Source: Paenibacillus sp. PK3_47 (GTDB lineage: Bacteria > Bacillota > Bacilli > Paenibacillales > Paenibacillaceae). From it: DNA of 64,000 nucleotides. The first letter of the stretch is position 1; every line of letters starts with the position of its first letter. Below are positions 1 to 64,000 of the stretch, in pieces. The stretch covers positions 3,968,001 through 4,032,000 of the forward strand of contig NZ_CP026029.1 in the NCBI RefSeq assembly GCF_023520895.1, given 5' to 3'. Made by a program: the position numbers and the translations under genes. The notes under the pieces were generated by a model. It worked only from the letters and a program-made list of their open reading frames with translations. It was not told where the DNA came from and did not search any database.

Positions 1-2
1 CA

Positions 3-296
3 GAGCAAGGCGGGGTAAGGCCGGTACTGGTCATACAGAACGACATCGGCAATCGCTTCAGCCCGACGGTTATTGTGGCAGCCATTACTGCCCAGATCCA
101 GAAGGCCAAATTGCCGACGCATGTGGAGATTGATGCGGCATCCCACGGCTTTGACCGGGATTCAGTCATTCTCCTGGAGCAGGTTCGGACAATTGACAAA
201 CAACGCTTAACCGATAAGATCACCCATCTTGACGATGATACAATGAAAAAGGTGGATGAATCGCTGCAAATCAGTCTCGGCCTGATTGATTTTTAA
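3..296 (+). CDS. mazF: MazF/EndoA toxin endoribonuclease, 3' part only
   Basis: The open frame enters from the window's left edge and stops at 296, giving the last ~97 residues. The text [20 protein letters not shown] and the C-terminal stretch [16 protein letters not shown] match the MazF/NdoA (EndoA) family as I know it from Bacillus subtilis. The family is a cytoplasmic mRNA interferase that cuts single-stranded RNA (UACAU in B. subtilis) and is neutralised by a small antitoxin encoded just upstream, which here would lie outside the window. The N-terminal residues are missing only because of the window edge. A strong terminator follows 40 bases after the stop, so the unit ends here. Confidence 0.95.
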
Positions 297-337
297 GGAT
301 GGCCGGATGCAAATTATCAAATGTATGTGTAGTGGAA

Positions 338-370
338 GACACACCGGGACAAATCCCGGTGTGTCTTTTT
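338..370 (+). terminator. Intrinsic terminator after mazF
   Basis: Eleven-base perfect arms GACACACCGGG and CCCGGTGTGTC around a 6-base loop, followed by TTTTT. It separates the mazF unit from the TetR gene. Confidence 0.9.
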
Positions 371-375
371 GGATT

Positions 376-406
376 TTGCCCTCAGCTCTTCACTTCAATA
401 TATAAT
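376..406 (+). promoter_or_regulatory. Probable sigma-A promoter of the TetR gene
   Basis: A perfect TATAAT lies at 401-406; the best -35 is TTGCCC at 376-381, with a long 19-base spacer. Transcription should begin near 412-414, immediately before the operator at 419-436, so bound repressor would block its own promoter. Confidence 0.5.
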
Positions 407-418
407 CATGTTACAATT

Positions 419-436
419 GGACCGGTTGGTCGGTCT
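419..436. promoter_or_regulatory. TetR-family operator 1 (autoregulatory)
   Basis: GGACCGGTTGGTCGGTCT contains the dyad GACC-4-GGTC and matches 16 of 18 bases with the site at 1150-1167 in front of the transporter. Its place just downstream of TATAAT fits repression of the regulator's own promoter. Confidence 0.75.
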
Positions 437-452
437 AAAGGGGGTATTCGTA

Positions 453-1061
453 ATTAAAGGACGTTCGGACGGAGAAGAAACGAAAAAGCGGATTGTACAA
501 AAGGCGGTCCAGCTGTTTGTGCAGAAGGGCTATGGAGCCGTAACGATGAATGAAGTCTGTGCAGCTGCAAATGTCAGCAAAGGCAGTCTGTATCATCATT
601 TTCCGAGCAAGGATGAGCTGTTTCTGCATGTGGCTGAACAGGATACGGAGCAGTGGCTGGCCGAATGGGACAGCAAGAAGAGCGGAATTAACGGCACAGA
701 AGCACGGCTGTATGCGCTTGGCGAGCATTATGCGAATGACTTCCAAAACCCGCTGATCCGGGCGATTGAGGACTATGCCAGAATCCGGAGCCACTCCGAT
801 GAGATTAATCAGCGCCTGTCGCAAATTTATGAATCCGCCTCAAGAGCCTGCCGCGAGCTGCTGCAGGAAGGGATGGATTCGGGATTTCTCGTTCAGGGTG
901 ATCTGGAGAAGTACGTAGTTATTGTAAGCGGGCTGCTGGAGGGAATCTGCAGAGTCAGCGAGATTACTGCCCTTGCCAAAGCGCCTGAGGATATCATGAA
1001 GTATTACCGGGAAGCTATACATCTCCTGCTGCAGGGAATGCGTACCCGATCGGGCGGCTGA
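453..1061 (+). CDS. TetR/AcrR-family transcriptional repressor
   Basis: About 202 residues, the normal family length. An N-terminal helix-turn-helix is clear (KRIVQKAVQLFVQKGYGAVT, then the recognition helix SKGSLYHHFPSKDELF), followed by a typical variable ligand-binding domain. The frame stays open upstream to 369, but those codons overlap the promoter and operator. The only good ribosome site, AAAGGGGG at 438-445, sits about 8 bases before an ATT codon at 453, exactly where family homologues start, so a non-canonical ATT start is the best guess. Twin operators at its own promoter and at that of the MFS exporter indicate it represses both until a drug-like ligand binds. The ligand is unknown. 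Confidence 0.9.
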   Translation: MKGRSDGEETKKRIVQKAVQLFVQKGYGAVTMNEVCAAANVSKGSLYHHFPSKDELFLHVAEQDTEQWLAEWDSKKSGINGTEARLYALGEHYANDFQNPLIRAIEDYARIRSHSDEINQRLSQIYESASRACRELLQEGMDSGFLVQGDLEKYVVIVSGLLEGICRVSEITALAKAPEDIMKYYREAIHLLLQGMRTRSGG

Positions 1062-1110
1062 TAAGCGGCTCTATCGAATAAGAAGGTTGCCAAAGAGGAA
1101 AGTTTAAAAT

Positions 1111-1139
1111 TTGCAGCACAGGGCTGCAAAGCTTTTTTT
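1111..1139 (+). terminator. Intrinsic terminator after the TetR gene
   Basis: Arms TTGCAGC and GCTGCAA around a 5-base loop, then a run of T. It lies directly before operator 2. Confidence 0.75.
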
Positions 1140-1149
1140 GCCGCTAATT

Positions 1150-1167
1150 AGACCGGATGGTCGGTCT
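1150..1167. promoter_or_regulatory. TetR-family operator 2, before the MFS exporter
   Basis: AGACCGGATGGTCGGTCT is a dyad with perfect outer arms AGACCG/CGGTCT and inner GACC/GGTC. It is nearly the same as the site at 419-436, tying the exporter to the adjacent repressor. Confidence 0.8.
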
Positions 1168-1270
1168 TTAAAGCTGATGTATGCTGATGCCGCAGGTGCG
1201 GATACTGAATTTCAAGCGGATGTGAACACCGGCACAGACAGCCGGGTACAGAAATATGGAGGGAAACACA

Positions 1271-2476
1271 ATGACGTTACTGTTAAGAAACCGGGGCGCG
1301 ATGCTGCTCTTAATGATGAATATTTTTCTGGCGTTTACAGGGATCGGCCTCGTGGTCCCGATTATGCCTACTTATATGAATGAGCTGCATATCGGCGGCA
1401 GTGTGGTCGGATTGCTGGTAGCCGCCTTTTCGTTGACACAGCTGCTGGTCTCACCGTTTGCCGGAAGATTATCTGACAAGATGGGCCGTAAAAAAATTAT
1501 TGTCGGCGGTCTGATTGTTTTCGCGTTCTCGGAGCTGCTGTTCGGCCTGGCGAGCGCACCCTGGGTGCTGTTCGTATCCAGAATGCTCGGCGGTGTCGGT
1601 GCAGCCATGATCATGCCTGCAGTTATGGCTTATGTGGCAGACACCACATCCTCGGAGGAACGGGCCAAAGGCATGGGATTTATTAATGCGGCGATTACTA
1701 CCGGCTTTATTATCGGTCCGGGGATCGGCGGCTATCTGGCCGAGCTTGGCATCCGGGTTCCATTCTTCGTCGCTGCGGGTGCCGCCGCGATCGTTGCTGT
1801 CATTACACTAATCGTCCTGCCGGAATCGCGTTCAGCGGAGCTTCGTGAGGAAGCGAAAACCATGAAAGGGAATAAAGATAGTCTCATTCTCCAGCTCGGA
1901 CGCTCATACCGCGAGCCTTACTTTTTCGGACTTATTATTGTATTCGTGCTGTCCTTCGGGCTGGCGAACTATGAAACGGTATTCGGATTGTTTGTGGATC
2001 ACAAGTTCGGGTTCACACCGAAGGATATTGCCTTTGTTCTGACCTTCGGCTCCATCGCCGGGGCTGTCATTCAGGTGACGGCATTCAGCTGGATTTTGAA
2101 CCGTTTTGGCGAAAACCGGGTGATCTCGGTGACCCTGCTCAGTTCGGGTGTATTCATTCTGCTGACGCTCTTGGTACATGGATACTGGGCGATCGTTACG
2201 GTGACGTTCATCGTGTTCCTTTCCATGGACATTCTGCGTCCTGCAGTCGGCACACAGCTCTCCCGGCTGGCGGACGAATCGCAGCAGGGATTTGTGATGG
2301 GAATGAACTCGGCCTATACGAGCCTTGGCAACATCGCCGGTCCGATCGTGGCCGGATTCCTGTTCGACCTCGACATTAATCTGCCGTATGGAGCCGCGTC
2401 GCTTGTGCTGGTGCTGTGCTTCGTGCTCTCGCTGAGCTTCGGCAAGCGGATGAAGCGCGGTCTTGGCGCTCAGTAA
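1271..2476 (+). CDS. MFS drug efflux transporter (NorA/Bmr/TetA-like)
   Basis: A 401-residue, 12-span proton-coupled exporter of the DHA1 drug/H+ antiporter type. Motif A, GRLSDKMGRKK, is at residues 65-75 between spans 2 and 3, and the antiporter motif C, GFIIGPGIGG, is near 145-154 in span 5. The start is ATG 1271 because GGAGGG at 1258-1263 is 7 bases upstream; an ATG at 1256 lies before that ribosome site. A TetR operator sits about 100 bases upstream, so expression is probably induced by substrate through the neighbouring repressor. The substrate cannot be told from sequence; multidrug or tetracycline-like compounds are typical. Confidence 0.93.
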   Translation: MTLLLRNRGAMLLLMMNIFLAFTGIGLVVPIMPTYMNELHIGGSVVGLLVAAFSLTQLLVSPFAGRLSDKMGRKKIIVGGLIVFAFSELLFGLASAPWVLFVSRMLGGVGAAMIMPAVMAYVADTTSSEERAKGMGFINAAITTGFIIGPGIGGYLAELGIRVPFFVAAGAAAIVAVITLIVLPESRSAELREEAKTMKGNKDSLILQLGRSYREPYFFGLIIVFVLSFGLANYETVFGLFVDHKFGFTPKDIAFVLTFGSIAGAVIQVTAFSWILNRFGENRVISVTLLSSGVFILLTLLVHGYWAIVTVTFIVFLSMDILRPAVGTQLSRLADESQQGFVMGMNSAYTSLGNIAGPIVAGFLFDLDINLPYGAASLVLVLCFVLSLSFGKRMKRGLGAQ

Positions 2477-2507
2477 TATTTTTGGCTTATGACGTATATT
2501 GATGATA

Positions 2508-2543
2508 GCAGCGGTGCTCTCTGTGGGAGGCCGCTGTTTTTTT
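2508..2543 (+). terminator. Intrinsic terminator after the MFS gene
   Basis: Arms CAGCGG and CCGCTG with a 16-base loop, followed by seven T. Confidence 0.75.
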
Positions 2544-2644
2544 GCTTCAATCCGCTAAACTTTGGAAGAAGGACAGATTGTGATACTATTTGAGGTATGG
2601 TCTTCAGAAAATGAGCAGAACGTGTACGGAAAGAGGGATATCCA

Positions 2645-4873
2645 TTGTCAGCAGAACATATAAATGCCGGTACGATACCGGAAGAGGAAGCAAAGCGTAA
2701 GGAACAGGAAACAATCAATGCAGCGATTGCCAAAGAGCTGGGCATCAGCCTGAAGCAGGTGCGGACGACTGTCGGCCTGCTGGATGAGGGGAACACGATT
2801 CCTTTTATTGCCCGGTACCGCAAGGAAATGACCGGGGAGCTTGATGAGAATGCACTGCGTGATATTGAGGAGCGGCTGGGTTATCTTCGTAATCTGGGCG
2901 ACCGCAAGAAAGATGTCATCCGCAGCATTGAAGAGCAGGGCAAGCTGACTCCGGAGCTGCAGGAGCAGATTCTGAAGGCTGTGAAGCTGCAGGAAGTGGA
3001 GGACTTGTACCGTCCGTTCCGGCAAAAGCGCAAGACGCGGGCAAGTGCCGCCAAGGAGAAAGGGCTGGAGCCGCTCGCTGAATGGGTGCTGGAGCAGCGC
3101 CGCCAGGGCGCTCCGCTTGAGGAAGCCGCCAAATATATCGATGCCGAAAAAGGCGTGGAAAGTGCCGAGCAGGCGCTGCAGGGTGCAATGGACATTATCG
3201 CCGAGAATATCGCCGACGACCCTGCGATCCGCTCCTGGGTCCGCCAGTATACTGCAAGCCAGGGGATATTGGTCTCTGAGGCCAAGGATGCGGAGCAGGA
3301 GAGCGTGTACGAGAATTACTACAGCTACCGCGAGCCGGTTCACAAAATGCCGCCGCACCGGATTCTCGCGATCAACCGCGGGGAGCGGGAGAATGTACTG
3401 AAAGTCGGGATCGAGGTGGTTACCGACAAGATCCATGCTTTTATTGCCCGGAAGCTGATCAAAGGGCCGTCCCCGGTCAAGGAGCTGCTGGAAGCGGTGA
3501 CCGAGGATGCCTACAAGCGGCTGATTGCTCCGTCCGTGGAGCGCGAGGTGCGCGGGGAAATGACGGAGAAGGGGGAGACCCAGGCGATTTCCATTTTCTC
3601 GGGAAATCTGCGCAGCCTGCTGCTGCAGCCGCCGGTTAAGGGCCGTAACGTGCTCGGCGTAGACCCGGCCTACCGCACCGGCTGCAAGCTGGCCGTAGTG
3701 GATGATACCGGCAAGCTGCTGGAGGTAGCGGTCACTTACCCGACGCCGCCGAACAACAAGAAGAAGGAGGCGGCGGTGAAGTTCAAGGAGCTGATTGCCA
3801 AATACGGCATCAAGCTCATCGTAATCGGCAACGGCACCGGCTCACGGGAGACGGAGCAGTTCACCGCCGAGGTCATCGCCGAGATCGGTGATCCGGAGCT
3901 GGCGTACCTGATTGTCAATGAAGCAGGAGCCAGCGTCTATTCCGCCTCCAAGCTGGCGCAGGAGGAGTTCCCGGACCTTGATGTGGCCGAGCGCAGCGCC
4001 GCATCGATTGCCCGCCGCGTGCAGGACCCGCTGGCGGAGCTGGTGAAGATCGACCCGAAGGCGATCGGTGTCGGGCAGTATCAGCACGATGTCTCGCAGA
4101 AGCATCTGGAGGAGAGCCTCAAGGCCGTCGTGGAATCGGCCGTTAACCATGTCGGCGTCGACGTGAACACGGCGTCACCGTCGCTGCTCTCGTATGTCGC
4201 GGGCGTCAACGCGACGATCGCGAAGAACATCGTGAAGTTCCGCGAGGAGAACGGCAAGTTCACGACCCGCAAGGCACTGCAGAAGGTGCCGCGCCTCGGC
4301 GCGAAGTCCTATGAGCAGTGCATCGGCTTCATGCGTATTCCCGGAGGGGAGAATACGCTTGACCGGACGCCGATCCATCCGGAGTCCTATCCGGTCGTCG
4401 ACCGCCTGTTCCGTGAGCTGGGCCTGGATGTGGCCAAGCTCGGCAGCAAGGAGGTCGCAGCACAGCTCGCTGCGCAGGATGCGGAAGAGCTGGCCGTGAA
4501 GCTGAATGTCGGCGTGCCTACGCTGCGCGACATTCTGGAGAGCCTGCAGCGCCCGGGCCGCGATCCGCGCGAGGAGCTGCCGCTGCCGATCTTCCGCACC
4601 GATGTGCTGAAGATCGAGGACCTGGTTCCCGGCATGGAGATGCAGGGAACCGTCCGCAACGTCATCGACTTCGGCGCCTTCGTCGATATCGGCATCAAGA
4701 ATGACGGGCTGGTGCATATCTCCCAGCTCAGCGGCAGCTTCGTGAAGCATCCGATGGACGTCGTCTCCGTCGGTGACAACGTCACGGTCTGGGTCATGGG
4801 TGTTGATCTCAAGAAGGGCCGGGTCAGCCTGACCATGCGCCCGCCGCGCAGTGATGCGGGAAGCGCGAAGTAA
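2645..4873 (+). CDS. tex: Tex, S1-domain RNA-binding transcription accessory protein
   Basis: 742 residues, close to the usual Tex length (B. subtilis YdcI). The order is that of Tex: helical N-terminal region with IPFIARYRKEMTG at 52-64, a YqgF/RNase H-like domain starting near 333 (RNVLGVDPAYRTG), helix-hairpin-helix repeats around 500-560, and a C-terminal S1 domain near 660-735 (VRNVIDFGAFVDIG). Tex binds nucleic acid in the cytoplasm and influences transcription; its exact job in Firmicutes is not settled. The start is TTG 2645, 7 bases after AGAGGGA. The 3' half is visibly richer in GC than the 5' half. It is transcribed alone. Confidence 0.97.
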   Translation: MSAEHINAGTIPEEEAKRKEQETINAAIAKELGISLKQVRTTVGLLDEGNTIPFIARYRKEMTGELDENALRDIEERLGYLRNLGDRKKDVIRSIEEQGKLTPELQEQILKAVKLQEVEDLYRPFRQKRKTRASAAKEKGLEPLAEWVLEQRRQGAPLEEAAKYIDAEKGVESAEQALQGAMDIIAENIADDPAIRSWVRQYTASQGILVSEAKDAEQESVYENYYSYREPVHKMPPHRILAINRGERENVLKVGIEVVTDKIHAFIARKLIKGPSPVKELLEAVTEDAYKRLIAPSVEREVRGEMTEKGETQAISIFSGNLRSLLLQPPVKGRNVLGVDPAYRTGCKLAVVDDTGKLLEVAVTYPTPPNNKKKEAAVKFKELIAKYGIKLIVIGNGTGSRETEQFTAEVIAEIGDPELAYLIVNEAGASVYSASKLAQEEFPDLDVAERSAASIARRVQDPLAELVKIDPKAIGVGQYQHDVSQKHLEESLKAVVESAVNHVGVDVNTASPSLLSYVAGVNATIAKNIVKFREENGKFTTRKALQKVPRLGAKSYEQCIGFMRIPGGENTLDRTPIHPESYPVVDRLFRELGLDVAKLGSKEVAAQLAAQDAEELAVKLNVGVPTLRDILESLQRPGRDPREELPLPIFRTDVLKIEDLVPGMEMQGTVRNVIDFGAFVDIGIKNDGLVHISQLSGSFVKHPMDVVSVGDNVTVWVMGVDLKKGRVSLTMRPPRSDAGSAK

Positions 4874-4918
4874 GGAAAGGGTATAGTCCAAAGGGCAAGC
4901 TCGTAAGGTATACGCTCC

Positions 4919-5021
4919 TAAGCGCCTGAACAGCTGAAGTTCTAAGCGCCAAAACGCCGAAATGCCGAACGCTGAAACACCGAACGCCAAAACGCCGAAA
5001 GCTGAAACGCCGAACGCCTCA
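4919..5021. repeat. Degenerate short tandem repeats after tex
   Basis: About ten imperfect units related to AACGCCGAA / AACGCTGAA follow one another over 100 bases. The units vary from 8 to 10 bases and have no continuous reading frame of note. No function is evident. Confidence 0.6.
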
Positions 5022-5077
5022 TGGTAAACTGTCCTGTAACCTGTAATCAGAGCGTTGGCCTGAAGCAGCCATCCAGC

Positions 5078-5153
5078 CTAACGGACCGAGGTTCCCTTAT
5101 TTTCGCCAAAAGTAAGCTTTTCAGCAGCTAACGGACACCAGATCCCTTATTCA
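5078..5153 (-). repeat. Two inverted copies of the 50-bp intergenic repeat
   Basis: Copies begin at 5078 and 5128, exactly 50 bases apart. Both start CTAACGGAC and end in CCCTTATT. The first is 26 bases long with the same ends as the reverse complement of the forward units at 5191-5473 but a different 8-base centre. The two arrays therefore face each other. Confidence 0.7.
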
Positions 5154-5190
5154 GGGGAATTCCCTCTGAAAAAGCCTGTCTGAGAGGAAA

Positions 5191-5473
5191 TAACGCCCCT
5201 ACGGTCCGTTAGCCTGGTGAACTGTGTAAAATAGGCAAAATAACGCCCCTACGGTCCGTTAGCCTGGTGAACTGTGTAAAATAGGCAAAATAACGCCCCT
5301 ACGGTCCGTTAGCCTGGTGAACTGTGCAAAATAGGCAAAATAACGCCTCTACGGTCCGTTAGCCCGGCGAAAGGTGCATATTGGGGAATACAAAATAACG
5401 CCCCTACGGTCCGTTAGCCCGGCGAAAGGTGCATAATGGGGAATACAATATAACGCCCCTACGGTCCGTTAGC
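5191..5473 (+). repeat. Six-copy 50-56-bp tandem repeat array
   Basis: The core TAACGCCCCTACGGTCCGTT recurs at 5191, 5241, 5291, 5341 (one change), 5395 and 5451. The first three intervals are exactly 50 bases and almost identical, while the last two are 54 and 56 with a changed linker. Linkers hold no reading frame. It lies in the 1.1-kb gap between tex and the glycerate locus. Confidence 0.9.
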
Positions 5474-5735
5474 GGTGGCAGACGGATTGTGTGGCAGCAT
5501 AGCTGTTCTGTTCCCGGCGTATATCACGTCGGGCATCAGGTTTCGCCCCAGTCACATGGTTTTAACGTTCTGCCGTACAAAGTACAGCTGCTTTAGTGCT
5601 TCGTCCTTTACGCAGATATCGGCTGCGTCATGTGAAATAGAGCATGCACCAAAACGCAGGCTGGTTTAATCCGGTTACGCAGGTGTATACGCAGTGACAG
5701 CTTATGCGTTATAGCATCAATGGTTTGTAAATAGG
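5474..5735. other. Intergenic stretch without a recognisable gene
   Basis: A 64-codon open frame exists here but has no ribosome site, no family resemblance and begins at the edge of the repeat array, so I do not call it. Nothing else is seen before the hairpin at 5736. Confidence 0.6.
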
Positions 5736-5777
5736 GCTGTGCCATTCCTTAAACCAAAAGGATGGCACAGCTTTTTT
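5736..5777 (+). terminator. Strong intrinsic terminator
   Basis: Arms GCTGTGCCAT..CCTT and AAGGATGGCACAGC around an A-rich loop, then six T. No gene clearly ends here, so it may isolate the glycerate operon from upstream transcription. Confidence 0.75.
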
Positions 5778-5948
5778 GCATGAAAAAAAGCTGCTTAAAC
5801 GATTATAATCTCTTATAAGTTCCGCGGGTGCTGCCCATGCTGTAAGGGAATCAGCCGTTTTTGCATGCCCGACCAGCCGCAAGTTTTGTTGGTCAACTGC
5901 ACAATGCATTTCGTCCGTTCATCAATATTTTTACGGGCGCTTACAGTT

Positions 5949-5967
5949 TATACTGAAAGCGTGTTCA
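5949..5967 (+). promoter_or_regulatory. Possible -10 box with overlapping cre-like site
   Basis: TATACT (5949-5954) is followed by TGAAAGCGTGTTCA (5954-5967), which departs by one base from the CcpA cre consensus TGWNANCGNTNWCA. This would place catabolite repression on the glycerate permease operon. No good -35 is seen, so the promoter call is tentative. Confidence 0.35.
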
Positions 5968-6006
5968 ACAAAGCAAACAAACATTAGTAAGTAGGGGGCA
6001 TACAAA

Positions 6007-7302
6007 ATGGAAGGGTTAACAATTGGCTGGTATGGTGCCTTGGCTGGTCTGGCAATTGCCATTATTCTGATACTAAGAAAGCTCAATCCGGTATATGCAC
6101 TGTTCTTGGGAGCGATCGCCGGATCGCTGATCGGGGGAGCTAATCTTGAGCAGACTGTAAGCGTTCTCGTTGGCGGTACACAAAGTGTAATCGGAACCGT
6201 TCTGCGTGTACTTGCCGCAGGTGTGCTGGCCGGGGTAATGATGGAGTCGGGTGCGGCTGAAACCATTGCCCAGGCTATCGTCAAAAAATTCGGCGGCAGC
6301 AAAGCCATCCTCGCACTGGCGCTGGCCACGATGATCATTACTACAGTGGGTGTATTTATCCCGGTAGCGGTACTGATTGTGGCTCCAATTGCTTTGTCGG
6401 TAGGTAACAAGATGGGTATTTCAAAGGTAGCGCTGCTGCTGGCACTGTCCGGCGGTGGTAAAGCGGGTAACATTATTTCTCCCAATCCCAATACGATTGC
6501 GGCGGCCCGCGGTTTTGATCTCGACCTCAGCAATGTCATGCTCGCAGGATTAATTCCGGCAATATGCGGTCTGATTGTAACAGTCATTGTTGCTTCTCTG
6601 CTGAAGAAAAAAGGCGTGATGGTCACGGATGAAGAGGCTGCGAACGGTGATGTGGATACATCCAAATATCCGCCGCTCGGCAAAGCCATTGTTGCACCGC
6701 TTGTGGCGATTATTCTGCTGATGATCAATCCGATCGGCTCGCTGTCAGGCATTGAAGCGCTGTCGAATTTCAAAGTGGATGCGCTTTACATCCTGCCAAT
6801 CGCCGGGATTATCGGAATGCTGGCCATGGGTCAGGGGAACAAAATTCTGCAGTACACTTCCTCCGGTCTGAATAAAATGACAGCAACCGTACTGATTCTG
6901 ATCGGTGCAGGCGGTATTGCCGGTCTGATCTCCGCATCGGATCTGTCCACACAGGTTGTTCAATTGATCGAAACCGCAGGCATTTCAGGTACCTTCCTGG
7001 CACCGATTTCCGGTATTCTGATGGCTGCGGCGACAGCTTCAACTTCGACAGGTGTAATTCTGGCTACAGGTTCATTTGGACAAGCCATTCTCGATATGGG
7101 TACAGCTCCGCTGGCGGCAGCCGTTATGGTGCACACCGGGGCGACGGTCATCGACTCGCTTCCGCAGGGGAACTACTTCCATGTAACAGCGGACAGTATG
7201 AAAATGACAATCAAACAGCGGATGGGGCTGGTGCCTTATGAAGCGATTGTCGGCGGAACGATGACGATTGTGGCTACGCTGATTTACGGATTTTTGTTCT
7301 AA
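6007..7302 (+). CDS. GntP-family permease, probably for glycerate
   Basis: 431 residues with about 12 hydrophobic spans. The family signature stretch GGGKAGNIISPNPNTIAAA near residues 149-167 marks the GntP/gluconate:H+ symporter family. The family imports gluconate and related sugar acids. The next gene, 21 bases on, is a glycerate kinase, and a CdaR-type sugar-diacid regulator follows, so glycerate is the most likely substrate (inference). GGGGGC lies 8 bases before the ATG. A cre-like element overlaps the putative promoter. Confidence 0.9.
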   Translation: MEGLTIGWYGALAGLAIAIILILRKLNPVYALFLGAIAGSLIGGANLEQTVSVLVGGTQSVIGTVLRVLAAGVLAGVMMESGAAETIAQAIVKKFGGSKAILALALATMIITTVGVFIPVAVLIVAPIALSVGNKMGISKVALLLALSGGGKAGNIISPNPNTIAAARGFDLDLSNVMLAGLIPAICGLIVTVIVASLLKKKGVMVTDEEAANGDVDTSKYPPLGKAIVAPLVAIILLMINPIGSLSGIEALSNFKVDALYILPIAGIIGMLAMGQGNKILQYTSSGLNKMTATVLILIGAGGIAGLISASDLSTQVVQLIETAGISGTFLAPISGILMAAATASTSTGVILATGSFGQAILDMGTAPLAAAVMVHTGATVIDSLPQGNYFHVTADSMKMTIKQRMGLVPYEAIVGGTMTIVATLIYGFLF

Positions 7303-7323
7303 AATCTAACATGGGGTGAGGAA

Positions 7324-8466
7324 ATGAGTCAGAAAACCTTTGTATTGGCACCGGATTCTTTTAAAGAGAGCATGACGGCTAAGGAAGTTTGTATTGCAAT
7401 GGAGCAGGGGCTGCGGAAAGTCTATCCGGATGCTGAATATATACACGTTCCGATGGCGGACGGGGGAGAAGGCACGGTGCAGTCGCTGGTCGATGCATCC
7501 GGCGGACAAATCTATACCAAACAAGTCATGGGACCGCTTGGACAGCCTGTTACAGCACAATACGGAATTCTCGGCGACGGCGTTACAGCAGCGATTGAGA
7601 TGGCTTCGGCGAGCGGCATACAGCTGGTGGACAAGGCGGACCGGAACCCGCTGATTACGACCACCTACGGAACAGGTGAGCTGATTAAGGAGTGTCTGGA
7701 CCGCGGCATCCGCAGCATCATTATCGGGATCGGCGGCAGTGCAACCAATGACGGAGGCACCGGAATGGCTGAAGCGCTGGGCGCTAAATTCCTGGATGAA
7801 GCAGGGGAACAGCTCCCGAGAGGGGGAGGCAGTCTGGACAGGCTGGCCCGCATTGATATCTCCGCCCTGGATGAGCGGCTGCAGCAGGTGCAGCTGATTG
7901 TCGCCTGTGATGTTACGAACCCGCTGTGCGGCGAACGGGGTGCATCTGTAGTATTCGGTCCGCAAAAAGGCGCGACTCCGGAACGGGTTAAGCAGCTTGA
8001 CGCGAACCTTGCCCATTATGCGGATATCGTACAGCAGCAGCTTGGCAAGGACGTCCGTGATCTGCCGGGTGCCGGAGCAGCCGGGGGACTGGGCGCAGGG
8101 CTGATGATCTTTACTCAGGCTGCGCTGCAGCGGGGTATCGAGATCGTGATCGAGTACACCGGACTTACAGCTAAGATTAAGGATGCCGACATGGTGTTCA
8201 CCGGTGAGGGAGGCATTGATTTCCAGACCAAATTTGGTAAAACACCATACGGAGTAGCTCGCACCGCCAAAGCAAGCGGCAAAAAGGTCATTGCCCTGGC
8301 CGGTTATATCGGCGAAGGCATTGATACACTGTATGCGGAAGGGATCGATGCCGTCTTCGGTATCGTACCGGGTTCTGCTGAGCTGGACAAGCTGTTGAAA
8401 GAAGGCCCTGCGAATGTGGAGCGGACCTGTGAAAATATCGCGAGAGTATTAAAGCTGAGCGAATAA
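7324..8466 (+). CDS. glxK: Glycerate kinase (GlxK/GarK type)
   Basis: 380 residues, standard for type I glycerate kinase, which phosphorylates D-glycerate with ATP (2-phosphoglycerate in characterised GarK-type enzymes) and so feeds lower glycolysis. Diagnostic stretches are the N-terminal APDSFKESMTAKEVC (residues 9-23), PMADGGEGTVQSL near 41-53, GIGGSATNDGGTGMAEALGA near 138-157 and TGEGGIDFQTKFGK near 298-311. GGGGTGAGG precedes the ATG. It forms an operon with the upstream GntP permease, 21 bases away. Its terminator was split by the IS element that starts 67 bases after the stop. Confidence 0.96.
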   Translation: MSQKTFVLAPDSFKESMTAKEVCIAMEQGLRKVYPDAEYIHVPMADGGEGTVQSLVDASGGQIYTKQVMGPLGQPVTAQYGILGDGVTAAIEMASASGIQLVDKADRNPLITTTYGTGELIKECLDRGIRSIIIGIGGSATNDGGTGMAEALGAKFLDEAGEQLPRGGGSLDRLARIDISALDERLQQVQLIVACDVTNPLCGERGASVVFGPQKGATPERVKQLDANLAHYADIVQQQLGKDVRDLPGAGAAGGLGAGLMIFTQAALQRGIEIVIEYTGLTAKIKDADMVFTGEGGIDFQTKFGKTPYGVARTAKASGKKVIALAGYIGEGIDTLYAEGIDAVFGIVPGSAELDKLLKEGPANVERTCENIARVLKLSE

Positions 8467-8497
8467 GTAAGCGTACGAACGGGTATAGGATGCGCAA

Positions 8498-8532
8498 AAA
8501 AAGGAAGGCTGTCCCCAAGCAGATTTATGAAC
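8498..8532. terminator. Left arm of a terminator split by the IS
   Basis: A-rich run then AAGGCTG..CCCC..GCAGAT..ATGA. It pairs with TCAT..ATCTGC..GGGG..CAGCCTT at 10194-10222 across the element, so the pre-insertion site was a long bidirectional hairpin between the convergent glxK and cdaR genes. Confidence 0.75.
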
Positions 8533-8567
8533 TGCACCCCGTCAAGTAGACAGCGTAAATAATAAAA
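8533..8567 (+). repeat. Left terminal inverted repeat of the IS3-family element
   Basis: 35 bases beginning TGCACCCC and including AGTAGACAG and AAATAATAAAA. 28 of 35 bases agree with the reverse complement of 10159-10193. Confidence 0.85.
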
Positions 8568-8572
8568 GAGTT

Positions 8573-9481
8573 TTAAGCGGCCTTGGTCCTGAATTCTATA
8601 GGACTGAGGCCGTTTAGTTTTGCCTGTAACCGTTCATTATTGTAAAAGTGAATGTAGTTCTCGACATCCTTTTGGAGGTCTTCAAAAGTCCGGTAGGTAT
8701 GTAGGTAGTACTTCTCACATTTTAGAGTCCCCCAGAAAGATTCCATCGGTCCATTATCAATACAGCAGCCTACACGGGACATACTTTGCTTCATTTCAGC
8801 TTTATCTACCATTTCCTTGAACTTCAAGGAAGTATACTGAAACCCGCGGTCGCTATGGAGCAGGGGATGACTTTGGGGGGCAGCTTGTACCGCTAGCTCA
8901 AACGTCTCAAAGACCAGTGCGTTGTTATTAGAATGCCCTAGCACATAAGAAATAATGGACTTGTCGTGCAGGTCTAATATAGCGCTCAAATAAGCCTTCT
9001 TTCCGCTCCCATATTTGAATTCGGTGACATCTGTGACCCATTTTTGGTTCGGCGCTTCAGCATGGAACTCACGGTTCAGCAAATTCTCTGCAACCTGCTG
9101 AGGGGTAGAACCCGCGTACGTCTTTCGCTTTCTGCGAATGACCGACTGAATGCCCTGGAGCTTCATGAGACGGTATACTCGTTTCGCATTAATCGGTTGG
9201 TTCATCTGCCTTCGTAAATGAAGTGCCAGTCGGCGGTATCCATAGATCCGTTCTACTTGTTCATACAAGAGAAGCATCTCCTGCATTAGCTTCTCATTGT
9301 CTCTCTCTTGGCGACTCGGTGTGCGGCTTAGCCACTTGTAATAACTTGACCGTGCAATGCCTGCAAGCTCGCACAGTAGCTGAATGGAGCCGTATCCCTC
9401 TTGTTGAACGGCCTGAACAGCCAGATAGATGTTCTCTTGCCGAACGGAACTTAAAGTCGCCTCCTTTCGATTTCGTCTAAC
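8573..9481 (-). CDS. IS3-family transposase OrfB (catalytic domain), reached by -1 frameshift
   Basis: About 302 codons in the -1 frame relative to OrfA. It contains the HTH_21-like start (YGSIQLLCELAGIARSSYYKW), then the rve/DDE integrase core: first Asp in WVTDVTEF, second in LLHSDRGFQYTS, and Glu in NGPMESFWGTLKCEKYY, with an IYGYRRLALHLR motif upstream. The frame has no ATG, GTG or TTG next to the AGGAGG sequence near the junction, so the main product is probably the 519-residue OrfAB fusion. Internal Met codons (9286) could give a shorter protein. Function: strand cutting and joining during transposition. Confidence 0.93.
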   Translation of the reverse strand, partial: VRRNRKEATLSSVRQENIYLAVQAVQQEGYGSIQLLCELAGIARSSYYKWLSRTPSRQERDNEKLMQEMLLLYEQVERIYGYRRLALHLRRQMNQPINAKRVYRLMKLQGIQSVIRRKRKTYAGSTPQQVAENLLNREFHAEAPNQKWVTDVTEFKYGSGKKAYLSAILDLHDKSIISYVLGHSNNNALVFETFELAVQAAPQSHPLLHSDRGFQYTSLKFKEMVDKAEMKQSMSRVGCCIDNGPMESFWGTLKCEKYYLHTYRTFEDLQKDVENYIHFYNNERLQAKLNGLSPIEFRTKAA

Positions 9482-10131
9482 TTTTTTAACAAAGCGTTCT
9501 CCGCACGGAGCCGCTCATTCTCGTACTCCAGCTTCTTCATGGCAAGCTTGTAGCGATCCGCCTCCGTTAGCTCTTCCGGCGCCTTGGTGCGTCCTCTACC
9601 ATCCCTTAAAGCGTCATCTCCGCCGCTCTGGTACTTCTTCACCCAACTGTAGACTTGCGGGTAAGACACCTTAAATTGACTTGCCGTCTTTGTGTAATCG
9701 AGTTGATGTGCAAGGCAGTACTGCACAATGTCGATCCGCTCCTGCCATGTCGTCAAACGCCCCTTGGTCATCGCTTTCGTTCCTCCCGAATTTGCGGTTA
9801 AGCTTTTGCTATGACCATTATACTTCTTAATCCAGTTCGCGAGTTGGGTTTGACTTGCAATTTGATATTTGTAAATGACTTGGGTTTGAGACAAGCCTCC
9901 TTCGAGAACATCCTTCACGGCCTTTCGTTTAAGTTCTGCGGAATAGGTCCGGTTATGGGTACGGGTTTCCAACCCTGGGTAGCCGTACGCCTTGTACCGC
10001 CGTCTCCATTCTTGGATGGAACTCTTCGACACACCAAACTTACCGACTGCCGCATTTAATCCGATAACTCCCTCTTTAATTTCCTGAAGAATCGCTAATT
10101 TCTCAGCTGCTGCAATGTTTTTTCGCTCCAT
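9451..10131 (-). CDS. IS3-family OrfA (DNA-binding subunit)
   Basis: About 226 residues with two helix-turn-helix units (SKSSIQEWRRRYKAYGYPGL near 35-54 and SYPQVYSWVKKYQSGGDDAL near 155-174) and a C-terminal leucine-zipper-like helix, ENERLRAENALLKKLDEIER, typical of IS150-group OrfA. OrfA binds the terminal repeats and regulates transposition. ATG 10131 is preferred because GGGGAG lies 7 bases upstream; ATG 10146 lies inside the hairpin that can hide this ribosome site. The 3' end overlaps OrfB by 31 bases. Confidence 0.9.
   Translation of the reverse strand: MERKNIAAAEKLAILQEIKEGVIGLNAAVGKFGVSKSSIQEWRRRYKAYGYPGLETRTHNRTYSAELKRKAVKDVLEGGLSQTQVIYKYQIASQTQLANWIKKYNGHSKSLTANSGGTKAMTKGRLTTWQERIDIVQYCLAHQLDYTKTASQFKVSYPQVYSWVKKYQSGGDDALRDGRGRTKAPEELTEADRYKLAMKKLEYENERLRAENALLKKLDEIERRRL
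9481..9487 (-). other. Programmed -1 ribosomal frameshift site
   Basis: On the coding strand the heptamer A-AAA-AAG is in the correct zero frame (TTA AAA AAG). A -1 slip continues directly into OrfB. AAAGGAGG about 13 bases downstream is a Shine-Dalgarno-like element. This is the standard IS3-family mechanism. Confidence 0.85.
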
Positions 10132-10136
10132 AAAAA

Positions 10137-10193
10137 TGCTCCCCATACAGTAACAGGTTTTTATTATTTCACCTGTCTACTATATGGGGAGCA
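10137..10193 (-). other. IS right-end hairpin covering the orfA ribosome site
   Basis: TGCTCCCCATA (10137-10147) and TATGGGGAGCA (10183-10193) are perfect complements, with further pairing of AGT/ACT and ACAGG/CCTGT inside. In a transcript entering from outside, the GGGGAG ribosome site of orfA would be buried in the stem. Such sequestration is known from other insertion sequences; here it is inference. Confidence 0.55.
10159..10193 (-). repeat. Right terminal inverted repeat of the IS3-family element
   Basis: Read on the minus strand it begins TGCTCCCC and carries AGTAGACAG and AAATAATAAAA at the same spacing as the left end. Confidence 0.85.
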
Positions 10194-10227
10194 TATCATT
10201 TATCTGCGGGAGGGGCAGCCTTTTTTC
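10194..10227. terminator. Right arm of the IS-split terminator
   Basis: Complement of 8505-8530 followed by six T. It lies 8 bases beyond the cdaR stop codon side. Confidence 0.7.
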
Positions 10228-10234
10228 GTATATC

Positions 10235-11263
10235 TTACTTATACAACGCCAGCAGACTGTAGGTAAGCTCGTAGAGCTCCAGCAGATTCCGCGGATCTTT
10301 GCCGGTGAGGGTATGGATTCTTTTGAGCCGGTACTGGAGTGTATTGCGGTGAATGTTCAGGGCATCCGAGGTATGCGAGACGCTGCAGTTATGGTTAATG
10401 AACACTCTGAGCGTCTCCAGCAGATCGGCGGTATCCTCCAGCTTCACGGCAGCATTCTGGTCCTTGGTCAGATCCGCCTGGCTCAGTTTTACGAGAAATT
10501 CGTTCTCTGCAAAATAAATGGTCTGCACCGGCGGCCTCAGCGCCAGCAGAATCCCCATGGCGGATTTGGCCTGACGGTAGCTTTCCGCAATGCTTGCCTC
10601 ATGTTTGCCTGCGGCGACCCGTACATCCGGCTGGTGCTGCAGAATCTGCTGGATGAGCGGCCCGCAGTCGTCCGGATTTTGCACAACCAGGAGCCACGTG
10701 TTATCCTCCAGCCGGAAGGAGGGGTACTGCAGCAGAATTTTGGCCTGAGCCTCTGCCGGTGTGAAATTCCTGAGGTACAGAATGGTTGTCTTCAGAGCCA
10801 GGTCAATGTGATAAGCGGCTGCTTCCTTCTTCAGCTTCTGCGTATAGGCCCCGTGATGATCCAGCAGCATTTCCAGGAACGCCTTTTTGCGGTTCACTTC
10901 ACTTGCGATATCCTCCAGAGTATTCCTCTGTTCAATGAGCAGGGAGACAGTCGTTCTTACAATATTGCAAAAAGGGCGCACTTCATCCGGATTACCGGAA
11001 ATTCCGATGACGCCCACACGGGTATCGCCTATGACAATCGGTTCGTTGGTGCCTTTCTTTTCATAACGCCCGTCCTTCCAGACCTCAACCATTTTACCGA
11101 TGGACAGCGCCTTGACCGCCCCCTGGTGTATGGTGCCGACCCGCTCTTTGGTCCCGCTGCCTATAATGATGCCTTTTTCATTCATAATATTGATATTGTA
11201 CGGAATATCCATCATCATTTTATCTACAATTTCCTGTGCCTGTCTTTCGGAAAGCTGAAACAA
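10235..11263 (-). CDS. cdaR: CdaR-family sugar-diacid/glycerate regulator
   Basis: 342 residues. The N-terminus [32 protein letters not shown] is the sugar-diacid recognition domain of CdaR; a middle GGDEF-like region follows, and the C-terminus carries the PucR-type helix-turn-helix ([20 protein letters not shown] near residues 300-319). CdaR-type proteins activate glycerate, galactarate and glucarate genes. The start is TTG 11263, ten bases after AAAGGAGG; the frame extends further but without a ribosome site. It converges on the GntP-glxK operon and most likely activates it in response to glycerate. Confidence 0.9.
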
Positions 11264-11429
11264 CGCTGATAATCCTCCTTTTCCAAGCCGGTAGTGCCGC
11301 AGCAACAACATTTGGAGTTCTCCTGTGCATTTGAACAAATTATAATGGAAATTTAATTAAAATAAAATGTCACCTTTTTCGGTTTAGTTACGTCTAACAA
11401 TTACCGGAAATATACCAAGGAGGGATTCT

Positions 11430-12185
11430 ATGTACACTGTAAAAGGATTTATACATTTGGCACTGGCCGCTGCAATACTGCTGCTCCCGGCCTGCAGTTC
11501 AGCACAGGATGCAGCACCTGATGCTACAGCGGCACCTGCCGGAGCCACAGATATGCCGCAAACCGCTCCGCCAGCAAGCCCGGAAGTTAGCGCTCCCCGG
11601 GAGAGCCAGCCGCCGGCAGCCGCTGAACCCACTGCACAGGCTGAGCCGGATGCACCTGAAGAGCCCGTCGAAGGGCAGCCGCCAACAGCGCTGGAATCTG
11701 CATCGACCGTGCTGAACGCACTGGCGAACAGCAATATGGACACACTGTCGTCCTGGGTCCATCCGGACAAGGGCGTACGTTTTTCACCGTATGCCTATGT
11801 TGATCCGCAAAAGGATCTCGTATTCACCAGGGAGGAGATCCAGGGATTGATGAAGGACAATACGAAGCGGGTATGGCGGGAGTATGCCGGCTCGGGTGAT
11901 CTGATTGAGCTGACCTTTGCGGAATATTTCAAAAAGTTTGTCTATGACGCCGACTTTGCAGGCCAGGCTGAGGTTGCTCTTAACAAAGGGCTGGGACAGG
12001 GGACGACCGTGAACAATATTAATGAAGTGTATCCTGTGGAGACCCATGACTTCGTAGAGTATCATATTGCCGGGATTGATCCGGCAGTGGAGGGCATGGA
12101 CTGGCGCAGCCTGCGGCTTGTATTCGAGAAAATCGGCCAGGATCACGCCCTTGTAGGCATTGTTCACGATCAGTGGACGCCATAA
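11430..12185 (+). CDS. Secreted lipoprotein of unknown function
   Basis: 251 residues. A signal peptide ends in a lipobox LPAC (residues 19-22), so Cys22 should be lipidated and anchored outside the membrane. Residues 25-85 form a Pro/Ala/Glu-rich linker. The folded part (about 86-251) has no family I can name; it contains SWVHPDKGVRFSPYAYVDPQ, a pattern I associate with lipoprotein domains of Firmicutes, but I cannot assign a role. AAGGAGGG lies 6 bases before the ATG. It is a single-gene unit with a terminator downstream. Confidence 0.85.
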   Translation: MYTVKGFIHLALAAAILLLPACSSAQDAAPDATAAPAGATDMPQTAPPASPEVSAPRESQPPAAAEPTAQAEPDAPEEPVEGQPPTALESASTVLNALANSNMDTLSSWVHPDKGVRFSPYAYVDPQKDLVFTREEIQGLMKDNTKRVWREYAGSGDLIELTFAEYFKKFVYDADFAGQAEVALNKGLGQGTTVNNINEVYPVETHDFVEYHIAGIDPAVEGMDWRSLRLVFEKIGQDHALVGIVHDQWTP

Positions 12186-12206
12186 CGGACGTAAAGAAAC
12201 GAAGGG

Positions 12207-12249
12207 AAGACAGAAGCCCCGATGTTCCGAGGAGCTTTTGTCTTTCTTT
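12207..12249 (+). terminator. Intrinsic terminator after the lipoprotein gene
   Basis: Arms AAGACAGAAGC and GCTTTTGTCTT (one wobble pair) and a T-rich tail. Confidence 0.65.
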
Positions 12250-12335
12250 ATTATTTTAGAAGGAAAATTATGTATGTTTGTTGAATATAGATCATGTATA
12301 CATTTGTGTACAAAATATTTATTAGGAGGTGTACC

Positions 12336-12737
12336 ATGGAGGACTTTCGCAAAAAGAACTTCCGGGGTGCAAAAATTGAAGACATGATTCTGGAGCTGGA
12401 GAAGCTAAGCTCATTATGTGAAGAAAAAGCAAACAGTAGTGACCAGTTGGAACGGCAGCGTTTCTATGAAGGTATGGCTACCGCCTATACAACGATTACA
12501 GTAAAGCTGAAAGGCGATTTTGATTATATCGAGCCGAAGGTCATAGATGAGCTTTACAGCTCTGTAGAAAAGGTTTCCCCGGATCATGCAAGCTCAGCAC
12601 AGCATCTTGAATCCTGTTCATTTTGCCGCAAAAGTAAAGAAGAAGTTGGAGCATTAGCTATGGGACCAGGAGTATCTATATGCAGCGAATGCTTGGAGTT
12701 TGGTGCAGAGGTCATTAAAGTACATTCCACTATATAG
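12336..12737 (+). CDS. ClpX-type zinc-finger protein (hypothetical)
   Basis: 133 residues, with ATG 12336 placed 6 bases after TTAGGAGGT. The C-terminal third holds a ClpX C4-type zinc-binding motif, CSFCRKS...CSEC (Cx2C-x17-Cx2C). In ClpX this domain dimerises and binds substrates or adaptors. The N-terminal ~80 residues are helical and include KIEDMILELEKLSSLCEEKA; they do not resemble an ATPase, so this is not ClpX itself. It may be a small regulator or adaptor. It stands alone between terminators. Confidence 0.8.
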   Translation: MEDFRKKNFRGAKIEDMILELEKLSSLCEEKANSSDQLERQRFYEGMATAYTTITVKLKGDFDYIEPKVIDELYSSVEKVSPDHASSAQHLESCSFCRKSKEEVGALAMGPGVSICSECLEFGAEVIKVHSTI

Positions 12738-12743
12738 ATTAAC

Positions 12744-12783
12744 AACAAGACCGCCCCCCAATGATAAAGGTGCGGTCTTGTTT
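12744..12783. terminator. Bidirectional terminator between convergent genes
   Basis: AACAAGACCGC pairs with GCGGTCTTGTT. It serves the zinc-finger gene and possibly the SLH gene on the other strand. Confidence 0.75.
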
Positions 12784-12813
12784 GTGGTTCATCCGGTTTT
12801 TGTGTCCGGCTGA

Positions 12814-13791
12814 TTATTGAAGCTTAATGGAAGCATTTGAAGAAGCAGCTTCAGTCAAAGACTGCGCGGTTGCAGTATATCCGTCAGGCAGATAGGTCAC
12901 TGCGGTAGCGTCAGAAATGACCTGCGGATACATCATGCCCGGATCAGGTTTTGTTACACTGAAGTAGATAACTGCCGTTTTGTCCTTGCCGAATTCAATC
13001 CGGTCGATAGACAGGCCATAACCCGGGTTAGGCAGGTTGCTGACAGTCAGCGTAGCTTTGTTAACGCCGTCTGCAGCTTTTTCCAGCTTCACGGCAGCTT
13101 CATAATGATAGCCTGTCTCAGTGTTGTTATTGTCGTCTTCTGGGGTAATCACCCTCTTGGCAAAATCAGCTGCATCATAGATCCATACGGCGGCTTCAGC
13201 ACGGGTAACCGCTTCTGTCGGGCGGAATTTTCCGTCCTTTTCCAGCGTTACAATCCGGGTGTTGAACAGGATCTGCAGGCTGTTCATTTCGTCATTGGAC
13301 ATTTTGTCGCCGTCCGTAACGTTAGCATACATCAGGGTTACCGGGAAATTCCCCTTGCTCTGAAGGGCCTGGGTCAGCAGATGTGCGAACTGGGCACGGG
13401 TCATCGTTCCGTTCGGATCAACGGTTTTGTCCAGGGACAGGCCGCTTTCTTTTGCAGTCACAAACGCTTTGGCATACCAGGCATTATCTTTCACTTTGTC
13501 AAAATAATCACTCGCCTTGCCGCCGGAGCCTTCCGGGGAAAGCTTCAGCCCGCTGACGATAAACTGGACGCCCTGGGCAAAGGTTACCTTGGATTTCGGT
13601 GCGAATTTGTCGCTGGTTACTCCATTTACGATACCGTCTTTATGAAGCGAGTTGATCTTCGATTCTGCTGCATGGCCTTTCATATCCGAGAATGCAGAAG
13701 CCGATACTCCAAAAGACAGGCTTGCCGCCAGAATGCCGCACGCTAGGGTCATTTTTTTCGCGCTCATCTGGATGGTTAGTTTCTTCTTCAT
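12814..13791 (-). CDS. SLH-domain cell-surface protein
   Basis: 325 residues with a Sec signal peptide (KKKL..; cleavage probably after ASA-FSD near residue 33). Three S-layer-homology repeats follow (about 33-80, 92-140, 150-212), with typical pieces INSLHKDGIVNGVTSDKFAP, TMTRAQFAHLLTQAL and TRAEAAVWIYDAA. SLH repeats bind pyruvylated secondary wall polymer and hold the protein on the wall. The last ~100 residues form a beta-rich domain I do not recognise. Ribosome site GAGGTGAGG precedes the ATG. It is probably a structural or adhesive wall protein. Confidence 0.9.
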   Translation of the reverse strand: MKKKLTIQMSAKKMTLACGILAASLSFGVSASAFSDMKGHAAESKINSLHKDGIVNGVTSDKFAPKSKVTFAQGVQFIVSGLKLSPEGSGGKASDYFDKVKDNAWYAKAFVTAKESGLSLDKTVDPNGTMTRAQFAHLLTQALQSKGNFPVTLMYANVTDGDKMSNDEMNSLQILFNTRIVTLEKDGKFRPTEAVTRAEAAVWIYDAADFAKRVITPEDDNNNTETGYHYEAAVKLEKAADGVNKATLTVSNLPNPGYGLSIDRIEFGKDKTAVIYFSVTKPDPGMMYPQVISDATAVTYLPDGYTATAQSLTEAASSNASIKLQ

Positions 13792-13874
13792 TGTGCCTCA
13801 CCTCTTGTACTCTTAGATGGAGCTAAGCGGCAAAATGTTGCAGGCATCTCCAAAATAAAATGATATTGCTCACT

Positions 13875-14666
13875 TTATCCGCGGAGCAGCGATTCAGCGC
13901 CGTCTACAAAAATCTCTGTGCCCGTCACATGGAAGGACTCGTCAGAGGCGAGGAACAGCACCAGATTGGCTACCTGCTCCGGCTTGCCCGGCGCTCTCTC
14001 CAGCGGATGGCTGACCTCCGGAAGCTCCACGGGAATTCTTATTTCCTCAACTTCTTCACTCTCAAATGTATTATTGCCAATATTCGTATCAATAGCACCC
14101 GGACATACAGCATTTACACGGATGGCATACCGGGCCAGTTCCAGTGCAGCCATTTTCATAAAAGCGACCTGCCCTGCTTTGGAAGAGGAATAAGCCGCTG
14201 CGCCAAAGTTGGCGAATGTCCGGTTGCCGTTGATGGAGCTGGTGATGATGATGCTGCCGCCCTGTTCCTTCATAAAAGGAATACTGTATTTGACCGTTGC
14301 GAACGTGCTGCGCAGATTGGTGTCCAGCGTCTGGTCCCAGTCCTCAATTTCCAGCGTCTCAATGGGAGCGATCGCCCCGTTAATTCCGGCATTGGCAAAA
14401 ATAACATCGATCCGTCCAGCCTCATTACCGACCTGCGCGATGGCTTGTTCCACCTGCTCCGCACGGGAGACGTCACACTCAATAACGGCAGCTGCTCCGC
14501 CGATCGATTCAATTTCCTGCTTGGTCTGGGCTGCTTCCTCCGGTGTGCGGTCGATCAGATATACCTTGGCCCCATGCTGGGCAAAACGGATGGCTGTCGC
14601 CTTGCCGATCCCCGAAGCTCCTCCGGTTACTACTGCAATTTTGTCTTTCAAACGCTGTTCTGCCAT
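13875..14666 (-). CDS. Short-chain dehydrogenase/reductase (SDR)
   Basis: 263 residues of the classical SDR fold. The NAD(P)-binding motif TGGASGIG is at residues 14-21, NAG at 92-94, and the catalytic Ser144, Tyr159 and Lys163 (YSSSK) are all present. Asp39 after the second beta strand (VYLIDR) suggests NAD(H) preference. The C-terminal PEQVANLVLFLASDESFHVTG..IFVDGA is the common glucose/3-oxoacyl-reductase-like ending. The substrate is unknown. AAGGAGGAATT precedes the ATG. It diverges from the Tet(M)-like gene. Confidence 0.93.
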   Translation of the reverse strand: MAEQRLKDKIAVVTGGASGIGKATAIRFAQHGAKVYLIDRTPEEAAQTKQEIESIGGAAAVIECDVSRAEQVEQAIAQVGNEAGRIDVIFANAGINGAIAPIETLEIEDWDQTLDTNLRSTFATVKYSIPFMKEQGGSIIITSSINGNRTFANFGAAAYSSSKAGQVAFMKMAALELARYAIRVNAVCPGAIDTNIGNNTFESEEVEEIRIPVELPEVSHPLERAPGKPEQVANLVLFLASDESFHVTGTEIFVDGAESLLRG

Positions 14667-14854
14667 GATGAATTCCTCCTTGGGATTAGAGTTCTCTTTT
14701 CTGGCTGCTGTGTCAGTAACTACATACCCGCTGGGTCAGGGGTGAACCATAAGGCGCTGTAGCTTTCTCCAATTGAACAAAAGCGCTGTTTCGCAGTAAA
14801 CTTAGGGATGATAGCGCTATGATCATACATTCAGCCCATGACAGGAGAACAACC

Positions 14855-16831
14855 ATGATACAGCAGGAGATGCAGCGGATTAATGTCGGGATTTTTGCCC
14901 ACGTAGATGCCGGAAAGACGACTACGACGGAGCATATATTATATGAGAGCGGACGTATCCGCGAAGTTGGCAGTGTGGACAGCGGGACGGCTGTGACGGA
15001 TTCCATGGAGGTGGAGCGGCAGCGGGGAATATCGGTCCGGGCAGCCTTGGCTTCTTTTGCCTGGAAAGGCGTGCAGATCAATCTGGTGGATACGCCGGGC
15101 CACGTCGATTTTCTGTCCGAGGTGGAGCGTTCGCTGCGCGTGATGGACTGCGCGGTGCTGATCCTGTCCGCCGTTGAAGGCGTGCAGGCACAGAGCGAGA
15201 TGATCTGGAATGCGCTGCGCAAGCTGGGTATTCCGACGATTGTTTTTGTGAACAAAATGGACCGCGTCGGAGCGGACCCGGAAGCCGTGCTGGCCCAGGC
15301 GCGCACTTATCTGTCCGGGGACATTATTCCGGTGCAGCAGCCGTTGGGCAGGGAGCAGGACTATACCGGTGCTGCAGATTTGTGGAGCGAGGAAGCGGCG
15401 CCGGAAGCACGGACAGAGCTGCTGGAGGCGCTGGCCGAGAGGGATGAGGAGCTGCTGGATGTATACATGTCAGGCCGTCCGCCGGAACCTGCGGTATGGA
15501 AACCATATCTGAAGGAGCGGTCAGCCCGCGGGCAAATGTTCCCGATGGTCTACGGCGCAGCTGCCAGGGGTCTTGGGATCACGGAGCTGCTGGACGCCAT
15601 GACCGACTACTTCCCCCGGGCCGGAGGAGATGCGGAGCAGCCGGTCTCAGGCATTGTCTACAACATTCAGCGTGACAAAAATATGGGCCGCATGGCCTTT
15701 GTCCGCCTCTACGAAGGGAGAATCCGCAACCGTGATACAGTAACGAACTACTCCCAGGATGTGCAGGTCAAAGTGACGCAGATCCGTAAAGTGGAAGGCG
15801 GACGTACGGAGGATGTCGGCGAGCTTACTGCCGGAGATATCGCTGTCGTGTATGGCCTGTCCGGCGTGCGGATCGGCGATGTGCTGGGCCGGCCCGATGC
15901 CGTGCCGCAGGAAGCGAAGCTGGCCGTGCCGCTGCTGACCGTGCGCGTGTTCTGGGATGCGGACACCGACGACCACCAGGTGATCGGTGCGCTGCAGGAG
16001 CTGGCGGACGAAGATCCGCAGCTGGGGGCGGAGTGGCTGCCGGAGGAGCGCGAGCTGCACATCAAGGTGATGGGCCCGATCCAGCTGGAGGTGCTGGACA
16101 GCGTGCTGCAGAGCCGCTACGGCCTGAAGGTTACCTTCGGCCAGCCGTCGGTGATCTATAAGGAAACGCCGCGCACTGCGGGCGAAGGCTACATCGCCTA
16201 CCTGATGCCGAAGCCGTGCTGGGCGATTCTGCGGTTCAGGATTGAACCGGGGCCGCCGGACAGCGGCCTGGTCTATGAATCGGTCGTGCGCAGCTCCGAT
16301 CTGCTGCCGCAGTACCAGAACGAGACGGCCCGCCGCGTACCGGAAGCGCTGCAGCAGGGACTTTACGGCTGGGAGGTCACCGACCTGAAGGTGACTTTGG
16401 TGGAGGGGAACCATCATGTGTGGCATACCCATCCGCTGGATTTTGCCGTCGCTACGCCGATGGGCATCATGGACGGGCTGAGCCGGACCGGCACCAAGCT
16501 GCTGGAGCCGGTCCTGGCTGTGCGCATCGTCGTGCCCGAGGAGAACGGCGGCCGCGTGATGAACGACCTCGTGCAGATGCGCGGCAGCTTCGAGCCGCCG
16601 GCGCTGCAGGGCGGGCGGATGATCATCGAGGGAAGGCTGCCGCTGGCTACCTCACTCGATTATCCGGTGACGCTGAGCTCCTATACGAAGGGGCGGAGCA
16701 CGTTCACTTCCTTTTTTGCCGGCTACGAGGAATGCCCGCCGGACGTTACCGCCGAGCGCACGCGCCGGGGCGTGAACCCGCTGGATCAGGCGAAGTATAT
16801 TTTGAGTGTGCGGAAGGCTTTGCAGGGGTGA
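14855..16831 (+). CDS. Tet(M)-like ribosomal protection GTPase / translation factor
   Basis: 658 residues, similar in length to Tet(M) (~639). It is an EF-G-like GTPase: G1 AHVDAGKT (15-22), G3 DTPGH (79-83), G4 NKMD (133-136), then EF-G domains II-V. Text such as YGWEVTDLKVTLVEG and RTGTKLLEPVL aligns with domain IV of Tet(M)/Tet(O). The domain IV loop that in Tet(M) reads YYSPVSTPADF is here HHVWHTHPLDF, so tetracycline protection is not certain. Start ATG 14855 follows CAGGAGAA by 5 bases; an upstream in-frame ATG (14819) lacks a ribosome site. It diverges from the SDR gene and is followed at once by 22-bp repeats. Confidence 0.88.
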   Translation: MIQQEMQRINVGIFAHVDAGKTTTTEHILYESGRIREVGSVDSGTAVTDSMEVERQRGISVRAALASFAWKGVQINLVDTPGHVDFLSEVERSLRVMDCAVLILSAVEGVQAQSEMIWNALRKLGIPTIVFVNKMDRVGADPEAVLAQARTYLSGDIIPVQQPLGREQDYTGAADLWSEEAAPEARTELLEALAERDEELLDVYMSGRPPEPAVWKPYLKERSARGQMFPMVYGAAARGLGITELLDAMTDYFPRAGGDAEQPVSGIVYNIQRDKNMGRMAFVRLYEGRIRNRDTVTNYSQDVQVKVTQIRKVEGGRTEDVGELTAGDIAVVYGLSGVRIGDVLGRPDAVPQEAKLAVPLLTVRVFWDADTDDHQVIGALQELADEDPQLGAEWLPEERELHIKVMGPIQLEVLDSVLQSRYGLKVTFGQPSVIYKETPRTAGEGYIAYLMPKPCWAILRFRIEPGPPDSGLVYESVVRSSDLLPQYQNETARRVPEALQQGLYGWEVTDLKVTLVEGNHHVWHTHPLDFAVATPMGIMDGLSRTGTKLLEPVLAVRIVVPEENGGRVMNDLVQMRGSFEPPALQGGRMIIEGRLPLATSLDYPVTLSSYTKGRSTFTSFFAGYEECPPDVTAERTRRGVNPLDQAKYILSVRKALQG

Positions 16832-16848
16832 GCGTGATGGGCGCAGTG

Positions 16849-17046
16849 CTGAGCGTGAAGGGGCACGGTGCCGAGCGTGAAGGGGCACGGTGCTGAGCGT
16901 GAAGGGGCACCGTACTGAGCATGAAGAGGCACGGTGCTGAGCGTGAAGGGGCACCGTACTGAGCATGAAGGGGCGCCGTGCTGAGCGTGAAGGGGCGCCG
17001 TGCTGAGCGTGAAGGGGCACCGTACTGAGCATGAAGGGGCACGGTG
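16849..17046. repeat. Nine-copy 22-bp tandem repeat
   Basis: Units such as CTGAGCGTGAAGGGGCACGG plus 2 bases repeat nine times without a gap (16849, 16871, 16893, 16915, 16937, 16959, 16981, 17003, 17025), followed by a partial tenth. Variation is confined to a few positions (GTG/ATG, CACGGTG/CACCGTA/CGCCGTG) and alternates between copies. The unit is not a multiple of three. It starts 17 bases after the GTPase stop codon. Confidence 0.93.
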
Positions 17047-17054
17047 CCGAGCGT

Positions 17055-17245
17055 TTAGTTGTATTTTGTGCATTTATATCGCCGGAAAATAGCATGTTCT
17101 TTGAGTTAGTTGTAGTTCATACACTTATAATCAGCGGAAATCCGGGATTCACACAAATGATGCCTTTTTAAATGTACAGAATGCAATTAAGCTGCTGCCG
17201 GCGCCAAATTAGCGGAGTTTAGCTGTAGAAAGTGCAGTTAGCGCC
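17055..17245. repeat. Four degenerate ~50-bp intergenic repeats
   Basis: Related segments begin TTTAGTTGTATTTTGTGCA, GTTAGTTGTAGTTCATACA, TTTAAATGTACAGAATGCA and TTTAGCTGTAGAAAGTGCA at roughly 50-bp spacing, each followed by a short CGCC/AGCGG-like segment. No gene is seen in 17047-17297. Confidence 0.5.
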
Positions 17246-17297
17246 AGGGGACAAACTAAGGATCAAAACTCCCAGCCACTTCCAGACGCTTCCAGCG

Positions 17298-17381
17298 CCA
17301 AAGATTTCTCTAACCAATGAGGAGATTGAAGCAGAGCTGGAGAACGAAATAGGGCTGAAGCCGGACGGGGGAGCAAGTTAA
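17298..17381 (+). pseudogene. Possible remnant of a coding 3' end
   Basis: A frame without a start reads PKISLTNEEIEAELENEIGL and a few more residues before TAA. The composition is protein-like (acidic helix), unlike the surrounding repeats, but it is only 27 codons long and I cannot name the source. Low confidence. Confidence 0.2.
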
Positions 17382-17447
17382 AGTAGGGGGAGACGCACAA
17401 TAGGCTCACATGGTCATTACTATCACACCGGATGAGGAGGCAGCACA

Positions 17448-18014
17448 GTGGGAACAATCCTGTATTTGATCCGTCATGCGGAATCTGTATATGTAGAGGG
17501 GAAAGAGCGGTCGCGGGGATTGTCCCGGCAGGGGCAGAATGACGCGCTTAGGATTAAACACGTCATGCAGGATGCTCCAATCGACATTTTTGTTTCCAGC
17601 CCTTATGAAAGGGCTACCGCAACGATCAAGCCTCTGGCTGATGAAAGGCATAAGGAAATTGTAACGATAGAGGATTTAAGAGAAAGAGCAATTGGAGATA
17701 TTAAAGATATAAGCTTCCGGGAAGCCAAGCAGCGGGTATATGAGGACTTTCATTTTGCTTTTGCAGACGGGGAATCAAGTGCTGAGGCGCAGGACAGAGG
17801 TATCCAGGAACTTTTGGGGCTGCTGCAAGAACATGAAGGAAAGTCCCTCGCGATTGGTACGCATGGCGACATTATGACGCTGCTCATGAATTACTTTGAT
17901 CCGCAGTATGATTTTGTGTTCTGGCAGTCCACATCAATGCCCGATATTTATAGACTGGAGTTTGATGGCGGGCGGTTATGTTCAGTGACGAGGTTGTGGG
18001 ACACGGATAGATAA
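17448..18014 (+). CDS. Histidine phosphatase (phosphoglycerate mutase-like)
   Basis: 188 residues of the histidine phosphatase superfamily. The catalytic RHAE is at residues 9-12 with phospho-acceptor His10, the second arginine region is SSPYERATAT, and the second catalytic His is in GTHGDIM. The family removes phosphate from small metabolites or proteins; the substrate cannot be told. The start is GTG 17448 with GAGGAGG upstream. The SRPBCC gene follows with its ribosome site touching this stop codon, so the two are cotranscribed. Confidence 0.9.
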   Translation: MGTILYLIRHAESVYVEGKERSRGLSRQGQNDALRIKHVMQDAPIDIFVSSPYERATATIKPLADERHKEIVTIEDLRERAIGDIKDISFREAKQRVYEDFHFAFADGESSAEAQDRGIQELLGLLQEHEGKSLAIGTHGDIMTLLMNYFDPQYDFVFWQSTSMPDIYRLEFDGGRLCSVTRLWDTDR

Positions 18015-18030
18015 AGGAGGAGAACGTATT

Positions 18031-18495
18031 TTGGCAGCAATGAATCCTGAACCGGTTGTGAGGGCAGAGATGCTGATCCGCAAGCCGGTTGAAGAGGTGT
18101 TTGAAGCTTTTATTGACCCGGCCATTACTACGAAATTCTGGTTCACGAAGAGCAGCGGAAAACTGGCAGCGGGGAAGCACGTCCGGTGGGAGTGGGAAAT
18201 GTATGGGGCTGCTGATAATATTTTTGTAGAACAAATAGAACCAAATAAGCGAATTGTCATCCTATCCTCGGACGGCACAAAAGTTGAGTGGATGTTTACG
18301 TCACGGAGTGCCGCTGAAACCTTTGTTACGATTACTAACTCGGGATTCACAGGCAGTAATGATGACATTGTCAATCTGGCGATCGATTCCATGGGGGGAT
18401 ATACCATGGTGTTGTGCGGATTAAAGGCGCTGCTTGAGCATAACATCATGCTTAATCTGGTAGCTGACAAGGCTCCCGATGCGCATGTCAGCTGA
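18031..18495 (+). CDS. SRPBCC (AHSA1-like) domain protein
   Basis: 154 residues. The start VVRAEMLIRKPVEEVFEAFIDP..TTKFWF is the typical START/Bet v1-like AHSA1 entry, followed by WEWEMYGAADNIFVEQIEPNKRI. Such proteins have a hydrophobic pocket and often act in ligand binding or environmental response; no function can be assigned. TTG 18031 is preferred over ATG 18040 because AAAGGAGG ends ten bases before it. Second gene of a two-gene unit with the phosphatase. Confidence 0.85.
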   Translation: MAAMNPEPVVRAEMLIRKPVEEVFEAFIDPAITTKFWFTKSSGKLAAGKHVRWEWEMYGAADNIFVEQIEPNKRIVILSSDGTKVEWMFTSRSAAETFVTITNSGFTGSNDDIVNLAIDSMGGYTMVLCGLKALLEHNIMLNLVADKAPDAHVS

Positions 18496-18544
18496 TACGC
18501 AGACTAATCCGCAAATATTCAGCAGAAAGTGGAACACAGGGACT

Positions 18545-20194
18545 TTATCCCCCGCCATTCCCCTCACGCAAACTATACCACTCATTCGCTTCCTGCAGCA
18601 CTTCAGTTCCGCCGGCCGCCATGAACTCCTTGACGAAATCACCGAATGCCTCTAACGGCTGATCGCCAGTAATGAAGGCGATATAGGCTTTATTCCTCAG
18701 CTTTATCAGCTCTGGCCCCTTCTGGATCAAGGAGGGCGTCGCCACTTCCATCGCGTTGTAGATCCCGTATTGATCAAGACCCAGAGTCGAAGCCCATTGT
18801 TCTCTCCGTTCTGTGGGCATCAGCGGCACAGTCATACCCAGGCCGGCCCCGATCTTGTTCTGGTAGCTGAAGATTTTGTCGTAGGGGGGCAGAACAATGA
18901 CATCCTCCTTAGAGGCTTCCGCCCAGGTCCAGTGCGTACCCTGTATCCCGTATTTCACTGCAGCAGCTTCATCCGGGTCGGGATTTGCGCTGACGTAGTC
19001 GAGGATCTGAAGAATTGCGGCAAGCTTTCCCGGTTCTTTGGCGGCATCTGCCCCGATGGCCGTGAAGCTCATGAGCATGTCGTAGGCTTTGGACCCCCGC
19101 TTGCCCTCCGGCCCGGTAAAAGGGGGACCGAACACAATACGGGCCTCGGGGTTTTTGGCGTTTAATTCCTTCATGTTAAAGGTAGCCTCTACTGGAGACT
19201 CTGTGCTGTTCATATGCTCATCCCAATTCCAGGTCAGGTAGTCGCCGTCCTGAATCCAGTGATAATAATTGCCCATGGAGGTCATGCCGATCCTCCCGCT
19301 GATAAAAGCATGGGAGAGATGCTTGTAGCCGCCCTTATTCTCCCCGGTAATGAATTCCGGATCAATGACTCCGTCACGGTACCATTTACGGAGATATTGT
19401 AGGGCCTCCTTCAATTCCGGCTCTAATGCGCCGATCACCAGCTTCTGCTCTTTCACCCCGAAGTAAAGCTGGTCCGCAAAAACAACCTGCCCGAATGCCC
19501 CGAAAAGTACATTCATCCCTTCTCTGGATAAGCCATAGGTATCCTTGATACCGTTGCCGTCCGGGTCATCATTGGTGAAGGCATAGATCACCTTTTCAAA
19601 GTCAGCCAGTGTCTCAGGCACAGCCAGTCCAAGCTTGTCCAGCCAGTCCTGTCTATAGACTACAGGAATGCGGTAAATGTTCGTAGGATTGACGACAGGA
19701 ATGCCGTAATATTTTCCGCCGATTTTGCCGTAATCCTGATAAGCAGGGGCGTGCTCTCTGATAGCTTTCATAATATTAGGCGCGTATTCGTTCAGCAGCT
19801 CTTCAGGAATTTCGGCCAGCAGGCCCTGCTGCTGATATTTCAGCAGATCCTGTGTCTGCCTGATTCTGAAGAGGTCAGGGACAGCGCCCTGTGCCAGCTT
19901 CATGTCCAGCAGCGACTCGTATTTATTGTTCGCCAGATTCCATACATCCAGGTCTACGTTGAACTTCTCCTCCACGTACCGCACCATCTCTGCATTCTCC
20001 GCCACAGGCAGATTCTGATGCATTGTCCAGGAAATCTGGTACCGGGGTGTCCCGGAAGCCGGTTCCTCCGGCGCATTTTCTGCAGCAGACCGGCTGCCGG
20101 ACTTAAGCTCACAGCCGCTGATCAGGAGTGACAGCAGCACTGTAGACAGCACCGCTGCAGACAGCGGGAAGGTGCGTAATCTGTTCATTTTCAT
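18545..20194 (-). CDS. Extracellular sugar-binding lipoprotein (LipO type)
   Basis: 549 residues with lipobox ISGC (25-28), so lipid-anchored outside the membrane. The body is a family 1 extracellular solute-binding protein of the LipO type common in Paenibacillus, with pieces such as IPVVYRQDWLDKLGLAVPET, TFADFEKVIYAFTNDDPDGNG and KWYRDGVIDPEF. These deliver oligosaccharides to ABC permeases, but no permease genes are next to it. The upstream gene on the same strand (20246-22564) is a membrane sensor-regulator of the AraC family, 51 bases away, so they form one unit. It may serve as the ligand sensor for that regulator or share permeases coded elsewhere. Confidence 0.88.
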   Translation of the reverse strand: MKMNRLRTFPLSAAVLSTVLLSLLISGCELKSGSRSAAENAPEEPASGTPRYQISWTMHQNLPVAENAEMVRYVEEKFNVDLDVWNLANNKYESLLDMKLAQGAVPDLFRIRQTQDLLKYQQQGLLAEIPEELLNEYAPNIMKAIREHAPAYQDYGKIGGKYYGIPVVNPTNIYRIPVVYRQDWLDKLGLAVPETLADFEKVIYAFTNDDPDGNGIKDTYGLSREGMNVLFGAFGQVVFADQLYFGVKEQKLVIGALEPELKEALQYLRKWYRDGVIDPEFITGENKGGYKHLSHAFISGRIGMTSMGNYYHWIQDGDYLTWNWDEHMNSTESPVEATFNMKELNAKNPEARIVFGPPFTGPEGKRGSKAYDMLMSFTAIGADAAKEPGKLAAILQILDYVSANPDPDEAAAVKYGIQGTHWTWAEASKEDVIVLPPYDKIFSYQNKIGAGLGMTVPLMPTERREQWASTLGLDQYGIYNAMEVATPSLIQKGPELIKLRNKAYIAFITGDQPLEAFGDFVKEFMAAGGTEVLQEANEWYSLREGNGGG

Positions 20195-20245
20195 ACCGGA
20201 ACCATCCTTAATTATGATAGGGCACTTTCCTGCCTGCCGAAGCCG

Positions 20246-22564
20246 CTATACCTGCTTAATCATACTCCGCAAGTAATTCCCCGGTGTGCACCCGTACATT
20301 TCCTTGAATTTTTTAATGAAATAAGCCGCAGTCCCGTACCCGACCATCCCGGCAATTTGTTCGACCGTCATGTTGTTGTTCTCAATCAGTACTTTGGCCT
20401 GTTCCATCCGCCGGCAGGTGACATAATCGGTGTAGGTGACTCCCAGCTCCTCCTTGAAAAGCTTGCTTAAATACTTGGGACTGATAAATACCTGTGAAGA
20501 AACCGCTTCCAGAGACAAATCACCGGACAGATGATTTTCTATATATTGTTTGGCCAGCTCAATCGTCGAGAGGGCTCTTTCGCTGTTGCGCTTCTCCGTC
20601 TCTGTAATAAAACAGGTTACCGATTCCACCAGCCAGTCCCGGAAAGCGCCGATATTGCAGATCTCAAGATACTGGTGATACAGATCGAGATGCCCTTTGG
20701 CAGGAGGCTTATAACGTACATTTTTTAAATAATCCGAGTAGACAAATACGGTGTTCGCCAGAATGAAATGGCAGTAATCCGCAGGGTATTTACCCTCCCG
20801 CATGGCAGCTGCCAACTGCTCGACAGCCGTAACCGTCTCCTGGAGCTGACGGGCATGCAGCTTGTCCTTGAACTTTGTAAGCAGGGACTGCGGCAGCTCC
20901 TCAAGGCTGTTCTCACGTTCCAGCAGACTGCGGTCGTTCAGAACCGGACATTCCGGCAGGAAATAAGCATATTTCATTAAAGCTTCGGCCTCTGTATAAC
21001 TAACGCGGAGCTCAGTCATCTCCTGCACCCGGGAACCCCATGAGAGCTGGATATCCAGCTGGAACTGCTGCCTGCCCTCCGATAAGATCAGAGCGGACAG
21101 CTCTTCCAAAAGCCCGCCGATATCGTTATTAGTGCATAAAATGACCACGATCTTCTTGTCCGGCAGCTCTTCGGCAATCAGGCGGCTGTCCGGCAGGCGG
21201 ACTGTTTCCAGCTGATGAATCATCCGGTGCATGACTTCCTGCATATGGCTTGAGCTTAGTCCGGCAAAGGCTTCCCCCGTGTTCAGCAGAAGGCAGCTGT
21301 AAGAATTGTAAGTTTGGGAGAACCCTATAAACCGCAGCTCTTCAGCTAATTCTTCACGGGTATAGCGGCTCTGGAGCAGGTTAAGGACAAGATTGCGCTT
21401 AATCACCGGGCTGTTGGCCTGAAGTGTCTCTTCCAGATTGATGACTTTATCATTCAGCCTGATGAAGGCGGTATCAATCAGCCGGTATTCGTTAGCTGCC
21501 GGGTCAAGGGTGTGTCCGGTGAGATCCCTGATTTTCCCGGCCAGCCGTTTGATCGGCTTGTAGCTGGCTTTTGCCCATATGCCTGATAACACAAGACCGA
21601 GCAGGACCGCAAAAAGGCAGATCCCGAGGATCAGCTTCTGTACCACAACCGATTGTTCGTAGAAAAAGCTGGCGGGCATTGCGCTGTAGATTTTCCAGCC
21701 GGTGGACGGAAGGGTATGGTAGGACACTACATAAGAGGTGTAGCCCATCTTCTCGTTAAAGCTCCCGGACGAAGTATCCGAACCCAGCACTTCAGTGATG
21801 CTGGATGCATATAAATCCGGCATTCTGAAGTTTCCGCCTTCCGGGCCTTTGATCAAATTGCCTGAAGGATCCAGAATAAATGTGCTCCCGGATTGTGTCG
21901 GCAGCATATTTTCAATAACCCCGCGAATCGCGCTTTCCTTTACATCTATTGCAACGATCAGATCACTGTCTTGTCCGGCAGACTGAAAAGGATAGCTGTG
22001 TGCATAAGTAATCAGTGCATTGGCATTTCCGCCCGGTACACTGGAGTAGATATCTTCAGGAATGACCCGGGTTTTGGTCCAAAGGTAGTTCAGCTGATTG
22101 CTGCGCATTCCGTCCATCCAGTCTGCAAAGTAGCCCGCTTGTTCCCCTTGATCAGCCTTGAACCTCAGCCCGTAGAGTGATGACAGCATAATGTTGTGCC
22201 CGGGTGCATACAGGTGTACAGCCTGTACAAGGTCCGAGTGGCTGGCAGCCTCCGATTTCAGCGCCTCCTGAAGCTCCATCATGCTGGCGGTATTGGAAAG
22301 CAGAGAGGGGTCGGCAAATAAACGGAGATTCCCGTTTTTGTCGAGCGAAAGGTCCAGATAGATCTGCTGAACGCTCTGAAGGATGGAAGTTTCAATTGTA
22401 CGTGCGGTATTCTCAAGAATCAGCTGATTTTTATTCCGGAGCTCTTCCTTGTAATGCTCCGAGAAATAGATATAGAACACAGAGCAGACCATGAGAATAA
22501 TGACGAGTACTATGGATACATATGAAATGGCCAGGCTGGCAAATGCTGAGTTCCATTTTTTCAA
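20246..22564 (-). CDS. Membrane-bound AraC-family sensor-regulator
   Basis: 772 residues from TTG 22564 (GGGGGAGGAG upstream; the frame continues to 22600 without a ribosome site). Span 1 is at about 10-32, followed by a ~270-residue extracellular sensor of Cache-like character (STFILDPSGNLIKGPEG, PSTGWKIYSAMP), span 2 near 300-325 and a HAMP-like linker (IKRLAGKIRDLTG). The cytoplasmic part ends in an AraC double helix-turn-helix (VSSQVFISPKYLSKLFKEEL and QIAGMVGYGTAAYFIKKFKE). It is a one-component receptor that senses outside and binds DNA inside. It likely controls the downstream binding-protein gene. Confidence 0.9.
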   Translation of the reverse strand: MKKWNSAFASLAISYVSIVLVIILMVCSVFYIYFSEHYKEELRNKNQLILENTARTIETSILQSVQQIYLDLSLDKNGNLRLFADPSLLSNTASMMELQEALKSEAASHSDLVQAVHLYAPGHNIMLSSLYGLRFKADQGEQAGYFADWMDGMRSNQLNYLWTKTRVIPEDIYSSVPGGNANALITYAHSYPFQSAGQDSDLIVAIDVKESAIRGVIENMLPTQSGSTFILDPSGNLIKGPEGGNFRMPDLYASSITEVLGSDTSSGSFNEKMGYTSYVVSYHTLPSTGWKIYSAMPASFFYEQSVVVQKLILGICLFAVLLGLVLSGIWAKASYKPIKRLAGKIRDLTGHTLDPAANEYRLIDTAFIRLNDKVINLEETLQANSPVIKRNLVLNLLQSRYTREELAEELRFIGFSQTYNSYSCLLLNTGEAFAGLSSSHMQEVMHRMIHQLETVRLPDSRLIAEELPDKKIVVILCTNNDIGGLLEELSALILSEGRQQFQLDIQLSWGSRVQEMTELRVSYTEAEALMKYAYFLPECPVLNDRSLLERENSLEELPQSLLTKFKDKLHARQLQETVTAVEQLAAAMREGKYPADYCHFILANTVFVYSDYLKNVRYKPPAKGHLDLYHQYLEICNIGAFRDWLVESVTCFITETEKRNSERALSTIELAKQYIENHLSGDLSLEAVSSQVFISPKYLSKLFKEELGVTYTDYVTCRRMEQAKVLIENNNMTVEQIAGMVGYGTAAYFIKKFKEMYGCTPGNYLRSMIKQV

Positions 22565-22626
22565 GGCATACTCTCCTCCCCCGCCGCGATTATACAGCAT
22601 ACACTGACACTTTAATTCATTAAGTA

Positions 22627-22643
22627 TGTTAAGTGAATGTTAA
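22627..22643. promoter_or_regulatory. Possible PhoP box upstream of the PAP2 gene
   Basis: Two TGTTAA hexamers (TTAACA on the minus strand) are 5 bases apart, an 11-base period as in Bacillus PhoP boxes. A third imperfect hexamer is in phase at 22616. The link to a phosphatase gene makes phosphate-starvation control plausible; it rests on two repeats only. Confidence 0.35.
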
Positions 22644-22772
22644 ATTACGAATTTGTTTAAAAATGATCCGAAATTACTACAAAGGAGAAATTGTCTTATT
22701 GAAGAAAAACGCGGCGTGATGCTACATTGAGACCGAATCGAAACCAAATTTATCATGATGGGAGCATTGACG

Positions 22773-25367
22773 TTGAAAACAAAATCCGCGAAAAAATGGT
22801 TATCTGCAGCTGCAGGGATAGTGCTTGTCTCGAATACGGTTGTTCTGTATCCTGCAACGGCAGCACCGTCTGCACCGCCATCTGTAACAGGAACTGAGCT
22901 GCCGGAAGCTCCGGCATGGGGGCATTTTGTTGATACTTACAAGAATAACAGCTCCGTGAACAGTGCCGTCTATTCCAATCCGACCATCGGCATCTTGTCC
23001 GGCTTTCTGGAGCTGTGGAAGCCCGGCTCTTCCTGGGATAACGGAACCAAGCTGAACAGCAGTGTGCTGGATTACAACATTCAATATGTAGTGGACCTGG
23101 CCAAAACCCGGACACCGGAAGATGAGATCATGGCCTATTATGTTGACCGGAGAAACCAGTCTTACGGGGCTACGGAAGGTCTTGGCTCACTGGCGGATGT
23201 GTACCGCTCCCTGTCAGGAACCTACACAACGATTAACAGCATTCCTGAGGATGCCACCTCTGTGAAATACAATGACGGTAATGGTGAAAATAAAGCCGGT
23301 GACTCGAACTCCGAGCTCGGCAGCATGGTGGATCTGATCGGAAAGCTGCGCGGCAACTATGCCTCCACTACACCCGCCAAGAACTTCTACAGCTATATGC
23401 GCCCCTTCCGCTGGGCAGATCCTTCGGTTATAGTCCCTACGCTCCGGCCTGCAATGAGCACCACTCCGGCTACGGACGGCGGATTCCCGAGCGGTCATAC
23501 CAATGCTTCATATCTGGCCTCACTGGCCTTGGCCTATGCTGTACCGGAACGCTTCCAGGAGCAGCTGACCCGGGCTTCAGAGATGGGGAACAGCCGGATT
23601 GTAGCCGGGATGCATTCCCCTTTTGATGTCATGGGCGGGCGTGTTATGGCGACAGCCCTGGCGGCGGCAGCTCTGGCTGACCCGGATAATGCCGGGCTTA
23701 AGCAGGCGGCTTATGACGAAGCGCATGAGATTCTGTTGAAGCAGACCGGTACAGCAGAAGACCGTTTCGGCGATTACCAGAAAAATAAAGCGGAATATAT
23801 GGAACGGCTCACCTACGGCTTTCCGCAGATTCATTCCACAACCAAGCCTATGATTGTTCCTAAAGGCGCTGAGGTGTTGCTGGAAACCCGCCTGCCTTAT
23901 TTGAGCGGAGAAGAGCGCCGCGCGGTGCTGGCTACTACAGGCCTGCCTTCCGGCTATCCGGTGCTGGATGATCCGGAAGGCTGGGGACGCCTGAATCTGT
24001 TTGCCGCTGCTGACGGCTATGGAGCATTTAACAGCGATGTGACAGTGACGATGGATGCCGCGAAAGGCGGTTTCCACGCAGCGGACCGCTGGCGCAATGA
24101 CATCTCCGGCACAGGCAAGTTGACCAAAGAGGGAAGCGGTACCCTGAGCCTGACGGGAAACAATACGTACACTGGCGGCACGCTGGTTAACAGAGGTACC
24201 CTCGAAGCTGTTTCAGCTGGAGCCTTCGGCACCGGGGATGTCGCGGTTACAAACGGCGCTGTCACTGAGAATGTATACGGAAAAGTGACGATTGGCGGAA
24301 AGCTGACTGCAGCTGCTGATAGTATTCTTGAGCTTAATCTGACAGGTGCGGATGATATCCTTGAAGTTAAAGGTGCTGTAAATGCGGGCGGCAAGCTGCA
24401 GGTGAACTTCACCAATAATTATGTACCCGGCAGCGGCGTAATAACACTTATTACCCATGGCGATAATCAGCGGAGCGGTGAATTCACTTCCGTCGAGGTT
24501 GAGGGGCTGCCAGGCAACTATAATGCCCAGGTCATCTATCAGGGCAATCAGATTGCCCTTGCAATTAGTGATACAGCAAATAGCGGTAATAACGGGAACG
24601 GCGGTAGTAATCCAGGCAGCACCCCTGGTTCTGCAGGCGGAACAACAGCGGGCAGCACGGCTCCAGTGACTCCGGAAGCTACAGCAGCGCCGACTCCGGC
24701 TCCTCAAGCTCCGGCAGCATCAATCAGTCCGTTCAAATCCGGCGTAGTCAGCCGGGAAACCGTTCTGAAGGCGGTCAGTGATTCTATCGCAGCTACTCAG
24801 AGCGAGAACAGAACGTTCAATGATACAGCAAGCCATTGGGGGGCAAGTGCGATCACAGCAGCAGTGAAGCTGCGCATTGTCGACGGTTATGGGGATGGTT
24901 CCTTCCGTCCCAACGCACCGGTAACCAGAGCTGAATTTGCGGCCATGATTGCCCGGGCCTTTGGACTCGGCTCAAGCACTGCTCCGGTTACGTTCCAGGA
25001 TACCGTATCTACCTGGGCGGCTGGTTACATCGGCACGCTCGCAGAAAAGGGGATTGTAACCGGATATGAGGACGGCAGCTTCAAACCGGATGCAAGAATC
25101 ACCCGTGCCGAGATGGTGACTATCATCTCGCGTGTGCTGGATCTCCAGGTGCTTGCGGCCGGTACACAGGCTGATTTTGCCGATGTAAGAAATGATCACT
25201 GGGCTGCGGATGTAATCCGCCAGGCATCGTCGGCTAATCTGGTTCAAGGGATATCATCCTCTGCATTTGCTCCTGCGAGTCATACTACCCGCGCCGAAGC
25301 CGTGACCATCATTATCCGTGCTTTGGCGAGCGACAGCTCGGTCAAGGCATTGATTGAAGGACTGTAA
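22773..25367 (+). CDS. Surface-anchored PAP2 acid phosphatase with PATR and SLH repeats
   Basis: 864 residues from TTG 22773, 8 bases after GGGAG. Signal peptide cleaved near ATAA-PSA. The phosphatase domain (~50-330) has all PAP2 motifs: K203..R210-P211, PSGH 239-242, and SR(274-275)..H281..D285. Residues ~440-500 carry an autotransporter-type beta-strand repeat (GTLSLTGNNTYTGGTLVNRG), then a beta-rich region and a Gly/Ser/Pro/Thr linker. Three SLH repeats (~690-864) anchor it to the wall. It should release phosphate from organic phosphoesters outside the cell. Possible Pho box upstream. PATR plus SLH in one enzyme is unusual. Confidence 0.9.
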   Translation: MKTKSAKKWLSAAAGIVLVSNTVVLYPATAAPSAPPSVTGTELPEAPAWGHFVDTYKNNSSVNSAVYSNPTIGILSGFLELWKPGSSWDNGTKLNSSVLDYNIQYVVDLAKTRTPEDEIMAYYVDRRNQSYGATEGLGSLADVYRSLSGTYTTINSIPEDATSVKYNDGNGENKAGDSNSELGSMVDLIGKLRGNYASTTPAKNFYSYMRPFRWADPSVIVPTLRPAMSTTPATDGGFPSGHTNASYLASLALAYAVPERFQEQLTRASEMGNSRIVAGMHSPFDVMGGRVMATALAAAALADPDNAGLKQAAYDEAHEILLKQTGTAEDRFGDYQKNKAEYMERLTYGFPQIHSTTKPMIVPKGAEVLLETRLPYLSGEERRAVLATTGLPSGYPVLDDPEGWGRLNLFAAADGYGAFNSDVTVTMDAAKGGFHAADRWRNDISGTGKLTKEGSGTLSLTGNNTYTGGTLVNRGTLEAVSAGAFGTGDVAVTNGAVTENVYGKVTIGGKLTAAADSILELNLTGADDILEVKGAVNAGGKLQVNFTNNYVPGSGVITLITHGDNQRSGEFTSVEVEGLPGNYNAQVIYQGNQIALAISDTANSGNNGNGGSNPGSTPGSAGGTTAGSTAPVTPEATAAPTPAPQAPAASISPFKSGVVSRETVLKAVSDSIAATQSENRTFNDTASHWGASAITAAVKLRIVDGYGDGSFRPNAPVTRAEFAAMIARAFGLGSSTAPVTFQDTVSTWAAGYIGTLAEKGIVTGYEDGSFKPDARITRAEMVTIISRVLDLQVLAAGTQADFADVRNDHWAADVIRQASSANLVQGISSSAFAPASHTTRAEAVTIIIRALASDSSVKALIEGL

Positions 25368-25375
25368 CATTCAAT

Positions 25376-25422
25376 AAAAAAGGCGAAAGATCCGTAATTC
25401 TGCGGATTTTTCGCCTTTTATT
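25376..25422. terminator. Bidirectional terminator
   Basis: AAAAAGGCGAAA..ATCCG pairs with CGGAT..TTTCGCCTTTT. It separates the PAP2 gene from the convergent CGNR gene. Confidence 0.88.
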
Positions 25423-25989
25423 CTATTCACTGTACGGTTTCCCGCCCTTCCTCCGCGCCCGGAACCGGCGCACCTTCATCAGGTTGCCGCACAGCTTGTC
25501 GTCGCAATAGCGCTTGGAGCGGTTGCGGGTATCGTCGTAATAGACCCAGAGACAGTCCGGGTTGTCGCAGATCCGGAAGCGCGAGTGTTCCTTCTCCAGC
25601 AGCGCAGCGGCATAAGAGGCTGCGATTTCGGCCATTACCTGCGCCCATCCGGCGCCAAGCGGCTGCAGGACAAGCTCTGCTTCCCCGCCGGCCTTCCATG
25701 TGACCTGTCTTAAGGCAGGCCCTTTTTGCATATATCTGTTCAGCTGCAGCAGCAGCGGTTGCTCCGGTTCATGTCCTTGCACCAGCAGCTGCACAGAGTC
25801 CCAGAGCAAGCTGCGGAGCTGCTGCAGCTGCCCAAGCTCCTCCGGACTTGGCGGCGTATCCGCCTGCAGGGCATGCTGGTCCAGCCACTTGGCCAGCCAT
25901 TCCGCATCCTCAAGCCTGTCCTTGTCCTTGCTCCGGTCGCCAGTCCGCCAATCCCGCCAGTAGCTGTTAATGAAATCTTCCCACAACAC
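25423..25989 (-). CDS. CGNR zinc-finger (ABATE domain) regulator
   Basis: 188 residues if started at GTG 25989 (AAAGGA ten bases before); GTG 26016 is possible but too close to its ribosome site. The N-terminal ABATE-like helical domain is followed by the CGNR zinc finger, CDNPDCLWVYYDDTRNRSKR..CDDKLCGN, with the four metal ligands and the CGN signature. CGNR proteins are presumed stress-related transcription regulators. It diverges from the DinB gene across an 150-base region containing a 9-base inverted repeat pair. Confidence 0.88.
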   Translation of the reverse strand: MLWEDFINSYWRDWRTGDRSKDKDRLEDAEWLAKWLDQHALQADTPPSPEELGQLQQLRSLLWDSVQLLVQGHEPEQPLLLQLNRYMQKGPALRQVTWKAGGEAELVLQPLGAGWAQVMAEIAASYAAALLEKEHSRFRICDNPDCLWVYYDDTRNRSKRYCDDKLCGNLMKVRRFRARRKGGKPYSE

Positions 25990-26042
25990 GGTCCATCCAT
26001 CCTTTCGGGCATACACCTTCTCCTTGATTGTAACAGTTAAAA

Positions 26043-26104
26043 AATAGTTACGCTAGTTACTTGCTGATCACTTTCAAATATGCTACATTTTTATTGTAAC
26101 TATT
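26043..26104. repeat. Perfect 9-bp inverted repeat pair in a divergent promoter region
   Basis: AATAGTTAC (26043-26051) and GTAACTATT (26096-26104) face each other 44 bases apart, between the CGNR regulator and DinB genes. A further TAGTTAC copy is at 26054-26060. These could be regulator half-sites. Confidence 0.45.
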
Positions 26105-26140
26105 ATTACGGAATTTAACTCGTTACGAGGAGGCAGGGAA

Positions 26141-26635
26141 ATGCAGAATAAGATCAGCGAGGTATTGCTCGAGAATTGGGATTATGCTATGGATGTGGAG
26201 GACTGGTCTCCGCCGCTGGGTGCGGCACTGGAGGGAGTAGACAGTGCGCAGGCGGTCTGGAGACCGGAAGGGGCAGCCGGCAATTCGATTTGGGAGACAG
26301 TGAACCACCTGACCTACTACAAGGAACGTCTGCTGCGCAAGCTTAAGGGCCTGCCGAAGCTGCCGGATCTGGAGAACAATGACGCTACGTTTACGGTAAC
26401 GGAGAGCGGGGAGGAAGCCTGGGCGGCGGCGATAGCCAAGCTGAAATCGGTCCATGCCTCCCTGCGGGAAGTGATTGAAGCGCTTGAGGAAGGTGCCTAC
26501 GACTGGGGCGGCTCCGGACATGCTCCGGGCGAAGAAGTGATGAGCCTGATCCTGCATGATGCCTACCACACCGGACAGATCGTACTGATCCGTAAGCTGC
26601 AGGGCTCGTGGCCGTCGAACCGGAGTTTTAACTAG
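26141..26635 (+). CDS. DinB-family four-helix-bundle protein
   Basis: 164 residues. Metal-binding histidines are in WETVNHLTYYKERLL (first) and LILHDAYHTGQIVLIRKL (last two), the layout of DinB/YfiT-like proteins, a four-helix fold that includes thiol transferases such as bacillithiol S-transferase. The sequence ends in HTGQIVLIRK, as usual. AGGAGGCAGGG precedes the ATG. It diverges from the CGNR regulator. The substrate is unknown. Confidence 0.88.
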   Translation: MQNKISEVLLENWDYAMDVEDWSPPLGAALEGVDSAQAVWRPEGAAGNSIWETVNHLTYYKERLLRKLKGLPKLPDLENNDATFTVTESGEEAWAAAIAKLKSVHASLREVIEALEEGAYDWGGSGHAPGEEVMSLILHDAYHTGQIVLIRKLQGSWPSNRSFN

Positions 26636-26825
26636 GGGCTGCCAAGCTTTAACCGGGCCCTCATTTTTCACGGACAAAAGTTAATTTATGACTATTGCAC
26701 AAGCCGTACTATCACTGCCCTTGTTCGCCGGGGGAGGAGGGAGTGCGGCTGTATGCTGTTTCAACAGGGAAAAGCGGGGGTTATTGAATGCTATACTACT
26801 TAAGCGTTGAGAGGAGAGATTGACA

Positions 26826-26993
26826 ATGGAACCGAACTACAAGGACAGAAGTGTTGAAGTGGAACGCACGGAGGTGCATAAGAAATCGGATTCCAGCCTT
26901 GTCGCATCAACCTTTATCAAATACGCGGCGTATATCATTATTATCTTCGGAATTCTCTTTTTCCTGGTGAGATATGTCTTCCCGATGTTCTAA
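26826..26993 (+). CDS. Small single-span membrane protein, 55 residues
   Basis: GAGAGGAGAG lies 8 bases before the ATG, and TATACT at 26792-26797 may be its -10 box. The first ~30 residues are charged (DRSVEVERTEVHKKSD); residues ~31-53 are one hydrophobic span (YAAYIIIIFGILFFLVRYVF). A terminator follows 33 bases after the stop. The setting of promoter, ribosome site, frame and terminator argues for a real gene. No function can be given. Confidence 0.7.
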   Translation: MEPNYKDRSVEVERTEVHKKSDSSLVASTFIKYAAYIIIIFGILFFLVRYVFPMF

Positions 26994-27026
26994 AACAAGG
27001 CGGCATTAAAATACCTGCACACAGCA

Positions 27027-27066
27027 CAAAAGCCACGCTGTCCTTTCTAGGGCAATGTGGCTTTTG
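27027..27066. terminator. Bidirectional terminator
   Basis: CAAAAGCCAC..GTCC pairs with GGGC..GTGGCTTTTG. It lies between the small membrane protein and the convergent cmpA-like gene. Confidence 0.8.
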
Positions 27067-27088
27067 CATGTTATACATATGTTTCTTC

Positions 27089-27226
27089 CTATACTTCTCT
27101 GTGGAGAAAATCACGGGATTCGGCGGAATTGCGGTAAAAAAACCAGCATTCGTTCAGGAGCTTGATCTGACGGCGGTCTTTTTTGTAATAAGCCTTCATG
27201 AGCTGATTGCAGAGCCACTGCGGCAA
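27089..27226 (-). CDS. cmpA: CmpA-like cortex morphogenetic protein
   Basis: 45 residues from TTG 27226 (AGAGGAGG 7 bases upstream). The core LPQWLCNQLMKAYYKKDRRQ followed by IKLLNECWFFYR closely matches what I recall of B. subtilis CmpA (37 residues), which checks spore envelope assembly and acts with ClpXP to destroy SpoIVA in faulty sporulating cells. It has about eight extra C-terminal residues. The frame is open upstream to 27400 without a ribosome site; I read that part as leader. Sigma-E control is expected from the family, but I see no convincing box. Confidence 0.8.
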   Translation of the reverse strand: MPQWLCNQLMKAYYKKDRRQIKLLNECWFFYRNSAESRDFLHREV

Positions 27227-27481
27227 GGGTACCCCTCCTCTGGCATGCTTCCTATGTACCCACAGCATATGGGCAAAAGCGCTCAAAGGTGCCGGAACAA
27301 TACACAATCTAACCTGAAATAACGGTGTCCGAATGGAGGACATTGTTATGGAAGCCTCGAATTTGGCGAAGTCAAATTGAGGGCCTTCTTGCAATTCCAT
27401 CGTCTCAAGTTCCGCGAAAGGAGCGGCATGAATGTCTAAAGCCGTTATCCCTTAATCCCCAAATCTTCCTCTATAAAAAGC

Positions 27482-27841
27482 TTACCGTACGTTCTCTTCT
27501 TCCTCTTCGTACCATTGCTCCAGCTGGGCCTGCAGTGCGCGGATTTCCGTCAGAAGCGAGATCAGCGGATAGTTCTGCTCCTGGATGGAAGCAAAGGCGC
27601 TTTCCAGCCGGTTAATGTAGCCAAGCCCCGATTCCAGGACATGCTCCTCGCGGAGCAGCTCCAGGGAATCACATTCCGCAATGGCGAGCGGCAGATCCGG
27701 TACATTCTCGGCAGTCAGCTTGTCAATCTCCTTGTTAAGGCGAAGATTGAGCGCACTCAGCTGGTACGCATACTCCTCCGGCATTTCCACAAACTGCAGC
27801 TTCTGGTTTTGCTGCAAAATCACATACCGCATGGTCGGCAT
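27482..27841 (-). CDS. Hypothetical coiled-coil protein
   Basis: 119 residues. GGAGGGGG lies 8 bases before the ATG. The protein is strongly acidic and helical, with heptad-like stretches (YQLSALNLRLNKEIDKLTAE; LISLLTEIRALQAQLEQWYE) and an acidic tail EEEEEN. No signal peptide or membrane span. I do not recognise a family. It lies 255 bases upstream of the cmpA-like gene on the same strand and divergent from the SprT-like gene. Confidence 0.75.
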   Translation of the reverse strand: MPTMRYVILQQNQKLQFVEMPEEYAYQLSALNLRLNKEIDKLTAENVPDLPLAIAECDSLELLREEHVLESGLGYINRLESAFASIQEQNYPLISLLTEIRALQAQLEQWYEEEEENVR

Positions 27842-27951
27842 AAGTCAGTTCCCCCTCCGTACTTGTCTTCCTTCTTGACAGTGTAGCCTATGCGCAAGTT
27901 ACAATTCAAGTAGAGATCTTTTTTCTATAGAAAGGAATTGGGTAGAACATC

Positions 27952-28446
27952 ATGACCAGTATGGGCAACGAAGAGCTGCAGGCATGGATTGAACAGGTGT
28001 CACTGGAGAGCTTTGGCGTGCCGTTCCGGCATAAGGCCAGCTTTAACAGCCGGCTTACGACGACGGGCGGACGTTACTTTGTTAAAAGCCATAATATAGA
28101 GATCAACCCGCAGCAGCTGGCGATGTTCGGGCGGGAGGAGACCGAGAAGATCATTAAGCATGAGCTGTGCCACTACCATCTGCATCTCGCCAAGCGGGGG
28201 TATATGCACCGTGATGCTGACTTCAAGCAGCTGCTGGCCCAGGTGGGCGGAAGCCGGTTCTGCCAGACGCTGCCCGGAGCCAAGGCACGCAGAACACTGC
28301 CGTACCGTTATAAGCTGGTATGTAAGGACTGCGGGATGGAGTATCCGCGCAAACGCAGACCCGATCCTTCGCGTTACCGCTGCGGCAGATGCTCCGGCAA
28401 GCTGAAGCTGGCTGCTTTTGAAGAGGGGAAGGGTACTGCCGAGTGA
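27952..28446 (+). CDS. SprT-like zinc protein (YdcK type)
   Basis: 164 residues. The zinc-metalloprotease-like HExxH is present as HELCH (70-74) and a C-terminal zinc ribbon follows (CKDCGMEY...CGRCSG). This is the SprT/YdcK family of Firmicutes, related to the core of eukaryotic Spartan, a DNA-protein crosslink protease; the bacterial role is not established. In B. subtilis, ydcK lies near tex and cmpA, and here it lies near cmpA, supporting the assignment. AAAGGAAT precedes the ATG. Confidence 0.9.
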   Translation: MTSMGNEELQAWIEQVSLESFGVPFRHKASFNSRLTTTGGRYFVKSHNIEINPQQLAMFGREETEKIIKHELCHYHLHLAKRGYMHRDADFKQLLAQVGGSRFCQTLPGAKARRTLPYRYKLVCKDCGMEYPRKRRPDPSRYRCGRCSGKLKLAAFEEGKGTAE

Positions 28447-28449
28447 GGC

Positions 28450-29088
28450 TTATTTAATCACCAGACCGAGCATTCCCACAAAAGTAGCAGCCTGTCCGGC
28501 AGAAATCATGCAGCCCGGGAGGTCCTGAATATCCACCTTTAAGCTGCTGAATTCACAGTCGCTGAGGTCGATGCCATTCAGCTTGCAGCCTTCCAGCATT
28601 GCCCCGTCGATATTGCACGCTGAGAACAACACCCCGTCCAGGCTGGCCTGATAATAGTCGGAGCTGGCAAGCAAGCTGTGCTTAAAAGCCACCTGCTTAA
28701 GATTTCCGAACCGGAAGCTGGCGAGCTCCCCGACACAATCTGTGATCCGCACATTTTTAAACCGTCCCCGTGTGAAATCCGTCCCGATCAGCTTGCAGTG
28801 CCTGAACTCCGTCCGGTGAATGAAGGCCTCACTGAAATCCATATTCGAGAGATCGCAGTTTTCAAAAATCACATCCGTAAGCTCAATGGCACGCAGGCTG
28901 GATTCGGTAAACGTAACATTTTTAAACATAACCTTCTCAAACGATACTCTTTCAGCCTCCTGGTATTCGATCAGACAGTCGCTGATGAGGCAGCTGCTGA
29001 TTTCATCCTTGGACGCCAGGGAACCGATCTGCAGGGCGGCAAGCGGAGTCAGCTCGTTCATTTTGGGCGGGTCTATTTTATTCTTCAT
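28450..29088 (-). CDS. Pentapeptide-repeat protein
   Basis: 212 residues dominated by A(D/N)LXX-like five-residue repeats from about 45 to 185 (VMFKNVTFTESSLRAIELTD, IFENCDLSNMDF, LIGTDFTRGRFKNV, NIDGAMLEGCKLNGIDLSDC). This predicts a right-handed quadrilateral beta helix in the cytoplasm. Some members mimic DNA and protect gyrase from quinolones (Qnr, MfpA), but most have no known role. GGAGGTATTAG precedes the ATG. The gene upstream ends 24 bases before it, so the two form an operon. Confidence 0.88.
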   Translation of the reverse strand: MKNKIDPPKMNELTPLAALQIGSLASKDEISSCLISDCLIEYQEAERVSFEKVMFKNVTFTESSLRAIELTDVIFENCDLSNMDFSEAFIHRTEFRHCKLIGTDFTRGRFKNVRITDCVGELASFRFGNLKQVAFKHSLLASSDYYQASLDGVLFSACNIDGAMLEGCKLNGIDLSDCEFSSLKVDIQDLPGCMISAGQAATFVGMLGLVIK

Positions 29089-29112
29089 CTAATACCTCCG
29101 GAGCGGAAATGA

Positions 29113-29898
29113 TCAGTCCTGGACCTTTTGGATTTTCGCCGGGTTATTGATTTTGTATGCTACAGGGTGCTTGGTCAGCTTCTTTTTAATGATTTTGGCC
29201 TCAAAAGTCAGCCGGTCGCCCACCTCAAGCTCCTGTTTTTTTAGCGTTGCACTGTAGCTGGACCAGACCTCACCTACGGTGATTTCGGGATCGGCGTCCG
29301 TAATTGCTGCGGCTTCATACACCACAATCTCATCATCGTTATCCGAAAAATGGTTGGGTACCGTGGTAAATTCTTTTACTGTAGCGGTCATTTTGACTTT
29401 GCCTTCCGGCAGCTCGAATTTCGGGGTTTTGGCTTTGGTTGCTTTCGGCTTCGCCGGCTCCTTGACGCTGACTTCCTGTACAGGGCTCTCAATATCCTGC
29501 GCAGCTTCCGGGGCGGCAGACTCCTGTGCTTCCTGCGGATCTTCGGCTGCTTCTTTTACAGTATCATCTTCCGGGACCTCTGTCCCTTGAGCAGCGGTAT
29601 TCTTCACAGCGTAACCGGAAGCCTGCATTTCCTTCAAATAAGAAGGGTGGATGCAGTGCTTCTGGCCGTTATCCAGCCCGATCACTGCCGTCATATCATC
29701 GGCGTATCCCAGAATGCTGCAGGGGATGTTCATGCCGTTGCCTTTATAATAAAAGGTCTTGCTCCGGGTAGCCTTCTCTGACAGCAGGCCCCACTCCTTG
29801 CAGCGCTCGATCATCTCATCCTCACTGTCGAAGGCCGTATAATACTGTGGTTCAATGGCAAAAGGGTATTCCACTTCGGTTCCGCCTCTCTTGTTCAT
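29113..29898 (-). CDS. Hypothetical two-domain protein with acidic linker
   Basis: 261 residues from ATG 29898, or 253 from GTG 29874, which has the better ribosome site (AGAGGCGGA). The N-terminal domain (~1-90) contains SKTFYYKGNGMNIPCSILGYADD and IGLDNGQKHCIHPSYLKEMQ. Residues ~95-160 are a Glu/Ala/Pro/Lys-rich linker. The C-terminal domain (~165-261) looks beta-rich, with VGDRLTFEAKIIKKKLTKHP. No signal peptide. I cannot name a family. It is first in a two-gene unit with the pentapeptide protein. Confidence 0.75.
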   Translation of the reverse strand: MNKRGGTEVEYPFAIEPQYYTAFDSEDEMIERCKEWGLLSEKATRSKTFYYKGNGMNIPCSILGYADDMTAVIGLDNGQKHCIHPSYLKEMQASGYAVKNTAAQGTEVPEDDTVKEAAEDPQEAQESAAPEAAQDIESPVQEVSVKEPAKPKATKAKTPKFELPEGKVKMTATVKEFTTVPNHFSDNDDEIVVYEAAAITDADPEITVGEVWSSYSATLKKQELEVGDRLTFEAKIIKKKLTKHPVAYKINNPAKIQKVQD

Positions 29899-29957
29899 CT
29901 TAAGTTACGCAGTATCAACAGTTTAGCATAAAAGCTTTTATTTCTTTATCCTGCCCG

Positions 29958-30389
29958 CTACTTCAGCTGTCCCAATCCCAGGTTCACCCGGTAATTACCG
30001 AATTTCAGCAGCTCATCGAGAAAAGCGTTCAGCTCTTCCTGGTCCGCAGCCCTGACGCGCATCCAGTAACAGCCTTCTCCGCTAACCCGGTGCAGCTCGG
30101 CTACACTGTTATGGTGCAGTGCGAACTTTTGGAACAGGGCATGGGCGCTTCCGGAACTCAAAAACACAGTGATAAAGGCATGGATGCTCTGCCCGATTTT
30201 GAGCGGATTCCAGCGGATCGTGTAGCCTTCGATAATTTCCAGCTCCCGCATTCTGCGGATCCTTGCACCGACTGCCTGTCCGGTCATATGTACATGTTCG
30301 CCAATTTCCTTATGGCTTAACGTAGAGTCTTCTATAAGATACTGGAGGATGCGGTAATCCGTATCGTCAATGAAGGGGGTCGTCATCAT
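29958..30389 (-). CDS. Lrp/AsnC-family transcription regulator
   Basis: 143 residues. The N-terminal winged helix-turn-helix is DDTDYRILQYLIEDSTLSHK..GEHVHMTGQAVGARIRRM; the C-terminal RAM (AsnC ligand) domain begins near residue 65 (IHAFITVFLSSGSAHALFQK). The family binds amino acids and controls amino acid metabolism genes locally or globally. AAAGGA lies before the ATG. It diverges from the MBL-fold hydrolase gene, a likely target. Confidence 0.92.
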   Translation of the reverse strand: MMTTPFIDDTDYRILQYLIEDSTLSHKEIGEHVHMTGQAVGARIRRMRELEIIEGYTIRWNPLKIGQSIHAFITVFLSSGSAHALFQKFALHHNSVAELHRVSGEGCYWMRVRAADQEELNAFLDELLKFGNYRVNLGLGQLK

Positions 30390-30510
30390 CGTTCATTCCT
30401 TTCCGGGTGAAAACAGAACCGTCACATCTCTTTCACGGCACAATGTATCCTGCGCGCAGTTCTCTCTATAATGAATTGTAGCAGAAGACAGCTTAAAGGA
30501 AGAGGTGTTC

Positions 30511-31275
30511 ATGATGAAAATACAATTGATCCGCAACGCGTCCCTGTGGCTGGAATACGGCGGTGTGACATTTCTGATCGATCCGATGTTCAGCGGACAG
30601 GGAGTGAATCCGCCGATTGTAAATACGGCTAACGGGCGGAGGAATCCGCTGGTTCCCCTGCCGGAACCGGCCGGCCGGTGGCTGGCGCCGGATGCTGTGG
30701 TGTTGACACATCTGCATCAGGATCACTGGGACCAGGCTGCCGCTGAGCTGCTGCCGCAGGATCTCCCCTTACTATGCCAGGAAGGGGATCAAAATCATAT
30801 TGCGGGCCAAGGATTTCAGAATATTACTGAAGTTAAGGATGGCGCGGCATTAACGTTCCGGGGCGTAACCCTGACGCGGACCGGCGGCCGGCACGGGTCT
30901 GGAGAAATCGGGGAGCTGATGGGCAAAGTGTCCGGTTTTGTGTTCCGTGCCGAAGGCGAGCCGGTATTGTATTTGGCCGGGGACACCATCTGGTGCGGGG
31001 AGGTCCGAGAGGCCTTGGATGAGCATCAGCCGGACATTGTTATTGTAAATGCCGGGGGGGCGGAGTTCCTGACCGGGGGTCCTATTACCATGAACGAGCA
31101 GGATGTTGTTGATGTTTGCCGTTATGCCCCTGAGGCTTCCGTCATCGCCGTACACATGGAGGCCATTAACCATTGTCTGGTCACACGTGGGCAGCTTAAA
31201 GCCCGGCTGGAGCGGGAAGGGCTGGGTAGCCGCGTGGCCCTGCCGCTGGACGGGGAATGGCTGGAATTACTGTAA
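30511..31275 (+). CDS. MBL-fold metal-dependent hydrolase (UlaG-like)
   Basis: About 254 residues. The metallo-beta-lactamase motif HLHQDHWD is at about residues 69-76, the later metal ligands appear in LAGDTIWCGEV, and HMEAINH gives the final histidines. The layout (IQLIRNASLWLEYGGVTFLIDPMFS) is that of UlaG-like or YtkL-type small-molecule hydrolases. Substrate unknown. AAAGGAAGAGG precedes ATG 30511; ATG 30514 is an alternative. It diverges from the Lrp-type regulator. Confidence 0.9.
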   Translation: MMKIQLIRNASLWLEYGGVTFLIDPMFSGQGVNPPIVNTANGRRNPLVPLPEPAGRWLAPDAVVLTHLHQDHWDQAAAELLPQDLPLLCQEGDQNHIAGQGFQNITEVKDGAALTFRGVTLTRTGGRHGSGEIGELMGKVSGFVFRAEGEPVLYLAGDTIWCGEVREALDEHQPDIVIVNAGGAEFLTGGPITMNEQDVVDVCRYAPEASVIAVHMEAINHCLVTRGQLKARLEREGLGSRVALPLDGEWLELL

Positions 31276-31392
31276 ACACACATTGAGGAATGCCGGTTCC
31301 GGCTGCCGGATGTAACCGATCACAAAAATATATTCCGGCAGCTTGACGGAACTCTAAATTCATGATAAATTATTTCTTGTTCACGTCAATGT

Positions 31393-31468
31393 TCCCTGAT
31401 AGCTCAGTTGGTAGAGCACTCGACTGTTAATCGAGTTGTCACAGGTTCGAGTCCTGTTCGGGGAGCCA
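31393..31468 (+). tRNA. tRNA-Asn (anticodon GTT)
   Basis: 76 bases: acceptor arms TCCCTGA/TCGGGGA, D-arm TAGCTCAGTTGGTAGAGCA, anticodon loop CTGTTAA, T-arm GGTTCGAGTCC, discriminator G and encoded CCA. Confidence 0.97.
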
Positions 31469-31475
31469 TTTTCTT

Positions 31476-31564
31476 GGAGAGATACCCAAGTGGCTATAAG
31501 GGGACCCTCTGCTAAGGGGTTAGACTGCGTAAGCGGTGCGAGGGTTCGAATCCCTCTCTCTCCG
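31476..31564 (+). tRNA. tRNA-Ser (anticodon GCT)
   Basis: 89 bases with a long variable arm. Acceptor arms GGAGAGA/TCTCTCC, anticodon loop CTGCTAA, T-loop GTTCGAA, discriminator G, no encoded CCA. It follows tRNA-Asn by 7 bases, so both share a transcript. Confidence 0.95.
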
Positions 31565-31679
31565 TTTGAAATTACTTCGTTGATTGGGATGAGAACCCTA
31601 AGTGGTTCGTTGGAGCATAAGCTTCGGTAGCGATACATCGCAATCTCTCGCATAGCGAGAGTATCCCTCTCTCTCCGTT
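31550..31679. repeat. 17-bp direct repeat of the tRNA-Ser 3' end
   Basis: ATCCCTCTCTCTCCGTT occurs at 31550-31566 (end of tRNA-Ser) and again at 31663-31679. The 96 bases between have no gene but include a short hairpin with arms CTCTCGC/GCGAGAG. A duplicated tRNA 3' end is the usual trace of an integrase attachment site. Confidence 0.75.
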
Positions 31680-31701
31680 CCGAATAAAGTTTAGAATGCG
31701 A

Positions 31702-31727
31702 AGAGCTCCTTTCGGGGCTCTTTTTTT
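31702..31727 (+). terminator. Terminator of the tRNA-Asn/Ser unit
   Basis: Arms AGAGCTCC and GGGGCTCT (one wobble), loop TTTC, then seven T. Confidence 0.88.
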
Positions 31728-31865
31728 ATGTGTTTAGCCAGTGGGGTACGTGAAAAGATGGCAGACGACAACGATAGTCCCAATCGCGCGGAGTAGTGGG
31801 CAAATCGCTCAGGTGCGCCTTAAGAGGGCGACGTCCAAATGAAGGGGGGGGGCACCTGCCCCGGA

Positions 31866-32034
31866 AACTACTGTAAACGCAGTAGTTCTCTCCTCAGAGG
31901 TGGTCTGATGTACTCGGTTTTTCGAGTACAATAGGCGCGTTTGCCCGCGCGGAGGCTCAATGTACTCGGTTTTTCGAGTACAAAGGGCCCGTTTGCCTGC
32001 GCGGAGTCTCAATGTACTCGGTTTTTCGAGTACA
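31866..32034. repeat. Four same-shape hairpins, three in a 52-bp tandem array
   Basis: Three identical palindromes with arms TGTACTCG and CGAGTACA around GTTTTT lie at 31909-31930, 31961-31982 and 32013-32034, exactly 52 bases apart, with similar 30-base GC-rich linkers. A fourth palindrome of different sequence but the same shape (arms AACTACTG/CAGTAGTT, 6-base loop) lies at 31866-31887. There is no gene in 31728-32440. The part from 32100 to 32330 is AT-rich and shows nothing else. Confidence 0.9.
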
Positions 32035-32294
32035 AAGGGCCCGTTTTCCGTCACTCGACAGGCAGTCTGCCGATGCACCCCGTTAAGACTTTAATAAATT
32101 GAAGGGATGATGCTGTAAAGAGACAAATGTTATATTAATTACGCGAAAATAAAGTATTGTATTAGAAAAGGAAAGAAATTCAAAAACATCTGATCTCGCA
32201 AAACCTCCGGTTTCCTCCGTTTATCTTCGAATTCATCCAATAAAACCTTAAACACTATCACATACATATCATATCACGTAACATTACCTAACCC

Positions 32295-32311
32295 ATAATT
32301 TCGAAAATTAT
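32295..32311. promoter_or_regulatory. AT-rich dyad upstream of the liv operon
   Basis: ATAATTTCGAAAATTAT is an imperfect palindrome 20 bases before the -35 box. It only loosely resembles a CodY box (AATTTTCWGAAAATT, with several mismatches). CodY control of branched-chain amino acid uptake would be biologically sensible. Confidence 0.3.
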
Positions 32312-32331
32312 ATTAAAACCCCTAAATCTTA

Positions 32332-32360
32332 GTGACGGAAATAAGGCCCTGTGTTAATAT
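32332..32360 (+). promoter_or_regulatory. Probable liv operon promoter
   Basis: GTGACG (32332-32337), 17-base spacer, TAATAT (32355-32360). It is about 80 bases before livH. Confidence 0.5.
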
Positions 32361-32440
32361 AAATAACATCTTAAGGGTAAAACCAGAATGTAAGGCAGAG
32401 AAAGGGGACTTTAAAATTTTATGGAAAAAAGGGGATGGCG

Positions 32441-33346
32441 ATGGAGTACTTCATTCAGCAGTTAATTAACGGAATTTCCGTAGGCAGCATTTATGCTCTG
32501 ATCGCCCTTGGTTACACCATGGTTTATGGAATTATCAAGCTGATCAATTTTGCGCATGGCGATGTGTTCATGGTCGGATCATTCATCGGGCTGTACAGCG
32601 CCAGATACTTGGCGAATGCAGGATTGCCGCCGGTTGTCGTGCTGCTGTTGTCGCTGGTGATTTCCATGACGGTCAGTGCGCTGCTTGGCATCTCGATTGA
32701 ACGACTGGCTTACAAGCCGCTGCGCAAAGCATCACGTATCGCCGTATTGATTACTGCAATAGGGGTATCTTTTCTGCTGGAATACACAGGCGTGGCCATT
32801 GTCGGACCACAGGCCAAAGGTTTTCCGGAGATTCTTAATAAGCAGCAGTACAACTTGTTCGGAACTTCGATTCAGGTCGATTCCAATCAGATTATGATTC
32901 TGGGTACCACTGTAGTTCTGATGATTATTCTGCAGTACATAGTCCACCGCACCAAGATCGGTAAAGCGATGCGCGCCGTATCCTATGATATGGAAGCAGC
33001 GCGTCTGATGGGAGTTAACGTGGACCGCACCATCTCGGCGACATTTGCCATCGGTTCTGCGCTGGCAGCAGCGGCAGGTGTGATTTTCGGGATGACCTAC
33101 AATTCTGTAGATCCGATGATGGGCGTGCTTCCAGGACTCAAAGCCTTCGTGGCGGCGGTGCTTGGCGGAATCGGAAGTATCCCGGGGGCGCTGGTCGGCG
33201 GATTGCTGCTCGGTACGGTGGAAACTGAAGTTTCCTCACTCGGCTATTCTTCATGGCGTGACGGAGTGGCTTTTGCCGTGCTGATCCTGATTCTTATCTT
33301 CAAACCATCCGGACTGTTCGGTAAAAATGTCCGCGAGAAAGTGTAG
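32441..33346 (+). CDS. livH: Branched-chain amino acid ABC permease LivH
   Basis: 301 residues with about eight membrane spans. The family stretches IYALIALGYTMVYGIIKLIN and FAHGDVFMVG near the N-terminus and AAVLGGIGSIPGALVGGLLL near residues 241-260 identify LivH. With LivM it forms the channel for leucine, isoleucine and valine (sometimes alanine or other amides in homologues). ATG 32441 is preferred to ATG 32435 because AAAAGGGG needs the extra spacing. First gene of livHMGFK; livM follows after 12 bases. Confidence 0.95.
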   Translation: MEYFIQQLINGISVGSIYALIALGYTMVYGIIKLINFAHGDVFMVGSFIGLYSARYLANAGLPPVVVLLLSLVISMTVSALLGISIERLAYKPLRKASRIAVLITAIGVSFLLEYTGVAIVGPQAKGFPEILNKQQYNLFGTSIQVDSNQIMILGTTVVLMIILQYIVHRTKIGKAMRAVSYDMEAARLMGVNVDRTISATFAIGSALAAAAGVIFGMTYNSVDPMMGVLPGLKAFVAAVLGGIGSIPGALVGGLLLGTVETEVSSLGYSSWRDGVAFAVLILILIFKPSGLFGKNVREKV

Positions 33347-33358
33347 GTGGGGGCAGCT

Positions 33359-34324
33359 ATGAAGAAGCTGAACAAGTCGTTTTGGATCGGCATTGTACTT
33401 GCTCTGGTGTTGTACGGCATTATTCAAGTTCTTCTAACAACGGGAATCTTTGATGATGTTATGCAGTCTACCCTGTTTTTGATTTGTATCAATATTATGC
33501 TGGCGGTCTCACTGAATCTGATTAACGGGATCACCGGGCAATTCTCGATCGGGCATGCCGGATTTATGTCTGTAGGCGCTTATGTCTCGGCCATTCTGAC
33601 CTTGAATTTTGATGTTCCGTTCATTCTGGCGCTGATCATTGCGGGGGTTGTGGCTGCGTGCTTCGGGATTTTGATCGGGATTCCGACGCTGAGGCTGAAT
33701 GGTGACTATCTGGCGATTGCTACACTCGGCTTCGGTGAAATTATCCGTATCGTCATGCTGAATACAGAGTATGTCGGCGGCGCTTCCGGGCTGAGCGGCA
33801 TTCCTAACAAAACAACCTGGACGATCGTGTTCCTGTTTACGCTGGTGACGATTGTGGTCATTACGAACTTTATCCGCTCGACGCATGGCCGGGCCTGCAT
33901 TGCCATCCGTGAGAACGAGATTGCAGCAGAAGCCATGGGGATCAACACCACTCTGTACAAAGTTATTGCCTTTTCACTCGGGGCTTTGTTTGCCGGCATG
34001 GCCGGGGGATTGTCTGCCCACACCTTCTATGTCATTAATCCCGGCAGCTTTAACTTCCTGAAGTCCTTCGAAATTCTGGTTATGGTGGTCCTCGGGGGAT
34101 TGGGAAGTACTGCGGGTGCTGTAGTGGGAGCTATCGTCCTGACGGTATTGTTTACTGTGCTGCAGGATTACCCTGAAATGCGGATGATTCTATACTCTGT
34201 AATCCTCATTTTGATGATGATTTTCCGTCCGAAGGGACTGCTCGGAACCGGGATCTCATTCAAGAAATTTGCCAAAAAGGGGGCGCAATCCGATGGCAGC
34301 ATCAGCAAAGGCAGTGCTTCTTGA
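33359..34324 (+). CDS. livM: Branched-chain amino acid ABC permease LivM
   Basis: 321 residues, multi-span. Typical stretches are NLINGITGQFSIGHAGFMSVGA (split over residues ~52-73), RLNGDYLAIATLGFGEIIR and VVLGGLGSTAGAVVGAIVL. Partner of LivH in the inner channel. ATG 33359 follows AGGTGGGGG; the frame is open from 33347. Its 3' end overlaps livG by 32 bases, indicating translational coupling. Confidence 0.95.
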   Translation: MKKLNKSFWIGIVLALVLYGIIQVLLTTGIFDDVMQSTLFLICINIMLAVSLNLINGITGQFSIGHAGFMSVGAYVSAILTLNFDVPFILALIIAGVVAACFGILIGIPTLRLNGDYLAIATLGFGEIIRIVMLNTEYVGGASGLSGIPNKTTWTIVFLFTLVTIVVITNFIRSTHGRACIAIRENEIAAEAMGINTTLYKVIAFSLGALFAGMAGGLSAHTFYVINPGSFNFLKSFEILVMVVLGGLGSTAGAVVGAIVLTVLFTVLQDYPEMRMILYSVILILMMIFRPKGLLGTGISFKKFAKKGAQSDGSISKGSAS

Positions 34325-35075
34325 TGTCAAGCAGGCCAGCCGGTCCTTTGGCGGACTCAAGGCGCTTAGTGAAGTATCTCTGCATATTGACAAAGGCGAG
34401 CTCATTGGCCTGATCGGACCGAACGGTGCCGGCAAAACTACTTTGTTCAACCTGCTGACCGGTGTGTATCCTCCTTCAAGCGGGACCATCATGCTGAACA
34501 ATCAGTCCGTTGGTGGACTTAAGCCCTTCCGGATTAACCGGATGGGGGCGGCGCGGACGTTCCAGAATATCCGGCTGTTCACAGCCATGAGCGTGCTGGA
34601 TAACGTCAAAATTGCCTATCACCAGCATGCTAAGCATTCGATACTTTCATCCATGGTCCGGCTCCCGAAGCATTTCAGCGGGGAGGACGAAATCACCTCC
34701 AAGGCGATGGATATTCTCAAAATCTTTAATTTGGCTGACCAGGCAGATGAGCTGGCCGGCAACATGAGCTACGGCAACCAGCGGCGTCTGGAGATTGCCC
34801 GGGCGCTTGCGGCAGGACCCAAGCTGCTGCTGCTGGATGAACCGGCGGCGGGGATGAATCCGAATGAAACGCGTGATCTGATGAATCTCATATCCTGGAT
34901 CCGCCAGGAGTTTGATCTGACTATTCTGCTTATCGAGCATGACATGTCACTTGTTATGGGGGTATGCGACCGGATTTATGTTCTGGACCGCGGGATGCTG
35001 ATCGCTGACGGCACGCCTGTTGAAATACGGAATAACCCCAAGGTCATCGAAGCATATCTGGGACAGGAGGCGTAG
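34293..35075 (+). CDS. livG: Branched-chain amino acid ABC ATPase LivG
   Basis: 260 residues. Walker A GPNGAGKTT near residue 41, signature region NMSYGNQRRLEIARAL, Walker B KLLLLDEPAAGMNP and the H-loop LIEHDM are all intact. The insert between Walker A and signature is long, as in LivG. It drives the LivHM channel from the cytoplasmic side. ATG 34293 lies nine bases after AAAGGGGG, inside the end of livM. Confidence 0.96.
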   Translation: MAASAKAVLLDVKQASRSFGGLKALSEVSLHIDKGELIGLIGPNGAGKTTLFNLLTGVYPPSSGTIMLNNQSVGGLKPFRINRMGAARTFQNIRLFTAMSVLDNVKIAYHQHAKHSILSSMVRLPKHFSGEDEITSKAMDILKIFNLADQADELAGNMSYGNQRRLEIARALAAGPKLLLLDEPAAGMNPNETRDLMNLISWIRQEFDLTILLIEHDMSLVMGVCDRIYVLDRGMLIADGTPVEIRNNPKVIEAYLGQEA

Positions 35076-35080
35076 CGCCT

Positions 35081-35785
35081 ATGCTATCAGTAGAAGGAAT
35101 TAACGTATATTACGGGGCGATCCACGCCCTGAAGGATTTGAGCATTCATGTCAATGAAGGCGAAATCGTTACTCTGATCGGAGCGAACGGCGCCGGCAAG
35201 TCAACGCTGCTCAAGACATTATCGGGGCTGCTCAAGCCGAAGACGGGTGCTATTCAATTTTTGGGCAAACCGATTACGAATCAAAGCGTGCAGGCGATTG
35301 TAAAAGAGGGCCTTATTCATTGTCCCGAAGGCCGGCGCGTGTTCGCCAATATGTCGGTAGAGGAGAACCTTGAGCTGGGGGCGTATCTGCAGAATTCCGG
35401 CAGTCTCGCTGCTGATTTTGAGAAGATCTACACTACCTTCCCGCGTCTCTTGGAACGGAAAAAACAGCTGGCCGGAACCTTGTCCGGCGGTGAACAGCAG
35501 ATGCTGGCCATGGGCCGGGCCATGATGGGCCACCCTAAGCTGCTGCTGCTGGATGAGCCGTCCATGGGCCTTGCGCCGCTGCTGGTACAGGATATTTTCC
35601 GGATCATCCAGGAGGTTAATGCTGCCGGAACAACGGTGCTGCTTGTCGAGCAGAATGCCCATCAGGCACTGAAGATTGCCCACCGTGCCTATGTGCTGGA
35701 GACAGGCAGAGTGGTTCTTGAAGGAGACGCCCAGGAGCTGGCTGACTCTGAAGATATCAAGGTCGCTTACCTAGGCGGTCATTAA
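35081..35785 (+). CDS. livF: Branched-chain amino acid ABC ATPase LivF
   Basis: 234 residues. Walker A GANGAGKST, signature LSGGEQQMLAMGRAMM, Walker B KLLLLDEPSMGLAP, and the LivF-type stretch IVKEGLIHCPEGRRVFANMS. Forms the ATPase pair with LivG. AGGAGGC just before livG's stop serves as ribosome site; the spacing between the genes is 5 bases. Confidence 0.96.
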   Translation: MLSVEGINVYYGAIHALKDLSIHVNEGEIVTLIGANGAGKSTLLKTLSGLLKPKTGAIQFLGKPITNQSVQAIVKEGLIHCPEGRRVFANMSVEENLELGAYLQNSGSLAADFEKIYTTFPRLLERKKQLAGTLSGGEQQMLAMGRAMMGHPKLLLLDEPSMGLAPLLVQDIFRIIQEVNAAGTTVLLVEQNAHQALKIAHRAYVLETGRVVLEGDAQELADSEDIKVAYLGGH

Positions 35786-35866
35786 ACAGGTCTTTTTAGC
35801 GCCACTTACATTGCGGCATCACTGAAATACCATATAAACATATTATTTTTAGGAGGCTGGAAGAGG

Positions 35867-37063
35867 ATGAAGAAAATCGGGGCCATTATTTTGACTACGG
35901 TGCTTGCTGCGTCAATGCTGGCAGGCTGTGGTAACAACACAGAGAGCAACACTGCTGCGAGCGGCGGCAACGCTGCCGGAGACACCATCAAGATTGGTGC
36001 AAATCTTGAGCTTACAGGCGGTCAGGCATCTTTCGGCGACTCCGCGCTTAAGGGAGCTCAACTTGCAGTCAAAGAAATCAATGATGCAGGCGGTTTGCTG
36101 GGCGGCAAGAAGCTGGAGCTGATTGAAGCGGACAATGCTTCCAAATCTGAAGAAGCGACCCGTGCAGCCCAAAAGCTGATCACAACCAACAAGGTTGTGG
36201 CGATCATCGGTTCTACTACATCCACGAATACGCTCGGTATTGTACCGGTTGCGCAGGAAAAGGGGATTCCGCTGATCAGCTCCTCGGCAACCAACCCTAA
36301 AGTGACCGTTGACGAGCGTTCAGGCGAATTAAATGAATGGGTATTCCGCGCTTCCTTTATCGATCCTTTCCAAGGCGAGGTAATGGCCAATTTTGCCAAA
36401 GATACGCTGGGTGCCAAGACCGCAGTAATCTATACCGATACGTCCAGTGACTACTCCAAAGGCCTGCAAACCTTTTTCAAAGAAACCTTCACCAAGAACG
36501 GCGGAACCATCCTGAGCGAAGAGTCTTATCAGCAAAAGGATTCCGACTTCAAAGCCGTATTGACACGGATCAAGGAAGCTAATCCTGATGTCATCTACCT
36601 GCCTGGTTATTATGAAGAGGTAGGTAAAATTCTGAAGCAAGCCAGGGAAATGGGCATTACGGTTCCATTTATGGGCGGCGACGGCTGGGATTCCCCGCAG
36701 CTGGCTGAAATTGCCGGCGCTGCAGCGCTCGACAATACGTACATGTCCAACCACTATTCACCTGAAGACAGCGCGCCTGAAGTGAAGACCTTTGTAGATG
36801 CGTTCAAAGCTGCCAACGGAGACGTTGTACCGGACGGTATGGCTGCACTCGGTTATGATGCCGTGAAGCTGCTGGCAGATGCCATCACACGTGCGGATTC
36901 CACAGAGCCGGCCAAATTGAAGGATGCACTGGCTTCCACGAAGGACCTGCAGCTTGCTACAGGTAAAATTACGATGAATGAAACGCATGACCCTGTAAAA
37001 TCAGCGGCTGTGCTGAAATTCGTAGACGGCAAACAAGCCTTCGAAACAAAAGTTAATCCATAA
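35867..37063 (+). CDS. livK: Branched-chain amino acid-binding lipoprotein LivK
   Basis: 398 residues with lipobox LAGC (18-21), so anchored on the outer face of the membrane. The periplasmic-binding-protein type I fold is clear: IKIGANLELTGGQASFGDSA, then GAQLAVKEINDAGGLLGGKK and VVAIIGSTTSTNT. It captures the amino acid for LivHMGF. TTAGGAGG precedes the ATG. The 81-base gap after livF has no terminator, so it is the operon's last gene. The position after the ATPases, rather than first as in many operons, is a mild oddity. Confidence 0.95.
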   Translation: MKKIGAIILTTVLAASMLAGCGNNTESNTAASGGNAAGDTIKIGANLELTGGQASFGDSALKGAQLAVKEINDAGGLLGGKKLELIEADNASKSEEATRAAQKLITTNKVVAIIGSTTSTNTLGIVPVAQEKGIPLISSSATNPKVTVDERSGELNEWVFRASFIDPFQGEVMANFAKDTLGAKTAVIYTDTSSDYSKGLQTFFKETFTKNGGTILSEESYQQKDSDFKAVLTRIKEANPDVIYLPGYYEEVGKILKQAREMGITVPFMGGDGWDSPQLAEIAGAAALDNTYMSNHYSPEDSAPEVKTFVDAFKAANGDVVPDGMAALGYDAVKLLADAITRADSTEPAKLKDALASTKDLQLATGKITMNETHDPVKSAAVLKFVDGKQAFETKVNP

Positions 37064-37127
37064 GCGAAGTTTTGGCATACTATAATGCGTGGCAAGATGT
37101 AAGGACCGCGATCATGAATTGTTTATA

Positions 37128-37151
37128 AAAGGGGGCTTCTATGCTCCCTTT
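37128..37151 (+). terminator. Weak hairpin after livK
   Basis: Arms AAAGGGGG and CTCCCTTT (one wobble), loop of 8 bases, only a short T-containing tail. Confidence 0.45.
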
Positions 37152-37163
37152 GTTCCTTGACTG

Positions 37164-37200
37164 TGACAAGAAAGGCTCCCTGCGGGCCTTTCTTTTGTCA
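37164..37200 (+). terminator. Terminator hairpin directly before ald
   Basis: AGAAAGGC pairs with GCCTTTCT, and the flanking TGACA with TGTCA, with T-rich sequence inside the 3' arm. It ends 32 bases before the ald start, leaving no room for a separate promoter between, so ald must be transcribed through it or from a start within it. Confidence 0.65.
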
Positions 37201-37232
37201 TATCACTCACTAATTTGAGGAGGGAGAGCCAA

Positions 37233-38363
37233 ATGATTATCGGCATACCTAAAGAAATCAAAAACAACGAGAACCGGGTGGCGGTCACACCTGCTGGGGT
37301 TGAAGTATTTTGCAGAGCAGGGCATACAGTAGTGATAGAGCAGTCTGCCGGTGCAGGCAGCGGTTTTGGTGACGGCGAGTACCTGGACAGGGGTGCACAA
37401 ATTGCGGATACGGCAGCTGATGTATGGGAAAAGGCAGAAATGATTATGAAGGTGAAAGAGCCGCTGCCGGAAGAATACGGTTATTTTCGCAAAGGGCTTA
37501 TTCTGTTCACATATCTGCACCTCGCCCCTGAAGCTGCATTAACAAAGGCGCTTGCAGATACCGGGGTTATTGCGGTCGGCTATGAAACGATCCAACTTGA
37601 GGACGGCTCGCTGCCGCTGCTGATTCCAATGAGTGAGGTCGCAGGCCGTATGGCTGTGCAGATCGGTGCCGGTCTGCTGGAGAAGTCCCGCGGCGGCAAA
37701 GGTGTTCTGCTTGGCGGTGTTCCGGGAGTACAGCCGGGTGAGGTGGTTATTGTGGGCGGCGGCATCGTCGGCATGAACGCGGCAAAAATTGCCCTGGGGA
37801 TGGGGGCCAGAGTGACTGTTCTGGATTTGAATGCGAACCGGCTTCGTGAGCTGGATGATTTGTTCGGCGGACGCCTGGTCACCATCATGTCGGATACTTA
37901 TCAGATCGAACAAGCGGTTCGCAAAGCGGATCTGCTGATCGGAGCGGTGCTCATCCCGGGTGCCCGTGCGCCGAAGCTGGTGAAGGAGTATATGGTGCAG
38001 CAGATGGCTGAAGGCTCTGTTATTGTGGACGTGGCCATTGATCAGGGCGGTTCTATCGAGACGATTGACCGGATTACTACACATGAGAATCCGGCCTATG
38101 TGAAGCATGGTGTCGTCCATTATGCGGTCGCCAATATGCCCGGTGCTGTTCCCCGCACATCAACACTTGCGCTTACCAATGTGACAATGCCTTATGCGCT
38201 GTTAATGGCGAACCGGGGGATTCACGAAGCGGCGTTAAATAATGCGGCTCTGGCCAAGGGAGTGAATGTGGCTGGCGGCTATGTGACGAATAAGGCGGTG
38301 GCACAAAGTCTCGGGTACGAGGCTGCTGACGCTCTTCAGAGCTTGAAAGCCTATGAAGGATAG
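37233..38363 (+). CDS. ald: Alanine dehydrogenase
   Basis: 376 residues, the standard length. It oxidises L-alanine to pyruvate and ammonia with NAD+, or runs in reverse. Signatures: the N-terminus [20 protein letters not shown] with substrate Arg15, KVKEP around Lys74, FTYLHLA with His96, the NAD-binding [18 protein letters not shown] and [12 protein letters not shown] with the catalytic Asp near 269. GAGGAGGGAG lies before ATG 37233. Placed after livHMGFK, which could supply amino acids, though the two hairpins between suggest separate control. In Bacilli it is used in sporulation and alanine catabolism. Confidence 0.97.
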
Positions 38364-38412
38364 AAGGATTTCCGGTACGGATTTTATCCTCAGCTGGAGG
38401 GCGGAAGGGTAG

Positions 38413-38460
38413 CGGGGGACGGCTTATTTGTTGGTATGCCGCTCCCCGGAATATTTTTTT
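38413..38460 (+). terminator. Terminator after ald
   Basis: CGGGGGACGGC pairs with GCCGCTCCCCG (one internal mismatch), then AATATTTTTTT. Confidence 0.75.
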
Positions 38461-38469
38461 GAAAAATGC

Positions 38470-38499
38470 TTGTCAAATATTCCGAGGCTATGATATACT
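38470..38499 (+). promoter_or_regulatory. Promoter of the tRNA-Glu/Leu unit
   Basis: TTGTCA (38470-38475), 18-base spacer, TATACT (38494-38499), 37 bases before tRNA-Glu. Confidence 0.75.
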
Positions 38500-38535
38500 C
38501 ATTTTTGTTGTGACAAAGAAATAAATTAACAGCAT

Positions 38536-38607
38536 GGCCCGTTGGTCAAGGGGTTAAGACACCTCCCTTTCACGGAGGTAACAGGGGTTCGAATCCCCTA
38601 CGGGTCA
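38536..38607 (+). tRNA. tRNA-Glu (anticodon TTC)
   Basis: 72 bases. Acceptor arms GGCCCGT/ACGGGTC, anticodon loop CTTTCAC, T-loop GTTCGAA, discriminator A. No encoded CCA. Confidence 0.96.
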
Positions 38608-38612
38608 TATAT

Positions 38613-38695
38613 GCGGTAGTGGTGGAATGGCAGACACGCTATCTTGAGGGGGTAGTGGGTGTATACCCGTGGAGGTTCGAGTCCTCTCTACCGCA
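38613..38695 (+). tRNA. tRNA-Leu (anticodon GAG), copy 1
   Basis: 83 bases with a long variable arm. Acceptor arms GCGGTAG/CTACCGC, anticodon loop CTTGAGG, T-loop GTTCGAG. Identical, with six further bases, to the copy at 47528-47610. It follows tRNA-Glu by 5 bases. Confidence 0.96.
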
Positions 38696-38705
38696 TACTA
38701 ACTAC

Positions 38706-38750
38706 AGAGCGGCAAATCCTTGAATGACTAAGGATTTGCCGCTCTTTTTA
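38706..38750 (+). terminator. Terminator of the tRNA-Glu/Leu unit
   Basis: Sixteen-base perfect arms beginning AGAGCGGCAAATCCTT, 8-base loop, then a T-rich tail. Confidence 0.93.
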
Positions 38751-38887
38751 TTTTTTTTAAGTACCTGCTGCTGGCTCCAGCCCGATTTTTCATTGAAATT
38801 CTGACAATAATAACGCTTCTTTGGTATAATTTCTCTTAAGGTTATAAGGTGCTTTTAATAAGAATAGTACATCGACGAGGGATGATC

Positions 38888-40492
38888 ATGTATAAATTAT
38901 TAATTGTTGATGATGAGCTGCTTATGAGAGTTGGAATTCGTTCTATGATTGATTGGGAAGAACATGGATTCCGGGTTGTCGGAGAAGCCGGGAATGGAAA
39001 GGAAGGCCTGGAATTAGCGCTGGCAACCTCACCTGACCTAATTATTACTGACATCAAGATGCCGGTGATGGATGGACTGCAATTGATCCGCGAAATTTCC
39101 GGGGAATTAAAGGCCTGCAAATATGTTATTCTAAGCAATTTCGATGAACTGAATTATGTGAAAGAAGCACTGAAGTTAGGCGCGACAGATTACCTGATTA
39201 AGAGCGAGATTGCACCCGGATCCTTAATAGAATTGCTTACGGCTATTCGAAGCAAGCTGCAGGCTGAGTTCAGCAGCCAGGGCAATATTCAACGCATGCC
39301 ATACAATGTCACAAGGAGTCTGGGCCATCTCAAGGAGGATCTTTTCAAGGACCTTATTAATGGATTTATAAGTGAACAGGATGCGGATACAAGAGCGAAT
39401 GAGCTGGATATAAAGGTTAAATCAGACCATCTGGCTGTCCTCATATTCAAAGTGAACGATTTCGATGTAGTCAAAAAGAAGTATATAGAAAAGGATGAGA
39501 AGCTGCTCAGGTTTTCCATTCTGAATATTGTAGAAGAAGTTGTCCCTTCCAAATGGAGCAGAGAAATTATTATTGGGAATTCATCGGAATATTTGGTCTT
39601 TGTGAATACTTTAGCCGGCAGCAGTTCTCAGCGCAGCGAGATTGAAAAGCTGTGCAGGAAGATTATTGCCTCCATAAAAGATTTTATGAACCTCGATTTA
39701 AGCGCCGGCGTCAGCACTGTTGTTCCAGGCTTCAAATATATAAAAGCAGCGTACGAGGAAGCTGAACTTGCCTTAAGTAACCGGTTCTTCGACAGCACCC
39801 GTAATATTTTGTTTTATGAGGATATGGCTAAACTGCCTCTTCGTGCAGCGATTACACCATTGCTCAGCGCGGAGGAAGAACATGATTTTGTAACCGTCTG
39901 GGAAAGTAAGGATGAGGCCAAGGCTGCGGAATTGTTAGCCGGAATCCGTACTGAACTAGCTGCACTGCAGGCGGATGAGTCCAGTATTCGTGAGAAGTAT
40001 ATATTGCTTATGGAAAAATTGCACTCCCATTTTCCTGCGGCTGCCAAACGGCAGCGCCCTTCTCATGTGGAAAGGTCACCTTATGAAACTATATTAAAAG
40101 GCGAGAACTGGGAGGGGATACATCAGAGTGTGCTGGATTATATTTGTTATTGTTTTGAAGTTGAATCCAGCATTATACGTGAGCGTTCGTATACAGAAAT
40201 GGCGGTTGAGATCATAAACAAATATTATGGTGAGGATATTTCTTTACAAAGCGTGGCGGGTCAAATCAATGTTAATCCTTCGTATCTGAGCCGTATATTC
40301 AAACAGGAGCGGGGAGAGAATTTCATTTCTTATTTAACCCGCGTCCGGATTGAAAGAGCAAAGGCTTACTTACGCGGAGGCAAGCTGAAAGTTTATGAAA
40401 TCGCTGACAAGGTTGGTTATCACAATCACACCTATTTTAGTAAAATATTCAAGAAAATTGTAGGGATGTCTCCTGAGGAGTATAGGGAATAA
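38888..40492 (+). CDS. YesN-type response regulator with AraC output domain
   Basis: 534 residues. The receiver domain (1-120) has Asp8/Asp9 and phospho-acceptor Asp55 in DLIITDIKMPVMDG. A middle region of ~300 residues follows, and the C-terminus carries an AraC double helix-turn-helix (VAGQINVNPSYLSRIFKQER and EIADKVGYHNHTYFSKIFKK). GAGGGA lies 5 bases before ATG 38888; the frame is open from 38849 without a site. It is cotranscribed with the histidine kinase 35 bases on. It probably activates the convergent lplABC-type operon in response to a carbohydrate. Confidence 0.93.
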   Translation: MYKLLIVDDELLMRVGIRSMIDWEEHGFRVVGEAGNGKEGLELALATSPDLIITDIKMPVMDGLQLIREISGELKACKYVILSNFDELNYVKEALKLGATDYLIKSEIAPGSLIELLTAIRSKLQAEFSSQGNIQRMPYNVTRSLGHLKEDLFKDLINGFISEQDADTRANELDIKVKSDHLAVLIFKVNDFDVVKKKYIEKDEKLLRFSILNIVEEVVPSKWSREIIIGNSSEYLVFVNTLAGSSSQRSEIEKLCRKIIASIKDFMNLDLSAGVSTVVPGFKYIKAAYEEAELALSNRFFDSTRNILFYEDMAKLPLRAAITPLLSAEEEHDFVTVWESKDEAKAAELLAGIRTELAALQADESSIREKYILLMEKLHSHFPAAAKRQRPSHVERSPYETILKGENWEGIHQSVLDYICYCFEVESSIIRERSYTEMAVEIINKYYGEDISLQSVAGQINVNPSYLSRIFKQERGENFISYLTRVRIERAKAYLRGGKLKVYEIADKVGYHNHTYFSKIFKKIVGMSPEEYRE

Positions 40493-40527
40493 AAGTTCTG
40501 CTATTATGTATACCGGAGAGGTGCACC

Positions 40528-42276
40528 ATGCGGGGAAGGCATCCTGTTCGTATAAAGACGAAAATTATGGTTATTTGCCTGACGGTAATTATCCTTCCTG
40601 TATTTGTGATGACCATAAATTCCTACCGGTCTTCTGAAGAATTGCTGGAGCATAACTACAGGGGGCTCATGAAGGATTTAGCCAAGCAAACCAATATACG
40701 CATTGACGAGTTTTTGAAAGAAATTGAGAAGATCTCTTTATTGGCCAGTAACGGGCTCAGCAGTACTTTATCCGCCACCTTGGAGGGCAGTTATCCTATT
40801 CAGGATTATCTGCGGATTGGAGGGGTGCAAAACGAGAATGCTGCCTACAATAATCTAATGAACTACATCATGATGAAAGACCGTGTCTTCTCCATATACC
40901 TGTATAACTTGAACGGCGGCGCCGACCTGTTTGTCAGTCCCAATCAACCGATCAACTACGAATATAAAGCCGCGAATGAGCTGTGGTTCAAAAAATTCAT
41001 GCATACAAAGGATAGAACCATTACATTAACAACCCGTATTGATGAGCAGCTAAAAAATAAAATACTCGCTGTCTCACACGCAAGAAAAATATACGATGTG
41101 ACAACCGGACGGCTCCTGGGCGTAATTGTTGTCAGCATTGATATCAAGTTTATTGAGATTGTAAACAGCAACCTGCAGGAGGCGCTCCGCTCCAGGTTTA
41201 TGATTGTCGACGCTGAGGATAAAATTGTCTATAACGTGGATGACCGTTTGATCGGCACATTGTTCAGAGATAATGTCCGTCCGGATGAAACTAAGAACAT
41301 TGTGGTCACTAACCCGTTAAGCCAGCAGGAATGGACCACCTATTTGTATATGCCGATGGATCAATTGACTGACGAGGGCGAGCTGTTGGGCCGTAATCTG
41401 ATTACGCTGGCCCTTGTGATGTCCCTTTTTGCGATTATTATCTCGATCTTTCTGTCCAATGTAATTACCCGCCCCATCAAGAAGCTGATGAATAATATCA
41501 GATTGGTCGAAAAAGGGCTATTCGAAAAGGTGCAGCCTGTTGGCTCGAAAGATGAATTCGGGCACTTGTCTAACCGGTTCATTAAGATGTCCTATGAATT
41601 AAAGCAGCTTATTGAGCGGATGCAGAAGGAGGAGAGCGAGAAGGCGGCTGCAGAGATAAGGGCACTGCATTCCCAGATCAATCCTCATTTTTTGTATAAT
41701 ACATTAGGTTCTGTGAAGTGGATGGCTTCTATGCAAAAAGCGGACAAAATTGTGGACATGACCGAAGCGCTAATTTCGATGCTCCGTTATGCCTCAAGAT
41801 TTGACGGGACCCTGGTGACGATCCGTGAAGAATTGGACAACATCGTCAATTACGTTACCATTCAGAACGTCAGATACTATAATTCTATTCAGACCCGGTA
41901 TGATATTGAGGCCGCATTGCTGGATAACCGCATACCTAAAATGATATTGCAGCCCATTATCGAAAATGCGATTTTTCATGGCTTTGCGGAGCTTGAAGAA
42001 GAGGGGATAATTACAATCCGGATTCAATCCAAAGGCAGTGATATTGTTATTGAAATCTGTGATAACGGCATTGGCATGGATGAAGAAGCCATCCGGGTTA
42101 TGACCGGGAATTGGGCGGATTCCGAAGGCGGGACCAAAGGGATCGGGCTGCAGAATGTCCAGCGGCGGATCCAACTTCATTTCGGCCCTTCCTATGGAAT
42201 CAGGGTGGACAGCAGTGCAGGTGAAGGCACCACATTTACTATTTTGTTACCGGGTATTGTTGAGAATATAAAATAA
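40528..42276 (+). CDS. YesM-type sensor histidine kinase
   Basis: 582 residues. Span 1 (~12-33), an extracellular Cache-like sensor (~34-285), span 2 (~290-312), HAMP (~313-365: NVITRPIKKLMNNIRLVEKG), then the His_kinase domain with the phosphorylated His in HSQINPHFLYNTL and an ATPase domain with N-box IIENAIFHG and G1 box CDNGIGMD. Partner of the YesN-type regulator upstream. GGAGAGGTG precedes the ATG. No periplasmic partner gene is adjacent apart from the convergent ABC operon. Confidence 0.94.
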   Translation: MRGRHPVRIKTKIMVICLTVIILPVFVMTINSYRSSEELLEHNYRGLMKDLAKQTNIRIDEFLKEIEKISLLASNGLSSTLSATLEGSYPIQDYLRIGGVQNENAAYNNLMNYIMMKDRVFSIYLYNLNGGADLFVSPNQPINYEYKAANELWFKKFMHTKDRTITLTTRIDEQLKNKILAVSHARKIYDVTTGRLLGVIVVSIDIKFIEIVNSNLQEALRSRFMIVDAEDKIVYNVDDRLIGTLFRDNVRPDETKNIVVTNPLSQQEWTTYLYMPMDQLTDEGELLGRNLITLALVMSLFAIIISIFLSNVITRPIKKLMNNIRLVEKGLFEKVQPVGSKDEFGHLSNRFIKMSYELKQLIERMQKEESEKAAAEIRALHSQINPHFLYNTLGSVKWMASMQKADKIVDMTEALISMLRYASRFDGTLVTIREELDNIVNYVTIQNVRYYNSIQTRYDIEAALLDNRIPKMILQPIIENAIFHGFAELEEEGIITIRIQSKGSDIVIEICDNGIGMDEEAIRVMTGNWADSEGGTKGIGLQNVQRRIQLHFGPSYGIRVDSSAGEGTTFTILLPGIVENIK

Positions 42277-42278
42277 CT

Positions 42279-42317
42279 AGAGGAGCAGTTCTCCCATAGA
42301 CGGAGAACTGCTCCTCT
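42279..42317. terminator. Long perfect hairpin between convergent operons
   Basis: Sixteen-base perfect arms starting AGAGGAGCAGTTCTCC around a 7-base loop. No long T tract on either side, so termination may be assisted or it may stabilise mRNA 3' ends. Confidence 0.7.
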
Positions 42318-42363
42318 AATGTTAGAGCCGTAGAAAATGATGCTTCGATAGTCATCCGGGCGC

Positions 42364-43254
42364 TTACCCTTTGACACTGCCAAGTACCAGGCCTTTAGTA
42401 AAATACTTTTGCAGGAACGGATATACCAGCAAAATAGGAATGGCACCCAAAAACATCTGTGCAGCCCGTCCGGTTCTTGCGTTCATCATAGACAACAACT
42501 GGGTATAGTCGGTTCCCGATTTAAGCATGATCTGTTCAAAGCTCTGCAGTAATGTTTGCAGATAGCTTTGAAGCGGATAGTTGGCAGGATTATTCATATA
42601 AATGATTCCGTCGAACCATGAGTTCCAGTGACCGACGATACTGAACAAGCCTACAGTTGCAAGGGCCGGCTTCAAGAGGGGGAGAAGGATCCGGGTCAGA
42701 ATTTGCACGGGCCCTGCTCCGTCAATAATTGCAGATTCTTCGATTTCCTCCGGTAAACCGCGGATGAAATTCATAAGAATAATCATGCTGAATACAGGAA
42801 GTGCGCCAGGCAGAATCAGTGACCAGATCGAGTTAATCAGCCCTGTCTTTACCACTACAAGATAAGTCGGAATTAATCCGCCGTTAAACAGGATCGTCAC
42901 GATAAAGAAACCCATGTAGAGATTGCGGCCCATCAGCTTTTGCCTGGACTTGGAAAGCGGGTAGGCGGTAAGCACCATTAGAATAAGATTGATAAGGGTA
43001 CCTATAATGACCCGTTTCAGCGACACCCACAGAGAGGTAAAGAAAGCGCCTCCGGTCAATGCAAATTCATAGGCTTTGGTTGTGAAGTCCACGGGCCAGA
43101 ATGCCACGTTGCCGGCCGAGACGGCAGCGCTGCTGCTGAAAGATACGGCTAACAAATTGATAAAAGGCAGAATGCAAAGTAATGAAGTTATGATTAAAAT
43201 CGTGTAATTCAGGATATGGAACAGGCGTCTTCCCAGGCTTTTGTCTTGGATCAT
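42364..43254 (-). CDS. ABC sugar permease, LplC/YtcP type
   Basis: 296 residues, six spans. The EAA cytoplasmic loop reads EESAIIDGAGPVQILTRIL, and the N-terminus RLFHILNYTILIITSLLCIL and C-terminus PFLQKYFTKGLVLGSVKG are characteristic of the carbohydrate-uptake LplC type. Pairs with the LplB-type permease just upstream (12 bases). TTAAGGAGG precedes ATG 43254; the frame extends to 43329 into the previous gene without a site. Third gene of a lplABC-like operon with no ATPase, as usual for this class, which shares MsmX-type ATPases. Confidence 0.93.
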   Translation of the reverse strand: MIQDKSLGRRLFHILNYTILIITSLLCILPFINLLAVSFSSSAAVSAGNVAFWPVDFTTKAYEFALTGGAFFTSLWVSLKRVIIGTLINLILMVLTAYPLSKSRQKLMGRNLYMGFFIVTILFNGGLIPTYLVVVKTGLINSIWSLILPGALPVFSMIILMNFIRGLPEEIEESAIIDGAGPVQILTRILLPLLKPALATVGLFSIVGHWNSWFDGIIYMNNPANYPLQSYLQTLLQSFEQIMLKSGTDYTQLLSMMNARTGRAAQMFLGAIPILLVYPFLQKYFTKGLVLGSVKG

Positions 43255-43265
43255 AAGGGGCCTCC

Positions 43266-44156
43266 TTAAAAAATGCGGTAGTTGGCTACTTTGTAGGCCA
43301 GAATATAGGACACTCCCACGAGAATACACGATATTACTGACTTGAACAGGCCTACGGCTGCGCTGATGGAATACTGTGCCTGTTGAATTCCAAGACGGTA
43401 GACATAGGTATCAATGATATCTCCGGTCTGATAGACGACTGGTGAATACAGGTTGAAGATTTGGTCGAATCCTGCATTGAGCACACTGCCAAGCGATAAA
43501 ACAGACATCAGGACAATGGTTGGCATAAGCAGCGGCAAGGTGATATAGAGCGTCTGTTTCCATCTTTTGGCCCCATCAATGACCGCGGCTTCATACAGAC
43601 CCGGGTCGATGCTGGTTAAAGCAGCGAGGTATACGACTGTACCGAAGCCGAAGCCCTTCCAGATATCACTGACAATCATAGTCCATGGAAAAATAGAAGG
43701 GCTGCCCAGGAAGGCGACAGGCTTTAATCCAAAGATGCTTAAGAAGTTATTGATAATGCCGTCTGCACTAAGGATATCCAGCAGAATGCCCGCCATGATT
43801 ACCCATGACAGGAAGTTCGGGATGTAGACAAGGGTCTGAAAGGTACGTTTAATACCGCTTCTGGCAACCTCATTCAGCATCAGGGCGAACATTACCGGTA
43901 TGATGATACCGCCAATGATTTTAAAAGCAGACATGTAAAGAGTATTCCAGATGGTCCGTACAAAGTTAGGCTGATTAAAGACATGATGGAAATTGTCCCA
44001 GCCTACCCAGGGTGAATTGAAGCCCAGGCCGGGATTATATTTCTGGAATGCTATAACGAGTCCATAGAAGGGAACATAGCTAAAGATGAAGACCAGCACA
44101 AGGCTTGGAATCAGCATTAAATGGTACGGGCTTTGCTGTTTTAATTTCTTTATCAT
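43266..44156 (-). CDS. ABC sugar permease, LplB type
   Basis: 296 residues, six spans. Begins YHLMLIPSLVLVFIFSYVPF, with the EAA loop YEAAVIDGAKRWKQTLYITL and the ending SYILAYKVANYRIF. The first permease of the pair. GGAGGAGC lies before the ATG. It is downstream of the binding-protein gene by 82 bases. Function: import of an oligosaccharide through the membrane. Confidence 0.93.
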   Translation of the reverse strand: MIKKLKQQSPYHLMLIPSLVLVFIFSYVPFYGLVIAFQKYNPGLGFNSPWVGWDNFHHVFNQPNFVRTIWNTLYMSAFKIIGGIIIPVMFALMLNEVARSGIKRTFQTLVYIPNFLSWVIMAGILLDILSADGIINNFLSIFGLKPVAFLGSPSIFPWTMIVSDIWKGFGFGTVVYLAALTSIDPGLYEAAVIDGAKRWKQTLYITLPLLMPTIVLMSVLSLGSVLNAGFDQIFNLYSPVVYQTGDIIDTYVYRLGIQQAQYSISAAVGLFKSVISCILVGVSYILAYKVANYRIF

Positions 44157-44238
44157 TTACAGCTCCTCCATTTCAGTGTTAAGTTAGGCGCATCAAGCAC
44201 AGGGGCGAGATGACTCGTCCCCTGTGTACTGGAGAAAT

Positions 44239-45888
44239 TTATTTCCCGTATGCTGCGTTAACTGCCTCAGTGGCTGCATCTCCACCCGCTGTCCGCCAGT
44301 TCTGGACAATGGTATCGAAGTAGTCGATGCTCTCGGAGCCCATTATAATTTTGGTGAATCCTTCGGTTAAAATGTCATCCAGAGTGGTTCCATAGCTTGC
44401 GAGGGCTTCCGGACTGGCTCCCCATAGCGCTGTCTTGATGTAATTTCCGCTATCAAGTATCTTTTTGGCCTGGCTGTAGGCGGCCTTTGGAGCGCCCTGC
44501 TGCAGATAGTCACCTACTGCACCTGGTGTGGCGTTGGTTATGAATTCGACACTGTTATTATATTTCTGCCACATCCCCGAGGTCGTTAAACCGCTGGTGT
44601 CTTTAGACTCCAGGGCGGCCGATACAGCCTCGAACTGCTCGTAATCCGAGTTTGGGTTAAGGACGCGGAAGGCGCCTACCACGTGTGCCACATCGTTATC
44701 CAGCAGGGCAGACAGGGTTTCGTTGGATTCCTTGCCAACGCCTTCGTCAACAATATAGGCATAGTCGTTAAGGAGTTTAATGGCAGCCTCCGGATGCTTA
44801 AATCCTTTTTTGATCACAATGTAGTTGCCGTTGGCGAAGAAAACAGATTGTTTCGCTTCCTTGCCATCAGTTGTCGGGATCAGATAAGGATAAAAAATAG
44901 CTTCCTTGCCCAGATTGGATATGGTATCTACACCGGGATTATATCCCCACCATTGATAGTAAGGCTGAATTCCCACCTTGCCTGCAACAATATCAGCATT
45001 CATGGCACTGAAATCTTTAATTGCGAATTCCGGATCTAGAATCCCTGCTTTGTACCATTCTGCCCATTCCGTAAGCGCAGCCTTCATTTCCGGCTGAGTG
45101 GAGCCGTACACAATCTTGCCGTCCGCATCTTCAATCCACATATCCGGATGAGCGTTCCATGCAACTGCGAGCAAGTTAAGGTAATCCAGAGTCTGATCGA
45201 CAGCTATGCCGTAACCGCCGTGTTTTTCCATGAATTTAAGGGCTGTGTCTTTGATATCTGCAACGGATACAGGGTCTTTGATTCCAAGTTCTTCTTTCCA
45301 ATCATTACGGATCCATACAAAATCCGGCTGGTCGATTAATCCCCAGTGCAGCTGCGGAATACCATAGAGCTTCCCGTCTTTTTTGCCCGACTCATAGCTG
45401 TCAGCATCGGCCTCCATATAACCCTTAAGGCGTTCTGATGCATAACCGTCAAATACCTCTGTAAGATCCATAATCATATCGGCTTCCATCAGCTGCTGCA
45501 GTTGGGAAGCATTTACCCTGAATACATCGGGAAGATCATTTGAAGAAATAGCCAGATTAAGCTTGGTGTCATATTCATCACTGACCCAGTCTGTGACAAC
45601 ATCAATGTTATATTTTTCTTTATAGCGTTTGATCCAGACATTGTTAGTGATGTCATCACCCGGCGGATATTTTGCGGAGGAGTATTCGGAAGTTACGGTG
45701 TGAATCGTTACGGGTTCTTTAAATGCACTGAACGCCGGATCAGAAGGATCGACTTCATTAGCACTTGTCCCGTTACCGCCGGGAAGCTCACCCGCTGAGG
45801 CGTTGCCTTCATTGCTGTTACCGCTGCATGCTGCCAGCAGTAAGATCATGCATAGTGTAAGCATTACATTCACAGTTTTTTTGAACAT
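44239..45888 (-). CDS. Extracellular sugar-binding lipoprotein, LplA/LipO type
   Basis: 549 residues with lipobox LAAC (18-21) and an Asn/Gly/Ser-rich stretch after it. The mature domain has the long LipO-type solute-binding fold (IKRYKEKYNIDVVTDWVSDE, IPQLHWGLIDQPDFVWIRND, AEWYKAGILDPEFAIKDF). It captures the sugar for the two downstream permeases. GGGGGTAG precedes the ATG. Regulation by the convergent YesNM pair is likely. The sugar is unknown; pectin-derived oligosaccharides are used by known relatives of this class. Confidence 0.93.
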   Translation of the reverse strand: MFKKTVNVMLTLCMILLLAACSGNSNEGNASAGELPGGNGTSANEVDPSDPAFSAFKEPVTIHTVTSEYSSAKYPPGDDITNNVWIKRYKEKYNIDVVTDWVSDEYDTKLNLAISSNDLPDVFRVNASQLQQLMEADMIMDLTEVFDGYASERLKGYMEADADSYESGKKDGKLYGIPQLHWGLIDQPDFVWIRNDWKEELGIKDPVSVADIKDTALKFMEKHGGYGIAVDQTLDYLNLLAVAWNAHPDMWIEDADGKIVYGSTQPEMKAALTEWAEWYKAGILDPEFAIKDFSAMNADIVAGKVGIQPYYQWWGYNPGVDTISNLGKEAIFYPYLIPTTDGKEAKQSVFFANGNYIVIKKGFKHPEAAIKLLNDYAYIVDEGVGKESNETLSALLDNDVAHVVGAFRVLNPNSDYEQFEAVSAALESKDTSGLTTSGMWQKYNNSVEFITNATPGAVGDYLQQGAPKAAYSQAKKILDSGNYIKTALWGASPEALASYGTTLDDILTEGFTKIIMGSESIDYFDTIVQNWRTAGGDAATEAVNAAYGK

Positions 45889-46069
45889 GCTTCTACCCCC
45901 GTTAATCTCATAGTTATGGGACCGCTTGCATAACTAATTCTAATCGAGAGGGAAGCGGAGTGTAATAAATAATATTTACAGGATTGCGCTACTTTTTTGA
46001 CTTGCTAAAATAGAATAGGATACAGTTGCACTTATTTTACTTTATTCTTTTCATTTCTTGTTTTTTAAA

Positions 46070-46702
46070 TCACCTGTTCAGAGCACCGGCGTATTTGGGA
46101 TATAATTGACGGATACATTCGGGACAAATATCATGAGTGAACTGCAGAGAAAGCTGCTGCTTCAAAAAGCGTTCAATCGTAATCCATTCCTCCTTGCTGT
46201 TACGGATGGATTTGCAGGAAGCGCAGATCGGTACAAGGGGCTCGGATTTATGGCGTAAGCGCAGAGCACGGCTGCCGTGAATGGAGTGAAGCTGATGATG
46301 ATTAAGTACCGGTCCTGCATGCTGCAGGCACAGAACGGTTAGCCGTTCCGCAGCGGAATCTCCGGTGATTAAAGGGAAGGACTCCGCACGGAACATCCTT
46401 GGGATTTTACCGGGGGGCTGCAGTATGATTTCCAGGCTAACGGTCAGGCGTTCACCCTGAAGTATTTCCTGTAAAGCGTCACCCAGCGTAATTAACTGCA
46501 CAGGGTTAACTGCAAGATCTTCAAACAGACTTAGATAATGATTGCCGGTCCGGTCAAGGGCGGAATACAGCTCACAACACCGGCAGCATTCCTTCCAGCT
46601 GTCGCTGACGAACAGGATGGAGCCGCAGCTGTCAATAACCAGCGCATTGTGCGGCAGCGCATTTAGAGCGTGAACAAGGGAAGAAGATATGCTTAACGGC
46701 AA
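46070..46702 (-). CDS. PAS-like sensor protein with C-terminal Cys motif
   Basis: 210 residues from TTG 46702 (GAGGAG nine bases before). Residues ~1-125 resemble a PAS domain (LPHNALVIDSCGSILFVSDS). The C-terminal ~45 residues, ICASCKSIRNSKEEWITIER then HDICPECIRQLYP, match the short cysteine module (CxxC...CxxC) often seen after PAS domains in signalling proteins. No kinase, cyclase or DNA-binding output is present. It may be a stand-alone sensor or a metal or redox receptor. Role unknown. Confidence 0.75.
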   Translation of the reverse strand: MPLSISSSLVHALNALPHNALVIDSCGSILFVSDSWKECCRCCELYSALDRTGNHYLSLFEDLAVNPVQLITLGDALQEILQGERLTVSLEIILQPPGKIPRMFRAESFPLITGDSAAERLTVLCLQHAGPVLNHHQLHSIHGSRALRLRHKSEPLVPICASCKSIRNSKEEWITIERFLKQQLSLQFTHDICPECIRQLYPKYAGALNR

Positions 46703-46736
46703 AAGTTATCGCTCCTCAGATGATGCAGAATAATTG

Positions 46737-46934
46737 CTAGGACGGGGGCAGGTTCAGCAACTCCGCAATCTGGCGGCGGTACCGTTCTGCCCTGCGGGTG
46801 CCATGAATCAGATTGGACAGGCGATAAGGCGGGATTCCGTGTAATTCGCAGAACTTTTTCTGGTCCAGCTGCATTTCCGTCAGACGCTGTTTGATTGCCC
46901 AGCCATAGGGTGTAACAGGACGTTTACTGTTCAT
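46737..46934 (-). CDS. Small HTH protein, phage-repressor-like
   Basis: 65 residues. A helix-turn-helix is apparent (KRLTEMQLDQKKFCELHGIP then YRLSNLIHGTRR), similar to small Cro/CI-like proteins of phage origin. GAGGTG lies 7 bases before the ATG. It diverges from a second HTH gene, with possible shared operators in between. It may be a remnant of a mobile element. Confidence 0.7.
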   Translation of the reverse strand: MNSKRPVTPYGWAIKQRLTEMQLDQKKFCELHGIPPYRLSNLIHGTRRAERYRRQIAELLNLPPS

Positions 46935-46971
46935 CAGGCTTCACCTCTTATCGACCATCCAGCCGTTATGA

Positions 46972-47039
46972 TATAATGGACAGGAATAATAATAGTTAAT
47001 TATATACTTTTTTACGTCATTTTACAATAAAAAATACGT
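46972..47039. promoter_or_regulatory. Divergent promoter region with TACGT motifs
   Basis: TATAAT at 46972-46977 and two TACGTYWTTTW-like motifs (TACGTCATTTT at 47013, TACGTTTTTAA at 47035), 22 bases apart. A third, TACGTTTATAA, is at 47471 in the promoter of the following tRNA. They may be operators of the XRE protein. Confidence 0.4.
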
Positions 47040-47078
47040 TTTTAAGTCATATCAATGAATGTGGAAGGCGGTTGTCAC

Positions 47079-47444
47079 ATGCAGTCCATTTATGAGCGGA
47101 TTGAATATATGATCAAACAAAAGGGGATAACCAAAAAATCCTTTTGCGAGCAGCTGAATATCAGCACAGGCAACATGGGGGACTGGAAGCGGGGCAAATC
47201 GACTCCGGGGACGCATAAGCTGATTGAGATCGGCGCTTTTTTTCATGTCAGTCTGGATTGGCTGATTCTGGGCAAAACGGCTGCCGAAACGGTGCGTGAA
47301 AACGGGGAAGGGTATTCGTCTGCCCAAATACGGCAACTGAATTGCCAAATTGGAGAACTGGAGCCGCAGGAGAAGGCATTCATTGAAGAGTATATGGAAT
47401 TCCTGCAGTACCGTAAGCAGAAAAATAAGGACGAAAATTCCTGA
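47079..47444 (+). CDS. XRE-family transcription regulator
   Basis: 121 residues from ATG 47079 (GGAAGGCGG 8 bases upstream; the frame is open from 47055). The helix-turn-helix is KGITKKSFCEQLNISTGNMG with DWKRGKSTPGTHKLIEIGAF, as in CI-type repressors. The C-terminal part (GELEPQEKAFIEEYMEFLQY) is helical and may dimerise. Targets are unknown; the TACGT motifs upstream and downstream are candidates. Confidence 0.85.
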   Translation: MQSIYERIEYMIKQKGITKKSFCEQLNISTGNMGDWKRGKSTPGTHKLIEIGAFFHVSLDWLILGKTAAETVRENGEGYSSAQIRQLNCQIGELEPQEKAFIEEYMEFLQYRKQKNKDENS

Positions 47445-47453
47445 GTACATACC

Positions 47454-47482
47454 TTTACTTTTAGGAGCAATACGTTTATAAT
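47454..47482 (+). promoter_or_regulatory. Promoter of tRNA-Leu copy 2
   Basis: TTTACT (47454-47459), 17-base spacer, TATAAT (47477-47482). A TACGTTT motif sits in the spacer at 47471, so the neighbouring XRE regulator could bind here. Confidence 0.6.
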
Positions 47483-47527
47483 ATTGAATGTTGACCTCAG
47501 ACGTTGTTGTAATGGTTAACACACCGC

Positions 47528-47610
47528 GCGGTAGTGGTGGAATGGCAGACACGCTATCTTGAGGGGGTAGTGGGTGTATACCCGTGGAGGTTCGAGTCCT
47601 CTCTACCGCA
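47528..47610 (+). tRNA. tRNA-Leu (anticodon GAG), copy 2
   Basis: Identical over 83 bases to 38613-38695, and the match runs six bases further (TACTAA). It has its own promoter and terminator. Confidence 0.96.
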
Positions 47611-47617
47611 TACTAAG

Positions 47618-47655
47618 AAACCTGAAGTTCCTTAACGGAATTTCAGGTTTTTTTG
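47618..47655 (+). terminator. Terminator of tRNA-Leu copy 2
   Basis: AAACCTGAA..TTCC pairs with GGAA..TTTCAGGTTT, ending in a T run. Confidence 0.85.
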
Positions 47656-47690
47656 TTTTGTATATTGTCCGCTAAATTAATATGGATATC

Positions 47691-47740
47691 AAAAAAAGAC
47701 ACTCTTCGCACTTGGCATCAGGCCGGGAGTGAAGAGTATC
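47691..47740 (-). terminator. Terminator of the glutathione peroxidase gene
   Basis: On the minus strand GATACTCTTC pairs with GAAGAGTGTC (one wobble), followed by seven T. Confidence 0.8.
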
Positions 47741-47767
47741 TTTTTGAACGTAATAGCAGAAATAGAT

Positions 47768-48247
47768 TTAGTCCAGAAGCTTGCTGATATCGGCCTCAAT
47801 CTGATCCGGTGTAGTCTGCGGAGCGAACCGCTTGAGCACACGGCCTTCCTGGTCAACCAGGAATTTGGTGAAATTCCATTTGACACTCTTTGAACCGAGT
47901 ACGCCCGGAGCTTCCTTGGATAAATATTTGAAGAGGGGATGGGCTTCGTCACCCTTAACGTCAACTTTTTCATACATCGGAAAGGTTACCCCGTAGTTAA
48001 TCTCGCAAAACTCTGCTATATCATCGCTGTCACCCGGCTCCTGTCCGGCAAACTGGTTGCTCGGAAAGCCCAGCACCTCAAAGCCGCGGTCTTTGAATTT
48101 ATCGTACACTTCCTGGAGACCCTTTAATTGAGGGGTGAACCCACATTTGCTGGCTGTATTCACGACGAGCAGCACTTTGCCTTTGTACTTGGACAGCGAC
48201 TCCTCATTACCCCGCAGGGTGGTGGCTTCAAAATCATAAACGCTCAT
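47768..48247 (-). CDS. bsaA: Glutathione peroxidase family (BsaA-like) thiol peroxidase
   Basis: 159 residues. The peroxidatic cysteine is Cys35 in NTASKCGFTPQ; LGFPSNQFAGQEPG and VKWNFTKFLVD supply the other catalytic residues (Gln, Trp, Asn). It has Cys instead of selenocysteine. Reduces hydroperoxides in the cytoplasm, probably using thioredoxin-like donors. GGGAGG precedes the ATG. It diverges from ohr, and its putative -10 box overlaps an OhrR-like operator, suggesting peroxide-inducible expression. Confidence 0.93.
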   Translation of the reverse strand: MSVYDFEATTLRGNEESLSKYKGKVLLVVNTASKCGFTPQLKGLQEVYDKFKDRGFEVLGFPSNQFAGQEPGDSDDIAEFCEINYGVTFPMYEKVDVKGDEAHPLFKYLSKEAPGVLGSKSVKWNFTKFLVDQEGRVLKRFAPQTTPDQIEADISKLLD

Positions 48248-48276
48248 GAATCATGCCTCCCGGTCCTTTGATTTAT

Positions 48277-48313
48277 AACAATTTAATTGTACACCATTTA
48301 TAGCAGGATGCAA
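48277..48313 (-). promoter_or_regulatory. bsaA promoter overlapped by an OhrR-like operator
   Basis: AACAATTTAATTGTA (48277-48291) matches 14 of 15 bases of the B. subtilis OhrR half-operator, read on the opposite strand. On the minus strand TTGCAT (48313-48308), 16 bases, TACAAT (48291-48286) form a promoter for bsaA, and the operator covers its -10 box. Confidence 0.65.
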
Positions 48314-48419
48314 ACGTCAAGGATGTGACAGCTGCCTGTCTGTTCGTTTCAAAAAATATGAATGGTTTAAAGTTAGGGTGTGAAGGTATAACTTAAATTT
48401 GAAAAAGGAGAGGATTAGG

Positions 48420-48839
48420 ATGAAAGCATTGTATACAGCATCAGCGACGGTTCACGGCGGACGGGAAGGCTCGGTGGAATCCTCGGATGGAGTTCTGAAG
48501 CATGACCTGAAAATGCCGAAGGAGCTTGGCGGTCCGGGAGGACAGGGTACAAATCCTGAGCAGCTGTTCGCAGCAGGATATGGAGCCTGCTATGAAAGTG
48601 CCCTGGCGAATATTGCCCGCAAAGAAGGCGTAAAGCTGCAGGATGTGGAGGTAGTCTCCAACGTATCCATCGGAAAAGATGACAGCGACGGCGGCTTCAG
48701 ACTGGCGGTGCGGCTCGATGTGAAGCTGCCGGGCATTGAACGCGCGCAGGCTCAGGAGCTGGCTGAAAAAGCGCATGCTTTTTGCCCATACTCCAAGGCG
48801 ACCCGCGGCAATATTGATGTAGAGTTAAATGTCATATAA
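48420..48839 (+). CDS. ohr: Organic hydroperoxide resistance protein (Ohr/OsmC)
   Basis: 139 residues of the Ohr subfamily. The two catalytic cysteines are Cys57 (YGACYES) and Cys122 (AFCPYSKATRGN), with the partner Glu47 and Arg15. Reduces organic hydroperoxides with lipoyl or dithiol donors. AAAAGGAGAGG lies 6 bases before ATG 48420; the frame is open from 48399. It diverges from the glutathione peroxidase gene; the OhrR-like operator 130 bases upstream may serve both. No OhrR gene lies in the window. Confidence 0.95.
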   Translation: MKALYTASATVHGGREGSVESSDGVLKHDLKMPKELGGPGGQGTNPEQLFAAGYGACYESALANIARKEGVKLQDVEVVSNVSIGKDDSDGGFRLAVRLDVKLPGIERAQAQELAEKAHAFCPYSKATRGNIDVELNVI

Positions 48840-48934
48840 TAGCGTTATAAATGCCTGATTGCGGGAATAATGGCTAAATAGAGACAGGAACACCAGGATG
48901 GGCAATAAATAGCGGCCGGGAGCGTGCGCGTTGG

Positions 48935-48963
48935 TTGACATCACCCCCAAAATTCTTTAATAT
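48935..48963 (+). promoter_or_regulatory. Strong sigma-A promoter
   Basis: TTGACA (48935-48940), 17 bases, TAATAT (48958-48963). It serves the gene at 49031. Confidence 0.8.
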
Positions 48964-49030
48964 GTCTAAGTATCTGTTAAAGTCGCGTGTGCTCTAAACT
49001 TTCCAAAAATTTAAATAATGGGTGATGAAG

Positions 49031-49309
49031 ATGTCTTATAGACCGAAAATTACGAGTGTGACCAAAGCCAGCAGCAACGATAAAGACGGATTGTACGAAT
49101 TCATTATTAAGACTGCTGACGGAACGCAGTGCCGCGCGTTCTACAATCGGTTTCCGGAATGGAAAATGACAAACATCAGCCGACTGCTTAAGGCGCCGTG
49201 TCCGGTTTGCCGCAAGGATTTCATCTGCAAATGTATGGAAAACTTCACTGCCGAGTTCGAAGATCAGATGATCGGCGACCAGTGGATCGATAAGGCGATT
49301 GCTGAATAA
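49031..49309 (+). CDS. Hypothetical small Cys-rich-motif protein
   Basis: 92 residues from ATG 49031 (GGGTGATG upstream; GTG 49022 is another option). It has a CPVCRKDFICKC motif near residues 57-68, possibly metal-binding, after a beta-rich N-terminal half (GLYEFIIKTADGTQCRAFYN). No signal peptide. I do not recognise the family. A strong promoter with perfect TTGACA lies 70 bases upstream, so it is probably well expressed. Confidence 0.75.
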   Translation: MSYRPKITSVTKASSNDKDGLYEFIIKTADGTQCRAFYNRFPEWKMTNISRLLKAPCPVCRKDFICKCMENFTAEFEDQMIGDQWIDKAIAE

Positions 49310-49408
49310 CTTCATGAACGGACGATAATGCGCGGGAGCAATCCCGCGTTTTTGCTATATTTACGGGAATAATATGTTATGGATGGAAAATAGAAAGGGG
49401 AAGAGCGG

Positions 49409-49828
49409 ATGGAGGACCAGAAGCTGCATACAAAAGAACATTCAGTAGTGCTGATCGATGGTGTCTGTCATCTGTGCCAGGGGCTTGTCCGGTTTATTAT
49501 TCCGCGTGATCCAAAAGCCAGATTAAGGTTTGCACCCCTGCAAAGCGAAACCGGGCTCCGGCTGCAGCAGTCATACGGGCTTGATTCCGGGCAGCTTAGC
49601 ACAGTGGTGCTGCTGGAGAACGGTACTGTCTATACGGAGTCAGCTGCAGTACTACGGATTGCCCGCCGACTGCGTTTTCCCTGGCCGCTCGCATATCTGT
49701 TTATTCTTGTACCGGGGCCGCTTAGAGATGCCGTATACCGTTATGTAGCGAAGAACCGGTACCGCTGGTTCGGGCGGGATGAACAGTGCCTAATGCCGAC
49801 ACCGGATATCCGGCGCAGATTTCTGTAG
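49409..49828 (+). CDS. DCC-family (YuxK/DUF393) thiol oxidoreductase-like protein
   Basis: 139 residues. The family-defining DGVCHLC (residues ~17-23, the DxxCxxC motif) is followed by FAPLQSETG and LRIARRLRFPWPLAYLFILVP, as in B. subtilis YuxK. It is predicted to be thioredoxin-like; the physiological role is not known. AAAGGGGAAG precedes the ATG. A terminator follows. Confidence 0.9.
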   Translation: MEDQKLHTKEHSVVLIDGVCHLCQGLVRFIIPRDPKARLRFAPLQSETGLRLQQSYGLDSGQLSTVVLLENGTVYTESAAVLRIARRLRFPWPLAYLFILVPGPLRDAVYRYVAKNRYRWFGRDEQCLMPTPDIRRRFL

Positions 49829-49860
49829 GGTGCGTGCGCAGCAGATGCCTTTGAACACAA

Positions 49861-49897
49861 AAGCAGCGGGAGTGGTTGGCTCCCGCTGCTTTTTTTT
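49861..49897 (+). terminator. Strong terminator
   Basis: AAGCAGCGGGAG pairs with CTCCCGCTGCTT around a 7-base loop, then a T run. It also faces the convergent stalk-domain gene. Confidence 0.93.
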
Positions 49898-49924
49898 GCC
49901 GGAAACAGTGGTTAAGAAACGGGC

Positions 49925-51115
49925 TTACTGCTTCAATGTTTCAGTGCCCAGATTATAGGTCTGCACAAGCTTCCACTTGCCGTCTGCTGATTTCTTAACG
50001 GTAGAAACGGTATAGGAACGGGTATCCTGAAACTGCGGGCCTTGTAGTTTCTTGGTGGTTTGCACCGCATAGATAGCGGCTTCAGTGCCTGTGTAATCAA
50101 TGATTCTGGAAGATTCAATGGCAGCCTCCAAATCATAGACACGGAAAACCTGGGCGAGAATCTGTCTGGTCTGCTCCAGTGCAGGCGAGGACTCATCAAT
50201 GGTGCTTATGGCTCCTTCCAGATCTTCTTGGTTAGAGTAATCGATATTGGCCTGGAGAACTGCTTTGATGGCATCTTCATCCGCTTGTGGAACGGATTCT
50301 GCTGCGGTCATCTCTTCCTCCGGCAGGTAATATTGAATGGCCTGTACTTGAAGGCTGCTGATTGTCCAATCTGCGCTGGTGCTGCTTCTGGTCAGCGAAT
50401 AGATGTATTCCGCTTTGCTGTCCGGCATGAAGGAACCGCTGATGATGTCCGTAGTTTCGATCGTGCGTACGGTGGCTTCCTTATCTGTCGCATCAAGGAC
50501 ATCCAGCTGAAGAATGGATGTGGCCGTATCGTATTTCTTCGCCTGTTCTTTCAGTGACGGCTCAATCTGTATAAGCGGCGACCGCGGATCGATCAGGCTC
50601 ATGAAGCCTTCTGTATCCTCGCCATTGGAGTAATCAATATATTTCTCAAACAGTGCATTGATGCCTTCCATATCTACAGTTTGTTTTTGAACACTTGTGA
50701 TTTGGACTGTCTTTGCTTTGGCATCCCAGCTGACAGCATTGCCTGTCGCTTCACTCACAAAACGCAGCGGAACATAAGTAACATTGCTGATCATCTTAGG
50801 AGCGGCAGCCAGCTGCTTCACCGTTCCATTAATAGTCGCTTTTTTGCTGCCGATCTGGAGCTTGATTGTGAGACCTTCTTTGGCGGCTGTGATGGAACTT
50901 GTCTTCGCGTCCCAAGTCAGATCCAGGCCAAGCTTCTCAAAAACAGGCCGCATAGGAACGAGGATGGAATTGTTCTCCTGCAGTGGAGCGCTGTTCGTCA
51001 GGTTGAGCTTCTGCTGGTCGATGAATACCGTAACAGGCTGCTCTGCAGCGGCAGCCGTCAGGCTGATGGTACCGGACAAAGCAAGGACGGCTAAGAAACC
51101 GGGAATGACTTTCAT
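49925..51115 (-). CDS. Secreted stalk-domain (copper amine oxidase N-like) protein
   Basis: 396 residues with a signal peptide (cleavage near AAAA-EQP, ~24). Residues ~28-145 form the copper amine oxidase N-terminal-like stalk domain, common in Paenibacillus surface proteins (ILVPMRPVFEKLGLDLTWDA, TYVPLRFVSEATGNAVSWDA). Then come two related ~120-residue segments (INALFEKYIDYSNGEDTEGF and IKAVLQANIDYSNQEDLEGA) that look like tandem SnoaL/NTF2-like domains. AAAGGAGA precedes the ATG. It is probably a wall-associated or secreted protein; role unknown. Confidence 0.88.
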   Translation of the reverse strand: MKVIPGFLAVLALSGTISLTAAAAEQPVTVFIDQQKLNLTNSAPLQENNSILVPMRPVFEKLGLDLTWDAKTSSITAAKEGLTIKLQIGSKKATINGTVKQLAAAPKMISNVTYVPLRFVSEATGNAVSWDAKAKTVQITSVQKQTVDMEGINALFEKYIDYSNGEDTEGFMSLIDPRSPLIQIEPSLKEQAKKYDTATSILQLDVLDATDKEATVRTIETTDIISGSFMPDSKAEYIYSLTRSSTSADWTISSLQVQAIQYYLPEEEMTAAESVPQADEDAIKAVLQANIDYSNQEDLEGAISTIDESSPALEQTRQILAQVFRVYDLEAAIESSRIIDYTGTEAAIYAVQTTKKLQGPQFQDTRSYTVSTVKKSADGKWKLVQTYNLGTETLKQ

Positions 51116-51268
51116 GGCGGATTATCTCCTTTAGTATATGTACTTGGTCGCATCGGCAGATGGACTTAACCATTATAAAAGCTAAGGAAGGATCGGGAAA
51201 TATCCTGTATGGGATATGTAAATGCGTTGTTTACGTAATAAATATCAGGGTGAGTGATAAATTAGTTA

Positions 51269-51297
51269 TTGATACGGGCACTTATATATGCTACTAT
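51269..51297 (+). promoter_or_regulatory. Promoter of the Tad operon
   Basis: TTGATA (51269-51274), 17 bases, TACTAT (51292-51297). Start expected near 51304, about 20 bases before the leader hairpin. Confidence 0.6.
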
Positions 51298-51325
51298 AGC
51301 TGTAAATTATAGGAATTGTGACGGA

Positions 51326-51372
51326 AGCACCGTTCATTGACCGTATTTCACGGTTTTTGACGGTGCTTTTTT
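51326..51372 (+). terminator. Leader terminator/attenuator before the Tad operon
   Basis: AGCACCGT (51326-51333) pairs with ACGGTGCT (51360-51367), with an inner stem ACCGT/ACGGT (51340-51344/51350-51354), followed by T. An alternative hairpin ACGG (51321-51324)/CCGT (51330-51333) competes with the outer stem. It lies between the promoter and the first gene. Confidence 0.65.
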
Positions 51373-51415
51373 GCTGTCTGCAGTTCTGAATATGAAGCTG
51401 AAGGGAGTGGATGGT

Positions 51416-52588
51416 ATGGCGGCAAGGATCGTGCTTGCAGTGCGGGAGAGTCAATATATAGGACCCTTACTGCATTACGTGCATCACAGCAATTATGGGG
51501 CACTGCTGCGGGTGACGGCTTTTAGCCGGCTGGATACGTTCATGGAATTTATGAAAGGCGAAGAAGTGCCGGATGCGGTTGTAGGCGATCCCGCTTTCAT
51601 AGAGGCATGGCTGCTGGAAGGGAAGAATGCAGCTCCGTGGGCGCTCCTGAATGAAGACGGGAAATATTCAGGCAGAATTACCGGCAGCCTGGCCGGAGGT
51701 ACAGTGATTGACAAATATCAGGCGCTGCCGTCACTTCTGGAGTCGATCCTTCAGCTGTGTGATGTGAAACGGAGTAAGACCTCTATCGCAGCCAAGGAAG
51801 CGACGCTACTGCTGGGAGTGGTCTCTGCGAACGGCAGCAGCGGTAAAACAACAGTCGCGCTTAATCTGGCTAAACAGCTGGGGGGCATGGGTTTATCTGT
51901 GTTTTATCTCAACCTGGAAAGTGTGGACAGCAGCGGGCTGTACCTGAGGCTGCCGTCCGGTGGTGCCCATGGACTGGAGCGCTTGCTGTACGAACTCAAA
52001 GCTCAAAGGGAGGAGGAGGGGAAAGACAATGCGCAGAAGCTGCAGCCGGGGAGGTATTGTGTCCGGAACGACAGTGTTCGCAGCGATGTATTCAGGCCGG
52101 TAGAGAACCTGAAGGAAATGCTGCAGATGACCCAGCAGGATGCAGCGGATTTGCTGGAGCTGCTGGGCAATGATGAACGCTATGATGCTGTCATCGTGGA
52201 TACAGGCAGTCTTGAAGAAGAGCGGGCAAAGGCCGTGCTGCAGCACTGCGGCATGGTGTTATGGGTGCTGAGAAATGATGAGACAAGCATGGTTAAGACA
52301 TCCAGGTGGCTTGAATACTTTGGCAGTCCGCATTCCGGGCTTCAGGAGGATATAGGGGGCAAGAGCCGGTTTGTGCTTAATTTTGCAGAGGAGCCGGCTA
52401 TGAATCATAAGCCTGTTCCCCAAGGAATACGCCTGGATGGAATGCTTCCTTTTATCCCTTCCTGGGGACTCCACCATGGGGAGCTTTGCCTGAACTCACC
52501 GCAATTTCTGGAAGGTATACAGCAGCTCTGCAGGGGAATTATTGAGCCGGCCCTGCCGCGGGTATTTACCGGCAGCCTGTATGAATGA
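51416..52588 (+). CDS. CpaE/TadZ-like pilus localisation ATPase
   Basis: 390 residues. A receiver-like N-terminal region (~1-115) lacks a clear phosphorylatable Asp; the ParA/MinD-type P-loop is SANGSSGKTTV (~137-147). It lacks the signature lysine of KGGxGKT, which may affect dimerisation. The Walker B region is DAVIVDTGSL. TadZ proteins position the pilus machine at the cell envelope. AAGGGAGTGG lies 5 bases before ATG 51416; the frame is open from 51371. First gene of the ten-gene operon; it overlaps tadA by 8 bases. Confidence 0.85.
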   Translation: MAARIVLAVRESQYIGPLLHYVHHSNYGALLRVTAFSRLDTFMEFMKGEEVPDAVVGDPAFIEAWLLEGKNAAPWALLNEDGKYSGRITGSLAGGTVIDKYQALPSLLESILQLCDVKRSKTSIAAKEATLLLGVVSANGSSGKTTVALNLAKQLGGMGLSVFYLNLESVDSSGLYLRLPSGGAHGLERLLYELKAQREEEGKDNAQKLQPGRYCVRNDSVRSDVFRPVENLKEMLQMTQQDAADLLELLGNDERYDAVIVDTGSLEEERAKAVLQHCGMVLWVLRNDETSMVKTSRWLEYFGSPHSGLQEDIGGKSRFVLNFAEEPAMNHKPVPQGIRLDGMLPFIPSWGLHHGELCLNSPQFLEGIQQLCRGIIEPALPRVFTGSLYE

Positions 52589-53849
52589 GGAGATGTTCAG
52601 GAAGCTGCGCAGTGAGATCCGGGCCGGACTGGATGTAACTTCCGCAGTCGGGAACCGGGAGCTTGCTTCCTATATTGAACGCGTGATTCTGGAAATGGAC
52701 AGTCTGCGGTATTTGACGGCCCAGGAGAAGCACGCACTGATCAAAAAGCTGTTCGATTCCTTCCGGGGGCTGGACGTGCTGCAGCCGCTGGTGGATAACC
52801 CGAACATCACAGAGATTATGATCAACAGCCATGAGGAGATTTTTGTGGAAGAAGACGGGGCGATCCGCCGTCTTCCGCTGGCCTTTGAGTCCCGAAGCAG
52901 GCTGGAGGATATCATTCAGACGGTGGTGTCCGGGGTGAACCGGGTGGTGAATGATTCCACGCCGATTGTGGATGCGCGGCTCAGGGACGGCTCACGTGTC
53001 AATATTGTGCTCCCGCCGGTTGCGCTTAAGGGACCGGCGATGACAATCCGCAAATTTCCGGAGACGCCGATGACCATGAGCGAGCTGGTGAGGCGGGAGG
53101 CTATAAGCGGGGAGGCGGCTGAGCTGCTGAAGATTCTGGTGGCCGCCAAGTATAACATTTTTATCAGCGGAGGTACCGGTTCAGGCAAGACTACCTTCCT
53201 CAATGCCCTGTCGCAGTTTATTCCGCCGCAGGAACGGGTGATTACAGTAGAGGATTCAGCGGAGCTGCAGATCGTCACCGTGCCGAATCTGGTCTCGCTG
53301 GAGACCAGAAATGCGAACACGGAAGGCCGGGGCGAGATCAGCATCCGTGATCTGATCCGGTCATCGCTGCGGATGCGCCCGAACCGGATTGTGGTCGGTG
53401 AGGTCCGGGGAGCGGAATGTCTGGACATGCTCCAGGCGATGAATACAGGCCATGACGGTTCGCTTAGTTCAGGCCATTCAAACAGCGCACAGGATATGCT
53501 CAGCCGCCTGGAGACGATGGTGCTCAGCGCAGCCGAGCTGCCGGTAGCAGTGGTCCGCCAGCAGATCGGCTCAGCGATAGACATCTTCGTGCATTTGTCC
53601 CGGCTGAGGGACCGTTCACGCCGGGTGATGGAGATCAGCGAGGTTGCCGGGCTGCGGGACGGGGAGGTTGTACTGAATCCTTTATATGAGTTCCGGGAAA
53701 CGGGAGAGTACGAAGGAAAGGTGCAGGGGGGACTTGTTCCGTGCGGAAATCCTCTGCTGCACAGCGGGAAGCTGAAGATGGCCGGATTAACGGACTATCC
53801 GCTGGCCTGCTACAGCGGCAGACCCGGGCAGAAGGAGGCGGTGTTCTGA
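52581..53849 (+). CDS. tadA: TadA/CpaF pilus assembly ATPase
   Basis: 422 residues. Walker A GGTGSGKTT is at 197-205; Walker B region RIVVGEVRGAECLDMLQAMN and His box TGHDGSLSSGHSN are those of TadA/CpaF, a GspE-type secretion ATPase. The N-terminal domain (~1-170) includes VDNPNITEIMINSHEEIFVE. It powers pilus assembly from the cytoplasm. It starts at ATG 52581 inside the end of the previous gene, so is translationally coupled; ATG 52593 is an alternative. Confidence 0.95.
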   Translation: MNEEMFRKLRSEIRAGLDVTSAVGNRELASYIERVILEMDSLRYLTAQEKHALIKKLFDSFRGLDVLQPLVDNPNITEIMINSHEEIFVEEDGAIRRLPLAFESRSRLEDIIQTVVSGVNRVVNDSTPIVDARLRDGSRVNIVLPPVALKGPAMTIRKFPETPMTMSELVRREAISGEAAELLKILVAAKYNIFISGGTGSGKTTFLNALSQFIPPQERVITVEDSAELQIVTVPNLVSLETRNANTEGRGEISIRDLIRSSLRMRPNRIVVGEVRGAECLDMLQAMNTGHDGSLSSGHSNSAQDMLSRLETMVLSAAELPVAVVRQQIGSAIDIFVHLSRLRDRSRRVMEISEVAGLRDGEVVLNPLYEFRETGEYEGKVQGGLVPCGNPLLHSGKLKMAGLTDYPLACYSGRPGQKEAVF

Positions 53850-54682
53850 TTCAGCTGTTGAAGAAAGCCGGGATGCGAAAGAAGTTACCGGCAGACAAAA
53901 GACGGTCAGAAGGAGAGGCGGGATATTCAGGCCAGGCACAGCTGCCGGACTATACGGTGTACTTACTGGCGCCACTATCCAAAATGCTGGCCAGGCTGGC
54001 AGGCGGGGCAGTACTGCTGGGAATCGGATATCTTTTTTATCATAATCTGCTGCTGTCCCTGCTGCTTGTACCAGGGGGAGCTTATGCCCCGCGGCTGCTT
54101 CGTGACTATCTGCTGCAGCGCCGCCGCTCTGCGCTCAACCTTCAGTTCAAGCAGACCTTGTTCTCCCTGTCTTCCTCGCTGTCCGCCGGAAGATCAGTGG
54201 AGAATGCGTTCCGCGAGGCAGTAGAGGATCTGCGGATGCTCGACCCGGAGGGCGGGAGCGATATGATCTTTGAGCTGAATATCATCTGTGCGCGCATGGA
54301 ATACGGCCAGCCGGTGGAGGAAGCGCTGCATGATTTCAGCAGGCGGGCAGGCATGGAGGATGTGGAGCGGTTCGCGGATGTGTTCTCGGTCTGCAAACGG
54401 ACAGGGGGTGACCTTGTAGAAGTGGTGCGGCGCACCTCTGCTGTTATTGGCGAGAAGCTAGACATCCAGCAGGATATTGCCGTCAGCATCGCCCAGAAGA
54501 AATTTGAGGCCAAGGCGTTGCTTGTGTCCCCGCTGGGAATGGTGCTGTTCATGAGTCTGGCGGCAGGGGACTACATGGCGCCAATGTATACCGGCGCTGG
54601 AATGGTAATTTCCACTCTGGCACTGGCGGGATTGTTTCTCTGTTATCTCTGGACTGTGAAGATTATGGACATTCCGCTGTAA
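53846..54682 (+). CDS. tadB: TadB pilus assembly inner-membrane protein
   Basis: About 278 residues. Membrane spans near the N-terminus (LAPLSKMLARLAGGAVLLGI, LLLSLLLVPGGAYAPRLLRD) and at the C-terminus flank a GspF-like T2SS_F domain (KQTLFSLSSSLSAGRSVENA, EDVERFADVFSVCKRTGGDL). TadB and TadC form the platform under the pilus. AAGGAGG at 53832-53838 lies within the tadA end, and the codon at the right distance is CTG 53846; TTG 53858 and ATG 53873 are the next starts. The start is thus uncertain and may be non-standard. Confidence 0.88.
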   Translation: MIQLLKKAGMRKKLPADKRRSEGEAGYSGQAQLPDYTVYLLAPLSKMLARLAGGAVLLGIGYLFYHNLLLSLLLVPGGAYAPRLLRDYLLQRRRSALNLQFKQTLFSLSSSLSAGRSVENAFREAVEDLRMLDPEGGSDMIFELNIICARMEYGQPVEEALHDFSRRAGMEDVERFADVFSVCKRTGGDLVEVVRRTSAVIGEKLDIQQDIAVSIAQKKFEAKALLVSPLGMVLFMSLAAGDYMAPMYTGAGMVISTLALAGLFLCYLWTVKIMDIPL

Positions 54683-54695
54683 AGGAGGTGAGAAG

Positions 54696-55568
54696 GTGCG
54701 GTGGTTATGCATATCCGTGCTCGTGGCATGTACATCCTGCTGGGTGCTGCTATATTTCAAAAGCGGCAGCCGTTATGCAGGTCTGCGGCGGCTGCCAATG
54801 GAAGGGCTGCGGCTGCGCAGACTTGGTGAACCCTTCTTACTGGCCATCGAGAAAGGGAAGCTCAGCGTTTATATCCCCGCCGTCATGTTCAGGATTCAGC
54901 GGTCGCTGCAGCACAGGTACGGGATGCGGCATAGTGCAGAACGGACGCTGCTGTTCATAGGGGAGCTGTTCAGCTACAGCTGGCTGTCCGCAGCCGGCGG
55001 AAGCGTGCTGACACTGCTCAGCGGGGAGAGGGCCGGTGTTTTCCTGGGCGGATTTATGGCTGCGGTGCTTCCGGTTGCGCTCGTGAGAGACCTGCATCAA
55101 AAAGTGAAGCTGCGGGAGCAGAGCATTCTGCTGGAGCTCCCGGAGCTGCTGAACAGCATTGTCCTGCTCGTAGGCGCCGGTGAGAATGTGCAGCGGGCGA
55201 TTATCCGCTGTATTGACAGCCGCAAGGGAGATTTCAGCCATCCGCTGTACAAAGAGCTGTCCCTGATGACGGGGGAATGGGACAGCGGTTACTCATTCCA
55301 GCAGGCATTCGAGAATTTCAGCAAGCGCTGTGCAGTGCAGGAGGTGTCGCTGTTTACGACTACGGTGCTGCTTAATTACCGCAGGGGAGGAAATGATTTT
55401 GTCTTGTCGCTGCGGGATCTTTCGCGGATGCTCTGGGAGAAGCGGAAGGCGATCAGCCGTACACGCGGAGAGCAGGCTTCATCCAAATTAGTGTTTCCGA
55501 TGGTGGTAATCTTTTTAATTGTAATCGTTCTGGTTGGGTCACCGGCGTTGATGATGCTGAAAATGTAG
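54696..55568 (+). CDS. tadC: TadC pilus assembly inner-membrane protein
   Basis: 290 residues. N-terminal span (~3-22), two spans near 85-130, a GspF-like domain (ELPELLNSIVLLVGAGENVQ, ENFSKRCAVQEVSLFTTTVL) and a C-terminal span. Partner of TadB. GTG 54696 follows AAAGGAGGTGAG. Only 13 bases after tadB. Confidence 0.92.
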   Translation: MRWLCISVLVACTSCWVLLYFKSGSRYAGLRRLPMEGLRLRRLGEPFLLAIEKGKLSVYIPAVMFRIQRSLQHRYGMRHSAERTLLFIGELFSYSWLSAAGGSVLTLLSGERAGVFLGGFMAAVLPVALVRDLHQKVKLREQSILLELPELLNSIVLLVGAGENVQRAIIRCIDSRKGDFSHPLYKELSLMTGEWDSGYSFQQAFENFSKRCAVQEVSLFTTTVLLNYRRGGNDFVLSLRDLSRMLWEKRKAISRTRGEQASSKLVFPMVVIFLIVIVLVGSPALMMLKM

Positions 55569-55581
55569 GAGGAGGAAGAAC

Positions 55582-55770
55582 ATGATAACAGTGCTGACTG
55601 AAGGCGCAAAGAGCTTGTGGAAGGAAGAAGAGGGCCTGGGTACGCTGGAGATGATCATGATTATTGCGGTGCTGATTGCTGTGGTGCTGCTGTTTAAAGA
55701 CAAGATTCAGGATGTGGTTGAAGCGCTGATCAAAACAGCCGGTGAAAAAAGCCAGGAAGTATTTGAGTGA
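55582..55770 (+). CDS. Flp-like small pilin
   Basis: 62 residues. The prepilin site EEG-LGTLE gives Glu at +5 and is followed by a hydrophobic segment MIMIIAVLIAVVLLF, then a short amphipathic tail. This is the likely major pilin, cut by the prepilin peptidase encoded at 59791. AGGAGGAGG precedes the ATG. The next gene overlaps its stop by 4 bases. Confidence 0.88.
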   Translation: MITVLTEGAKSLWKEEEGLGTLEMIMIIAVLIAVVLLFKDKIQDVVEALIKTAGEKSQEVFE

Positions 55771-56429
55771 TAAGACTCGGGGACGACGAAGGCAGCTTTA
55801 CTGTAGAAGCATCCATGCTGCTGCCCGTCATTGTGGGGATTACGATGCTACTGCTCTTTTTCTGCCTCTACAGTTATCAGAAGTCCATGCTGCTGCAGAT
55901 CGCTTCAGTATCAACGGAGCGGGCCGCGTTCAACTGGGACAACAGCCGTAAATCAGCAGATGGTTCCTTTGCTGCAGGTGAATATGACTCACTGTATTGG
56001 CGGATCGGGGAGGACAACCTGCTGTCTTCCTTATTTGGGGGAGGCACAGGGGCCGGTGCCGTCACATTAGAACTTCCTGGGGAAGCTAAAGCCGGGGGAG
56101 CACTGCCTGTAATAAAGCTGCAGCAGTCTGCCGCGGTTGTTCCGGCTAACCTGACGGGGGAGATGCAGTATGCTTATGCACTTGCCGGACGGAAAGTAAG
56201 CGCCGAACTTAAGCATGTTCTCAATCTTCCGGTGCTGGATGGTCTGTTGGAGGATGGGGCCGATCCGAAAGTCACAGCCCGCTCTGTGGTGACTGAACCA
56301 GCCGAGTTCATAAGAACGGTGGACCTGATGCGTTATTACGGAGCCAAGTTCAAGGAAGCCGGGAACAGCAAATCCGGTACAGCCATGGATAAGCAAGACG
56401 CGTCCGCCATGATGTCTAAGCTGCGTTGA
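55767..56429 (+). CDS. TadE-like pseudopilin
   Basis: 220 residues from GTG 55767, overlapping the previous stop (GTGA). The prepilin motif is DDEG-SFTVE with Glu at +5, followed by ASMLLPVIVGITMLLLFFCL. The outside domain (~45-220) has no family beyond TadE-like. It would be a minor pilin that joins or primes the pilus. Confidence 0.85.
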   Translation: MIRLGDDEGSFTVEASMLLPVIVGITMLLLFFCLYSYQKSMLLQIASVSTERAAFNWDNSRKSADGSFAAGEYDSLYWRIGEDNLLSSLFGGGTGAGAVTLELPGEAKAGGALPVIKLQQSAAVVPANLTGEMQYAYALAGRKVSAELKHVLNLPVLDGLLEDGADPKVTARSVVTEPAEFIRTVDLMRYYGAKFKEAGNSKSGTAMDKQDASAMMSKLR

Positions 56430-56471
56430 ATCCTATGAAGATACGGTTAAGTCCGGGGAAGGGAGGTGCAT

Positions 56472-58736
56472 ATGAGGAAGAGTAGGGCTGGCGTTAATTC
56501 CTATAGATGGAAGCTGCAGATACTGAGGCGGAACGCTGGAACGGAAGGATCCGTCTCCATATTTCTGATTATGGTCCTGGCATTTGTATTTCTGTTTACC
56601 TCCGTACTGATTGATTATGCGCGGATTGCTGCAGCAAATGTGCAGGAGGAACGTCTGGCAAGAGCCGCAGTCCGCTCGGTAATGTCTTCTTATGATGTAG
56701 AGCTGCGCGAGAATTACGGTCTGTTCGCTTTTGGAGGTAAAGACGGCACCCAGCTGTTGTCGGTAGTGCTGAACGATAATTTCTATGAGAGCGGGCGGGG
56801 GGATGCCTTCAATCTATTACCGCTAAAGCTGGATTCCTCTGCCTTGAACCTCAGCAGGCCGCTTGGGAGTTACGAGGTTTTCCGCAGGGGGATTATGGAG
56901 GAGATGAAGTATAAGGCGCCTATTGATTTTGCGCTGGAGCTGGCCGGCAAGTTTAAGCCGTTGTCTGCGGCAATGGGGGAAGCCTCACGTTCGACCAAAG
57001 TGCTGGGCAAGCTGCAGCCCTTGTATGACGAACGGGAAGCAGCGCTTGATCAGATGATGCAGAAGCGGAAGGAAGCGGCGGAGAGCGGCAGGGAACTGCA
57101 GAAGCTGATTATGAATCCTCCGGGAAATTTAATAGCTTCAACTGCGCTGGGCGGCATTTCCTCTGCTGCTGATATTGCAGCAATGTACAGCGACTATGTC
57201 GGGAAATATTATGCCGATCTGTACCGGGACAAGAAGAAGGAATATGCAAGATATACTACTGAAATCAACCGTTATCTCAATCAGACGGGAGAACTGATTC
57301 CCAAGATTCCCAGGGCATTGTCTGAATTCCTTGCGAAGCATGCGAAGCTTATGGCGGAAGCCGGATCAGCGCTGCGGAAGGCAGCAGAACTGAATGAGCA
57401 GATGGGAACCATTCTGGAGCAGTCCCGGAGTAGCGGGGCTGAGAATGCACAGTATGCGGCCCAAGATTGGGATATCCCGGGAAGCGGTGGAGAGCTTAGT
57501 GCAGAGGCGCTTAGAAGGCTGCGTGAACAGGAAGAAGCCTTGATTATTGGAGCAGCGGAATTCAGTACCATGGAGAGTAATATTTCTGCACAGGAGTTAT
57601 CTTTCCGCTCAGTGGAGCCTGCAGTGTCGGGATTGCCGGGCGTGCTGAATCAGGCGGGAGGACTGAATGCAGATACAACCCTTCTGAACACCTCGGTTCT
57701 GACAGCTTCACAGGCGGTAAACGGCTATCTGCTTAATTACGGGAATGGCGGCGGCATGACTTCTGCCCAGACCGCGCAGATTGAAAATCACCGTACTTCG
57801 GATGCAGAGCGCAAGGGGATGGAACAGCAGGCCAAAACCAGGCTGGGGGATGCCATGAGGCTGCTGGACCAGCTTCGTACACTGGGGAACAGCGCCTCCG
57901 CGGCCACGGAACGCTATGGGCTGCTCCGCCAATACAGCAGTGAAATCAGCAGCTTCAATAACGGAATGGATGACGGGATGCCTGTTAATGGAGGGAGTAC
58001 AACAGATCCCTATAGTGCCGGAAGCTTATCGATGGATAAGGTCGATGGATTATACAGGGCAATCGGCAGCATTCTGGAGGGAGCGAGGGACAGGCTGTAT
58101 CAGACCGAATATTCGGCACAATATTTTCCGCATTTTGAGGTTTCGCAGCTGACTCCGCTGGTAACCGGCCCGGTTAGTGATTATGCCGAAGCTCTTGCAG
58201 CCTCGCTTGATCCGCATGCCCAGGAGCTCGAATATGTCCTGTACGGTTTTCATAACTCTGGAGGAAATTTGGCTGCGGCATATGGCGAGATCTTTGCGCT
58301 GAGGCTGGCTGTCCGCACCATGGAGGGGCTGACCGAGAGCGCCCGCTACAGCAATCCGCTGGCGGTTCTGGCAGCTGCACTGCTGTACGGTGTCCGGAAT
58401 GCTGTTCAGGATATGCTGCAACTATGTAAAACAGGAGAGATTCCGCTATCCAAATATCTGGATGTGAATTTGAGCTACCGTGATTATCTGCGGCTCTTCA
58501 TGCTGCTGCATGGAGCAGGGGAGGGGCAGCTGTCCCGCATGCTAGCCTTGATCCGGCTCAACACAGGAATTAATCCGCTGGAGAAGTATACCTATGCCTC
58601 ATCCGAAATCCGGATGGGCTTGCGGCTCTGGTTTCTGCCGGGAGTAGTCAAGCTGCTGGATTATACTGCCGGTCTCCCCGGCGATGTACAGGATAAGGTG
58701 TATTACAGAACGGTGAAAGCAGATTATTCCTATTAG
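56472..58736 (+). CDS. Giant TadG-like pseudopilin lacking Glu+5
   Basis: 754 residues from ATG 56472 (AAGGGAGGTG upstream). The N-terminus has the prepilin pattern GTEG-SVSIF then LIMVLAFVFLFTSVLI, but position +5 is Phe, not Glu. A very large extracellular region follows with long helical, partly coiled-coil stretches (AEAGSALRKAAELNEQMGTI; MLDQ.. and AMRLLDQLRTLGNSASAATE). In type II secretion the large tip pseudopilin GspK also lacks Glu+5, so a tip or adhesin role is an attractive inference. No known enzyme domain seen. Confidence 0.82.
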   Translation: MRKSRAGVNSYRWKLQILRRNAGTEGSVSIFLIMVLAFVFLFTSVLIDYARIAAANVQEERLARAAVRSVMSSYDVELRENYGLFAFGGKDGTQLLSVVLNDNFYESGRGDAFNLLPLKLDSSALNLSRPLGSYEVFRRGIMEEMKYKAPIDFALELAGKFKPLSAAMGEASRSTKVLGKLQPLYDEREAALDQMMQKRKEAAESGRELQKLIMNPPGNLIASTALGGISSAADIAAMYSDYVGKYYADLYRDKKKEYARYTTEINRYLNQTGELIPKIPRALSEFLAKHAKLMAEAGSALRKAAELNEQMGTILEQSRSSGAENAQYAAQDWDIPGSGGELSAEALRRLREQEEALIIGAAEFSTMESNISAQELSFRSVEPAVSGLPGVLNQAGGLNADTTLLNTSVLTASQAVNGYLLNYGNGGGMTSAQTAQIENHRTSDAERKGMEQQAKTRLGDAMRLLDQLRTLGNSASAATERYGLLRQYSSEISSFNNGMDDGMPVNGGSTTDPYSAGSLSMDKVDGLYRAIGSILEGARDRLYQTEYSAQYFPHFEVSQLTPLVTGPVSDYAEALAASLDPHAQELEYVLYGFHNSGGNLAAAYGEIFALRLAVRTMEGLTESARYSNPLAVLAAALLYGVRNAVQDMLQLCKTGEIPLSKYLDVNLSYRDYLRLFMLLHGAGEGQLSRMLALIRLNTGINPLEKYTYASSEIRMGLRLWFLPGVVKLLDYTAGLPGDVQDKVYYRTVKADYSY

Positions 58737-58748
58737 CGGAGGTGGGAG

Positions 58749-59771
58749 ATGAAGCGCTGTGCTGACATGCCAAGAGGCCATAGGGAAGAAGGCAGCATGG
58801 TTGTAGAGGCGGCTATGGTTCTCCCGGTGTATCTGCTGTTTGTCCTGTTTCTGATCTTTATGGTCCAGATGACCTTGTACTCAACAGCCTTGCAGAGCAC
58901 CGCTTCTGACACGGTAAAGGTCATCTCGGCCCATATGTATCCTGCGGCTTTGGCTGCACAGCAGTGGGGTGGGGGCAGTATGGCGGAGGCGCCACCAGGC
59001 GGTAATGGGGCCGGGACCGGAACGGCTAAGGAGGGCGGGGCTAATCATAGCCCGGATACGCCTTCAGGGATCTGGACTATTCCGAGGCTGTCGCTGGAGG
59101 AGTGGAGCACCAGCTATGTGAAGGATCTTCCGGAGCCTGTCGGGGAATGGGTCAAAGCAGCGGAGCAGAAGGGAGAAGGGCCGCTGCAAAAGCTTCAGGC
59201 CGGGACATCAGAGGCTGTGCTGGATCTTGCCCTTAAACCTCTTATGAGGCCTTACCTGTCCTCAGACTGGCTTGATTTTGAGCGTATCCATGTCTCCAAT
59301 GTGACAATACCTGAAATGAAGAAAGGGACCAGGCCGTATTTTGGAATCGTAGTCAGCTACGAGCTGCCGATGAAGGTTCCCTTTCTGAATCAGGCTATTG
59401 TACTGGAGGCTGCTGCAGTAGAACGGTTATGGATTGGGGATACCGGTGAAGAAGGGAAGGATAACGCTGATGGAGGTGAGGCGGAACAGAGCTCTATCAT
59501 CATCCTGGAAAAGCCTGATCCCGGGGTGGCCAACCGGCAGGGAAAGGTAAGGATCAAGGTTCCGCCGAATGCATCTGCGAATCTGGCGGTCTTCTACAAA
59601 ACAGGACAGAGTACAGCTAAATACTTGGGCTGGAAGCAGGCGGATGGCAGCGGTTATATTGAGTGGGAATGGAAGATCGGCGTAAATACCACGCCCGGAT
59701 CATGGCCTCTGGTTATTCAGCTTGCGGATGGAACTACGCTGGAAGCTACGTTTACGGTAGTAAAACGATGA
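58749..59771 (+). CDS. TadE-like pseudopilin with large outer domain
   Basis: 340 residues. Prepilin motif REEG-SMVVE with Glu at +5, then AAMVLPVYLLFVLFLIFMVQ. A Gly/Ala/Pro-rich linker lies at ~75-105 (GGGSMAEAPPGGNGAGTG). The outer C-terminal part (~230-340) looks beta-rich (GKVRIKVPPNASANLAVFYK) and may be an Ig-like domain. GGAGGTGGGAG precedes the ATG. Second minor pilin of the operon. Confidence 0.83.
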   Translation: MKRCADMPRGHREEGSMVVEAAMVLPVYLLFVLFLIFMVQMTLYSTALQSTASDTVKVISAHMYPAALAAQQWGGGSMAEAPPGGNGAGTGTAKEGGANHSPDTPSGIWTIPRLSLEEWSTSYVKDLPEPVGEWVKAAEQKGEGPLQKLQAGTSEAVLDLALKPLMRPYLSSDWLDFERIHVSNVTIPEMKKGTRPYFGIVVSYELPMKVPFLNQAIVLEAAAVERLWIGDTGEEGKDNADGGEAEQSSIIILEKPDPGVANRQGKVRIKVPPNASANLAVFYKTGQSTAKYLGWKQADGSGYIEWEWKIGVNTTPGSWPLVIQLADGTTLEATFTVVKR

Positions 59772-59790
59772 TGAGGAAGAGGCGGTACGT

Positions 59791-60303
59791 ATGGCGGATT
59801 GGGCCTTTTGGGGATGTTCGCTATTCCTGTTGATGGCTTTGATTACAGATACCCGGCGGATGAAGATACCGAACATGATCACACTTCCGGCACTGGTTTC
59901 AGGAATACTTGTACAGATAATGATCAAGGGGCTGGACGGGCTGATATTTGCTGCCTGCGGAGCAGGGACGGGCTTCATATTATTGTTGATTATGTATGTG
60001 ATAGGAGCAGTCGGCGCGGGAGATGTTAAGCTGTTCGCCGGAATCGGAGCCTGGATGGGGTTCATATTCACTTTGCAGGCCATTATGTATTCTATACTGT
60101 TCGGTGCAGTGATCGGTTGGATCATTGTGCTTGGCAAAGGGGAAGCCGGAAACAGACTGCGAAGTATCGCCGGCAGGACCGGAGGATTTCTGCTGCTCCG
60201 CAAGTTCAGTCTGCAGAAGGGGAATAGCGGGACCGGCCTCCTTAGGTTTCCTTTTATGCTGGCTGTTGTGCCCGGATTTATCTGTACATATTTATATTTG
60301 TAG
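59791..60303 (+). CDS. tadV: Prepilin peptidase (TadV/CpaA, A24 family)
   Basis: 170 residues, about six spans. The two catalytic aspartates are in LITDTRRMKIPN (first) and GAVGAGDVKLF (second), the A24 aspartic protease signature. Lacks the N-terminal methylase domain, as usual for TadV. It should process the prepilins encoded upstream. GAGGCGG precedes the ATG. Confidence 0.92.
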   Translation: MADWAFWGCSLFLLMALITDTRRMKIPNMITLPALVSGILVQIMIKGLDGLIFAACGAGTGFILLLIMYVIGAVGAGDVKLFAGIGAWMGFIFTLQAIMYSILFGAVIGWIIVLGKGEAGNRLRSIAGRTGGFLLLRKFSLQKGNSGTGLLRFPFMLAVVPGFICTYLYL

Positions 60304-60318
60304 ATGGGGAGGGAAGCA

Positions 60319-61968
60319 ATGGTGTTCGGACTGAGCCGTGATTTTATCCAGCAGGACGGCATTTCCATGCTGCTGGGCAAACCGGATGGCCTGCCGGCAG
60401 AGGAGCTTAATATGGTGCAGGCCCGCATGCTGATGAACAGCGGCATTCCGTATCATGTACGGCTGCTGCTCAGGGAAATAGATCTGGATGTGACGCTGGA
60501 GTATGCTGTGTCCCGCCGCAGGATGCTCAGCCATCTTCTGAAAAGTGAAAGGCTGACGATGAATGATTTCTTCGGCCTGCTGCTGCAGATTGTTCAGGGG
60601 ATGGAAGAAGGCAGGCTGTATATGCTGCGTCCGGAGCGGTATGCGCTGCATGAGGATTATATTTTTGTTGAAGGGCCGCTCAGCAGCTGCAAGGTGTATC
60701 TGACCTACATTCCGCTGGATTCCGTACCGTCTGAATCAGCAGCCGGGGCAAACATGCGGTTTCTGATTATGGTGCTTATGGCCTCGGTAACAGAGCTTTC
60801 CGGCAACGGGATACAGCGGCTGCTGCAATACTGCGGTAAGGAGGATTTTACTCCGGGAGGATTAAAGGAGCTGCTCTCTGAACTGTTGACCGGAGGAGAC
60901 GGCATCAGAAGAAGTATGGGATCCGGCGATTCCCGCATGGCTGCACCGTTGATTCAAGCAGCACCTCCGGGCACGGGGACAACAGTGCAAGACCAGGACA
61001 GCCCAAGGCTGGTACCGGGACCGCAGGCTCCGCCCCGGGAGCCGCTGCACCGGGAAATCCTCCAGAATGAAATCCCGTGGACAAGGTCCTACCCGAAGCT
61101 GAGGCTAAGGGATGAAGAAGCCCAAAAGGAGCAGAGCAGCACGGCTGATGCAGATGAAGCTGATTCACCGTCTTCTGCCTATCGAACTTATGTAATGCTG
61201 GGAGGTGTTCTGGCAGATGCCTTGCTCTGGAAGTTTCTTTATCTGGATCGTCCGACAACGTTATGGCTGGCAGTCTGTGCGGCAGTGACCTTGATACTGG
61301 CAGTGCTGTGCTTGCTGATCTGGACCGGAAAAATAACTACCGGAAGGGATGGTGAGGAGGAAGAGGCGGATATGGAGGCGGCTATACAGGAGAAGAGAGT
61401 AAAACCGCGCCGTGAGCTGGAATGGGACTTTGGAAAACATGCAATCCAACCGGTCCGGCCGTCTGCAGCGCAAAAAACAGATCAAGTTCCGTCAGCGCCT
61501 GCAGTACCGGGGTTCAGCAATAACCGGGAGCAGCGCTTTCCGGGAGAGAATGGACAAGAGCTGCGTCATACTAACCAGCCGCTGGCTGATGCGGCAACAA
61601 CGCTGCTCCCCCGCGAGGATACATCCGGAATAGAACGGGACGGCCGGCAGGCAGCACGAACAGCGCCGTATCTTGAAAGATGCCAGGATGACGGAAGCGG
61701 TGCAGCTGAGAAAATAGAACTGAACCGTCCCAGCTTCATTATCGGCCGCTCCCCGGAGGTTGCCCAGTATGTAGAGCCGTCTGAAGGAGCATCCAGAGTA
61801 CATGCGGAAATTTCCAAAAGCCATGTCGGTTATATTCTGAAAGATCTGGATTCGAGAAACGGTACCCTGTATGAGGGGGAAGCGATGGTTCCCTACAAGG
61901 AATATCCGCTTACTGAAGGGGCTGTATTCACGATTGTAAAAGGGTGTTATACCTTCCGCTCCGCCTGA
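60319..61968 (+). CDS. FHA-domain membrane protein of the Tad operon
   Basis: 549 residues from ATG 60319 (GGGGAGGG 5 bases upstream; ATG 60304 precedes that site). The N-terminal ~200 residues are a conserved cytoplasmic domain (DUF6382-like). A Gln/Pro-rich linker follows, then two membrane spans (~300-345), another acidic linker and a C-terminal FHA domain (~455-545) with the hallmark FIIGRS, SRVHAEI and DLDSRNGT residues for phosphothreonine binding. It probably regulates pilus assembly in response to a Ser/Thr kinase; none is encoded here. Confidence 0.85.
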   Translation: MVFGLSRDFIQQDGISMLLGKPDGLPAEELNMVQARMLMNSGIPYHVRLLLREIDLDVTLEYAVSRRRMLSHLLKSERLTMNDFFGLLLQIVQGMEEGRLYMLRPERYALHEDYIFVEGPLSSCKVYLTYIPLDSVPSESAAGANMRFLIMVLMASVTELSGNGIQRLLQYCGKEDFTPGGLKELLSELLTGGDGIRRSMGSGDSRMAAPLIQAAPPGTGTTVQDQDSPRLVPGPQAPPREPLHREILQNEIPWTRSYPKLRLRDEEAQKEQSSTADADEADSPSSAYRTYVMLGGVLADALLWKFLYLDRPTTLWLAVCAAVTLILAVLCLLIWTGKITTGRDGEEEEADMEAAIQEKRVKPRRELEWDFGKHAIQPVRPSAAQKTDQVPSAPAVPGFSNNREQRFPGENGQELRHTNQPLADAATTLLPREDTSGIERDGRQAARTAPYLERCQDDGSGAAEKIELNRPSFIIGRSPEVAQYVEPSEGASRVHAEISKSHVGYILKDLDSRNGTLYEGEAMVPYKEYPLTEGAVFTIVKGCYTFRSA

Positions 61969-62004
61969 AGGAGAACGAATGACGGATTGATACAGGCCGC
62001 CTGC

Positions 62005-62907
62005 TCACTCTGATTTCAGCTGTTCCAGAGCAGGCTGCAAAGTCGGGTAAGTGAAGGTAAAGCCTTCATTTACTGCTTTGGACGGAAGGACACGCTGGCC
62101 CTGCAGCAAAATCTCGGACAGCTCTCCTACTGCCGCTTTCAGCAGAACTCCCGGAAGCGGGAACCAGTGCGGCCGATGGTATACTTTGCCGATCATCCTG
62201 CCGAACTGTTCATTGGTAACGGGATTTGGAGCTGTTGCATTGACCGGGCCTTCGACAGCCGGATTCTGCACACAGAAATCAATCAGCCGGACAATGTCGG
62301 ACAGGTGAATCCATGACAGCCACTGCTTGCCGCTCCCGATTTTGCCGCCGACTCCGAGGGAATATGGCAGCTTCATCTTAGGAAAAGCACCGCTGTCATT
62401 TCCCAGAACCACGCCGGTACGCAGCTTGACCAGTCTTACATTGCGGTATGACTCATCAGCAGTCGATTCCCATACTTTAACCACTTCTGACGGGAAATCA
62501 ACGACCCTGGCAGGTGAGGCTTCGTCAAAGGTATCCTTCAACGAAGTGCCGTAAATCGCAACAGCGGAGGCCTGAATGATCACAGCAGGCTTATGGTGCA
62601 GGTCATCTGCCAGCTTAGCGGCAGCAGCGACGGTTTGGAGCCGGGATTCCATAATTGCCTTCTTGCCTGCGGAAGTCCAGCGCTGGCTCAGCGAGGCTCC
62701 GGCGAGGTTGACCAGTGCATCCGCACCTTCAGCTGCTGCGGGATTGGCAGCCAGATTGTCCCAGGTAAAGTAAGAGAGTCCGGGATGATCCTGCTTGTCT
62801 TCGGGAATTTTGCGGCCGACGACGATGATCTGGTGGCCGGCAGCCAGCCAGTATTCTGTAAGCTCACGGCCGATAAAGCCGCTGCCGCCGCAGATAATAT
62901 ATTTCAT
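62005..62907 (-). CDS. TIGR01777 NAD-dependent epimerase (YfhF/SulA-like)
   Basis: 300 residues of the extended SDR fold. N-terminal GGSGFIGREL (8-17) is the nucleotide-binding motif, and the family end (GQRVLPSKAVNEGFTFTYPT..ALEQL) is diagnostic. Known relatives lack the standard YxxxK and have no clear substrate; here AVAIYGTS takes the Tyr position. ACAGGAGTGG precedes the ATG. It is 27 bases downstream of the DUF2621 gene, so both form an operon. Confidence 0.9.
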   Translation of the reverse strand: MKYIICGGSGFIGRELTEYWLAAGHQIIVVGRKIPEDKQDHPGLSYFTWDNLAANPAAAEGADALVNLAGASLSQRWTSAGKKAIMESRLQTVAAAAKLADDLHHKPAVIIQASAVAIYGTSLKDTFDEASPARVVDFPSEVVKVWESTADESYRNVRLVKLRTGVVLGNDSGAFPKMKLPYSLGVGGKIGSGKQWLSWIHLSDIVRLIDFCVQNPAVEGPVNATAPNPVTNEQFGRMIGKVYHRPHWFPLPGVLLKAAVGELSEILLQGQRVLPSKAVNEGFTFTYPTLQPALEQLKSE

Positions 62908-62933
62908 AAAGCCACTCCTGTCGGTTCAGGCGA

Positions 62934-63398
62934 TTATTTGATTAAATGACGATATGGTGAGTAGTCGATGCCGTTTTTCTCCAGAAAAGAAACAAGAAAC
63001 CGGTTATCGCGGCGCGGGGTTGCTACAATATAGCCCTCGATGCAGTGCTCGCGTGTCACCGCTGATGCGTTGCTTTCCACGGCGATTTTGCCGATCTCGG
63101 CCGCAATGGAATGCTTGGCAATATCACGAAAAGGGCCGGGGACAGGCTGTACAAGCTGGTCCAGAAAAGCTTTGGATTCATCAGTCCATAAGGGCCGGCT
63201 GCGTTCCACCCAGTAGTTTTGCCAATCCAGCTTGGATTTCCCGTCAGCCTTGGGCAGAACCTTGAGGAACTTGCGGAACATAAAAAAGCCGCCGATGCAC
63301 ATGCAGCCAAGCAGCAAAAAAGTCCAGAATGCGATGGTGTTCATGAACCAGCTGCTAGGTCCTGCCGATAACAGGCTAAACTCTGATCTAAAAAACAT
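62934..63398 (-). CDS. DUF2621 (YneK-like) membrane protein
   Basis: 154 residues. One N-terminal span (~20-42, FWTFLLLGCMCIGGFFMFRK) and a cytoplasmic part with LDWQNYWVERSRPLWTDESK and REHCIEGYIVATPRRDNRFL, as in B. subtilis YneK. Function unknown. AAAGGCGG lies 7 bases before ATG 63398. First gene of a two-gene unit with the epimerase. A dyad at 63414 lies just upstream. Confidence 0.87.
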   Translation of the reverse strand: MFFRSEFSLLSAGPSSWFMNTIAFWTFLLLGCMCIGGFFMFRKFLKVLPKADGKSKLDWQNYWVERSRPLWTDESKAFLDQLVQPVPGPFRDIAKHSIAAEIGKIAVESNASAVTREHCIEGYIVATPRRDNRFLVSFLEKNGIDYSPYRHLIK

Positions 63399-63413
63399 GC
63401 ATTACACCGCCTT

Positions 63414-63431
63414 TGACAATGATGATTGTCA
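63414..63431. promoter_or_regulatory. Perfect dyad before DUF2621 gene
   Basis: TGACAATGATGATTGTCA has 7-base perfect arms with a 4-base centre. It sits 16 bases upstream of the ATG and could be an operator. It resembles but does not match Fur or PerR boxes. Confidence 0.45.
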
Positions 63432-63569
63432 CATACTTTCTGTTCATCTAAAGTATATCCGATTTGCAGCCTTTTGCGAAGCCGGAGGGTATATCCTCGG
63501 CTTGCCTAGATTTATTTTCCCGATCACGGTAGAATAGTGGTTAATTCGTGAATGAAAAGAGGGAAAAGC

Positions 63570-64000
63570 ATGCTGAAAATAGGTTCACATGTGTCTTGCG
63601 CGGACAAGGGTCTTCTAAGCGCGGCCAATGAAGCAAATGAGTATGGTTCCAGCTCATTTATGATATATACAGGAGCACCTCAGAATACACGCCGCAAGCC
63701 GATTGAATCGATGTTCCCCGAAGAAGGGAAACTGGCGATGAAGACGAACGGAGTGGAGGAAATTGTTGTACATGCTCCGTACATTATCAATCTGGGTTCT
63801 TATAAGGACAACACTTATCAATTGGCGGTTGATTTTCTCCAGGAGGAAATCCGCCGTACCCACGCGCTGGGAGTTAAGCATATTGTGCTTCATCCGGGTG
63901 CATATACAGATAAGGATGCGGAATACGGTATCCAGCGGATTGCCGACGGATTAAATGAAGTGCTTGGCGGCACAAATGAGACGGAGGTACACATCGCACT
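63570..64000 (+). CDS. nfo: Endonuclease IV (AP endonuclease), 5' part
   Basis: The first 143 codons; the rest lies beyond the window. The N-terminus [13 protein letters not shown] and the stretches [29 protein letters not shown] (with zinc-ligand His) and [10 protein letters not shown] (another His ligand) are diagnostic of Nfo. It cuts DNA on the 5' side of abasic sites during base excision repair. In Bacillus it is made in sporulating cells and protects spore DNA. GAAAAGAGGG precedes the ATG. Confidence 0.95.

Follow-up and report, generated by a model that had tools for sequence, protein, structure and literature searches.

A conserved monoderm Tad pilus operon of the Paenibacillus order, its Glu5-less giant minor pilin and a leader RNA that may tie it to DNA uptake

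Pilus tip complexes are described as capped by a subunit without glutamate at position +5 (Glu5), since such a subunit has no means of neutralising the N-terminus of an overlying pilin, and for GspK and PilK the rule is that the Glu5-less subunit stands at the tip (PMC9934059; PMC10191384). Among Tad (type IVc) pili, models of TadE/F/G complexes assign TadG-type proteins to the backbone and the tip (PMC12075869). The published motif of the TadG-type protein CpaL is G/A-X4-F/E, so that a Phe at +5 is already on record (PMC12607857). Micrococcus luteus depends on its Tad genes for transformation (PMC4322843), and Liberibacter needs Tad genes to take up DNA (PMC8513845). Because comGB and comGC, which encode pseudopilus proteins, are missing in P. 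polymyxa, the Flp pilus was previously proposed there, by analogy, as the competence pilus (PMC8370563).

The locus described here lies in a window of 64,000 nucleotides (positions 3968001–4032000) of NZ_CP026029.1, the single contig of the 6.81-Mb genome of Paenibacillus sp. PK3_47. ORF calls with Pfam and NCBIfam searches gave ten co-directional ORFs at 51416–61968 of the forward strand, which bears out the ten-gene Gram-positive Tad operon proposed in the initial annotation. Their products are, in order, a TadZ/CpaE-like protein, TadA, TadB, TadC, a Flp1-like pilin, TadE-a, a giant protein, TadE-b, an A24 peptidase and a protein with DUF6382 and FHA domains (Table 1). The components that define a Tad (type IVc) system are present: a TadA-type ATPase with two single-domain platform proteins, a Flp-type major pilin, TadE-type minor pilins and an A24 peptidase. 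Secretin (RcpA) is part of diderm Tad versions only and is not expected in a monoderm. Its absence, noted earlier for the locus, extends to the whole 6.81-Mb genome, in which PF00263 found no secretin, and the same search was positive in 6 of 14 control genomes. The gene order tadZ-tadA-tadB-tadC-flp-tadE-giant-tadE-tadV-FHA is retained in nearly all of 40 order-level loci, and the ten-gene synteny spans 12 families of the order. The locus is a complete monoderm Tad pilus operon whose gene-by-gene make-up is kept throughout the order.

Table 1. Features of the tad locus, in window coordinates
Feature	Position	Strand	Evidence and remarks
Promoter-like site TTGATA-17-TACTAT, TG before -10	51269..51297	+	-10 region and spacing found again ahead of tadZ in relatives
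Antiterminator-type hairpin GACGG-AAGCA-CCGTT	51320..51334	+	stem 51320-51324/51330-51334, loop 51325-51329; R1 model match E 9.9e-8
Competing intrinsic terminator	51327..51372	+	arms 51327-51334 and 51359-51366; U-run 51367-51372; fold z -3.84
TadZ/CpaE-like ATPase	51416..52588	+	TIGR03815 E 1.7e-6, below cut-off; weak CbiA/ParA; synteny
TadA/CpaF extension ATPase	52581..53849	+	ATG 52581, longest ORF from 52542; PF00437 E 8e-52, TIGR03819 E 1e-86
TadB platform protein	53741..54682	+	ORF span; true start uncertain, near 53849-53858; PF00482 E 5e-10
TadC platform protein	54696..55568	+	PF00482 E 3e-8
Flp1-like major pilin, Glu+5	55582..55770	+	PF16982 E 5e-17
TadE-a minor pilin, Glu+5	55767..56429	+	PF07811 E 3e-5, above cut-off
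Giant minor pilin, 754 aa, Phe+5, DUF5702, TadG-like	56472..58736	+	PF18960 E 1.2e-6, above cut-off
TadE-b minor pilin, Glu+5	58749..59771	+	PF07811 E 1.5e-5, above cut-off
A24 prepilin peptidase (TadV)	59791..60303	+	PF01478 E 6e-18
DUF6382 + FHA domain protein	60304..61968	+	PF19909 E 3e-14; PF00498 E 2e-10

The cleavage motifs are G↓LGTLE in Flp, G↓SFTVE in TadE-a, G↓SMVVE in TadE-b and G↓SVSIF in the giant, which has a leader peptide of 26 residues; three prepilins with Glu at +5 and a 754-residue one with Phe are what had first been read from this DNA. The orthologue comparison proposed at that stage as a check found no acidic residue at +5 in any of 70 giant orthologues from 12 families (F 41, Y 24, M 2, L 2, S 1), and 69 of them kept both the Gly at -1 and a charged leader. 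For their partners in the same order-level loci, +5 was acidic in every scorable protein (Flp 27/27, TadE-a 39/39, TadE-b 38/38), under a scoring that preferred the E/D site among several candidates and thus favours these three pilins. At 80 family-level loci the giant had Phe 79 times (one read by eye) and Tyr once; E or D stood at +5 in 77/77 Flp, 79/79 TadE-a and 80/81 TadE-b proteins. Aromatic or aliphatic residues at +5 also occur in distant Bacillota homologues of the giant, and PF13400 proteins in related genomes likewise have no Glu+5. The phylum-wide search for the giant counted only matches to its N- and C-terminal parts; many weak matches at positions 160–400 were coiled-coil noise. 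Loss of Glu5 in the giant is an old, fixed trait of the family, and the operon and Glu5 observations, taken jointly, leave next to no room for doubt.

The giant passes the cut-off of DUF5702 (PF18960; 28.2 vs 26 bits). This family is also matched, at E≤1, by 18 of the 20 members of an alignment. A PF18960 search of the whole genome returned nothing at E≤0.001, an effect of database size given the single-protein match above the cut-off. PF13400, the TadG-like family, was matched at E≤1 in 4 of the 20 aligned members and above cut-off on the giants of two genomes (G014 and G062), so it is reached by some orthologues only and not by the giant of this genome; hhalign of the giant with PF13400 aligned the helix and the Gly at E 2.8e-4 with a probability of only 41%. 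On these profile matches the giant belongs to a known family, DUF5702, with a probably TadG-like N-terminus, and is therefore neither rare nor genome-specific; it is present in 98 of 101 relatives. No paper mentioning DUF5702 turned up in the literature library searched. The AlphaFold (AF2) model (70 sequences, pLDDT 78.9, pTM 0.66) has an α1 helix at residues 25–72, a strand at 118–130, a long helical region and strands at 706–718, 738–740 and 743–753. We read this prediction as a pilin fold, its sheet presumed, with a large helical insertion ahead of the C-terminal strands. The final residue is Tyr at 79 of 80 family-level loci. Foldseek returned no PDB match at E≤0.001, its top rows being unrelated membrane transporters with TM about 0.1, and PDB sequence matches to the helical middle were coiled-coil only and were dismissed as composition.

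Two described groups of proteins resemble the giant. TadG, CpaL and KilN, with N-termini of the PF13400 type, are likewise large, are accompanied by TadE-type pilins, carry the Gly motif without Glu+5 and have a pilin-like helix followed by strands; in the giant, however, no vWA domain like that of CpaL was found, and its extra domain is the helical insertion. GspK and PilK share with it the lack of Glu5, the size and, as predicted, a helical domain inserted in the pilin fold, but neither Pfam nor Foldseek matched them to the giant and they serve another secretion system, which makes them analogues only. The closest relative of the giant is probably TadG, not GspK. The earlier proposal of a cap by analogy with GspK is thus upheld in part: the fixed loss of Glu5 and the intact operon with its TadE partners speak for it, whereas the nearest relative is probably a different one and Phe+5 had already been published. 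By analogy, GspK-like capping is still the best reading, and the giant is likely to be a tip-cap minor pilin. It is distinctly less probable that it is a membrane-anchored assembly or anchoring protein and no filament subunit, as TadG was long classed. A 2023 review places TadG in a membrane sub-complex (PMC10191384), the title of Tomich 2006 names only Flp1, TadE and TadF as TadV substrates, and the C-terminal helical domain of the giant is more conserved than its middle; against this stand the Gly and charged leader kept almost without exception by the orthologues, the predicted pilin-like helix and strands, and the modelling of TadG-type proteins as tip backbone (PMC12075869). As a capping pilin, the giant would be cleaved by the A24 peptidase after the conserved Gly, as would Flp, TadE-a and TadE-b, and a tip complex of TadE-a, TadE-b and the giant would initiate the filament. 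Lacking Glu5, the giant could not supply the neutralisation that the N-terminus of an overlying subunit needs and would therefore sit on top, where its helical insertion would form an exposed head.

Between the promoter-like site and tadZ sits a leader (51320–51372), a 50-base element conserved upstream of tadZ that reads NNGG-AAGCA-CCNN and continues into a terminator that takes GCACCNN into its own 5' arm. Covariation was measured on an alignment (A3) of 59 diverse leader elements against 500 shuffles. The small hairpin paired in 89.5% of cells vs 71.8% in shuffled alignments, with covariation of 0.462 vs 0.176, and the terminator paired in 91.1% of cells, with covariation of 0.387 vs 0.154; no shuffle (0/500) reached either structure, and slid structures scored worse than both. 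Invariant columns are partly a matter of construction, as the elements were picked by pattern; the covarying flanking columns lie outside that pattern. All 99 AAGCACC terminators in 2.25 Mb have GG in front, and permuted stems or loops gave none in that form, these permutations having been added because the pattern run in reverse is no control for terminators. The leader thus contains two mutually exclusive covarying structures, one of them a terminator, as an attenuator does, and very probably is a real attenuator. It is very improbable that the leader is just an ordinary terminator, or a DNA operator, and regulates nothing through RNA: the terminator stem is indeed strong (median about -24 kcal/mol), but the conserved GG and its flank lie outside it and covary with its 5' arm, the half-site sequences vary between genes while their pairing is kept, which is unlike a protein-binding DNA site, and the leader is located between promoter and gene.

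No Rfam 15 family matched the leader at its gathering score, and the sole match, mir-2582, had an E of 3.2; the AAGCA-hairpin/terminator leader is an RNA element new to Rfam. It resembles ANTAR- and LicT-type protein-dependent antiterminators and other attenuators in that a small hairpin and a terminator exclude each other, in its short length and in serving several operons, and differs from the ANTAR/LicT type by its 5-base AAGCA loop, GG:CC closing, single hairpin and absence from Rfam 15. An ANTAR target was rejected for want of a second hairpin and an A1-G4 hexaloop, and a DNA uptake sequence because there are only about 4 copies per genome. Taken by itself, the hairpin has little stability (median -4.4 kcal/mol) compared with the terminator (-24.2 kcal/mol), which implies a stabilising factor. 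Transcription would begin about 20–25 bases ahead of the switch, and by default the nascent leader would fold into the terminator; a putative factor that stabilises the AAGCA-loop hairpin would prevent this and let the operon be read.

The leader precedes tadZ at 73 of 74 family-level and 32 of 35 order-level loci. Of 101 genomes from the order, 96 contain its pattern, against a single control match, and it occurs in 7/7 family genomes vs 5/391 other Bacillota (about 1%, once each); the leader is order-restricted. About 80 non-tad leaders, hand-picked from the listed matches, were fetched; among these the genes behind encode an HRDC-domain protein (37), a secreted coiled-coil protein (11), ComM/YifB (10, from four families), an Rpn nuclease (5) and ComEC (3, in 3 genomes), with one case each of recA, recX, the cpaB of another Tad operon and a Ser/Thr kinase, besides single unclassified genes. 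In the genome studied here, the covariance model found the leader before the tad, HRDC, Rpn and coiled-coil genes and, at E 0.013, directly before comM; comEC and recA are not behind it. A 13-mer search of this genome gave 17 places, most of them inside genes and without a terminator, for which reason single-motif matches were left uncounted.

A switch common to comM, comEC, recA, recX and further nucleic-acid genes of the order would most likely place production of the pilus alongside DNA-uptake and recombination functions, the role of comM/YifB in transformation being putative in these bacteria. As far as gene neighbourhood can tell, the shared leader points to DNA uptake rather than to the adhesin or sensor role first suggested, and the candidate switch is independent genomic support for the idea of Tad/Flp uptake pili. 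M. luteus offers the nearest likeness, a monoderm with Tad genes and TadG-like proteins needed for transformation, though its two loci have no tadV in them and no such leader has been described. The Tad pilus would probably capture DNA; direct binding is not favoured, because the giant and the TadE proteins are acidic (pI 5.1–5.5). That the pilus serves DNA uptake we rate slightly on the doubtful side of even. A separate PilB/PilT-type locus in this genome counts against the uptake reading, as does the restriction of the leader here to comM among comM, comEC and recA. The same pilus with its capping tip pilin could instead serve adhesion or surface sensing, with the shared leader marking only a common physiological state, which we consider rather unlikely. 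Adhesion is the classical role of Tad pili, surface sensing has been linked to CpaL (PMC12607857), the tips of Tad pili can adapt (PMC12075869), and the genes behind the leader include that of a secreted coiled-coil protein and the cpaB of a second Tad operon; on the other side, Pfam matched neither the giant nor its aligned members to a vWA, lectin or any other adhesion domain, and the remaining leader-bearing genes mostly handle DNA.

The whole account, of a capping tip pilin, an antitermination switch and a DNA-uptake pilus, starts from what was computed, namely the gene content, the conserved Glu5 loss, the predicted fold, and the two RNA structures and where they occur, and we regard it as evenly balanced between right and wrong. 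We offer only tentatively that the GG-AAGCA-CC antitermination element acts as a switch for competence in the Paenibacillus order and that the Tad pilus under its control, with its giant tip protein, replaces the missing ComG pilus in DNA uptake. The shared switch addresses how this order takes up DNA, and by which pilus; it defines a testable regulon and makes the idea of Tad as an uptake pilus directly testable. If true, this would be a new regulatory RNA, an antiterminator specific to the order and served by a trans-acting factor. DUF5702 gains a likely role, and a giant in which the loss of Glu5 is fixed, next to partners that keep the residue, is a clean natural experiment on the type IVc capping rule.

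The Tad operon is preceded by an attenuator leader in which a small GG-AAGCA-CC hairpin competes with an intrinsic terminator, and the same element was found at loci L031-L066 and L096-L175. It is specific to the order, and Rfam holds no family for it. One locus carries the leader doubled in tandem, while L046 and L053 each have a second copy elsewhere in the locus.

Coordinates of the leader copies and of other genes noted
Feature	Location	Context
Attenuator leader, GG-AAGCA-CC hairpin vs. terminator	window 51320-51372	upstream of Tad operon
DUF6382+FHA gene	window 60304-61968	Tad operon
Leader copy (L341)	G000:C1:65733-65808 (-)	directly upstream of comM/YifB
Tandem leaders	L040: 3039-3097 and 3249-3307	
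CpaB/RcpC gene (L264)	G065:C7:1814172	leader present
Ser/Thr kinase gene (L271)	G069:C27:10563	preceded by leader
PilB/PilT-type ATPase pair	G000:C1:2193744-2195768	apart from Tad operon

The leader is not confined to tad genes. In a hand-picked sample of about 80 elements, the most frequent non-tad gene behind it encodes an HRDC-domain protein of ~337 residues (L336 and 36 further loci), which may bind RNA and regulate the regulon to which it belongs. The copy at comM/YifB in the window's own genome is weaker (E 0.013). The leader-bearing kinase has a ParA-like (AAA_31) C-terminal part, and the leader-bearing CpaB/RcpC gene probably belongs to a second Tad operon.

Loci L079-L091 encode PF13400 proteins of ~300 residues, adjoined in some loci by a prepilin-peptidase-like ORF; judging by these proteins, some of the order's families may have a second Tad cluster. 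The ATPase pair marks a type IV pilus locus that the genome has in addition to the Tad operon.

Among orthologues of the giant minor pilin, the final residue (754 in the window's protein) is tyrosine in 79 of 80, and a tyrosine at or almost at the C-terminus was again seen in distant Bacillota homologues. The DUF6382+FHA protein is the constant tenth gene product of the operon, and its predicted reading of phospho-threonine suggests that the pilus is under kinase control.
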